From positions 6,317,135 through 6,381,134 of the forward strand of contig NC_030385.2 in NCBI RefSeq assembly GCF_001625215.2: 64,000 nucleotides of DNA, written 5' to 3'. A program made the position numbers and the translations under genes. Shown piece after piece: positions 1 to 64,000 of this stretch. The notes beneath the pieces were generated by a model, which was not told where the DNA came from, ran no database searches, and saw only the letters and a program-made list of their open reading frames with translations. Source of the DNA: Daucus carota subsp. sativus. Lineage: Eukaryota > Streptophyta > Magnoliopsida > Apiales > Apiaceae. Within the stretch, counting starts at the first letter, position 1; each line of letters begins with the position of its first letter.

Positions 1-348
1 ACCTCAAATTCGAAATAAGAAAGTCTACAGTAATATAAATCCTTGTTAAAAACAATTAAGCATGATTATACGACCCTCGATCCTTACTCTACAATAATAT
101 TAATTCTTTTAGAAATTAATTAAGTAGGATTATACGATCCCCGGTCCCCTTCTCTTTTTACTCTTGATTTTAATCATGTATGTGATGTATAACCATTTTA
201 ATCATACATAAGATCTTAATCGATCACATTATGATATGATATTATATGTGAATAGAATACAAGTGAACATAGGCCGATTTATTTAGTATTTAGGATCATG
301 TAAATATAATAATCATGGTGATATTGTAATCAAATGAAATAAAAGGGT

Positions 349-776
349 TGTTTGGTTCAGCAAAATTCGGTATTATGTATAAATTTGTTCATTCCAAACT
401 CATATTTAGTGTTTGATTAAAAGAAAATCTTGAAAACTCATACCCCAAACCCATATGATATGAGATTTTCATACCTAAAGGGAAGTGGGTATAAAACTTA
501 GGTTTTAGCAATCAAAAAAAATTCTTTTATTCACCTTCATTTATACCATTACATGTAAATTATTGATATAAAATAAAATTAAAAGCTCAAATTATATAAA
601 GATATTAATCGAAGAATATTTTAAATTATTTACACTTGATAACTACATTCTTTTCACCACTCAATCAAACAATCAAACACATGATATCAGAAATAATACC
701 CAATCTCATAGCACTTTAACCTGATTCCTAATTCCTAATTTTAATCTCACACCTTCTCTCGAATCAAACATTCCCT
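349..776. repeat. MITE-like element with imperfect terminal inverted repeats
   Basis: The left end reads GGGTTGTTTGGTTC and the right end, reverse-complemented, reads AGGGAATGTTTGATTC, so the ends are imperfect inverted repeats around an AT-rich interior with no coding capacity. The pattern resembles short non-autonomous hAT or PIF-like plant elements. No clear target duplication was seen, so the superfamily is open. Bases 1-348 show only AT-rich sequence with no feature I can support. Confidence 0.5.
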
Positions 777-915
777 AAATGATCTCATAATAATTCTAAT
801 GATATAGATGAGAATACAAGTGATCTCATAATAATCTTAATCCCAATATATAATAAATGAGAATATAAGTGATCTTATATAATCGCCATGGTACAAATAA
901 TGTTGTGACCGTCCT

Positions 916-1110
916 TTGCAGTCTTGTAGAGACAAAAACCGAGTAAGTGGTCGGCTTTTGGGCACATTAAAATTTAGCATCCAAACGAAAACTAAGTATT
1001 TATTTATTACAGTCAAGAGTCTTGTAAAGACAGAAAGACCGAGTGAAAGTCTGCCTTCGGGCACACTAAAATTTTGCATCCAAACAGAAATGAAGTATTT
1101 ATTATTACAG
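916..1110. repeat. Tandem duplication, two units of about 97 bp
   Basis: Two adjacent copies share the order GTCTTGTA-GAGACA, GGGCACA-TAAAATTT, GCATCCAAAC and AAGTATTTAT-TATTACAGT, beginning near 916 and 1013. They have diverged by scattered substitutions and small indels. They contain no believable gene. The stretch 1111-1542 downstream shows nothing further and probably includes the 3' UTR of the minus-strand gene that ends at 1543. Confidence 0.75.
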
Positions 1111-1542
1111 TAAATTTAACGATGTTAACCCACACATTATAAACCACAATCATATTTCCAACACACCTTCCACTTCTCTAGCCGTCTTCATAACTCGAAA
1201 GTATGATTGTATAAGATAAATTCTCTAGGAAGTCTGTTTTAATTCCCTCTAGCAAGTAAGAAATCAGTAAACAAATATTAAGTAATCATCTAGTCACAGA
1301 TTCTTTTACATGATACATTTTGTACATAAACAACAAATAACCTTTACACTCCAAGCCGGGTCATCTAAAGCATCTTTATGTGTTGAGTAAACAGGCATTA
1401 CATATAGGGTATACAAGATAGATGTACATGCTACTTCTGAAACAAAATTTGTGAGGCATAAACATCATCGCCATTGCATGAGCTGGTTTTAATGAAACTG
1501 ATTGAACATCCTTCTCTGCAAATAAAACCTGTTACATAAGCA

Positions 1543-4199
1543 TCAAACAGATGCGATGCCAGATGTGGCAGAAGAGGAAGGTTGCAAAGCCCGAATTCTG
1601 ACATCATATCTTTTGTAGACTGAAATTTCACTTCCTGATGCTGAATTTAAACCATCAGATACAATTGGATAAGTTGATGCATTGTCATCATAAGAAACCC
1701 CAATATAGTTTCCACACTTTCGACACATAAGTTTGGTTTTGCGCTGAAACAAACCCCACGACTGTTTGGATATGAAGTAAGGAATACACTGAAATTTTTC
1801 TAACTGAGTAAATCTGCTCTCATCTATATGAACAAACGAGATGATTCCTTTCTTTATTGATTTTCCATATTTTGATCCAATTGCAGATGTATTGCGAGAG
1901 GATGAACTCAAATTCAGATCAAATCCACAAGAGCCACAGCTAAATCACGATAAAGATAATACAGTTAAGGTCTTAAAAATGAAATATTTAAATATCTATC
2001 AGATAGTATGATAAAAAAGGAAAACTTTATAACTAATTACATATATTATAAAATAGAAATTTAAATTAGCATAAAGCACGGATGACATAGTTCCTGCCAC
2101 CAATGCAGAACAAAGAATTATTACTGTATATTAATATGTATATATTTGTGTTATTATATAGGATTAGAATTAATTTTGTAAGGAATGTAACTATATATAA
2201 TATAAATAGTTTATTAGGAATGTTCCATATATATAAATTATGGTAGGAATATAATCAGGATATGTTTGCTTCATTAGTAAAGATTTTTCTTGGTGACTAA
2301 GTTTATGATGTACTCCTATACATGAAGATATGATATTTTATAATTAATAAATATTTGATTTTTATTGAATTGAGAACTGTTTCTTGTTATGGGTTGTGAT
2401 TCCAGCTAATTCTTATTGTCAGCATTTGAGAAATCCTTGAGGTAGTAGTTATCTGTGGTTGGATCACCTTGGGACTTCAAGGGTTTACTGTACATTTTTT
2501 ATAATATATTCAACATAGGTTTTCGACCAGGATTTTTATACCAATATTTGACCTGAACACCAGTATGTGACCCGAACCGACTACATATTTCGACTAGTCG
2601 ACTGGGCGGAGGACTAAGTGACACTGCTCAGTCAACTGCATGCCTGACAAATGCCTAGTAGACAACTTGAGTCAACCTCCAAGTATTGTCGTGACTAGTC
2701 GAGCGACATTAAAACCTTGATTTCTTCCCTACATACATTTGCCTATTTTATTCGTCCACTATTTCTTATTCACAAATTTCATCAACTTTCTCAACAGACT
2801 ATTATTGATCTCCAATTTTTATGGTTCTTACAAATCTTATAAAAACACTTTTCCATTTCCATGAGAGTTTACCATTGATGTTAATTAGCTTCATGTTAAC
2901 TATTATAAGATAACACAAAGCACTATCAACCTAAGTCCCACCTCCCAAATTTTAAATGTCTCTCATAAATCCAATTTTCTGAGCAGCCTGATCAACTGAC
3001 AGAGTATTTTAAAGCGGAAGAACTATATTGCAAATACGCCGTATGAATAACCTAGAACAATACGGTTAACAATTAGCATACTATTTCATTGTATTACCGT
3101 GAAATATACTAGCAGATGAGAAAACATATAACCAGTATCACAAAAAATTATCTTTCATAACAGTAATATGTAGAAAACCAATCACCTTGAAGATACAGTG
3201 ATTCAAAAAAAATATCAACACATTTTAAAATTATTATTATAAGGGTGGTCAATTAATTTGTCACTTGAATATGGTTTTTTAAGATTTAGGTCACTTAAAT
3301 AAAATATCCAACATCCAGGTCATTTATGTTGTAAGATACTTCATCGAAGTCCTTCTATTAATCAAAATGAAAAACGATGTCGAGGGGCATCTTATTTGAA
3401 AGAAACAAGAATATAATCATGGCATAAAATAATTACAAAAAATTATTTACGCCCTGCCCCGCTCTCTCCTTTACCCCTTCCTCATCTATCTCTTTCTATA
3501 TAAATAGATATACAACTTCTAAGAATTTTGATTTCTTCATTTTTTTTATAGTTTGCTTTTACAGATAGACCAAATCATATCCCACTCATCTTCGAATATT
3601 GTTTTGACACTCGGATTCCCCCGACTCTGCGGGAAGATAAAACATTTATCCAACCCACAACCAAGCAATCATCATCATTGTATAATCAATTAATAAGATT
3701 TAATAAGATTGGACCTTTACAAATAAATTAGAGGTCCGTTTCTTCCGGTTTATAATATTCACGATTAATATTTCTTTGAGCTATAAAGTAACTTTAAGAT
3801 AGAAAAACTCAAACATGTTTGTTTGTTCAGGTGACTTAAAGTTAAAAGCTGACTTATAATTTTGAATAAAATTTCTCTAATCCATTACTTAGTTTTTGCA
3901 TTTGTAATTCGACTTGATACAAAATTAATAGCCTGAGTATCTAAATTTCTAGTAACATACCCCAAAACAAACAATTAACTTACAATCTTACGCATATACA
4001 CATCACAGAATTTGACTGAATTGATATTGATACCGTTAACAAAGAGAGAGACGGGAATTAAAACAGGTATAATTGATATTGGAGAGAGGGAGAGAGAGAG
4101 ATATATATATAGTTAGAGAGAGAGAAAGAGAGACCTGTAAGTAACGTCTCTGTGAGAAGAAGCGAAGCTATGAGTGTGGTGATAGTCGTTCCTTTCCAT
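1543..4199 (-). CDS. Plant zinc-ribbon protein of unknown function (At4g08330-like), 2 exons
   Basis: Coding exons are 4199-4135 and 1939-1543 on the minus strand. Exon 1 starts at ATG 4199 and ends in phase 2 at CAG|GTCTCT. Exon 2 begins after GATTTAG|. The joined frame is exactly 154 codons (153 aa). Two metal-binding-like Cys pairs are visible: CGSCGFDLNL near residue 23 and CRKCGNYIG near residue 93. Between them lies a conserved-looking block (SKYGKSIKKGIISF, FISKQSWGLF), and the C-terminus has YDVRIRALQPSS. From memory this matches the plant family annotated as 'uncharacterized protein At4g08330, chloroplastic'; its function is not known to me. The 2.2-kb intron and exon 1 are duplicated about 11.5 kb away. 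The internal stops and phases fit only the minus strand. Confidence 0.85.
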
Positions 4200-4327
4200 G
4201 GCAGCGGAGATTTGGATCGGAAGGAGCTGGGCAGTGGTCACGTTCTGGTTCGTGAGACAAGGGGACTATCACATACATAAAGTCGTATGCTACTGCTTGT
4301 TTGTGTCTTTTCTTTTTTTTTTCCAGG
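2477..4327. repeat. Segmental duplication, copy A (intron, exon 1 and 5' flank of the zinc-ribbon gene)
   Basis: This block is highly similar, in the same orientation, to 13968-15852. Shared landmarks in order are TTTACTGTACATTTTTTATA, a block with repeated GACTAGTCGA motifs, GATGTCGAGGGGCATCTTAT, AAATCATATCCCACTCATCT, and exon 1 with its CAGGTCTCTC donor. The block starts inside the intron and runs past the ATG into the 5' flank. Exon 2 (1543-1939) is outside it. Copy A carries only about two units of a C-rich pentamer near 3451, where copy B has six. Confidence 0.92.
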
Positions 4328-4379
4328 TTGCTTGTGTCCGGCACGAACATTGTTGTAAAAATCGAGAATCGGAGTTAGT

Positions 4380-4950
4380 CGGTGAAGTATCATCTAGCGA
4401 TTAATAAGATAATCATGGATTAATCGGAGTAATTAATCAGACCATTAATCGTAATCAATTTAATATTATATTTTAAATAATATATATTAATATACTTATA
4501 TACTATAAATTTATGGTCTTATAAAATTAAAAGATTAATGATTTCTTATAACATAAAACATGCCTATATATACATATACAAGTCTTGTCATCTTATAGAT
4601 AAACATGAATTTGATCGAATTTGCGAAAGAAGATATTACAGATTTTTGTAATTAGAGTTCAAGGGGTAATTAAAAGAGTGAAAGGTAATAAAAATAACTT
4701 TAAATTCCGTGATTTGTCATTTCCGTGCCTTTTGTTTTATTTGAAATTAAATTTTTAATTTTTAAAAAAAATTACTTTGCGTTTTTCAAAATTTTAAATT
4801 CACCGATTTATGGTCGACTTTTACTAATTAATCCCGTCTTTGACCGATTTTCTGAAAAAATGATATTTTTCACCGATTAACGCTTAATCGAGATGGTGGC
4901 CGACCGAACAGTGATTCATTACCGATTAATCGTCGACTTTTAGAACACAG
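4380..4950. repeat. AT-rich repeat with recurrent GATTAATCG motifs
   Basis: Variants of GATTAATCG and its complement recur at both ends of this stretch (near 4385-4450 and 4855-4935) around an AT-rich core. This suggests a degenerate inverted-repeat element. It lies directly 5' of the minus-strand zinc-ribbon gene, so it could sit in its promoter region. No superfamily can be assigned. Confidence 0.45.
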
Positions 4951-4976
4951 GGCACGGGCTATAAAGCATTGCAAAT

Positions 4977-5130
4977 CTTTTCATGTTGTCAATAACTTCT
5001 AATTTAATAAAAATAAAAATTATAGCTGATCTTTTCATGTTGTCAATAACTTCTAATTTAATAAAAATAAAAATTATAGCTGATGTTGTAAATAACTTCC
5101 AATTTAGTAAAATTAAAAATTATAGCTGTA
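4977..5130. repeat. 54-bp tandem repeat, about 2.7 copies
   Basis: A unit beginning CTTTTCATGTTGTCAATAAC occurs at 4977 and again identically at 5031. A truncated and diverged third copy runs from about 5085. The identity of the first two units suggests a recent local duplication. Confidence 0.9.
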
Positions 5131-5160
5131 TATTTATATATTATTTATAATTAGTTACAA

Positions 5161-5388
5161 TTAATTTATGTACGCCGCTTTCTTCGATGCCGATAATGAA
5201 TCAATGTGCATGCTCCCCTCGAATGACTTTAGCATGGCCAATTTAGGTGTTCGAATTTGGCCGCTTGTATTCAATATTTCATGAGCAAACACTATCCCAG
5301 GCAGCTGTGTCAATGTAATCTGGCTATAAATTTCAAAAAATTCTAAAACAAAGATATGCAGATATAAGTGATCGAGCATACATAAATA
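5161..5388 (-). other. Unidentified exon-like open frame
   Basis: On the minus strand an acceptor-like TTTATAG near 5330 precedes an open frame containing QLPGIVFAHEILNTSG and KLAMLKSFEG, ending at a stop at 5161. The amino-acid composition looks more protein-like than the surrounding AT-rich shadows. I recognise no family and see no partner exon, so it may be chance or the relic of a lost gene. Confidence 0.2.
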
Positions 5389-5889
5389 ACAAAGCTGATA
5401 TCATATATGAATAATGATATTTTAGATGTCATTATCTCATCTTTATCCTAAGAAGCTCAAATACACAAGAAATAAGACCTTGAATTGAAGGGCAATTACT
5501 AAATGGAAGCCATGAATAGAAAATGCACAGTAGACATACAAGATAAATCAAATGTTCATAAACACACAAAATACTAAATGAAGACGAACTTGTCTACAGA
5601 ACAGAAAAGTCATAATCACTTACTCTGCTTTGGACATTTTTTGTTCACGTTTGGCTTGGATCAGGGCCTAGGCTCACTTTTCATCTATCGCAAAATCAAA
5701 TTAGTTGTGATGCAGCAAAACATGGATAACAATATACAGAGAGCATCCCCTCTTTCCGGACAAAAAATGTGTTGTAAACTGCAAACAACATCTTGCAGAA
5801 AAACCTTGTAATAACATCAATGTATCGACTCTAATATCACCAACTTCTAACCCATGCTTGTTAACATCAAGCAAACAAACGGATCATGA

Positions 5890-7900
5890 TACTCGACAGT
5901 CTCAACTTATGGTTCCCTTGGAAGTAACGGGCCTTCTAAAGAACTCCCCACTTCCATCAGGCTCCAGGATTTCATGGTTGACATGTTGCTGTCCTTAGTC
6001 AATGTCTGAACAAAAACACGTTGGTTTCCCACCATTTGATTTTCTTCTGCTCTGGGGCAACAGTTGTTGAGCAAAAGATCTTATCACCGTACATAACTCT
6101 CAATGTGTAATCAATCATCATTAACAATTAAAAAGGTAACAGTGTCCACAAGGTTGAGATTACTTACCAGTAGCTTTTCATTGCTTTATTGAAATTGCTT
6201 CTCTATTTGGCGAGAAAGGACAAAACCTCTTTGCCTTTTCGCTCCCTTGAGGTTTGATGAACTCTTTTCCTGTAACTGTCAAGGAGACTTTAAATTGCAA
6301 ACCATTGAATAGGGAATGAATTAGCTGAAGAGTAAGAGAAGTCTGACCAGTACCTTGAACTTCAATCATGGTACTTTTACCTTTGTCTAAAGAAGGCCTT
6401 TTCTCTGCTTCTTGAAGAGTATTAGTTGTGCCACTTACTCCAGATGATACCTTTTCTTTCACCCTTGTGAGCTCTTGATTCTGTGAATGGGTTCTTTTAA
6501 GTACACCTTCATCGTCACTGTCATCCAAGATGATTACCTCAACAGGTGCTTTATCAGGGTCTCATGCAATACTATCTGTTCCCAATGGACTTGTGTTATA
6601 GATTAAGACCTCAATAACTGCTTTATCGGTCTCCAACAATACTCGGCTTGTGTCAGAGATTATAGAGCTTTGTTGGATAAAGGGCGTGAGAAGTCTGACA
6701 TTACCTTGAATTTCAGTCATGATATTTTTACCCTTGTCCAAAAAGAAGGCCTTTTCTCTATTTCTTGCAGAATATAAGTTGAGGCACTCCCTCTATATGA
6801 TGATCACAACTGGCTCTTTATCAGGGTTTCCTGCAATAATATCTGCTCCAAATCAACTTTGTGTTAGAGATTAACCATTTTCCCTTTTTGTGGAGTATGA
6901 CTTGTGGCACCTCTTCTAGCTGATGCCCCTTATCTTCCATCTTCATATGTTTTTACAGTGAATGGACTTCTTTTATCTCGCTTTTGTCTTCACTGTCCAC
7001 CAAGTCAACCACGTCAATCAGAGCTTTGTCACCCTCTTGTACAATAGCTTCAGGCCAAAAACTAACATAAATTGTAATTGGACGGATGTTAAATTTTGAC
7101 TACATTTAAGTGAAAACAGCTAATGAATTTAATTTTCTGCTATATTTTGCAGCTATCTGAAACTACATTGAAAAGCACAATACGAACTATATAGTTAGCA
7201 GACCATTCTGTAATGGCTAAAGAAAAACAAATGCTAGTGTACAATGCTTAGATAATATATATAGGATATAATTACTTCTACCTGCAGTTCTTAGCTCAAA
7301 TGAAGAATCCACTTCCACACTTGATCTTGGACAGGTTTCCTGCAGTGGAGGAAGATCAGAATCCATTTCTTCCAGTGCCACCGTTGCTAGTATTTCTAGG
7401 TCACAAGTGTAAGGGATTTCGCTTTTTATCATCACTATCATCCATGCTTATGGCCTCGATAAGAGATTTAATAGCATCTCCTCCAAGAGATTCTGTCCAA
7501 AATTAACTTGTGTTTCAGATAAATAACAATTAAGATAAGACACTGCAGTAGAGTTGTTAGATGCAAATAATATCAGGAGAAAATTAACTGAATATGGATA
7601 TTGAAATATATAAAACAAGATAAAACTAAGTTCATCTACCTCCCGAAGCTCTGACCTCAAGTGAAGACTCTTCTTCCATTCCAGGAATACATAAATGCAA
7701 AGAAGTCGTCTATTCAGCAGTCAATATTTCCTCAGCAGCAGTACTGGTAGAAGGGACAACTTCACGAACACAATTTGTGCAGCGCCACCACCTGAATTGA
7801 GGAACATCAAGTGATCCTCGCAGCCACTCCCATGTATTTTCACTAATACCATTTTAGGGGATTCAGCCCTGCGATTTTCTCTTCCTTATTTCAGCCACAT
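5890..7900 (-). pseudogene. Decayed gene with repeated acidic exons, family not recognised
   Basis: Several minus-strand coding-like segments share one theme: a lead-in followed by an acidic DSDDE or DSEDK cluster. Examples are VEVIILDDSDDEGV near 6545-6505, the related GADIIAGNPDKEPV near 6850-6800 (which then hits a stop), VVDLVDSEDK near 7020-6985, and AISMDDSDDKK near 7450-7405. An upstream segment near 7850-7760 reads WEWLRGSLDVPQFRWWRC. Frames are broken by stops (a TGA precedes DPDKAPVEV) and shifts, and no continuous gene model can be built. The best reading is a gene expanded by exon duplication and then degraded. I cannot name the parent family, though the acidic motifs suggest a nuclear protein. 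Confidence 0.5.
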
Positions 7901-8004
7901 ATCCACTGAACACACATTAGATAAATTTGTCAAGAAGATACTATTATGCCTTTAAATAATATTTGAAACTGTTCGATAACCAACTCTCTCAATAAGCCTT
8001 AATT

Positions 8005-8093
8005 GGTTCTAATGGTGATGCTGCTGGTGTAGCTGCAGCTTTTCAGGCTCCACTTGGTGGGCTGCTATTTGTTCTTAAAGAAGCAGCTTCATG
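8005..8093 (+). pseudogene. Single-exon fragment of a CLC chloride channel gene
   Basis: The plus strand encodes GDAAGVAAAFQAPLGGLLF followed by VLKEAAS and a split Trp codon at TG|GTACTT. This corresponds to the CLC family signature GxAAGVAAAFRAPxGGxLFALEE. The phase-2 end at a GT dinucleotide looks like a retained splice donor, so this came from genomic DNA and not from a processed cDNA. No flanking CLC exons were found, so it is a non-functional scrap. Confidence 0.75.
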
Positions 8094-9180
8094 GTACTTT
8101 ATTGTTTCCTTTTATCCATGTTCATGTATATGCAACTGATATGTTCCTTGTGCTCACACTTTTAAGATTTGATCAGAACTATCAAACTAAGCTCGGTTAG
8201 TTTGTTTGTTCTTATCAGGCTTGTGGGCTCTGAATAGTCTCCTTTCTAGATGCCATTATCTGGTTGTTTACCTGTAGTCAGCACATGTAACCAATATATG
8301 TTAAAAGATTTAATTTTACATGAGAATTATATTCACGGAGAGATGTATTTATCTAAATGGTACATCAGAAGGAACCTCTTAGAGCAGAAATATTTCTTAA
8401 AAATCTGTGGAAGGACTAAGGAGTGTCCAGTGCAATGTATAAAACTTTGCAATGTAGAAAGAAAAACTACCTCTTTCTACCATTTTACAACACCTAACAC
8501 TTATTTCGAGCAAGTCTTCTCATTATCATAACAAGTTCACAGTTAAAACACCATAAACAGTGCATTTTTTTTTATCTAATTCTGCAATATTTTCTATCCA
8601 ATTTTATAACAAAAAACTTGTATATAGAGCACCTCGCACGTGATATAAAGCTAGTTGGATTGAGATTACTACATGCTGTTTGGTTTATATTAGAATGGGA
8701 ATCGGAATACTTTTTTAAAAATTTTAAAATTTTCTTATAAGCTTTTAATAATAAAAAAATAGCCATTTTTTACTTTTTATTTTAATTTTTACATGGATAA
8801 TTTAAAAAATTCATAATTTGAAATATTATAAATTATAATACAAAATTCATTTACTTTTCACTATCAATTTATTCTTCATTTCTTTTATTATTTACTTAGA
8901 TTTTCCAAAAACCGTAAAGTCTTACTAAAAATATGAAAAATAATCAAAACAATGAGTACAAAAAAACGAAAAATCCTGCGAGCACATGCTTTAATTATCC
9001 AATATTACCACAACACATAAAAAAAAAAAATCTAGTTATTGCATAACTATAAAACAAATCATAATAACCTCATGCAACTAAATAAAGTATATTCTCAACT
9101 TTTTTTACAAAATAAAAGTTTTGAGTCAGTTTCAAACAACAATGTTACATCAACTTTAAGTAGTATTTAATTTTTTAAGA
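8094..9180. other. Intergenic, no supported feature
   Basis: This is AT-rich DNA with homopolymer A and T runs. Short frames here have no family features. The segment 8170-8270 could hold a second degraded exon of the CLC relic but cannot be aligned convincingly by eye. Confidence 0.4.
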
Positions 9181-12035
9181 ACATGAATCTTCCTTCTCAA
9201 AAGGAGCAAGAGCAGCTCCGACAGAAACTACCCATTATGACCACCTGCAATGAAGATGATCTTCGAAATATTAGTCAGCAATAAAATGGAGCATACCAAA
9301 GTTGCAACTAGTGCACATTTTAAATGCCTTAAGGGGCAAACAGCGATATAGCAAGTTCAACAGAACTTAAATTTTTACAAGTCTGAAGAACTATAAAGAT
9401 TCCTAAAAGGGAGAATTAAGGCAGTCTGAAGAGAATTGCAGGTTGATCTACTCGTAAACATTCTATTGTACAAGCACCAAGAGTCCAAGACTTGTCTAGA
9501 TTGTTTATTTATAGACTAAAAACACAAACCTCTATAATAAGTGTAGATAGTTTATTTCCTCCTAACTCCTTACACAAGTTTTAAGATAAGGAAGTAAGAA
9601 GAAGGCCAATCAAGTAAAGAACACAACAGTACATTTCTTCAACATTTGTAGTGCCAAACATGATCCATTGGCCTTATAGAACGAAAAGAGTCTATTTCTG
9701 ATCGTAGGAACTACAAAAAAATATTACCCATAATCCATGTTCATAAGAGGGACTTCAGAACCATTGGTACATGGTAATTTACTGTTAACTATCCATTGGC
9801 TACAACTCTCTAAACTTGATGCCAACTTATCCGAGTAATATAAAAAAAAACAACCTAATTGTTGAAACTTAAGAGAAGAGAAATTGAAACTAAAAGGATA
9901 GCAGCTCTCATCGGTAACAAAATAAAAGATGTACCAAAACAACATTATCGAAAGATGTACCAAAAATGATATGATAACATATGTAAGCAAAAGAAAAGAC
10001 CAAAACTGTATTCAATAAAAGCTAAGACACCACCATACAACATTCTCAATCCAAAAGACAAACAGAACACCGCAAGAAAACTGTAAAACTTACCAAGTTG
10101 CTTAAGGTCACGAAGCCTGCAGTCCAAACATGACATACAAATCCATTAACTTATATAAACAGGAATAAGCAGCATTCCAGAAACAAAACTTAGAATTGTG
10201 CATACATATTACTAGATGAATCAGCTCTAAGACTTAAGACAGGGGAGGGATAATTAATCACCAGCTGAAAACAGAAGAACACAGGGAAGCATTAACAACA
10301 ACTTTGTCGATCTCTGCAAGTGAATCTGCAAAACCCAGAATTCCAGAAACACTACTATAAGAAATCAAACCACATATATTTTTAAAAAAACAAACCAAAT
10401 AAGGTATCCCAGATAAAGAAACCACAATACGAATTGGATGAAAAAGATCAAAACTTTGAATTCTGCTCAGTTGGGCATTAAATCAAACACGTTATTATTA
10501 AAACCTTTTGATGCATAATTGGCATAACTGTATTATGGCATAACTTTTTTTAGTGAGCAAAAATACACAAATGCATATAGTGAGAATTATGGAATAACAG
10601 AGGTAATCAAGTAACACAGAAGAGAATCCTTATGCAATCTTACAGTATCCGAGTGTAAGTCCACTTGTAATGCTCCAAAGCAATAAACATACAATTCGGT
10701 AGAACACAATTTAACGACCCTGGAGAAAGATAGATTTGGAAAAGAAAATTTGTTGACTCTATCTGATCACCAATCTGTCTTAAGACCTTCACTTGTTCCC
10801 TAGATTATATGCAAAAGCTATTTAGACATTACTGCGGTCCAGACATCCACAAATATATTAATCACGGTTTTTTAGTTTAGTAGACTTCTTGACAGAACAC
10901 ATAAAACCATCATGTGAGGTAGGGCAAAAAAGAAAGAAAACGTAAGACTGGATTTGAACCCATGTCTGTGGACTGTGGGTCGCAACTTGCAAGATTTTAA
11001 AAAAGCAGAAATTAGACTAATTAAGCAAATTTATATTGTGCACATACTTTACATAGAAAATATAAACTTTTCATACTACTCCAAAGGTATCCTCATTACC
11101 CTACAGCAATGCCCCTGATTAGAACCATGAATATGAAGCAGGACCCAAGAACAAAACTGAAAAGCAGATGTATATCTTGATTGGCTTATTAAAATCCAAG
11201 GTCACTTAAATCAGAGAGCAAATAACTGTGTTCATTCATGGATTAATTCAAATTATATTATAAAAATTAAAAGCGGCCTCAGTAACAATTGGAAGAACTT
11301 TCAGCCCAACATAAAATTATAAACAAAGAGAGAACATATGACCTATTTTCTGAATACATAAGGGATCAAATGTCCAAAACAGGGCCCTGCTCCTGATTTT
11401 CGATATTCATATTTTGCTAAGGAATTCATGCAGTCCAAAATATATAGATAGTCAACTGACTTGCCGATAAACATATAAGCTATCCGACACAAGTAGTTTT
11501 ATCTGTCATCTTCCAAACAAAGTAAATATGCTTGAACATTCTACAAACTATTTTACTTTCATACCCTTGCTTGCCAACAAACATACTGTATTCTTAACAC
11601 AAGACACACCAATGTAAGCTAAAACATACATTAAAATTCTTAACATAAAGAACACAGCTAATTAAAACATTTCAATCGCACAACCTACTGTTTATAAAAT
11701 ATACCCATTTTTGAGAAAAACTAAACAACTTTTGTAATGCACTAAACACAACATTCAAACCCCATCGGTTACAGGCAACATTAACTAAATAATTTACTGT
11801 AAGGGAGAATCATATTTCTTCTAAATGAGGCAACCTGGTTAAACACTGGCCTGATACAACTTACAAGTGTAGAGGTACACAAGTAAATCTTGGTTTATAC
11901 ATGAAAGATGAAATAATTGATAAAGTATTAGTTAATAAACCCAAAAGAGTAACAACATTATAATTATCAAACTATCTAATGTACAGGAAAGTAAAAAAAA
12001 TGGTTTAGCTGATAGCTTGGTATGCACCTGAATAT
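9181..12035 (-). other. Putative spliced 3' UTR of the cis-prenyltransferase gene
   Basis: Just after the stop codon of the prenyltransferase the minus strand has ATTCAG|GTGCAT near 12028, a donor in the 3' UTR. Downstream, 10117-10095 forms a 23-nt mini-exon flanked by GACTGCAG and GTAAGT. A further acceptor CATTGCAG lies near 9245, before a possible terminal exon. No coding sequence was found in this 2.9-kb span. The exon chain is inferred from splice signals only, and parts could belong to an unrelated non-coding transcript. Confidence 0.4.
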
Positions 12036-12908
12036 TTATTGCTGCTTTAGTTTACCCATCAAATATAAGTAGTTCCTCTGAAAGTCTATAACTGCCCAAA
12101 CCAAGTGCCAAAACTGAATCTCGGGCCAAAGCACTAAGGGAGAGTACAAAAGAGTAGATGAACTCTGCCACAAGAGAAAATTGCTTAACCGAGTCTCTCC
12201 CGAAGTACGAACTATGATGTCAGGATCAGGTGTAACATACATATGTTTCTCAATATCTTTTGAATTAATAAAACACTCTTTATGTTCCTTGTCGTTACTG
12301 TTTGGTCCTAACAAGCCATATGGACCAGAACCAGTCGCTTCCAATGCACTTAATTCTTCCTTTTTTTCTTCACAGGATTCTTGAACGGAATGCAATATCT
12401 CATCGGTTGAAGTGTATGCGACACAAATTGTTAGAACTGCTTTAGAATTGTCAGCCGTAGCAACCATAGCCCTCTCAGCGGCCAACCTAACAGGTCTGCT
12501 CAGAAGTTGAAGATTTCCTACAAACCGAACCTTAACCCCATATTGGTTTACCAAGCTCTCTTGTTTAGTAAGCCCTTCAATTTTCTCCAGCATGAGATCC
12601 ATAACCGACTGAACTTCTTCCGGCCTTCTATTAAAGTTATCGATGCTGAAGGCAAAGATAGTTACATACTTGACACGAAACTCATAACAATATCTGAGCA
12701 TTGACATAAGAGCAGAGAAACCAACCCTATGGCCGGCTCCTTCCATCAATTTATTTTTTTTAGAAAACCTTCGATTCCCGTCCATAATGAACGCAATGTG
12801 ACTCGGAATAGGACCTCTAGAAAGAACCATAAAGATGCATTTCCTCAAAAAAGCTACAAAATAAGTAAACCATGTTGTCTGACTACTACTACTACTCTGA
12901 CTTTCCAT
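12036..12908 (-). CDS. cis-Prenyltransferase (dehydrodolichyl diphosphate synthase)
   Basis: An uninterrupted 290-aa frame starts at ATG 12908. The family condenses isopentenyl diphosphate onto farnesyl or similar diphosphates to make dolichol-type polyprenyl diphosphates, usually at the ER. Motifs in order are a hydrophobic N-terminal segment (TWFTYFVAFLRKCIFMVL), FIMDGNRRFSKK with the catalytic Asp, GHRVGF, TIFAFSIDNFNRRPEEV, VRFVGNL, CVAYTSTDEI, DIIVRTSGETRLSNFLLWQ, and LWPEIQFWHLVWAVIDFQRNY. All motifs of a catalytic subunit are present, so it is not an NgBR-type partner. Upstream, TGTACAG| near 12939 suggests a 5' UTR intron. The frame stays open upstream of 12908, but without an ATG. 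The whole coding region lies in one exon, as in some Arabidopsis homologues. Confidence 0.95.
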   Translation of the reverse strand: MESQSSSSSQTTWFTYFVAFLRKCIFMVLSRGPIPSHIAFIMDGNRRFSKKNKLMEGAGHRVGFSALMSMLRYCYEFRVKYVTIFAFSIDNFNRRPEEVQSVMDLMLEKIEGLTKQESLVNQYGVKVRFVGNLQLLSRPVRLAAERAMVATADNSKAVLTICVAYTSTDEILHSVQESCEEKKEELSALEATGSGPYGLLGPNSNDKEHKECFINSKDIEKHMYVTPDPDIIVRTSGETRLSNFLLWQSSSTLLYSPLVLWPEIQFWHLVWAVIDFQRNYLYLMGKLKQQ

Positions 12909-13019
12909 CCTAATTAACTTGTACAAGCTCAAACACTCCTGTACATGAAACAATAAGAGCTTCAGGATAAAGAAATGCAAGAAAATAGCTGCGAGTGGTG
13001 ATTTGAAAGCCAATTACTA

Positions 13020-13967
13020 ATCACAATTTAAATACAAACTACCCCTAATTCTCGATTATAATTTTAGATTAGTTTCTAGTATAGGCTTTCAAAGCCTGGC
13101 TTTGTTTATTTCAGTCATACCTCATTCTACATACTAGAGAATCAAACAACCCATTTGAATTTGATATTAAATTTGTTATAGTATCTTCTTTTTTTCAAGA
13201 GAATTGAATTCCACTCTTTAAAGTAATAAATAAATATTTATTGATTAATTAATATATTTCTAAATTATAAAAAACTGGCTATTAATTTACAGAGGTCTGT
13301 ATATTTTACTAGCAAAACTATCTACACTTATTTGTGTGCTATTGGATATATTTTCATCACTCAATTAGAAAGAGGTAAGGATATTATTAGAGTCCTTTCC
13401 TTGGTTGACAATTAATCCTCATCACATCTCTAGAATTCCTGATTGTCATTTGTCATTTCATTCCGAAAAGTTTTCTATGGTTCAATATTTCTTCCGTGGT
13501 TGTTCCTACCCACAGACTAGTCGACAAAAATAATAATATATTATTATAACCATAACCATAACTATAACTACATGTGTGTATTATGTAATTAAGGTTTCTA
13601 ACTTCATGTTTAAGTTCAAAAACATTAAAACTGCAGTAGTCACACACATGTAGTAGTAGGACATTCAAATTCTGTATCATATAACGCTATTATATTTTAC
13701 AAAACATTGTAACAGAGTAACACAATTTATATAAAGTCATTCACATATAGACACTAGTACATCAAGAATCAATCAGTTTATACATGCATATATACATAAC
13801 CTATACGATTACAGATACCATATAGACGTATATATGATTATGCTAATATATAAATCAGATATGAAAAGAAAAGTTACAAAATCTTCCCGGTGAGTATTTT
13901 GGAGTCGTGATGTTTAATCCATGTGGAGAAGTGAATGTTGTGGATTGATGTGGGCTATCAAGAGTTT
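13020..13967. other. Intergenic / promoter side of the cis-prenyltransferase gene
   Basis: The sequence is AT-rich with no coding feature and should hold the 5' UTR exon and promoter of the minus-strand prenyltransferase. I could not place a TATA box or a first exon with confidence. Confidence 0.4.
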
Positions 13968-14920
13968 ACTGTACATTTTTTATAATCTATTCAACATAGG
14001 CTTTCGACCAGGATTTTTATACCAATATTTGACCTGAACACCAGTATGTGATCCGAACCGACTATGTAGTTCGACTAGTCGACTGGGCAGCGGACTAAGT
14101 GACACTGCTCAGTCAACTGCGTGCCTGACAAATACCTAGTAGACAACTTGAGTCAACCTGCAAGTACTGTCGTGACTAGTCGAGCGACATGAAAACTTTG
14201 ATTTCTTGCCTACATACTTTTGCCTATTTTATTCGTCCACTATTTCTTATTCACAAATTTCATCAACTTTCTCAACAGACTATTATTTTTTTCCAATTTA
14301 TGGTTCTTACAAATCTTATAAAAACACTTTTCCATTTCCATGAGAGTTTACCATTGATGTTAATTAGCTTCACGTTAACTATTATAAGATAACACAAAGA
14401 ACTATCAACCTAAGTCCCACCTCCCAAATTTTAAATGTCTTTCATAAATCCATAATTCTGAGCAGCCTGATCAACTGACAGAGTATTTTAAAGCGGAAGA
14501 AATATATTGCAAATACGCCGTATGAATAACCTAGAACAATACGGTTAATGATTAGCATACTATTTAATTGTATTACCGTGACATATGCTAGCTGGTGAGG
14601 GAACATATAACCAGTATCACAAAAATTCGTAACAGTAATATGTAGAAAACCAACCACCTTGCAGATACAATTATTCAAAAAAAATATCAACATATTTTAC
14701 AGTTATAATTATAAGGGTGGTCAATTAATTAGTCACTTGAATATGGTTTTTTAAGATCTAGGTCGCTTAATAATATATCCAACATTCAGGTCATTTATGT
14801 TGTAAGATACTTAATCGAAGTCCTTCTATTAATCAAAATGAAAAAAGATGTCGAGGGGCATCTTATTTGAAAGAAACAAGATTATAATCATGGCATAAAA
14901 TAATTACAAAAAATTATTTA

Positions 14921-14952
14921 CGCCCCGCCCCGCCCCGCCCCGCCCCGCCCCG
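14921..14952. repeat. CGCCC pentanucleotide microsatellite, 6 units
   Basis: Six exact CGCCC units are followed by CG, within an otherwise AT-rich region. The duplicate site near 3451 has GCCCT GCCCC only. On the minus strand, which is the sense strand of exon 1, this reads as repeated GGGCG with G-runs of four, compatible with G-quadruplex formation. Confidence 0.95.
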
Positions 14953-15652
14953 CTCTCTCCTTTACCCCTTCCTCATCTATCTCTTTCTATATAAATAGAT
15001 AACAACTTATAAGAATCTTAATTTCTTCATTTTTTTATAGTTTGCTTTTACAGATAGACCAAATCATATCCCACTCATCTTCGAATATTGTTTTGACACT
15101 CGGATTCCCCCGACTCTGTGGGAAGATAAAACATTTATCCAACCCACAACAAATTAATCATCATCATTATATAATCAATTATAAAGATTCAATAAGATTG
15201 GATCTTTACAAATAAATTAGAGGTCCGTCCCTTCCGGTTTATAATATTCACGATTAATATTTCTTTGAGCTATAAAGTAACTTTACGCTGGAAAAACTCA
15301 AACATGTTTGTTTGTTTAGGTGACTTAAAGTTAAAAGCTAACTCATGATTTTGAATTAAATTTATCTAATCCATCACTTAGTTTTTGCGTTTGTAATTTG
15401 AGTTGATACAAAATTAATATCTATCCTAGCCTAGGTGGATGCATTTGCCTGAGTATTTAGATTTCTAGTAGCGCCCCAAAACAAACATTTAACATACAAT
15501 CTTACGCATATAGACATATACACATCATAGAATTTGACTAAATTGATATTGATACCGTTAACAAAGGAAGAGAGACGGGAATTTTAAACAAGTATAATTG
15601 ATATTGGAGAGAGAGATGGGGGAGGGAGAGAGATATAGTTAGAGAGAGAGAC

Positions 15653-15717
15653 CTGTAAGTAACGTCTCTGTGAGAAGAAGCGAAGCTATGAGTGTGTTGA
15701 TAGTCGTTCCTTTCCAT
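15653..15717 (-). pseudogene. Orphan exon 1 of the duplicated zinc-ribbon gene
   Basis: ATG at 15717 opens a 65-nt exon coding MERNDYQHTHSFASSHRDVT and ending in phase 2 at CAG|GTCTCT. It is identical in layout to exon 1 at 4199-4135, with His7 changed to Gln. No Cys-rich exon 2 follows downstream on the minus strand, so the original protein cannot be made from this copy. The exon, frame and donor are intact, so it could still be spliced to another acceptor. Confidence 0.85.
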
Positions 15718-15856
15718 GGCAACGGAGATTTGGATCGGAAGAAGTTGGGTAGTGATCACCTCCTGGTTCGTGAGACAAGGGGACAAACATATTCATACAA
15801 ATCTACTCTACATAAAGTCGCCTGCTACTGCTGGTGCTTTTTTTGCAGGTCGTAAA

Positions 15857-18185
15857 TGAGTCGAGCCGAGCCGAGCCGAATCAGGTCGTATATGATTTGT
15901 TAAGAGAATAGTTAACTCAGCTCGAGCTTGGATCGAGCCAAAAATATTGTTTGACGATCGACTCATTAATGAATAATTTTGTTCACGAACGGCTCGCGAA
16001 TCGCTCACGAACATGTCTCACGAGCTTTTGTTCACGAACCGCTCCTTAACTTACGGTCACGAACATGTCTCACGAATTTTTGCTCACCAACCACTCATTA
16101 ATTTTGTTCATGAGCTTGTTTAATAAATTTTCTTAACGAGCTAGCTTATGCTCATAAATTTATTTACGAACTTGTTTGTTATTTAATTTAATTAAAAAAT
16201 AAATTAAAATTCTAACAATATCTTAATCTATACTCTAAGGAATCATAAATTCATAATAAATCATCCATTAATAAAAACTCCCACATCCTTAATCCAAAAT
16301 AAACAAAAAAAAAACACAAAGTTCGACATAAATAAATTAAAACAGAACATAATTGTTTGATAAATATTGGATTAATTATCAAACTCATCACTGAAGTGGA
16401 CAAATGGTATCAACTTCATCACTGATCTCCACGGGGTCTCAAATTACTCACTAAACTCGCTTAATGGTATCAAACTCATCACTGCCGTTAAAAAAAGTAA
16501 CGGAGGTTAGACGGAGTGACAGATTGGCGGTTGACGTGGCACGTTAATAAAAAAGACTGAAGAAAAACAAATGAAAGAAAATAAAAAAAAGTAGAAAATA
16601 GAAATGCCACATAATTTAAAGTCTATATATATGAAAATAAAGTATGCAAACTTTTTAATAAATTGATTTTAGGATACAATTATCTAAATAAACGTATCGA
16701 ACTAAATTTTAATATATAATTAACTAAAGAATTAAGATTAACTTTTATGTTTTTTATTAGATTATAATTATTTTTGAATAATATTGAAATGTTTTCTCTT
16801 TTAATAAATTTTAATTATTTTTTTGCCAAAATTCACATAATTAAAATTTATTAAAGGAGAAAACATTTCAATATTATTTAATTATAATCTAATAAAAAAC
16901 ATAAAAGTTAATCTTAATTGTTTAGTTAATTATATATTAAAAGTTAGTTCGATACGTTTATTTAGATAATTATATCCTAAAATTAATTTAATAAAAATTT
17001 TGCATACTTTATTTCCATATAAACTTCAAATTATGTGACATTTCTATTTTCTACTTTTTTTTATTTTCTTTCGTTTGTTTTTCTTCGGTCTTTTTTATTA
17101 ATGTACCACGTCAACCGCCAATCTGTCTCTCCGGCTAACATCCGTTATTTTTTTTAACGGCAGTGATGAGTTTGATACCATTAAGCGAGTTTAGTGAGCA
17201 ACTTGAGACCCCGTGGAGATCAGTGATGAAGTTGATACCATTTATCCACTTCAATGATGAGTTTGATAATTAACCCGATAAATATTAGCTGAAAATCCAG
17301 CCAAGTTCACGAACCATGTTCACGGGCCGAGTTTACAAACTACGGTCACGAGCCAAGTTCACGAACTCATAATTTGAACTTGTTCACGAACTATCGAGTC
17401 GAACTCTACTGTGCTCAAGTTCAGCTCGTTTATAAAGCGAAGCTTAAAATTGTGCTCAAGATCGACTCGTTTATGATTCGAGCCGAGCTCGAACCAAGCT
17501 TTTTTCGAACCGAACATCAAGTGGTTATCGAGCGTATCAACTCATTTACAGCCCTACTCGAGCTTGAGCTTGGATCGAGCCAAAATTTTGTTTGACGATC
17601 GACTCATTAATGAATAACTTTGTTCGCGAACCGCTCACGAACATGTCTCACGAGCTTTTGTTCACGAACCGCTCCTTAAATTACGCTCACGAACATGTCT
17701 CACGAATTTTTGCTCACCAACCGCTCATTAATTTTGTTCACGAGCTTGTTTAATAAATTTTCCAACGTGCTAGCTTATGCTCATAAATTTATTTACGAAC
17801 TTGTTTGTTATTTAATTTAATTAAAAAATAAATTAAAATTCTAACACTGTTTTAATTTATGCTCTGAGGAATCATAAATTCATTAATAACTACGCTCAAG
17901 AGCCATGTTCACGAGCCAAGTTTACGAGCTGAGTTCACGAACCATGTTCACGAGCTAGTTCACGAGCCAAGTTCACGAACTCATAATTCGAACTTGTTCA
18001 CAAACTATCGAGTTGAACTCTACTGTGCTCAAGTTCAGCTCGTTTATAAAACGAACCTTAAAATTGTGCTCAAGATCGACTCGTTTATGAACCGAACCAA
18101 GCTCGAACTGAGTTTTTTTCGAACCGAACACCGAGCGGTTATCGAGCGTATCAACTCATTTACAGCTCTACTTGTTTGTAGAAAT
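15857..18185. repeat. Head-to-tail pair of GAGC/CGAGC-rich repeat units, interrupted by a MITE
   Basis: Two units have the same internal order: CGAGCTTGGATCGAGCCAAA, TTGACGATCGACTCATTAAT, CACGAACATGTCTCACGA, an AT-rich core, TTCACGAACTCATAATT, TGCTCAAGTTCAGCTCGTTT, and GGTTATCGAGCGTATCAACT. Unit 1 spans about 15857-17560 and contains the element at 16369-17276. Unit 2 spans about 17566-18185. Such CGAGCC/ACGAAC repeats resemble non-autonomous hAT-like plant repeats. There is no coding capacity. Confidence 0.75.
16369..17276. mobile_element. Foldback Mutator-like MITE, 908 bp, with 10-bp target duplication
   Basis: The element is almost one long inverted repeat: the left arm from GGATTAATTATCAAACTCAT pairs with the right arm ending ATGAGTTTGATAATTAACCC, and matching continues inward for about 450 bp per arm (for example CCACGGGGTCTCAA and TTGAGACCCCGTGG). 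It is flanked on both sides by GATAAATATT (16359-16368 and 17277-17286). A 9-11-bp target duplication with long terminal inverted repeats starting in G points to the Mutator superfamily. No transposase is present. Confidence 0.88.
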
Positions 18186-18792
18186 ACGGATATGTGTATC
18201 ATTTTAAAAGCCATCAAAACAAAATACAATTGCTGGGTTTTTTTTATTACTTATTATTATATTATTGTTATTTATACGAACACTAAAATAAACACAGACC
18301 GACGTCATTCTAGTATTCTACACTTCAGTTTCTTAAACTTTTTGCCATGCGCGATGTTACTGGTGATTTATAACATTTGTAATTTTATTGTCTATATTTT
18401 AAATTTAAAATAGTTTGATAACCATTCCCCACTTTTATCTTGATCTTATTTTGACTACTCTTTAATAATCAATAATTTTTTTAAACATAAATAATTTCTT
18501 GTTTCATAAATACTGAGTTACTCCCTAGTCCCTCCGAAAATATAAACCCTGCTCCAACATGTCATTGATGTCATTTTTATTCCTTGTTTACCTAGCAAAA
18601 CACTTCTCTTGACTCTGTTTTTCAAAGAGGTCAAGGATTATCATCCAAAGCAGATAACCTAAAACATTACTTGACTTGAACAAGCGGCAAAAGAATTATT
18701 GCTGGGGTGGTGAACTTAGCTGATACACCTCCTAATAATACAAGTATCTATGTTACACATTGTGCTGCCAACTCAAATAAAGAACATCCTCA
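18186..18792. other. Intergenic, no supported feature
   Basis: AT-rich DNA lies between the repeat pair and the 3' end of the minus-strand repeat-protein gene. Part of 18600-18792 is probably that gene's 3' UTR. Confidence 0.4.
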
Positions 18793-19992
18793 CTATATAA
18801 AGAACACCTGATGCCTTTCTGCTTTACCTATTATATCGTAAATAGTGGCCTGACATGACTCTGTGTTGCATACTCTTAACATCGTCTCCAGACCTTTCTT
18901 CTTATAGTATATTTCCGTATTTTGTTCCATTTCATCGCACTTCAGATTCTCGTCCTCAAGGTCCTTCTCCACTCCTCTCTTTATGATGTCGAGCCCATAG
19001 TGATGTAACAGTTTAATCACTTTCAGGACTTGAAACCGGAGAGTTGGCTTTTGTTGCCCAATCAGATCTTCTTTTTCAATCACTTCTAACAATTCATCGA
19101 ACAATGTTGACATTTTCATTGCGTCCTTATAGTTGTTCCATTGTTGATAGGCATCTTCTGGCTCCGTTGTTATTCTTTTTTGATTTATGTCGTCAATCAA
19201 TTGACGATCATCATATTCTGCTGGCTTGAAAGAGACGGTTGATTTTATACTATCTCGAGTATGCTCAATATGAATTCCAGCCTCGTTTGATTGATCCTGT
19301 GCAGATTCTTGTCGATACTCTTCTTTTTTAGTTTGCACCACTTGAGAGACCTTATTAGATCTTGGACAGTCTCGTATATACTCGATTCCTTGCAGATTTT
19401 CATCTTCATCTTCATTCACTCTGACCAGTTGATTGTGCTTACTAGATCTTTGAGAGCCTCGAATATCCCCTATCCCTTGCTCAGATTCATCTTCCTCCCT
19501 TTGCACCCCTTGAGAGTGCTTACTAGAGATTTGAGAATATTGAACATGCTCGATCCCTTGCGGATTCTCATAATGCAATACAGATCTCGGACTATATGGA
19601 ATAGGCTCCACATTTGGTTGCGAGTGCTTAGTAGATCTTTCACTCTCTCGGACATGCTCGATATCCTGAGGACTTTCATCTGCATTATTGGTTTGAGAGT
19701 GCTTAGTAGAAATGAGATAAGGTCGGATATGCTCGATCCCTTGCTTATCTCCATCATCTTCGTATACTTGCTCAGAACGCATACCGTATCTCATCCTGGT
19801 CTGGATGTTTTTGGTTCCTAACTTATACTTGTATCTTTCCAAACGCTTGGATTGCTTGTGCAAATAATCAGAACCTGTTTCTGGAGATGTGTAGTAATAG
19901 TCTCTGGACATATCCCTCGGGGGAGTATTGGATAGAATTGAGCGCACCAGCTGAGACCATGCCTCACTAGCAATTGCTCCGTCCAAAACCAT
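18793..19992 (-). CDS. Unrecognised protein with about six degenerate internal repeats
   Basis: An open frame of 399 codons from ATG 19992 lies just after a strong acceptor (TTGTTGTTGCAG|), so 5' exons may exist and the true start is uncertain. N-terminal residues 1-85 are neutral to basic. A repeat region follows at about residues 84-255, with cores such as QGIEHIRPYLISTKHSQ, QDIEHVRESERSTKHSQ, QGIEHVQYSQISSKHSQ, QGIGDIRGSQRSSKHNQ and QGIEYIRDCPRSNKVSQ, plus a decayed IHIEHTRDSIKS. Repeat starts are 25-40 residues apart, separated by acidic linkers (EDESE, NEDEDE). The C-terminal 110 residues are predicted helical and charged (LFDELLEVIEKEDLIG, FQVLKVIKLLHHYGLDIIKR). The frame is long, repeated and free of stops, so it looks like a real gene. 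I recognise no family. There is no signal peptide or membrane segment. Confidence 0.65.
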   Translation of the reverse strand: MVLDGAIASEAWSQLVRSILSNTPPRDMSRDYYYTSPETGSDYLHKQSKRLERYKYKLGTKNIQTRMRYGMRSEQVYEDDGDKQGIEHIRPYLISTKHSQTNNADESPQDIEHVRESERSTKHSQPNVEPIPYSPRSVLHYENPQGIEHVQYSQISSKHSQGVQREEDESEQGIGDIRGSQRSSKHNQLVRVNEDEDENLQGIEYIRDCPRSNKVSQVVQTKKEEYRQESAQDQSNEAGIHIEHTRDSIKSTVSFKPAEYDDRQLIDDINQKRITTEPEDAYQQWNNYKDAMKMSTLFDELLEVIEKEDLIGQQKPTLRFQVLKVIKLLHHYGLDIIKRGVEKDLEDENLKCDEMEQNTEIYYKKKGLETMLRVCNTESCQATIYDIIGKAERHQVFFI

Positions 19993-20034
19993 CTGCAACA
20001 ACAAGATTTTTGACAAATATGACTTATAGTCTTA

Positions 20035-20140
20035 CAAATGAATATCAGTTCTAAGAATTTCTCGGATGAGCCAGGGTCGAATCCAGGACCTGAGACGACA
20101 GAGAATAAACTCTTCACCGCTTGAGTTATCCAACCGTGCT
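20035..20140 (-). mobile_element. tRNA-derived SINE, copy 1 (old)
   Basis: Read on the minus strand it begins GCACGGTTGGATAACTCAAG (A-box-like region) and contains GGATTCGACCCTGGCTCA (B-box-like). It aligns with the plus-strand copy at 22073. It has decayed and has no clean A tail. It lies just upstream of the last exon of the repeat-protein gene, within its presumed intron or 5' flank. Confidence 0.7.
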
Positions 20141-20880
20141 CTTTGCAACAACAAGATTAATTGAGTGATTGTAGTGGAAGGTTGGAGTTGAACTAAACCC
20201 CTTAAATAGATGTCATGGCTATTTGACTTTCACAAGAGTTTTAAGCATATGTTGTTAATCATGTATAAAATATTAACCTCAGCTCATTCATCGGGGTTTT
20301 TGTAAAAAAATTTCTAGTTGGATATGTAGAAAATTAGTTAATTTACAACCCTGTTGCAACTGATCCGCGTAGTATCCCCTCAAGTGGACAACAAGGGCGG
20401 CCAGAAACAATGTTCCTAGAAGGAGACTAATCTAATTATATTGCAGCTTCCAGAAATTTGAGTTTCAATTTGCTTAAAAACAATTACTTAGCAATTCTAA
20501 TTCAGACAGTTGACATATATTTTAACTTGAGGTCTTTAGAAAATCCACAAGTATGAGCCAAGCCAACATATATTTCAGGTATTTGATGAGAAAAGTTGAT
20601 ACAATATTCTAGTGATGCTTTTAACTTTTTCGAATCTTAATTTTAAGATTTTTACTTTATATTTTGTAATTAAATTCTTATACACACTCTCTATTGTTCT
20701 CTATTTTATATTGTGCTTTAGTGATGAAGGAGAGAATTTTTAATAATAAAATATTAAACATTTAGTGAGAACAAGGCACATTGTTGAAGTTAAAGTTAGT
20801 TAAATAAGACTTGAATTAATAGAACATAATTTTTATATTATATTTACAACTCCAACTAGGACAGGGTTGAACTTGTTCTA
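20141..20880. other. Intergenic, no supported feature
   Basis: AT-rich DNA with no coding frame, repeat array or clear element ends. It may contain upstream exons of the minus-strand repeat-protein gene, but no ATG-bearing exon with a usable donor could be placed. Confidence 0.35.
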
Positions 20881-21325
20881 AGAGCTCATTTGGTTCGTGA
20901 AGTGTTACGGGGTTGGAACGAGAAATCGAGTTAACATGAGATATTGGTTTACGGTATCATGTCGGATTTTATGTGTTTAATTGGGTGCTGGAATCAATAT
21001 ATTCAACTCTAAAAGAATTAAGTTATTAATATATATTAATTAAAATTATTAATAAAATTATTATTACATATTTTGCATCATTGATAATTCTTGTATTAAA
21101 TATTATTATTTAATTATTTAAATAGAGATAAAAAAATATCCACCAACCTTCTTGCCTATTGAAAACTCATATTTTGGGTGATTTGGGGTATGAGTTTTAT
21201 ATTTTAATTTTCATAATCAAACATCATATATGAATTTATTTAATTTTTACAACCAAACGTCAAATATGGATTTGAAATCAATAAAACGCATATGTGATTC
21301 GATCCTGAGTAACCAAACGACCCAC
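20881..21325. repeat. MITE-like element with ATTTGGTT / AACCAAACG ends
   Basis: The left end GCTCATTTGGTTCGTGAAG and the right end GATCCTGAGTAACCAAACGA form short imperfect inverted repeats around an AT-rich body. It resembles the element at 349-776 in style. No coding capacity. Confidence 0.45.
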
Positions 21326-21460
21326 AGGTGGAGGTGGATTAATGTGTGTCATTAACTTTTTATTTGGTTTACGGTTTCGGTTCGACTAATTTAAAAAACC
21401 GTGTTTTGTGGGTTGGTTTCGGTTTTATATTAAACCAACCCGTTAAAAAATCGAACCGCA

Positions 21461-21505
<45 letters not shown>

Positions 21506-21921
21506 TTTTATATAAATATATTAATGTTTTTAGTTTATACTTGCTGGGTTGTTTAGTTACTTACCTTATCAATACCTAACTACAAGTCATATCAATTCAG
21601 TAATTCACGACTTCGATTCAACTTTATGCATTTTATTAGACTAAAATTTGTATTTTAATTTAACTATGTGAAATTATGTAAATGTTGACAAAAATGATCC
21701 TCTATTTTCTAGTATTATTCATAAATCCTCATATTTGATTATAAGACTTAGTCATAAACCGATCAATCCGCATAACCGAACCATTAAAAACCACACCGCT
21801 TGGTCCGGGTTAATTGGTTTGCGAGCCGCGGGTTGGTTTGAGATTTTGAAAAACCGCTAATATATGGTTTGGTTCCGGTTCTACCTCCAACCCGAACCAA
21901 ACCGGACCGCGATCACCCCTA
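21326..21921. repeat. hAT-like MITE rich in AACCGAACC motifs, with a TA microsatellite
   Basis: Both ends carry dense GGTTTCGGTT or AACCGAACC-type words in opposite orientation, and the right end closes with GATCACCCCTAA, that is AGGGGTGATC inverted. A pure TA run lies at 21463-21498. The AGGGGTG end type matches the partial elements at 23285, 41079 and 50306. Confidence 0.6.
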
Positions 21922-22072
21922 ATGGAAGGTATTCGAGGAATGAGTGTTTTAACGATGTTTTATTGATATCTTAAAATACTAAATCTTGGGATATGTATTT
22001 TATTTTTAAGACAATGCAGGTTCCAAATTATTTTTTCCAACAAACAAATTTAGATTAGTTTCAAATTAGATT

Positions 22073-22184
22073 AGCACGACTGGATAGCCCAAGTGGTGGG
22101 CTTATCCTCTGTTGTCCCGGGACACCCGGGTTCGACTCTGGCTCATTGTAAGGCATTTAAGCCTGCATTGTCAAAAAAAAAAAA
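22073..22184 (+). mobile_element. tRNA-derived SINE, copy 2, with A tail
   Basis: It begins GCACGACTGGATAGCCCAAG, has a B-box-like CGGGTTCGACTCTGGCTC, and ends GCATTGTC followed by 12 A. The A-box and B-box spacing is tRNA-like. The same order of motifs occurs inverted at 20140-20035. The clean A tail suggests a younger insertion. No clear target duplication could be read. Confidence 0.8.
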
Positions 22185-23284
22185 CAAACTTTAAGACACA
22201 TATCTGTCTTTTAATTTTTCCCCCCTCCCTCCCTCCCGTACTAATCAAATATGTTATTATTTTAAATATAGAAAATAACTAAAAATAAGTTATTGTAGTC
22301 CATATAGAAAAATATGAATTTAAATTATTAGAATAATATTTTTGATATATTTTTAAGACTTTTTATACACAGGTCCTACTTGCTCTTAAATGCCCGTGGT
22401 AAAATATTTTCATATGTTCTTTCTTATTGTTGACTTTATTATTTATTTATTGTTGACTTTGTTATCTCTTTGAATTTGTCTGAGTAAATATTTTACAGGA
22501 GGATGATGCAAGATACAGATGTATTTTAGAAAGTTCAAAATATTAACTCTTGACTTTCGATACTATTATATTAAAACAAATAGCAAGTGTTCACTGTTGT
22601 ATACAATATTGGTATTGTTAATTGCATATTTTAATCGAACAGTCTTATTTAGTTATTTTGTTTTAAATCATTTTTAATCAATTTCAGATCTTGCTCAAAT
22701 TTTCTTCCAATCATTTTATCCGTGCAACATTATTTTCATGAAAAGTAAAAACTTAAACTCGGTCAATCAAATTAACTAAAAATATATGAATTATTTTTTC
22801 AGCCGTATTATAAAAATATATAATGAATATTTTAGGGGTTTTTATTACATACCCAAACTTCAAAAAAAATGCCAAAAAAAACTATCATTTTTTTTAAAAA
22901 ATTGTAAAAACACGGAGGTTGCATTTGCAACCATATGTGCAATTTTTTATCAACCATATATGCAACCACAACTGTAATTTTGAAAAAATCTGTTCAAAAT
23001 TACATTTATTTTCATAATAAGTTGCAAATGAGAAAAATAAGTGTACCTGCAGGACCAATATCAATATCACAAAAGCAACTATGAAAACAACTAAGACCGT
23101 TACATATATGATGATGTCTTGATTAACTGATTTGTTTAGTTTCAGAATTGCATATCAGAGTTTAACTGGAAATCAGAGTTTACAGCCTGCAAACGATATC
23201 AGAGTTTGAAGGCGCCTGATTTATAGGAGCGGATCTAGACTAATCAAGGAGGATAAACTTCAAGGAGATTGAACAGCTTAGGAT
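22185..23284. other. Intergenic, no supported feature
   Basis: AT-rich DNA with a short C/T tract near 22219-22239 and several T or A runs. No coding feature. Confidence 0.4.
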
Positions 23285-23412
23285 AGGGGTGAGCAAAAAA
23301 CCGAACAAATCCGAAACCGAAACCGCTAAAAAACCGCTATAAACCGAACCATATAAAACCGAACCGAAAATTTAAAAACCGAACCCGAAACCGATTATGT
23401 GGTTCCGATTTT
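23285..23412. repeat. Partial hAT-like repeat (AGGGGTGAGCAAAA end)
   Basis: It opens AGGGGTGAGCAAAAAACCGA, followed by repeated AAACCGAACC words. The right half expected for this kind of element was not found, so the copy is truncated or diverged. Confidence 0.6.
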
Positions 23413-25068
23413 CTCGTTAACTGAAAGAGAAAAATAAGATGGAAAACAACATCACACGATAAATTCATCCGCATCCATACTGTATATACCAAAAAAGCTT
23501 TTTCCTTTCGAATATGTTGAATCATAGTCAACGGAAGTCGGTCCAAGGCTACCGAAACATATCAGCAGAAAGAACAGAAAATTATAAATAAACTGCACAT
23601 CAATACTCACAAAATACTAGCCTATAAAATCATCTTGAAAAGAATTCCCAATTATATAAATCAAATGGTTCATAATATATATCGACAACGCATATATAAT
23701 CAAAATCAACAATTCAATCAGATTATATGACTAATTCACATGATGAAAGCATAGAGATCGAACCTGATACATGCAGGTATTCAAATCAGAGGGAGATAGA
23801 GAGCGCAAATTGAGAGAGAGAGAGCTAATTGGGATTGAGTGTGCGCGTTAATCGGAGACGGAGATCGCATACAGAGAGAACAATTGCTAGGACATATAGT
23901 ATAGATTTTTGCTTTTCCTTACCCGACATTTTAATTTGAGAAAGGAATGAATATGTATTGCATATTTTAAAAGGAATGAATTTGTTATTATTTCAGACCA
24001 AACAGAATGAACCAGGATAAATCATTCCATTCTGCTTGTCCAACCAAACAAGTCAATTAATTTTATTTAGCACGGAATGATCATTCCATTCCGTCCAAAA
24101 TCATTCCATTCACCCGATATGAATGGAGCCTTGATATTTAAAGTGTCTCCAAATCCAAATTAATATATTAAAAGAATTTCAACCCAGAACTCATCGGTGT
24201 GCTATAATATCGGTGGTGCTATAATTCTATTAATATTCTGTGAAATAAGGACAGAAATTAAATTCTTTAAAAATTAACAACTTTTACGTATCGTCATTTA
24301 CATAGTATAAGAATAATCCAGGTTCGAAATTTCAAAATCCCAAGCTCTTGTTTAACGTGGTCGGAAAAATGTTCCTCAAATATATCAAAAAGTGTTATAT
24401 ATCAAGATCTTTTATCATTACCGAAATTAAGATTATTACAATAATTTTTATTATGTGATTAATATTTTAAAATTGTGCGCGAAAAATTAAGGTATTACAG
24501 TAAATTTTACTCCCTCTGTTCCATTCTTATATACAATTTTTTTGCATCACCTGACACACATTTTAAAGTCTCTATAAAATATAGTTTTATAACTTATTTT
24601 TAAATTTTTTTGCTTCAGAGTGAAATTTTAAACATTAAATTTTTGTTTAGAATTTTTTTTCCTAAAATAATTATGAAACATTAATTTATAGAAGTTTTAA
24701 AAGGTGTGACAAACAACTTTTTTCAAATATATATTATTAAAAGAGAGTGAGGGGCCGTATCTAGTTAATGTTCAAAAAGAAAAGACATTTACGAGATAAA
24801 TTTTTTGTTTGTTTATTTTTTCTTAATAAACGGTTTGCTACAAAATGAAGTTACTTTTGTAGAAACAAAAACTTATTTTTGAAAAAATATACATACAATT
24901 TTACTTTTTCTTGAAATAAGTTCTTATATTTTGCTAAATAACCAATATATAAGACCTACTTAACATTTATATCCAAAAACATTATAAAAATATTTGTTTT
25001 TTTCCTAAAAAAATAATTCCTTAAATTTGTAAATTTTTTAAAAAATCTCCCACAAACATGTCCAAATT
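23413..25068. other. Intergenic with MITE remnants
   Basis: Contents include a GA tract near 23812-23825, a GGAATGA/TCATTCC-rich inverted-repeat region at about 23940-24125, and a Stowaway-like element at about 24509-24750 (left end ACTCCCTCTGTTCCATTC, right end badly degraded). No coding feature is supported. Confidence 0.45.
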
Positions 25069-25616
25069 AGGGGTGTCAATCGTTTCGTTTCGTATATTTT
25101 CGTGTTTTATGTACTCGAAGGTGGAACTCGTATTCGCCCGTTATTAATTTCGTGTACCTAATTTGAAACCCGCATTCGATCCGAAACGTTTCGTGTATAT
25201 TTCGTGTACTTTTCGTGTGTATTATATATAAAAATATGAATATATTTTTTAATAAAAAAATAGATTTAATATATATTTTCCTTATAATTTTATTAAATGT
25301 GAATGATATATTTATACTTGTATACAATTCTCTATAAATTTGTTAATATATCTACAATATATATTCACTTACATATAAATATATGCTTTTTACACAATTA
25401 TATATTTATTATATCATAATCATAATATATATAATAAATATTATCAACAAATATTTCGTGTACTTTCTTGTATTTCGTGTACCCCAAATGAAAACTCATA
25501 TCCGACACGAAATCTATCATACTTTCGTGTTTCGTAAATCAAAACTCATATTCATTTTTTCCGTGTCGTTTTGTTTCGTGTTAGCGTGTTACGTGTCAAG
25601 TTAGCGGGACTATTCC
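25069..25616. repeat. TTTCGTGTA-rich MITE-like repeat upstream of ALAD
   Basis: It begins AGGGGTGTCAATCGTTTCGT. TTTCGTGTA/TCGTGTT words occur at both ends around a very AT-rich core. It ends roughly 140 bp before the ALAD start codon, so the annotated promoter is short or includes this repeat. Confidence 0.5.
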
Positions 25617-25753
25617 AAATAGGAAGAATTTGACGCGGATAATGTTTACTTTGACCGGTAGTCCGTACAGTTGTGCCTAATCCATTATATCATCATCACA
25701 ATCCTTGACTTTACTTTTCTCATCTACAGGAATAGCTCACGATTTTTGGTGTT

Positions 25754-35422
<9,669 letters not shown>

Positions 35423-36359
35423 GACGAATTTTGATATCATTAGATCAGCTCAACTAGTTAACCGGGCTTAGATCTATATCAGTCATATTGATTGATTATG
35501 CACTAAGACGTGAGCTGTGATGCCAAAGCATCTATATTAGCAGTGTTATGAGTGTTTTTTACCTGTAAATTGAAGTGTATTAATTTTACGATTCTACCTA
35601 AGATTGCATAATAACGGAGTACCCTCAGTTACTTGGATGGTTGTTGCCGCTCAGAATAGTGAACACTCTTTATTTTCAAATTGGGTTAAAAGGCGTTTTG
35701 GTCACTCAACCGACCGGAAACCTACAATTGGGTCATCCAACTCAAAAAGTTTTCAGTCACATTACTATACTCTTAAAAATTTTCATTCAAGTCATAGCGT
35801 TACACTCTGTTAAAAATTTGATGGAAAGCTGACTAAGCGCCGTGACTTGGTTTAAATAAATCCATCATAGCATGTATAGTTAGCTGAAGCGGCATTTTGA
35901 TCACTCAACTGACTACAAATTTGCAATCGGGTCATCAAACTTAAGAAACTTTCATTTAGGATACTTATCATAATATCTGTTAAAAATTAAAAAAAAATTA
36001 AAATCTATCATGCATCACCTATTTTTCTCTCTTAAAAATTTTGAAACTTATTAACAAATGAAACAAATACACACACACAAAATCAATAGTTTACCCATAA
36101 AAATTTAATCTTTATTTATCTCTTTTTGTTTTATATATATTAAGGCCATTTTGAGAAAACTTATTAAATTTTAATAAGAGATTAAGTTTACAAATAAAGT
36201 TCATCAAAAATTTAATAAGTATGAAGTTTACAAATAAATAATTTTTGTTAAGTATGAAGTTGTCTATCAAAAATTTAATATATGTATTAACAAAGCTATT
36301 AAACTCGCAAGGAATCCTAACCATACTATGTGTCTCCTTGTTCGCATGCTTTCTAATGT
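35423..36359. repeat. ALAD 3' flank with 'TTTGGTCACTCAACC'-type repeat
   Basis: Two diverged copies of a unit containing GCGTTTTGGTCACTCAACCG / GGCATTTTGATCACTCAACT, then ACAATTGGGTCAT and TTTTCA, lie at about 35692 and 35889. The rest of the span is AT-rich with no gene. The first 150-200 bp should be the ALAD 3' UTR. Confidence 0.55.
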
Positions 36360-36790
36360 ACTAAACCGAAATTCCAGCTTTCCTCTCCAGATGCTCTTGC
36401 AGTGCTTTATGATATCACATTGTTCCAAGAGGTTCTCATTCATCCTGTTGATCGCAGTAACTCCTTGCTGAGCATCATTCTCGACAATAATGGTTTGAGC
36501 TAGAGAGCTCTCTGTCCATAAAAGAGCTTCTAAATCCCGACTTCTTCAACCTCTAAAACTGATATACACCCAGCAAACCTCATAACTTTACCATCTAAAT
36601 ACTGGCCTTGATGGTCCCCGAGAACCATTCCTATTGAGAAACAATCCTCCCCTGGCTTGACTGATGCATCCACATTGACTTTGAGCACATCCGCTGGTGG
36701 AGGCTGCCACTTATGAGGGTACTTAAAGACATCTAATCTTTGATTCTCTAACTTGTATCCAAATTTTAAATATATCTCATAGCAGGAGTC
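36360..36790 (-). pseudogene. RNase H-type (RVT_3) relic of a non-LTR retroelement
   Basis: The minus strand reads KWQPPPADVLKVNVDAS, then IGMVLGDHQGQYLDGK, and after a one-base frame change ALLWTESSLAQTIIVENDAQ and VTAINRMNENLLEQCDIIKH. This is the plant RVT_3 layout (WxPPP-x-G-x-xKxNxDAS; EAxAL; VExDS/DA). The key acidic residues are present, but the frame is broken near a TAG, so it is not functional. Confidence 0.75.
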
Positions 36791-36982
36791 GGGCGGAGGG
36801 GAAAAACTCTTCTAGCCTTCTTACAAAAAGTTGTTATCGGAATACAGGAGTGGCCACGTTACAAATAATATTTTCTGTAAATAAAAAAAAGCCTACAAAT
36901 CAATTTTATCAGATACTGAAAATTTCTTTGTAACACAGCCTATGCTCAATCATACACGTTCCGTCAATCCTACGCACAATTA

Positions 36983-39900
36983 TCATAATCCTTGATGATT
37001 TTCAAGTTCTACTCTACTACTACTCGAAGATAACTTCCCTAAACAATTTGTGCTATTACCAGAGCTAGCATTATTAAGTGAAGCACCCGATGAACTTGAC
37101 GATGATACAGATGCCAGTGACACTTTGTGTTTACCATTGGCTAGAGGAGTCCAAGTTTCTGCAGATAGTTCTGAACTTTGATCATGCTTTGGCACAACTT
37201 TGTTGTTGAAATGAGGCTTCAATGGCACTGCTCCAACTGCTGGAGGACTCTTAAATTCCCCCTCCGATAGTCCCAAGTACAATTGGGGTGTCAGTCAAGA
37301 AGTCTTCCAATGTTGGTAGAGACTTTAGTTGTCTCCCGAGAGATGCTATTGTTTTTTGACACTCTGCAAGTTTATCAGCAGCTGCAGCAACGTCTTCCTG
37401 CAATAGATATGCATCAGAACAATATTTTTTAACAATCATAAAAGATCACATTTGTGTGAACATGTAAACTTGCATCCACTTAAAAGTTTCAAAGAGAAAT
37501 ATTGTTTACATTGATTCTCTAATTGAGTGAATCATTAAGAAATAGAAATACCAAAATTCAAGGTCTCTAAAAAGTAAGAAGTTGTAAGATCTTTTTGTAT
37601 ACATTTAACTTTATTCCGCCTCTATATGTTGTAGTAATTAAAGAGTTAATTGCAAAACACATCCTTTTATTTCGGATCAATTACATATTGTTACCAATAC
37701 TTTAGATGATTGCACAATGAATCTCTTAACATGTTTTGCCCCTGCATTTTGCATCCTTATGGCCACTTCTGTCTATTTTGACTTATCATAGTGTAAATTA
37801 AAAGAGTGAAATAGACTTAAGAATTAACTAAAATGACATTTTAAAGGTTCCTAAGCCTGTTTAACTCTTTTAATTCAACAAAGCAATAGGTCAAAATAGA
37901 CAAAGATGGGCCAAAAGGGTCCAACATGTGGCGCTAAAATATGTTAAGGGATGCAATATGCACTTAACTAAAGTTTAGACAATAAAGTGCAGTTGACCCA
38001 AAGTAAAAGGATGCGTTTTGCAATTAACTCTTATTTAAATTCTTATTACAGTTTTTCCCTAAAATACAGCCATTGTTCTATAAAAGCACTAAAATGAGGC
38101 AATATGCATATATGCAAACAAACTATATATTTAGTGCAACGCATGCATAACTTACCTGTTTTGCTGTTAATTCACCATCTAAATTTGTAGTCTGATAAAC
38201 CTCAGCTTCCTGGGTTCTTATAGTTGGTTCGTTCTCCATTTCTTGACACTTGGCTACCAATTCTGCAGATAAAGTTTGCTCTTTTTCTGCATCCAACTCA
38301 GATGTACAGAGCTCCTTTGACATAGTACGTGTCTCGACTTCCATACCAACCAGTTCACACTCAAGTAAGTTCTTTGACTCGTTAAACATAGTAAGCTCCT
38401 TCTGCAGCTCTTTTAGCTTGTTTTCAGTTATTATTAGCTGAGTGTTTGCAGCTTCAACAGATTGTGTACTCACAATCAAGGCATTCTCTAGTTCTGCTTT
38501 CTCGGCTTCTATCTTCTCCAGCTTATCATTCAATACACCAACACGCTGACTCATTGTATCTAGTTCAGCCCTCAATGTGTTTTCTATATCAGTTGCTCGA
38601 CAAGCAATACAATTTTTCTCAGCTTCTATCTGCTGCAAGTTAGTTTCCAATTCAGTAACACGTTGACTGGTGGCTTTTAGTTCAGCTCTCAAAGAGCTCT
38701 CGCTGGTATTTGCTTGACAAGCAACAAATTCTGATCCAATCGCACAGATTTTATTCTTGGCCTCGGGAAGTGCAGCAAGTCGTTCCATTTCTAAAAAATC
38801 ATCCATGATATCCATGTCAAAAGAACAGGATGTCTGATTTTTAGTTGAAGTACTTTCAGACATGGCCCATGAGTCAGAGCGTTTAAGTTCACCGCCATAA
38901 GCATCTATTCCTTTCATCTTGAAAATATCGACCTCAAAATTTTTTATCTGTTCACTACTATCAGATTGACTATCTGCCAGAGACTCAACAGACAAAGAAG
39001 ATGCAGCCGGGGACTTGTGTTCATTAACCAGTGATGATTTCCTTAATTCAGATTGAAGCCTGCGGCACTCAGCCTCAAGCTTTGCCACCTTCTTTATGTT
39101 CTCTAATTGCTGCTTACTAGCCGTCTCTGCTGCCTGTATGCTCAAGTCCCTTTCAATGGTCCTAATATCCAACTCTTGAGATAAATATGTAAGTTCCAGC
39201 TTTAGCACTGCATTTTCCTTCACTATTGACTCCAGCCTAATATGAACACCAAGATCAGTATGAACAGGAATTTTAGCTTTAAGTTCCTCTGTCTGGTTCC
39301 GGAGACCAAGAAGCTCACTTTCAAGACTGACTCTGGTGGTTTCCCACTCATTGGTTTTTTCTGCTAAAGCTTCATTTATTCTCTGTTCCTGCTCTTCTCT
39401 TACTTGTCTCAACTGCCTGACACATTCCTTGAGAGCACCATCAAGATGGTTCACTTTAACTTCAAGACCTAAGTTCTTCTGAACTGCTGCCTCGAGTTGT
39501 TGCTTCAGGATTGCCACCTCGTTTTCTGCCTTTTCCCAGCCTAAGTGGAACATCGAGATAAAATTAACACATTTCCAGAAAGTAAAACAGAATACTAGTC
39601 TAAGTGAATGTAGCCAAACTTCATCAAAAAGTCACTAGTTCTTTATTCATTTCATTCTCCAAAATTGATCATGTAGCATGTCATAGAACAATTCAGAGTA
39701 ACTACAGACAATATAAAATTACTGGAGTAAAACTTGAACAATTTTATGGTGTGGCGGTGACATATAATTGGATATTATAATTACCCATGATAACTGATAA
39801 GATATTAACAACCCTGTAAGAGGGTAATCATACAAGCTAGTTCTGTCAGAACTAGGCAATTAGAAAAACTGACCTGCAATAGCTTCATCTGCAACTTTAG

Positions 39901-40287
39901 CATGCTGCTTAACCAAGTCTTCTTTGACACCTACATTAACAAGAGCAGCTGATAATTTCTCTGTCAGAATCTGAATATAATCATCAAATTCTCCATTTGG
40001 AGCAGCCATTTTTGAGGTATCTTCTGGTTGGAGAAAATGATTTGAATATTCCTTCAGAGTATCCTGCAAAATATAGGAAAGGATGCATCAAGCCGGACAT
40101 AGAATGCATTCTCAAAAAAGTCAAAAGACTCCCTATAAATGGTCTTACAATGGGTATCTAATGTATTCTTGTTAGTCAGGTGACATTCACATACCTGTTC
40201 ACCCGAGTATCGCTCAGAATGTGAAGATATAGATCCGGAACTGCCTGTATCACCAGGGCTTTTCTCGGAGCCTTTTTTCTTTTCCAT
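36983..40287 (-). CDS. Filament-like plant protein (FPP), coiled coil, frameshifted last exon
   Basis: Coding exons: 40287-40195, 40063-39874, 39540-38156, and 37397 to 37251 or 36983. FPPs are long coiled-coil proteins associated with membranes or the cytoskeleton, and their role is poorly defined. The N-terminus is Ser-rich ([15 protein letters not shown]). FPP hallmarks follow: [56 protein letters not shown], and [20 protein letters not shown]. Heptad-like Leu/Glu patterns fill most of exon 3. Exon phases are 0, 1, 0. In exon 4 the frame meets TAA at 37253-37251 (604 aa), while the next frame stays open to 36983 with a Ser-rich tail ending [10 protein letters not shown] run of five C on the plus strand at 37258-37262 marks the shift. 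A 5' UTR donor AAG|GTAATG lies near 40860. Confidence 0.92.
37643..38030. mobile_element. MITE with about 100-bp terminal inverted repeats in the FPP intron
   Basis: The left arm GAGTTAATTGCAAAACACAT pairs with the inverted right arm GAGTTAATTGCAAAACGCAT, and similarity continues inward for about 100 bp. It is 388 bp long and lies in the intron between exons 3 and 4. Long terminal repeats suggest a Mutator-like MITE, but a target duplication could not be read cleanly. Confidence 0.75.
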
Positions 40288-41078
40288 CTAAATAGTTAGT
40301 TACAATTTTTACTGGCCCATCACAATGTGAAGCTGCAAACCACATTTTAGTTTCAAGAGTTCAAATGACAAATCATAGACCCCTAAACACACTTTCTAAA
40401 AGTAACAACTCAGGTAAAACTACAAATTCCATAATTACAGCTTACAGGACTTGGCTTATCATTATTTCACCCCCAGCAACAATCAAAGACTTCTATCCAA
40501 AAGCCGAACAAAAAATCAGACCCATTTTTACTTATAAGCACATTTATAAAGAAAATAGTCAAATCACAAATAGTGGTACCTGTGTACACTAAAGTGGTAT
40601 GATAAAAGATATGATATAAAATGTAAAGCCACTATAAACCACAAAAACACACTAATCACATGTATCAAAAACTAATTACCCATTTCATCAAAATCAATTT
40701 AATCACTGAAAAGCCCTGGCCACTGATTTTAAGAAAAATAACAACTCGTAATAATACACATACCCATTCAAGAATCCAACATCTGAGCTCCCAATTTCTA
40801 GTATGGAAGTGTATGTATGTATATATAAAACCAAGAAAGAGAAGCAAGATCAAATCATTACCTTAAACTGAAGGACAAGAACAAGGGAAGAGATTCGATG
40901 GGAAAATGACAAGTTTTGGAAGAGATATAACATGGGGTTAGCTGGGGTTTAAAGATTTAAGATAAAGGCGGTATACAGATGTATTTGAATTTAGGAGTAA
41001 AGAGAAAAACAGAGTCGTGTAGAACTGATTTATGTGAGTGCCCAACTAGAAAATGGAAAGACTTCACAAAAATACAGA

Positions 41079-41467
41079 GGGGGTAAGAAAACCGAATCGG
41101 AACCAAAAAACCGAAAAGTGCAAATTCGTTTCGGTTCGGTCCTGATTTTCTGGAAATTCGGTATGTTCGGTCCGGAACGATACATCGAATAGTCCAAATA
41201 ATATATATTATATATTTATATTTATATAATATGTATCTTATATATCATAATAATAATATATAATTTGCAAATTAATTAAATCTATGTTTGATGAAGTGTT
41301 GGTGATTAAATATTATTTTTTATAAAAATTCATAAAATTTAACTTTATTTATAATATAATTTTTATCATAGTTTTAAAAGTTCGGTTCTTTTAGTCCGGA
41401 GCGAACCGAATTCTCGGTCTATTCGGTTCGGTCCGGTTTTGAACCGAACTGACTGAATGCTCACCCC
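41079..41467. mobile_element. hAT-like MITE upstream of FPP
   Basis: The left end GGGGGTAAGAAAACCGAATC and the right end TGCTCACCCC, inverted to GGGGTGAGCA, enclose matching AACCGAA-rich arms (CGGTTCGGTCC near 41140 and 41425) and an AT core. This fits short hAT elements with (A)GGGGTGAGCA ends. Confidence 0.65.
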
Positions 41468-41532
41468 AGATGTGGTATAGAAAAAGGTTTTCAAAACTAA
41501 GGCAGTGTGCGCGGGGCTCAATAAATTAATCT

Positions 41533-41775
41533 AGGGGTAGTTTGGGTGCGCTTAAAATAAATGCTTCTTGATTAAAGTAAAAAAGTAAAGTAGAAGTTAG
41601 AAACAAGTTAAGACTTATAAGTGATTCAAGTGTTTGGGAAATAAGCAGAATCTCTAAAAGAAAAGCTAGCATTTATCACTTCTAAAAAGTGCTTCTCCTT
41701 TTTTACACAAACGAGTCATGGAAAGTAGAAGTCAGCTTCTTTAGAAAGAAGTACTTCTCCTCCATTGCCAAACAG
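41533..41775. repeat. MITE-like element with TAGTTTGG / CCAAACA ends
   Basis: The left end AGGGGTAGTTTGGGTGCGCT and the right end CATTGCCAAACAGAGG bracket an internally symmetrical sequence (AAGTGCTTCTCC, GTACTTCTCC and their complements). Non-coding. Confidence 0.5.
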
Positions 41776-41789
41776 AGGAGATTGAAGTC

Positions 41790-42154
41790 ATGGAGGGAGA
41801 GGATTATTGGGACCAGGTGACGGGAAGGCCAATCCCTTGATTAATCTAAAAGGAAGGCGGAGAGACTATGCGAAGTATTCTTTTCCACTGCCGCCCGTAG
41901 ATGTATATTACCGTTTCTTTGAGGATCAAAGCAGCTTATTCCAGGCTTCCAATGTGCCTGTGACCGTGATTAACAATGTGACTCTGAATTTAGAGTTTAT
42001 CAAATGTGATCATCTGCAGCGGAGAAACGCTTTCAACGAGGCTGATTATGGGCCATTTATGGCTAAGCTTTTCGGGTTTGGAGATGATCATAGGTGGCGG
42101 GCAGCCCGCGAGGATGAGCGGCTACATCATCGCGGTGTCGATGGATCGATTTGA
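41790..42154 (+). pseudogene. Unidentified coding fragment with a frameshift
   Basis: ATG 41790 begins MEGEDYWDQVTGRPIP and meets TGA. The next frame continues directly as LINLKGRRRDYAKYSFPLPP, DVYYRFFEDQSS, VTVINNVTLNLEFIKCDHL and GPFMAKLFGFGDDHRW to a stop at 42154. GC content and amino-acid usage are gene-like, unlike the flanks. The parent family is not recognised. Its position less than 0.5 kb before a Helitron 3' end raises the possibility of a captured gene fragment. Confidence 0.4.
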
Positions 42155-42550
42155 ATTATTTTTTTAAACAAGACCCTTCATATAACTCTTTCGAATTCTA
42201 ACATGTTCTATATCAATACAAACACGAATAATTACATAATTTTTTCTAACTCTAATCCGTTACACGACAAATATCTTTTTTTCATACATATGAATTTATA
42301 CGAAATATGAAAAATATAATTTAAAATCAATTGAATAATAAATCATCCCATATTAATAACAAAAATAATTTGTCAAAAAAAAATAACAAAGAAATATTTT
42401 TAAATAGATAATAAATTGTAAAAACTAAATTTTCGTGAGAAAATGTAATCCATTGGTTAATATAATTTAATTAAAATTCAATTCACTAATATTAAAATAC
42501 TAATAAAATGATGTTAAAATTTAAATTATAAAAAACAAATCACAAATTAT

Positions 42551-42585
42551 ATAACCGCCCGTGCTTCGCACGGGTTAAAGGCTAG
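42551..42585 (+). mobile_element. Helitron 3' terminus
   Basis: CCCGTGCTTCGCACGGG forms a short GC-rich hairpin followed after 8 bases by CTAG and then T. Plant Helitrons end with such a subterminal hairpin and CTRR and insert before T. About 380 bp of AT-rich sequence precedes it. The 5' TC end was not located, so the element's length is unknown. Confidence 0.85.
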
Positions 42586-43210
42586 TATTATTAAAAAAAT
42601 CATATTTAGCTAAATTATTATTAGAATATAAAGGATGGGAAAAGATAAGAATAGTGAAACACCATGTGTAAATAAATTATTGAGAAAACATAAAGTGATT
42701 GAAAGGGATAATAGACAGTGAAACACTGATGATTATTCATGATAATAAAGGGGAGTAAGTATTTTAGGTGAAAAGTGAAGAAGGAGTGGGGAAATAAAGA
42801 AGGAGCGGGACCGGGGGATGGGGAAATAAACACAAGGAAGCTCCAGTCCAAGCAGAGCTACTCTCTAGTCTCTGGTCTCTTCTCGAGTGAGTTCTCCTGT
42901 TTGTTAATTCTTACACTAGTAATTTAATTACTGTTATTAGACTTAAGCCTAAATTAGGGCCGACCCCGACCCTCCTCAAATCTATATATCTCTCTCTCTC
43001 ACTTTGACACGCATTGAAAACGAGTTGAAGGATGGATGGAGATATGTGTGTTTGATCTGAGCAGCAGGTGTTTCGCGTAGATCTGCTCCCCGCTACTAGT
43101 TAGTTGCTACTTCTACTTGTCACACTCCAATATTGCTATCATCTTTCCTTTGTTTTGCTCTGATTGCTGATTATTATATCTCTCTTGTTCTTCAGCTCAT
43201 CTAGATCTAT
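42586..43210 (+). promoter_or_regulatory. Promoter / 5' UTR side of the PMT gene
   Basis: This stretch between the Helitron end and the CT microsatellite has no coding frame. It should contain the core promoter of the methyltransferase gene. GA and CT runs occur (for example near 42990). No TATA box could be assigned with confidence. Confidence 0.35.
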
Positions 43211-43306
43211 CTACTCTCTCTCTCTCCCTCTCTCTCTCTCTCCCTCTCCTCTCTCTCTCTCTCTCTCTCCCTCTCTCTCTCCCTCTCTCCCTCTCTCCCT
43301 CTCTCC

Positions 43307-43349
<43 letters not shown>

Positions 43350-43361
43350 TCTCTCTCCTCC
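43211..43361. repeat. CT/CCCT microsatellite in the 5' region of the PMT gene
   Basis: About 150 bp of nearly pure pyrimidine is composed of CT units with interspersed CCCT units (period 8 in the middle, pure CT at 43316-43342). It lies about 210 bp before the start codon, and so probably in the 5' UTR or a 5' UTR intron. Long CT tracts are common in plant 5' UTRs, but this one is large. Confidence 0.95.
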
Positions 43362-43572
43362 CCACCCGGATCTGCCTCATCCATCGCCTTGTGTGTTAAT
43401 ACTCTGAATCAATTCACTGTTGCTAGTAACGACTACATCTTTATCCTTGTTTACTATTAGGAACTGTCTGCTCTCCATTCATCGCCTCTTCTTCTTCATC
43501 CTGCAGCTGCTCGACTAAATTCATTTCTTCCTGACACGAAAAATAAAGCTAAATTAATTTGTTGTTATTACC

Positions 43573-46500
43573 ATGGCATTGGGAAAATATTCTAGGGTCG
43601 ATGGAAGAAAATCCACCAATTATATCTCATCCATCACTTTTGTCGTCTTTGTTGCGCTTTGTTTGCTTGGCGTGTGGATAATGACGTCGTCGTCATCATC
43701 ATCCATCGTCCCTCTTAAGAATGTACTTGACAGTGAGACTGAGGTGAAGCAGAGCACCCAAGTTAGCGAGACAAATGTGGTGGTCGACACACCCACTCAG
43801 AGCAACGTAAACACTGACAACCAGTCCAAGCAGTTTGAGGATAATCCTGGGGATTTACCTGAGGATGCAACCAAGGGGGATATCACCACTACGGAGAGCC
43901 CAGTGGATTCTGATGGCAAAAAATCTGATGAGTCCAAGGCTACAAATGAAGCTCAAAGTCAGACACCAGAAGAGAAAAAGGAGGTTTTTCCTTCTGGAGC
44001 TCAATCGGAGCTTTCAAATGAAACTGTGACCCAGGATGCCTCATGGGCGACTCAAGCAGCAGAGTCCAACAAGGAAACAACTGGATCTTTAGAATCAGAC
44101 ACAAAAACCGGTTACAGCTGGAAAATTTGCAATGTAACTGCTGGGCCAGATTACATTCCATGCCTTGACAATTTGCAAGCAATCAGGAGCCTTAGATCTA
44201 CTAAGCATTATGAACATAGGGAGAGGCATTGTCCGGAGGATCCTCCGACCTGCCTTGTTTCTCTTCCCGAAGGATATCAGCGCTCAATTGAGTGGCCCAC
44301 GAGTAGGGAAAAGGTATAGCATTTAACTTATTACCAGTGCTTTTAATTTTGTGGCTGCGTTTCGATTTCGATCAACAATGTATCAGTGTTTTTTTTAATT
44401 GATCTGTTTTTATTTCTATATTTGACGATACCTTTACATGAACTTCCAACTTTGGTACTACAGATCTGGTATCACAATGTTCCACACACAAAGCTAGCAG
44501 AAATAAAGGGACACCAAAATTGGGTGAAAGTTGACGGTGAATATCTTACATTTCCTGGGGGAGGGACCCAGTTTAAGCATGGTGCTCTACATTACATTGA
44601 CTTCATACAACAGGTCAAGAATTTTTTAGTTGCATTATATATTTCAACTGCAAAACATTATCCTAGGTGTACCACATAATATCGTTTATTGTTACTTCTA
44701 TTTTGTATTTTTATATTTGTTCAGATAATAGTCAGTAGTCACTACTTTGTGCTCGATCATTGTTTTGTTAAATCTTTTATTCTGCTCCTAGTTCAACAAC
44801 TTTCTTCTCCCAAGTCGGGGGCTTGGGGATGATCTTAGTATAAGATGGCCTTAAAAATTGAAGAGCCAGAATTTTTTTGCAGTTGCAGTTGGTGGTTGTG
44901 TACTTTGTAACCTAATACGTTGACTTTGCTGTGGTCATTCTTTGTTTTCTACCCATTCAGTTTCATCATCCTAAAATTTACTCAGCGTCATCATGAATTG
45001 AAACTTATTGTTCATATATATATAATTATGCTAGTAGATCACTGGAACTGAAATCCTTTGGACTCTGTCTGACTCTCAATACATCTTATAAAAAAAGTTG
45101 AACTCTGACTTGTACAGTAGCCTGAGTGCTTGAAATTCCTGAACCGTCAACATACAACTTTGACAGAGTATCTCTGTACATAGCCAAATATACTGCCACC
45201 AAATATGCTTTTTATGGTATCAAAGAAACTTGTGCTTGCACTACTTGAAAAAGGGTTTGATAAATAGCCGTATTGTATCCATTCTAATGCAGTCGTTACT
45301 AAATACTAAGTCATTACATGGATTCATTGAATTATTTAACCTTAATTTTAAAGCGAAGTTTAATAAAAGGACTATAGAATATAAAGCGTGCACAGGAGAC
45401 ATTAGAAAAACATTAGAAGTCAGTCTTATTTTGTGACCATAGAGGATAAATAATTAAGCTAGAATGGTAATGTTGACAATATATGGATTGAGGATATGAT
45501 TTCTTATCAGAAGAGATGTGCACCAAATTTAACTGTATCATGTCATTTTTTATAATTATTTTACTGTCATTACAAGTAGATGTTTAGGTTGTCTTTAGGA
45601 GAGATACCAAGAAAATGTTACAAACTTTTCTAAAACAGAAATTTCTATTAGAACAGTAATTTTTTTTTAGTTTTGCTTGTTAAGTAGCTGCTAACCTTCA
45701 GAAATTGGCGGGTATTGCTTAAAGACGAGCCTGATTTTTAATGGATGTATGTGTGGTTACTGGTTCCTTCAGATAGTACCTGATATTGCTTGGGGAAAGC
45801 GCTCTCGTGTAATATTGGATGTTGGATGTGGGGTTGCTAGCTTTGGAGGTTTTCTTTTCGATAGAGATGTGCTGACCATGTCATTTGCCCCAAAAGATGA
45901 ACATGAAGCCCAAGTTCAGTTCGCCCTTGAGAGAGGAATTCCAGCTTTATCTGCTGTGATGGGCACAAAGAGACTTCCTTTCCCTGGGAGAGTTTTTGAT
46001 ATCGTTCATTGTGCGCGTTGCAGGGTACCATGGCACATTGAAGGTAATCCTTGATTCATTTGATCATTTACTTATTTCTGATGACTTTGTTTCATAATGG
46101 GCGGCTTCTATGTGGAGGCTTGTCCCTCTACTCTTAATTAATGGGTTGCTTGGCATGAAATTTCAGGCGGTAAGCTTCTATTAGAACTGAATCGAATGCT
46201 CCGCCCAGGTGGTTTCTTTGTATGGTCTGCTACACCTGTCTACCAGAAACTTGCTGAAGATGTTGAGATTTGGGAAGGTACGAAGTTTCCTTACGTTCCT
46301 TTCTTGCCATGTTATGCAACAAGCCTTACATATTCTGTCTTTCTTGTTGCAATTATTGGCAGCAATGAAGAAGCTAACCAAGGCATTGTGCTGGGAACTT
46401 ATGTCTATTAGCAAAGATAGAGTAAATAAGGTTGGTGTTGCTATATATCAGAAGCCTAGTTCTAACGAGTGCTACGAGACAAGATCTGAGATGGAGCCAC

Positions 46501-48322
46501 CACTATGCAAAGAATTTGATGATCCAAATGCAGCCTGGTATTCTGTGTAGCTGAAAAAAAATTAATCTTCAATGTTAGCTTTTTTCATGGTTGCTCAATT
46601 GCATCTTTTTTAATTTCAGGAATGTGCCTTTACAAGCGTGCATACATAAAGTGCCTGTTGGTGCATCAGAGCGAGGGTCACAATGGCCAGAACAGTGGCC
46701 TGCAAGAGCGGAGAAGCCACCTTACTGGTTATCAAGTTCACAGGTTGGAGTTTATGGAAAAGCTGCACCCGAGGATTTCACGGCAGACTATGAACATTGG
46801 AAACGTGTTGTAACAAAATCATATATCAGTGGAATGGGGATAAATTGGTCTACTGTGAGAAATGTAATGGATATGAGAGCCGTATACGGAGGGTAAGCCA
46901 ATAATTTTATGTATTTCTGTCTTGATGCTATATTGCTATGTGATAATTTCATGGGCAATATGCATGAATAAGTATGACATTTTCTTTGAGGAATTGGAGT
47001 GATTAAGTTCCATCATAAAGACTATATAAATTTTAGGTTTTTCTTTTTCGGCAGATCAATTTCTGATAATGTGTTATTGGGAAATATTAAATTTTTTAGT
47101 ATGTGACCTGTGCAGGTCTCAAGGCCTACTATATATATAAAAGCTGCCAGTGCCGCAAATCTTTACAAATAAGAACAGTTCTTTATTGATATACACACGC
47201 ACACACCAGGATTTGAGAGATCACCCTCTCCACACACAACTAGGTGATATTCGTGAGATTACCCACTCCCACACACATTAATATCTTATTCATGCCTACC
47301 TCAACCTGCAAACCTTTTTTCCATTTATATTTTATACTCTACCAAGATATTATTTGTTCCAACAAATCCTCTCTTTTATATTTGTAATTGATACAATACA
47401 CAATTAACTTCACCAAATCCTCCTGAAATTCAGTTTCAGCACGTCCTTTTTTTCAAACCTTTAGTAGAGAGCATTGGTTATGTTTGACTCAAATAAAGGG
47501 CCTAACAGTATGATGTTCTAATTATTATATAGCATCAGCTCCCGAGCGGTTTTGCATAATCAAATTTTATTATAATAGTAAAATTTCATAAATACATTTG
47601 ATATCAGATATTTTACTGGACTTATTTTTAAATTGTTTGTTGAGTTTCTCACATGAAGTTAGTTTACCTGTCTAAATTCAAGCATTTTGTTCCCTTTTTA
47701 ACTTTAGTTTGGATATATGTGACTTACCTATACCATGATGTACTTGTTATTTGAATAGTGTTACTTTACTGTAAGTGAATATATGTATTGCTGCAGATTT
47801 GCTGCTGCTCTGAGAGACATGAATGTTTGGGTCATGAATGTAGTTAACATTGATGCTCCGGACACACTACCTATAATATTTGAAAGAGGGCTATTTGGAA
47901 TATACCACGACTGGTGCCAGTCATTTAGCACATATCCAAGAACATATGATCTTCTTCATGCAGATCATATCTTCTCCAAGATAAAACAGAAGTGAGCATC
48001 TTTTTCATACAACAGCTTACTTGCTTAAAAAGTTTTGCTGTAGATCTTACGAGCACATACCTTGCAAATCCTTATATTTTCCTGGTGTCGCAGATGTAAT
48101 TTCGAGGCATTTGTGGCAGAGGTTGATCGGATTCTAAGACCAGAAGGACACTTGCTTGTGCGGGACAAAGCAGAGAGCATCAGTGAGTTAGAAAACATGT
48201 TTAAGTCTATGCATTGGGAGGTCCGCATGACCTACACTAGGGACAGTGAAGGCCTGCTGTGTGTGAAAAAGAGCATGTGGCGTCCTAATGAGGTGGTGAC
48301 AATTCCATATGCAATTGCCTAA
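43573..48322 (+). CDS. Probable methyltransferase PMT24/25/26-like (DUF248), 8 exons
   Basis: Exons: 43573-44313, 44464-44613, 45773-46043, 46167-46277, 46363-46537, 46620-46892, 47797-47991, 48094-48322. They join to 715 codons (714 aa) with consistent phases. It has type II Golgi architecture: a short cytosolic tail, a membrane segment ([20 protein letters not shown], residues about 19-38), and an acidic Ser/Thr-rich stem to about residue 185. The catalytic part begins at [18 protein letters not shown]. The SAM-binding motif [16 protein letters not shown] is in exon 3, followed by [40 protein letters not shown] and [18 protein letters not shown]. The family is linked to pectin (homogalacturonan) methylation through QUA2; for this long-stem subgroup the substrate is inferred only. 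Confidence 0.95.
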
Positions 48323-49634
48323 GAGGGAAAAGGCATGTCGATTCACTTGCATTCTTTCTCATAAAAGGAAGAATAGGTATCATAATTTTGACTGCGTTTT
48401 ATTATTAAAAGTTGTTTAATAGGTTATTTCTTTGGTCAGTATATCTTAAGCTTAGTCTACTAGTGTTGCCTAGTTTTCAATATTTCTTTGGCACCAAGGG
48501 GTTTGCAGACTTTTTGGTTGTTAGTTGCCTCAATTTGGTGACTCAGGGTTCATTAGGTTTGAATATTCTCTGGTCAGGGTTATTGTTTATTGATTATGGT
48601 TTCCGTTGTAATATTATAAGAACATATTATAGTACTGATGGATGATGAAAACAATCTTGTTTATGTTATAGAAGATTTGAGAAATGTATTTGTTTGTAAT
48701 TTCATCTCAACTAATAAACCCAGAAGGCCAAAAGAGATTGTTTTTCATTTTGGGTTATCTAGTTTCTTGCTGAAAAATGATTAGGGGACGATGATATCGG
48801 TGGTCTTTGACCAACTTTTAGGTATCGGATTAAAATATCTGTAGTTTTGAATTGCGGTTACTTGGACGGAAGTGAACGGAATGAAATGAGAAAGAACAGA
48901 GTGAAAAAATTGTAATTTTTTTTTATGAAAATGGAATAAAGTATGAGAAAAGAATGATTAAAAATGAATGAGTTTAAATTTTCGGAGAAGCAGTTCTTCC
49001 AAAATATTTTTCTGAATAGAACAATTGTAATGATGGAAATTATCGTTAATTGAGAGTATAAATATATTTTGTCTGAGTAACAGCAAGCCTTATAAAGGTC
49101 ATGATTTATAAAAAATAACATCAACTTTAGAGATGACAAGGATATTTTAAAATTTTTTTGGAGATGACAAACATATTTTAGAAAAGAGAATCCTGGGTAT
49201 GCATATTTAGAAAAGAGTATCCAAGTTATATTGTTCTATGAGTGTTGACCTCAAATGTCACTTTTTAACGCTAAAAAGTTTTTATTGTTATTTTTCGAAA
49301 AAATGGTTCCAAGTGTCACTTCAAAACGCAACTTCGTGTTGTGTTGACAAAAACATAATTTCAAGTCCTGTTTTCAGCTCAAAACGTAACTTGGAGTCGT
49401 GTTTTAAGCTAAAAACGCAACTTGAAGTCGTGTTTTACTCGGAAAAATCAAAAAACCGCTTTAAGTCATGTTTTGAAGTGATAGTTGGAGCCATTTTTCC
49501 ATAAAATGACATTCAGACCCATTTGATTTAAAATAGTTACCTTTTGGACCTTTTCTCTATTTCCAGGGGGGAGGTTATTGAGATTATTGTTATATTTTTA
49601 TATTGGAGGTGCATTTTTCAGCGGAATATCTAAA
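48323..49634. other. Intergenic with a short minisatellite
   Basis: The 3' UTR of the PMT gene should occupy the first few hundred bases. At about 49318-49480 a roughly 43-bp unit containing AAACGCAACTTGAAGTCGTG recurs three to four times with divergence. No coding feature is supported. Confidence 0.6.
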
Positions 49635-50047
49635 AAGTAAAGTGCACTTTTTCTACTCGCACTTTACTCAAACACCACTTGCAATACTGTAATTCAAAAT
49701 CGAGCACTTGCAATATCGATTTTTGTATTTCATTACATTTTGTTGCATTCCGTTAATTTGGGTTTACTCTGTTAATAATTAGAGAGTAAAGTGCACTTTA
49801 TGTACTCGCACTTTACTTAAGTGATTTTGCGTATTCGCACCTGAACGTAAATTTTCAACTAGAGTATTGCAAGTGATGTTATTGAGTAAAGTGCGAGTAC
49901 ACTCCTTAAATTACTAACGAGTTAACCTAAATTAACGGAATACAACAAAATGTAATGAAATAGAAAGATTAATATTTCAAGTGCTCGATTTTGAATTACA
50001 GTATTACAAATGGTGTCCCGTAGAAGTACACCATGTGCACTTTACTC
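49635..50047. mobile_element. Mutator-like MITE with 9-bp target duplication
   Basis: The ends AAGTAAAGTGCAC and GTGCACTTTACTC are inverted repeats. The arms continue with TACAGTATTnCAA, AAAATCGAGCACTTG and ACATTTTGTTGnATTCCGTT inverted on the other side, over about 130 bp. ATATCTAAA flanks both sides (49626-49634 and 50048-50056). A 9-bp duplication with long inverted repeats fits a non-autonomous Mutator element. A second internal copy of the end motif occurs near 49790. Confidence 0.88.
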
Positions 50048-50305
50048 ATATCTAAATATGAAGGGTATAAAATGTGATAAGGATGTATATTTTGGAGAAA
50101 TGTCTATATAAATACAAGCAGAAAAAATAATTCTGAATCTGGATTCTGGAGCTCAACTAAATAAAAGAAAGGAAAAATGCCCTTCTACTCTTTGTTTTTG
50201 TGATAATGGTTCATGATAGTCATTTGCTGAACATAAATTGTGATATTTTATTGTGAAAAGAAAAAGAAAATCCTTATGTCTAAATTGCCGATGGAAGTCC
50301 ATTAC

Positions 50306-50503
50306 AGGGTGAGCAAAAAATCGAATAAATCCGAAATCGAACTAGAACCGTTTAAAACCGTTAAAAACCGAATCGTATAAAACCACACCGAAACCGAAAA
50401 AATAAAATCCGAACCCAAAACCGATTACTCGGTTCCGGTTGTAACTAGGAACCGATCCGATCCGATTTTTTTAAATAATATTATATATATATATATATAT
50501 ATA
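50306..50503. repeat. Partial hAT-like repeat (AGGGTGAGCAAAA end) plus TA run
   Basis: It opens CAGGGTGAGCAAAAAATCGA, with AAACCGTTAAAAACCGAA-type words, and ends in a TA microsatellite near 50484-50502. It is the same end type as 23285 and 41079. The right end is missing. Confidence 0.6.
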
Positions 50504-50580
50504 ATATATTTATTATTTTTATAATATTTCTATAATATAATTAGGACTCGATTGTGCACACATAAAAAATCTAGTTTTAC

Positions 50581-51036
50581 GGGGTGTATTTGATTGGGAT
50601 ATTAATGGATTGTTTTAGTCGATGTATATTAATCGATTGTATGTGATTTTGATTTTGTGCGGATTATTGATAAAATGCCGCAGAGTTGATAGGATTTAAG
50701 CACAATGGTTCAAAATCCCATTAATTTTGATGGGATTTCAAAAAATTTAAAATACACTGAAAAATGCCACAAAACACATAATTTTGAGAAATCCAAAAAA
50801 ATCATCAACATTTGTATACCATCAGATTTTAATGGATTTTAAACAATCCCAATTGAATATTATCGGATTTTAAAACATAATTTAAAATCCCAATTGAATA
50901 CCACCAGATTTTATAATATAATCTAAAATCCCAATTGAATACCTCATGATTTTAATGGATTTCAAACAATCCAATCAAATACCTCGGATTTCATGAATAA
51001 AAAAATGCTTTAAAATCTCAATTCAATATACCCCTC
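50581..51036. mobile_element. MITE with GGGGTRTATTKRATTGRGAT ends
   Basis: The left end GGGGTGTATTTGATTGGGAT pairs with the right end inverted to GGGGTATATTGAATTGAGAT. The interior has several AAAATCCCAATTGAATACC-like words. Related words recur at 51890-52060 inside the HPRT intron. It lies about 150 bp upstream of the HPRT start codon. Confidence 0.7.
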
Positions 51037-51183
51037 TCACCGTGTTTTCAGTATAAATTATATTAATAACTAATTACTTTATTAAAAAATAACTAATTAC
51101 TAAAATCATATGTGTGTGAGTTTTGGAGGGGTTTTAAGAATTGACATTGAACCGAATGTTTTGACTAAACACACAGTAGTAGC

Positions 51184-54022
51184 ATGGAGAAAGATATAGA
51201 TAGAATTCTATGGACCGAAGAAGCGTTAACTCAACGAGTCACTCAACTCGCTTCACAAATCACCGCTGATTTTGCATCATGTCCATCTCCTCCCATTCTC
51301 CTCGGCGTAGCCACCGGCGCTTTTATATTTCTCGCTGACCTCGTCAGGGAAATCAATCTACCCGTATCCGTTGACTTCATTCGAGCTAGTTCTTATGGTT
51401 CTTCTACTCATTCCGATGGCGCTCCAAAATTTTCACTCGATGTCAAGCTCAATATCCAAGACAAGCATGTGATTGTGGTATGATAACAACTTCATTTGTT
51501 TTTTACAAGTGCACACCACCTGTTTGACATTGGGCGTATATGATTATTATTACTTGCTCATATATGTTTTCCATTCTATTCAATAGCTATGTTATAGAAC
51601 AAAAACCAAAAATCACAAATATACCAAATTTTAAGGATTTAAGCACAAATTTTTATAAATTTCATTGATTTATACCAAATGCTGATGTGTGAATTGTCAT
51701 TTTAATAATAATATGACCCCACGTCCGAATATATATGCATCAACAAATCAAAATAAGCCATTTGTCCGCCACGACCCAATTTTTTTGAGAAAAAAAAAAA
51801 GGACAAGATTTGGGGTACGTAGCACTACTAGATATGTAGGACAAGATTTGGAGTACGTAGCACTACTAGATATGTAAAGTTTACTTAAAATCATGATTGA
51901 ATCTGAAAGATAATCTAAAATCCGCATTAAATACCCGAAGATTTTAATTTAAAGACAAATTAAAATCCACATTAAATACCTTAAGATTTTCATGTACGGA
52001 TTTCATAAATCCTAAAAATCCTTTAGAGTACAACCCTATAAGTCTTGTATCACTAGTTAAGATTTTTCTTACTCAATTATTTGGGAATGGCAGACCTAGA
52101 AAGAGGTTTTCAAGGGCCAAGAAAACTATAGTTATTTAACACAAAATGAAATTTCTAGTTACTATATAAGTTGTGCAGTAGTTAAAATTGAAGGTCGCAT
52201 TGCTAATGAAGTTGAAATATTAAGTAAAGATTTGGATAAATGAAAATTTACCAGTATTTAATGACCTCAAGATGCACTCACCCTCCAAACTATAGCAAAC
52301 TGCAATAGATTACATGATGAGAAAACCTAAATTGGATACCTGTATCAACAAACAGTTAGATGTTTATTGTTTAAATCTGCATTCTTGTTTTTAAACCTGG
52401 TTTTCTTTGTGCATTTGCATGAACATGTATTGGGCTACGATTGTGCGCAATTTCTTAAAATTATTTATAGAAGGCCTAACAAGATGGGCCAAAACATATC
52501 CTGGGCTGGTAATAGGTCCACCACTAATGTCAACAAACCTGACACGAAATTAGCAGTAAGGTTAGGCGGCTGAAGTAAGGTCATATTATGATTATCTTTT
52601 TTCTGTCCTCTGCTCGTTTTTGCTTGTACCGGAACATCTTAATTATATTTAATGGTTGTTTTGCATTTTGTTTTTGTTAAGATTGTTTGTTGATGCAACA
52701 GGTTGAGGACATAATAGATACTGGAAACACATTATGTTGCCTCGTGGCTCACTTGAAAAAGAAGGGGGCGTCCTCCATATCTGTGTGTACTCTCCTTGAT
52801 AAGCCATCGAGACGAAAGGTTAACTTTGAGCTCGTGGGGAACGGAAAATACTATTGTGGTTTTGAGGTAATTTTATTTTCCATGTCACCTGTTTCTAGAA
52901 CTATTTGATAAATCAATCTCTTGCAGATATTCTATGTCAATTGATCTTACCCTCAGATACATCCTCTCTACTTGTTCTTTTAAAAGTCACTTTTGGGTGA
53001 TTAACTTTCACGCTGTGGCAGATGAAAAGATATGGCCCCTCTAAATAGATGAATGTCATAAGCTTTATGCCTGCTAAGCTCTTTACAGTCTCAACCTAAT
53101 AAAGATGTATGCACTACAATTATATCATGCTTGCAAGGGAATGGATAAATGTACTAGCACAAGTCTCTTATTTTTGTTCTCAATATATTAAAAATTGGGT
53201 GGGGGCCATCATAAACTTATATGTATGTTATAATCACTTCCCGCTATAACGTTCTATGAGAAACAAATATCTTTTACAGATCCATCATCTTCTGTTTAGC
53301 TTCATACAAACTGAAAAATTTGCAGTAAAGATGGTCCAGCATTCTTTTGTGTTTTTTTTTTGAAGAACTGTGTGATGTTTAAGAAACAAATATAGCTGGT
53401 GGTAATGCATTCTATTACCATTTTGACAATGTGTTCAACTAAATCTTTTCACTTGGTGAGTGTTGCAATTTACGATTTTAGCAGATTTTTTTTATATAAA
53501 TTATATGTTGGCTTGTGCGACTGAAAACATGTTGGAAGACTCGTTTTCGTTATTAGTTCATCAATGTAACAAGAAACTATCCTAAGCTGGGATGATCTTT
53601 GATTGAATACATGTTGGAAGACTCATTTTCGTTGTTAGTGCATCAATGTAACAAGAAACTACCCTAAGCTGGGATGATCTTTGATTTCCCTACTAAAATT
53701 TTAATGATTTATATATGGTCATATCTTGTTGGGGTAGGTGATCATTTTGCATTCTTGTTTCTATCTCATACTAGTGGCACCTTTGTGTGCCTGCAAGTAG
53801 AGATACATCTGTTTGTTGGAATGAAATTCCTACTAAGAGTTGTCATTCCTCACTTGTATCTTTACTATTATTTCTGGCTAATAGGAAACCAGATAACACT
53901 ATCTTCTCTTCTGTTGGCAGTGCCCGGATTATTTTGTGGTGGGCTATGGACTTGATTTTGCTGAAAGATACAGGAACTTGCGTTTTATTGGGGTTTTAAA
54001 GCCTGAAATTTACAAAATGTGA
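51184..54022 (+). CDS. HPRT: Hypoxanthine-guanine phosphoribosyltransferase, 3 exons
   Basis: Exons 51184-51477, 52702-52866 and 53921-54022 give 187 codons (186 aa), about the length of the plant enzyme. It salvages hypoxanthine and guanine to IMP and GMP using PRPP, in the cytosol. Visible features are [18 protein letters not shown] near residues 38-55, [16 protein letters not shown], the PRPP-binding loop [13 protein letters not shown] across the exon 1/2 junction, [10 protein letters not shown], and [20 protein letters not shown] near the C-terminus. All junctions are phase 0 GT-AG. Intron 2 carries a recent 82-bp tandem duplication and intron 1 carries MITE-like words. No targeting peptide is evident. 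Confidence 0.95.
53527..53690. repeat. 82-bp tandem duplication in HPRT intron 2
   Basis: ACATGTTGGAAGACTC...CAATGTAACAAGAAACTA...CCTAAGCTGGGATGATCTTT occurs twice in direct tandem (starting near 53527 and 53609) with only a few substitutions, which indicates a recent duplication. Confidence 0.93.
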
Positions 54023-55493
54023 TGTTAGAGAACCCAATTCGGGTATCAAAATTCTTCCCAAAAGGCATAGTATTGATAATATGTCGGTTTGGGTTTTAAT
54101 TAGTGAGATTACTATGAATGCAAACTATTTATTATAGTTAATCGAAAAGTTTTTCTAGTGTGTGTCTATATGACTACACTTCACTTCTGAATCATATGAC
54201 AGATTTTTATTGGCAGATCTCATCAGTAATGATGACTTTCTCGTATGCAAAAAATGTTCACCAATTAATATTTGACATTATGCCTTGCAACCTCTACCAC
54301 TTATACGGTTATACCGGACCTACGCATCTGACTGCTGGCTGTAAATGTATTATAAATTCAAAGTTAATAAATAATTTATGAACAAAATATAAATAATCAT
54401 TTTGACTTGTAATTGAAAATCTGAGCTAAATACAACACCTATCAGAGAATATGAATATATGATACTCATAAAAAAATATGAGTTAAATACGATACAAGTA
54501 ACATCAGTCCACCAACTGTCGATGAACCAACCATCTATTGATGATACATTACATTGTTAATGAAATTATAAAAGAATATAGTTAATAAACAACCGTCCAT
54601 TAATAATAGAATACAATATTATTAAAAGTATAAAAGATTATAACTAATGAAAATAACGTTTTTTTTAGTGCTGTAATTATTGTTACTATTCGAGTTTTTT
54701 TAATTAAAAATGGAGTAAAATAAAATACTCCACTCACTATCACAACAACAAATGGATACTCCACACTCTTAAATGGATATTTTAGATGTTTAAAAGAGTT
54801 GAACTCACCCAAAAATGATAATCTCATTTTTTTTTCCAATTAAAAATATGATATAATCTACTTTCATCCTGAAAGTAGTCGATCATTAAAATCAGCATAG
54901 ACTGATCTCACAGAATTCTACAGCCCGTTCAAACTTGTAACCGTACTAGATGTTGAATCATTCCAGTTCCATCTGTAGGTTCTTATTCCCCCGGCAAAAA
55001 TATGTGACAACTAAAATGTATCTCACAAATACAATGCCTTGAGAATTACATTTCTTAAAGCTGGAGTGAGCTGCTGGATTCATATTTAAAATTATACAAT
55101 CATTGTACTGCATGTATTTCCTTTTCTTGATAGGAAGCTGTCCGCAGAATAAAAGCATAACCAAGATTGCACATGCAAATACATTATAGGAAAGGAAAAG
55201 CCATGGAGCTAAATCAACACTTTTTCATTTGAATCTTTTTTTGAAAGAATTCGGTTACTATAAGTACCTATCATATGTTCTGACTATTAGTGCCAGTAGC
55301 TCCCTCTGAAATACTTCACTTCAAGGTGCCAGGCACTCTTAGAAATATACAGACAAGTTGGAGAAATTGCAAACAAGACGATATGAAGGTAGAGCGAAAG
55401 ATAGTTCATTATCACAATTTTTAGTTTTGTTGTCGCCTTATAAGTCTGCTTTAACTGCTTCACTAAACAATACTGCATGATATTTGCTTCCAG
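54023..55493. other. Intergenic, may hide exon 1 of the HIPP gene
   Basis: This AT-rich region shows no recognisable coding family. The next gene needs an upstream exon ending in phase 0, but no short ATG-to-GT exon could be chosen with confidence. Confidence 0.35.
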
Positions 55494-56279
55494 AAAGTTG
55501 AACTAAAAGTTTTTATTCACTGCTGTGATGGTTGCAAGAAGAAAGTCAAGAAAGTCCTCTCTAGGATGGAAGGTACAGCTATAGTCTTATGGTCATCAAA
55601 CATCTTTTGGATATTGTATTGTCTTCTACATATCTAAATTTTCTAGGGTCATCTCAAAGCAGGGGTTTACAAGACTGAACTTGATCCCACGGAGCCAAAA
55701 GTAACAGTTTTAGGCAATGTGGAGACACAAGCATTAATCAAGAAGCTACTGAAATATGGAAAGCATGCAGAAATATGGGGCTACAATAATCAGAGTGGAC
55801 ATGCAGAAGAAAGGAATGTTAAGTCACTACTTGTAGCGAATCAAGAAGTAAGTTCCATACCAGACACTGAACAAACAAAATACACGGAAGACAAACTTGC
55901 CTGCAGCATAATTTCCAAGGAGGGGCGTGATGACACAGCGGCAATCAAAAAAACTGACTGCATGGAAAATACTTCTAGCACAGGGTTGACGAAATCAGAG
56001 AGTCCTACTTTCCCGAAATTAGAAGAGACCGTTTGCACAACAAACCCAAGTATTTTTCATGGTTCGGGTAAACCAACAACTGAGGCGAACATACAGTATT
56101 ACTACATGTTGGAACCTCGCCCCATGGTACTACCATATTGTACAATGTATCCTTACACTTACCGCCAGGAACTATATGACCAGAGGTTTACAGGTCAGCA
56201 GCCACTAAACCAGGCACCAATAACAAGCGCAGGAGACTATTTCAGTGATGAAAACAGTGCTGGATGCCATGTAATGTAG
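55494..56279 (+). CDS. Heavy-metal-associated isoprenylated plant protein (HIPP), 5' exon not found
   Basis: Exons 55494-55572 and 55663-56279. The first visible exon follows CTTCCAG| in phase 0 and codes KVELKVFIHCCDGCKKKVKK, an HMA domain with the metal-binding CxxC (CDGC). It ends in phase 1, and exon 2 restores MEG|VYKTELDPTEPKVTVLG, completing the HMA fold (KLLKYGKHAEIW). A long polar middle follows, then a Tyr/Pro-rich region (YYYMLEPRPMVLPY), and the C-terminus is CHVM, a CaaX-type prenylation site. HIPPs are membrane-tethered metallochaperone-like proteins in metal homeostasis and stress. The initiator ATG lies in an unseen upstream exon. Confidence 0.88.
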
Positions 56280-57759
56280 TCACACCACCAATACACAAAA
56301 CCACTGGCCAAATTCTTTCTTCATATTTTTTTAGCTACTTACCTTGTCTCAATCCTATTATATGTGCTTTGTGATATTTTTTAGAGCTTTCCTTAATAAT
56401 GTATACTAATCCTCCCAAAAAAAACATGGAGCAAAGATTCTTTTAGTTCAGTGTCCACTTTATTATACCATTTGTTCATGACTTTCCATCCCATTACTGC
56501 AACTGTCTATAGTCGGTGCTATTGCTATATTACAGTATCAAATTCTAAAAAGCTCAACCCCAAAGGGCTGTCAGATTCGGATGATGCATCCTCGGTTCTA
56601 TATTTAAAAACCAAGGATGGATCCTTACTTTATTGCCACATCATCCATAACTACAAATGAGGGTCATCATCCATAACTACAAATGAGGGTAAGAGTTAAA
56701 CAATTAATGTATTGTACATCAACAAAATACCAAAGCATATTAAATTGGGTAAAAGTTAAAAAAGATAGCTAAATTTGAGACTAGTTATGAAACTAGCTCT
56801 AGAGTGCAAATTGTATTTTAGCAACAACAAATACTTTTGATGCTATATTACAGCAATAGCAATAGATATTAAGCATTTAGCACTGGACTTGCTCTTAAAA
56901 CGCGTATCAGGTTAAATTATATACTGTATCAGAATTCGTGCAGCTAAATGCCTATTTGTCGTTGCTTCCTTACTCAGGATTGTAAGGTATCTAAACCTAG
57001 AGTCTAATAACTACAACAACTGCTTCCTGGAAAGCTGCTTTCTTTTAAAGCTCTTTTAAAACTTAATAGCTATCAAGAAAACTTCATATTAGTATAATTA
57101 TCATAAATATAACAAAAATAATCCAAACCTTCAGCTTAATGACAAAAGAACCCTCTCTTTCAATCTCTTTTTGGCTCTAAAAAAAACACTTGTGACTTAA
57201 CAGTTTTTCACCACTTGCTAATTATAAATATGTGGGTTAGGTCATTACGCATTCAGCAACTTATTTTTAGATTCTGGATAATCATACAACACAAGCATAG
57301 TCCTCAGCAGGTCCCAGAGGAGACAACTTATTAAAGGTAATAATCTAAGGGCCGGATAAATATAAAAACCCACCATCCCTGTCCTGATAAACTTTATAAA
57401 TACAGTGGTACGAGAATTAACTCTATGATTCAGATCCAAATAAATTTTGAAGGCCTACATCCGTCTAAATGGGAGAGTAAAAATCAGAGTATCACTTTTA
57501 CATGACAACATGAGAGATACAAAGACACTATCAATAGAGAACTGACAAGGTAAGTTCCAAGGTAGAGGAAGACGCAGATAAACTAACATTAAACAATTGA
57601 GTGATTGACCAAAAACAACAGTTCATCGATGTTCATCTTTTAAAAGCACATATCTAAAATAAAAAGGAAAATCAATCTCAAGACTGAAGCGGCCAACAAC
57701 AATCTACTAGTAACAAAAAACGAAAAGAGGAATGAAGGAACATAATGCAGCTACTACCA
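56280..57759. other. Intergenic / converging 3' ends
   Basis: This lies between the plus-strand HIPP and the minus-strand LWD-like gene and holds their 3' UTRs. A 24-bp unit containing GGGTCATCATCCATAACTAC is repeated near 56640-56690. No coding feature. Confidence 0.5.
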
Positions 57760-58794
57760 TCATACCCTCAGAATCTGAAGCTTATTGGAAAACGCAATAG
57801 CAACCCAATCGGGCTGGGAGGAAGACCACTGCAATTGCTCGATCTCGGCTCCAGCAGTATAGGCCAAAATAGGATCGAGGCCACCTTCGACAGGCTGTCC
57901 CATAGTGGAAAGATCCCAAATCAAGGCCTGTGAGTCATCTCCAGCCGTACAAATGTGACAACTACTATGGGGAGCCCAGGCAATGGCATTCGCACTGGCC
58001 TGATGTCTTTGTAACTCGACAACAGGCAAAGTAGGAAACCTAATGTCAAGAACCACAACCTTAGCACTGTCCATAATAATTGTCGCCATATACCTCGGGT
58101 CCTGCTTATTCCAACCTAATCTAACTAAAGGGGTATCGGGTTGCGAAGTCTCGTAAATGATAGTCGAATGCTCCTTATCCCTCAAATCGAAAACCCTAAC
58201 AGACCCATCAGCAGAAACCGAAGCAAAAACACCCACCCCACCCCAAGCAATATCATAAACCTCTTTATCATGAGCAATCAATTGAGTATCCACACACTCC
58301 CTCTCCACATCCCAAATAGTACAAGTCGTGTCAATACTACTGGACCCCACCCGCCGCGGCTCCGCCTCATTCCAATCAAACGAAGTGAGGGGCCCACAGA
58401 AATCACTGTTCCGATTATTATTCAGCACAGATTTCAATTCAACAGAGTCGGAATTGATCTGCCAGATCCTCAAGAAGTCACTGGAGGTGGCGAAAAGATC
58501 GGGCTTCTGGCATTCCTTGTCGGGGATGAAAATGGTCTTGGTGGGGGGATAAGGGTGCTCGAAGGAGAGGGTGGGGTCGGCTTTGATCTCGCCGTTGACG
58601 TCGTCGAGCTGGACGATTTCGACACGGTTGTGGTAGTGTTCGAGGAGACTGCCGATGGCGAGACGGTAGCTTTTGTCGGCGCGGACGCTCCAGTTCATGG
58701 CGTAGACGTGCCATGGGGCTTCGTATGTGTATATCTCCGACCGCCGTTGTTGCTCGTCGGAGTTCTCTTGCTTTTGCGAGCTGCTCGCCACCAT
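57760..58794 (-). CDS. LWD1: WD40 protein, LWD1/AN11-like
   Basis: Intronless 344-aa frame from ATG 58794. It is nearly full-length to LIGHT-REGULATED WD proteins of the Arabidopsis clock, which act as coactivators of CCA1-type genes with TCP factors and belong to the AN11/TTG1 WD40 group. Visible stretches are [54 protein letters not shown], and WD-type endings [27 protein letters not shown] and [10 protein letters not shown], with the C-terminus [14 protein letters not shown]. It fits LWD1/2 better than TTG1 through the [10 protein letters not shown] and [10 protein letters not shown] blocks. GC content is clearly higher than in the flanks. A long plus-strand frame over the same bases is a shadow. 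Confidence 0.94.
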
Positions 58795-58821
58795 CGCTCT
58801 CGCACCTGCTGCCTATCTTAA

Positions 58822-60382
58822 TACAAGTATTTCCGTCTTCTCGCCTATAGCATTTATATATACAGTCTCCTACCGCATCTTAATCCTATATTGGTTATAT
58901 AAAATATAATAAAATAATAGTTACTTAAAATATAGTTAAGAAAAAGTTGTTTTACTCCAATGATATTACCTATACCTGTTACTTATAATTTAAAAATTAG
59001 TATTTATTCAATATTTAAGATAATATATGTGAGAAGATGTAGAGTTGGAGTAAATATTTGTTATATTATAGGTAATATTGATGATTGGCATTATAGGGGT
59101 TGGTTTTTGCTCCCTCAAATAAGGGGATGAGTTTTCTCTCCCCTAAAATTTTTAGGGGATATGGAGTTGCGTTGGAAGACTGATTTTTGATCCTAACCCC
59201 TAAATCTTGTCCACCTAGACCAAATATGAGTAAGATTGCATTGGGGTTGCTCTTACCAGGTGTATTGTATTAGGATTTTAAAGATTTTTTTTTATCATGA
59301 AATCTGATGATATTTGATTAGAATTGTTTGAAATCCATTAAAATATCATAATTGCTAAATGCACTAAAAAATTACTCTGTGTTGTAACCTGAAATTACCA
59401 AACTATCCCTTTCTCTCTCTCCGTGTCAGTTGATTATAATAAATAGATGTTTTTTTTAAAATTGAGAATAAATCTCACAAATATGAACCGACAATTCACC
59501 ATGATAATTCTTCCATTTAAGAAAACGTATTATATAACCGTCAGACATGCAAGATGACCGGGGAAGTTTAGACAATAATTATATCAAATAATTAATTATT
59601 AATAAAATCACGTGTATATGCATGTGGTGATCAAAATATACACACAATTATGATAACTCATAATTGAGACAATTAAACTCTTAATTAAGGCACAATTAAT
59701 AAAATATTAACTCCCTCAATTAAGACACAATTAACGCCTCAAATAAGGCACAATTAACGGCTTCAATTATGAGGCACAATTTACGCCCTCAATTATGAGG
59801 CACAATTAACGCCATCAATTAACGCCTTCCTTTCTGAAGCCAGATCCCGTACTGATCGTGGAACTGCCGTCGCCGCAACCCTCAGCCACCACCGCGACGC
59901 TATCAGGACAATGACCACCCGAAGTATATCGATCTCCCGAATTATATCGACCTCCACGGAGACACAAACTAATAAACAAACAAAAGCAAGCCCTCTAGTT
60001 TCGCTCCTGCAACACAACACAATACTCCTTGCTTTCTCCGTTTAATCCATCTCTGCAACGTCTTCACTCTGATGACAAATTCTCCGACCACCGGCGACAA
60101 ACCCACCTCGGCGATGAGGGTCATAGTCCCTCTGCGAGGCGATTAGGGTCGATTTGAATGCAATGAAACGGAGGTTTACACGTGAAATCAAGAATGGAGA
60201 TTTACAAAAATGTTTCTCCGATAAGAAGGGGGAAGGTTCTGGATATTTTTCCGTTAATCACAACCCTTGTCGCCGTTTGATTGGCACTGAATCTTACAAG
60301 AGGCGTAAGATTTGAGCGGAAAAAAGTAGTAAGGTGAATGTTTGGAGACTTGCTAACTCAGCGATAGAATCCAACGTGTAAG
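58822..60382. other. Intergenic with repeats, 5' flank of the LWD-like gene
   Basis: It contains an AGGGGTTGG...CCAAATATGAGT MITE-like region at about 59094-59260 and a minisatellite at 59671-59826 built on AATTAAGGCACAATTAACGCC (about 22-24 bp, roughly six diverged units). A GC-richer stretch at about 59830-60180 encodes nothing I can identify. Confidence 0.55.
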
Positions 60383-60603
60383 TGATAAGTGGATTTTATA
60401 TCCACTTGGAAGCCTTCGTTTCGACTTAAATTGATGAAATGGCCTCAAGCTTTTGATGTTTTTGATATGTTTTAGTGTTGTGTTGTGTAGGTTTCTTGGA
60501 AGGAGGACGAAGAGGAGATTCATAGCTTTCATTGGAAAAAAATGGCGAAGCAATCGGATGCGCGAGTCAAAAGTTATGGACAAAGAAGCATTGGCTGCGC
60601 GGG

Positions 60604-62146
60604 TGTTCGCAAAAATCTACACGCAAGCGCACGTGATCACAAGTAATATATTAAGTTCGATCCCACAGAGACTGGTGAATTAAGAATACGCACCTATGCA
60701 ACAATGTATGATCAATTATCACTGCCAAGACAATTAACAAGGATTGGTTTCTTTTATACTAATAAGTAGAATTACTAATCAAATTCAGAATAGGAAAACA
60801 CATGGGATTCTAACTTCATTATCGAATTCATCTAGAATTGAAATTACTGATTAACATGTGACTGTTGATCCTAATCAGACAACACGAAGGTAATACATGC
60901 CAACTCTCGTTGCACACATATCATACCAATCAAAATCCACAATCAAGATAGAAATCTCATGGACACCAACAAAGCTCAGACCCTATATCTCTATAGCGGT
61001 AGTGTAAGCAGAGAGGTTTAATAACAAGTCGTCTATCGTGATTACATAGGGTGATAAAAATAGTTCAAGTCTACCACAAATTATGTTCCATTCACATAAT
61101 CCTATGTTTACATGGCATAGTTCTAAATTCAATCATCCACTCTCGCTTCAGAAAGAATTAACAAACAACTTAGAAGTTAGCTACTCTCCTAAGAAGAATA
61201 AGCACGGCTCATGCAAAGAAATCAACGTATGTCACACAATCAAGTAATTAATATTCGTTACTAGACTACATCGATAAATCCATTAGAATCCCATGAAGGC
61301 GGTTAGTTCATAATCGAACTAATCGACATCATGGGTTCTAGTGAAAGCATTATAAAGAAAAGACAAGAATTAAACGGAATAAAAATGCTTGAATTAATAA
61401 TAAAGATCACACGTTACAGAATTGATGTTCACGATCTCGCTCGAAACTGTCACTTCCTCGCGAAGAACGATCTAATACAACTGATAATGTGCTTGAATGA
61501 ATAATCTGAAACTACGATATTGTTCTATATTAAACTACTTCTATGAGGCTAGGGTTTTACACACGAGAAATTAAAATACATTGACTAAGTCAACCGGGCC
61601 TCGACCGCTGCGAAAATCCATCAGAAAAGCTTCAAAAATCGGCCCGGGGAAGTTCTGCTGGGCGCCACCGCGCTAAACTAGCGCAGGCGCGCTAGTTGAC
61701 CCGAGGATAGCGCGGGCGCGCTATAGGTTAGCGCGGGCGCGCTACTGACTGTGATGGCAGCCCTGTTTCTTCGTGTTCAGCTCGTTCTCGCGTGCATGTC
61801 CTTCCTCGCTCCTAGTACCACTTCCGTAGGTGATCACGGTTGCATTTAGCATATGCAACAAGCCCTTTAAACCCCTAGATAGCTCTAGTGGACGAGTGTG
61901 TTCTCGTGAGGGTTTGTAGAAGATGTACCCACAAAATCCCAAGCCGTGATGAATCCACAATTCTCCATTCTTGCAAATAATGCACCAAAAACAACCTAAA
62001 TTGATAGAAAATCACTTCATCACCTCAACTCGTGACCTGCACAGAAAAACAATAAAAACAAATCAAAAGACACTAAACACTTAAGTACAACCAACCAATT
62101 TAAGTGGAAATGAAGGCCTATAAGTGTGTATAAATACCACTTATCA
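60604..62146 (-). mobile_element. Solo LTR of the same gypsy family, inverted, nested in the 5' LTR
   Basis: On the minus strand it runs TGATAAGTGGTATTTATACA...GATTTTTGCGAACA, matching the start (TGATAAGTGG, GCCTTC, ACTTAAATTG) and end (ACGCTTGCGTG, TGCGAACA) of the host LTR. CGGG flanks both sides (60600-60603 and 62147-62150). No internal element sequence is present, so it is a solo LTR, 1543 bp long. Confidence 0.88.
61665..61745. repeat. GCGC-rich minisatellite in the solo LTR
   Basis: Units of the form TAGCGCGGGCGCGCTA recur three times, each nearly palindromic, in otherwise AT-rich DNA. The host LTR carries a different GC-rich array at the equivalent place (62158-62216). Confidence 0.85.
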
Positions 62147-62157
62147 CGGGCTGCTGA

Positions 62158-62216
62158 GTTGGGGCGCCCGCCCCACTTTGGCGCGCCCGCCCCACGTTGG
62201 CGCGCCCGCCCCACAA
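62158..62216. repeat. GGCGCGCCCGCCCCAC minisatellite in the gypsy LTR
   Basis: Three tandem units of about 19-20 bp share GCGCCCGCCCCAC with short T- or A-rich joints. It sits just right of the solo-LTR insertion. Confidence 0.9.
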
Positions 62217-63377
62217 TCTGTGCGCGATTTTAGGCCCGTTTTGCCCGTTTTTGATCCGTTTGAAGGCCCGTTCGCTGGGGAAGTTAAAGAAAGGCTTGGG
62301 GGGACTCAAAGCATAACCTAGGAAACATTCCAAGGAGCTTGTAATTCCATAGTTTTTACTTTTGTAATTCTTCGAAGTAGGCGTAACTTTGGATGCTTGT
62401 TCGGATTTGTTTCGAAACTCTTGTTTTACTCTTTTGATATTGTCTAGACTATTCAGTACCATGTTTATTCTTATTCCCATGATGATGAGAAGTTCGATTA
62501 TGAACTAATCATTATCGTGGGATTCTAGTAGATTTATATATGGATTTCAGTAGTTGATTTGCCTTAATTTATTGTGTGATGAATGTTTGATTTCCTCGTA
62601 TTGGTTGTGCTTATTCGTCTTGGATGTGTAGCTAACATCTTAGATTGTTTGTTAATCTTTATTGAATCGACAGTGGATATATTGATTTAGAACTTGCCAT
62701 GCAGCATAGGTTTATGTGTTCGATATGCATAATTGTGATGTGATTTTACACATCTTGCATCGCCCTATGTAATCTTGAAAGATAACTTGTTCTTCAACCG
62801 TTATGTTTTCAAATTCTATAGATATATAGGGTCTAAGCATAATTGGTGTCTGTTTACCTTCTATTTTAATTGTGGATGTGTAGCAGTATGGTGCATGTAT
62901 AACGACAATTAGCGTGTATCAGTATCGTGTTATCTGATTAGTTATCAACCATCACATATCGATAAGGCATAACTCTGAATGAAATATATGATGAAGTTAG
63001 AATCCCATGTTTTGTTCTCATTAGTAATTCGATTTTAATTCTCTTAGTTATAATTCGACTTAATTAGTTAATTTAGACAAAACCAACCAATTTGTTAATT
63101 GTCCGAACATTGAATAATAGCAATACATTGGTGCATAAGTGCATATTCTTGAATACACTAGTCTCTATGGGAACGAACTGAATTGAATTTCTATACTACT
63201 TGTGACCACGTACGCTTGCGTGATTTTGTGCGAACAAGTTTTTGGCGCCGCTGCCGGGGACTCGGTGTTATATTTTATTTTATGTGCTTGTCATCAGTGG
63301 TCGTTAAAGTTCATTGACTTGGATTCTTTTCTCACTTTAGTTCGTTTGTGTGTGTTTCAGGTACTTGAGTGACGTGT

Positions 63378-64000
63378 ATGCGAACACGTTCTCAGGCCCG
63401 TAAAGAAGCATTGGCAAAAGTAGAAACGATAGTGAGTACTACAATGGGTGATCAACCACCAGTTGTGAATGATACTAAGGCTCTTAAGACTTTCTCTGAG
63501 CCTAAAATTAATGACATTCAGTCGAGCATTGTCAGGCCAGCAATTCAGGCCACCACTTTCGAGATCAAACCGAGCAACATTCAGATGGTACAGAACTCAG
63601 TGCAGTTTGGGGGTTCTCCGACTGAGGATCCTAATATTAATATTCGGGACTTCATTAAGATCTGCGACACCTTCAAGTTCAATGGTGTTACTGATGATGC
63701 CATCGAATTGAAGCTATTCCCATTTTCTCTGAGAGATAAAGCAAAAGGATGGTTGCATTCTCTTCCTGCAGGATCTATTACTACATGGGAAGAGCTGGCT
63801 CAAATTTTTTTTACTAAGTTCTTCCCTATGGCCAAAACAGCTGCAATCAGGAATGCTATCACTCAATTCTCTCAGCTATCTGGTGAAACTTTATGTGAAG
63901 CTTAGTAACGTTGCAAGGAGAGCTTCGAAAGTGCCCACATCATGGGATGCCTGATTGGATGGTTATTAATTGCTTTTATAATGGCTTGGAACCTCAATCG
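63378..64000 (+). pseudogene. Disabled gypsy gag
   Basis: ATG 63378 opens MRTRSQARKEALAKVE, and the retrotransposon gag domain follows (GGSPTEDPNINIRDFIKICD, ELKLFPFSLRDKAKGWLHSL, TTWEELAQIFFTKFFP, SQLSGETLCEA). Two stops in a row (TAG TAA at 63903-63908) interrupt it. A one-base shift then restores readable gag (CPHHGMPDWMVINCFYNGLE) to the window edge. The copy cannot make full Gag. Confidence 0.92.

Follow-up and report, generated by a model that had tools for sequence, protein, structure and literature searches.

The window, a 64,000-nt stretch of the Daucus carota subsp. sativus genome, carries on its minus strand a complete single-exon open reading frame (18793..19992; 399 aa and a TAG stop) that, as judged by similarity of sequence, is a member of a repeat-protein family scattered through this genome. 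We tentatively read it, with a little less than even confidence, as a functional single-exon gene, probably of a lineage-restricted plant family, coding for a multivalent adaptor with a disordered middle. In the middle of the protein, a disordered strand would present a single type of partner with several Q-G-I-E-[HY]-[IV]-[RQ]-x3-[RK]-S motifs, as multivalent docking, and the N- and C-terminal domains would anchor the protein to something else, as in a cytosolic or nuclear adaptor.

The frame lies exactly where the first-pass annotation had placed it. Its stop-to-stop extent is 18793-20031 (minus strand), with the ATG at 19990-19992, and only about 6e-10 open frames as long as 399 codons are expected per window at the window's base composition, which rules out chance for its length. 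The codon usage is coding-like: the frame scores 0.154 bits/codon, and the strand's other two frames score -0.12 and -0.31, against a reference of five other genes of the window that themselves range from 0.106 to 0.289 when scored leave-one-out. Opposite the repeats there is an antisense open frame (19291-19821, plus strand, 176 aa), but codon scores are negative in all three antisense frames and it is regarded as the coding frame's shadow. Among simulated neutral copies at 0.2 or more substitutions per site the frame stayed open in none of 2,000, so it has not been kept open by luck; pairwise dS in the end domains of the three intact genes of the family is 0.59–1.23.

Queried with the protein, the whole genome (441,086,747 bases, 11 contigs) yielded 14 matches at seven loci, including the window gene itself. 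Two intact paralogues, on C7 (403 aa) and C8 (270 aa), have the same layout and align with it from end to end, with the ATG and stop codons lined up; where the paralogues have a last codon for tryptophan, the window gene has TAG and is thus one residue shorter at its end. A multi-exon model had been prompted by an acceptor-like TTGTTGTTGCAG 5' of the ATG and, towards the end of the gene, a donor-like GGTAAAG. It was rejected because the two paralogues start and stop at aligned codons while the sequences before their ATGs are unlike, and because the acceptor-like stretch belongs to the target duplication of a SINE-like insertion; an intron within the 5' leader is possible. At the C5 locus (27.16 Mb) the C-terminal domain is present twice with a stop in between, and an N-terminal domain upstream was not reported by tblastn at E up to 5, a trace being seen by eye alone. 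The C9 locus keeps the C-terminal domain, but the repeats upstream of its open frame contain an element-like insertion and a stop, and both of these loci look decayed. We take the inverted-end insertion within the C9 repeat array (L012, about 5630-5870, 5' of the open frame and on the same strand) to resemble a Stowaway-type MITE. Two further loci, on C7 at 24.1 Mb and on C4 at 40.6 Mb, have nothing but the repeats in common with the window gene. An origin of the paralogues by whole-genome duplication was considered and rejected, as no window gene except the gene itself has a counterpart within about 90 kb of the C7 copy (queried with window frames of at least 30 aa; E up to 1e-6). The other matches in those surroundings come from the SINE-like insertion, from a repeat of the window at 50.7-51.0 kb, and, over 25 residues, from 42330-42470.

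Both ends of the protein are conserved domains. The N-terminal domain (residues 1-75, 19768..19992, minus strand; E-A-W-S-x-L-V ... Y-K-L-G-T) is 60% and 55% identical to those of the C7 and C8 paralogues, respectively, and the basic character first ascribed to this region is correct but weak, with 13 lysines and arginines against 11 acidic residues among residues 1-80. The C-terminal domain (residues 285-395, 18808..19140, minus strand) is possibly helical, its helical moment being suggestive at most, and is found in six copies at five loci in all, the others being 33–58% identical to that of the window gene. Its tree does not fix the order of the three intact copies (support 0.18) and sets the C5 and C9 copies apart (0.98). 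By the crude measure of the charge-hydropathy line, both end parts of the window protein fall at or just on the disordered side. In Nei-Gojobori comparisons among the window, C7, and C8 genes, with columns bootstrapped, the three pairwise pN/pS values are 0.43, 0.48, and 0.41 for the N-terminal domain (upper limits at or below 0.74) and 0.40, 0.42, and 0.43 for the C-terminal domain (upper limits at or below 0.63), and both domains are under purifying selection, the clearest constraint in the protein. A likeness of the C-terminal domain to the helical TFIIS N-terminal domain (LW/MED26, PF08711), with a similar run of helices, was suspected by eye, but found no support in Pfam or PDB searches; PF08711 is absent from the Pfam matches of all six copies, each searched as a single sequence.

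Six repeat units lie between the end domains, all on the minus strand, at 19693..19743, 19618..19668, 19510..19560, 19429..19479, 19342..19392, and 19225..19275, the sixth being the most degenerate and having neither the S-K pair nor the S-Q pair. Their isoleucines are at residues 86, 111, 147, 174, 203, and 242, with spacings of 25, 36, 27, 29, and 39. The best 17-residue self-match of the protein scores 56 against a maximum of 42 across 500 shuffles, which rules out chance for the repeats, and 109 pairs score 30 or more, where no shuffle gives more than 11. The first-pass annotation's description of six degenerate copies 25–40 residues apart is thus borne out, and its statement that five cores keep Q, I, and S-K or N-K holds for copies 1–5 and fails for copy 6. 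It also held that the linkers differ, which is not wholly so: at the DNA level there is a 65-nt repeat family of five copies, 69–75% identical to the reference copy, and since the repeat of about 65 nt takes in, in register, the acidic end of the linker, core and linker have been duplicated together. Among copies 1–5 of the gene, synonymous sites have diverged about as much as the others (pS 0.335, pN 0.320; ratio 0.88, bootstrap 0.50–1.70), and the likeness of copies in one gene is therefore, taken alone, a poor sign of selection on the core; the six most conserved unit columns have pN 0.03 and pS 0.26, but were picked for being conserved.

Between the three intact paralogues, pN/pS for the whole repeat block is 0.88, 0.88, and 0.86 with bootstrap limits that include 1, and the block taken together is close to unconstrained. 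With the block divided according to where the units fall in the window gene, the Q-G-I-E-[HY]-[IV]-[RQ]-x3-[RK]-S columns give 0.49, 0.38, and 0.49 (limits 0.28–0.86, 0.16–0.87, and 0.21–1.02), the tail and x columns 1.17, 1.05, and 1.07, and the linkers 1.14, 1.28, and 1.19, the lower limits for tails and linkers (0.49–0.71) overlapping the motif-column intervals. The motif values come from 28–52 codons per comparison, in columns chosen after the positions kept by the family had been seen, which makes the test not an independent one, and constraint on the short motif between paralogues is indicated by these alignments. Selection had been proposed for a 17-residue core as a whole; the short GIEH-type part looks constrained (0.38–0.49), and the SKHSQ half evolves like the linkers (1.05–1.28). 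pS is 0.37–0.46 in the block, below that of the C-terminal domain (0.50–0.60) and not clearly lower than that of the N-terminal domain (0.41–0.54).

The main rival to an adaptor, unlikely in our judgement but to be taken seriously, sees in the repeat block a passive coding minisatellite that expands and contracts by slippage and unequal exchange, and places all function in the end domains. The block ratios of 0.86–0.88 with intervals that include 1, the near-equal divergence of the copies within the gene, and the different unit numbers of the paralogues are all as such a minisatellite would have them. It accounts poorly for the apparent constraint on the motif columns between paralogues, and for the persistence of the motif in proteins where no such end domains are seen.

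Those proteins lie elsewhere in the genome. The C4 protein has a membrane-span-like stretch, as judged by eye, and a search of the genome with it (E up to 0.1) gave 24 matches, with six further places on C3 at 55.60-55.64 Mb. This C3 cluster (L033-L036, about 55,602,162-55,641,046) has the repeat unit of the window gene at all six, of which two are weak (55,602,162 and 55,611,618; E about 0.016) and two contain stops (55,611,618 and 55,612,876-55,613,392); the four frames that were read, including that at 55,602,162, are 426–531 aa long and differ at their ends. The unit is therefore present at no fewer than 13 places on six contigs of this genome, and its number varies among paralogues. Across 43 units, taken from eight frames at the first seven loci, I and E are each kept in 41, S(+9) in 38, G in 35, and Q(-2) and R(+8) in 31 each, counts that are flattered since the units were chosen for having at least six of nine such positions. 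Spacing is mostly 25–29 residues, with exceptions. A weight matrix built from 25 units outside C3 gives a best score above the best of 200 shuffles in each of the four C3 frames, although these had been found by repeat similarity with the C4 protein. Over 12 frames it finds at least two units of 10 bits or more in 11, and none in the second C5 frame; some shuffle also exceeds 10 bits in six of the 12, and weak units are for that reason not to be counted.

The occurrence of the motif with other ends, the membrane-span-like one on C4 and several on C3, suggests that it is a portable docking module in this genome. In its broader form, which we consider possible but somewhat doubtful, the proposal is that these genes make up an unnamed plant superfamily whose common element is a portable motif, Q-G-[IM]-E-[HY]-[IV]-[RQ]-x3-[RK]-S, mostly repeated every 25–29 residues and carried by several unrelated ends, which would serve lineage-specific multivalent docking and would have spread by dispersed and tandem duplication. 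A disordered middle in the adaptor is consistent with the composition of the repeat block, which the charge-hydropathy line places on its disordered side in all three intact genes, with margins of -0.03 to -0.09 by this crude measure. What is measured is that the ends are constrained and that proteins with other ends share the motif; constraint on the motif is indicated, and the partner, location, and effect of the adaptor are inferred. Several observations weigh against it: the motif values come from small samples with overlapping intervals, the freely varying unit number and the two decayed-looking loci would also fit a dispensable family, the SINE-like insertion alters the 5' leader of the window gene, and the end parts of the window protein themselves lie at or just beyond the line towards disorder.

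That insertion is 135 bp long (20009..20143, minus strand), lies just 5' of the start codon, and is bracketed by an exact 15-bp target-site duplication, the gene-side copy of which (19994..20008) ends one base before the ATG and the far copy of which is at 20144..20158. Judged by eye, it has putative tRNA-like A and B boxes. Within the 303 kb of genome searched, similar stretches, whole or partial, occur once more in the window, as a second SINE-like fragment at 22073-22146 that is 74% identical over 77 positions, and three times in C7 loci. The insertion may have changed the leader or the splicing of the gene. It also raises the prospect, which we rate as improbable, that a once functional gene is now being lost in its wake: it adjoins the ATG, the terminal tryptophan codon of the paralogues has become a stop, and two sister loci look decayed. 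Yet the frame is fully open and its end domains are constrained, the loss of one terminal residue is mild, and neutral drift at 0.1 substitutions per site leaves the frame open in just seven of 2,000 simulations.

The neighbouring genes recognised by Pfam are plant genes and code for a cis-prenyltransferase (12036-12920, minus strand), a filament-like plant protein (38126-39553, minus strand), a methyltransferase (from 43573, plus strand), and an At4g08330-type protein (1546-1911, minus strand), and the window also contains retroelement gag fragments. A match to snoRNA snoR71 (63843-63948, minus strand) overlaps an open frame on the opposite strand with a Retrotrans_gag match (63369-63902). 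At 16360-17285 there is a near-perfect palindrome of 0.9 kb, a foldback-type element with three nested inverted-repeat pairs that are 92–95% complementary, flanked by direct repeats about 1.63 kb apart (15941-16254 and 17582-17883; 91–96% alike), and a further 213-nt direct repeat is found at 17346 and 17960.

With repeats and elements nearby, a dispersed family, and no gene synteny seen around the C7 copy, the gene could be supposed to code for a transposable-element protein or to have been captured by an element, but this is very improbable: Pfam finds no Gag, Pol, transposase, or other transposon model in the gene and its paralogues, the frame is not bracketed by repeats of at least 30 nt within 13-26 kb, and the C-terminal domain was found at five loci only, with the intact copies far apart in dS. 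We give similarly little credence to a precursor from which repeated signalling peptides are cut out of a non-secreted protein, in the manner of systemin; the regular units, mostly 25–29 residues apart with short conserved cores, have that appearance, but the window gene has neither a signal-like hydrophobic start nor processing sites noticed by eye, and it has two conserved end domains.

The first-pass annotation had also suggested that SKHSQ could be a site for ATM/ATR-type kinases, which is not supported, as the unit-end SQ is private to the window gene: Q ends 5 of 43 family units, all of them there. The protein has seven SQ against 2.7 expected, and C7 and C8 have two each against 1.9 and 1.1. 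At six positions compared, C7 has SQ at one (residue 13, outside the repeats) and C8 at none; for the five of these in repeats the count is 0/5 in both, with a gap in C8 at one, and a sixth repeat SQ spans an alignment gap. The conservation of an SQ cluster among relatives, by which membership of the ATM/ATR class is judged, is not seen here, where the relatives are those within one genome. For all its SQ excess, then, the protein is hardly to be taken for a DNA-damage SQ-cluster substrate, since SQ is kept neither at the listed repeat positions of the paralogues nor at unit ends elsewhere in the family, and four of the seven (residues 99, 124, 160, and 216) are one unit position multiplied by duplication, with two more (153 and 180) sharing another.

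No described family was found for the gene. For the window gene and the intact C7 and C8 paralogues, Pfam gave weak matches alone, and none near the cut-off; the six C-terminal domain copies matched five families by one member each (E 0.03–0.11), which we read as chance. Two repeat-only relatives come slightly over the cut-off, L013 with DUF3791 and L033 with Anticodon_2, but no single stretch passes and these are read as chance matches inflated by the repeats. The PDB gave no credible match by sequence and no near-match to the unit profile, the near-matches to other parts (CaM kinases, ankyrin, Adr-2-binding protein, and others; E 0.1 or worse) being set aside as chance. The initial view that no known family has this layout is in keeping with these searches, and the profile match to a retroelement or described family that had been named as speaking against it was not given by Pfam for the gene or its paralogues. 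Pattern matches in a viral collection (13) and in the GTDB collection (18) yielded no confirmed relative, as expected for a plant gene. Neither the strings QGIEHIR, QGIEYIQ, QGIEHV, and GIEHIRGC nor plant families with such a motif repeat were found in the literature searched, and the shorter strings QGMEYI, QGIEYI, GIEYIQ, and QGIEHI gave two matches, of which the one listed concerns IL-13 peptide prediction and no plant protein. These negative results do not prove novelty, as predicted but unnamed entries of this family very likely exist in plant protein databases.

The gene resembles lineage-specific (orphan) plant genes, as those of coriander are outlined (PMC11901849), in having a single exon and no recognised domain, and differs from those outlined there in belonging to a multi-locus family with measured constraint, its lineage restriction being presumed.

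If the adaptor reading is correct, one genome would have a set of proteins, at no fewer than 13 places over six contigs, with a constrained 12-residue motif in common and no catalogued domain. It would offer a compact case in which to ask how different proteins acquire a repeated short motif, with a negative control built in, as the SKHSQ tail and the linkers drift where the motif does not.

Intrinsically disordered proteins with tandem short linear motifs are the general kind to which such an adaptor would belong and are among the closest known systems. The likeness lies in a short conserved motif, variable linkers and copy number, and a composition on the disordered side; the difference is that the motif of the window gene is common to proteins with different ends within one genome.
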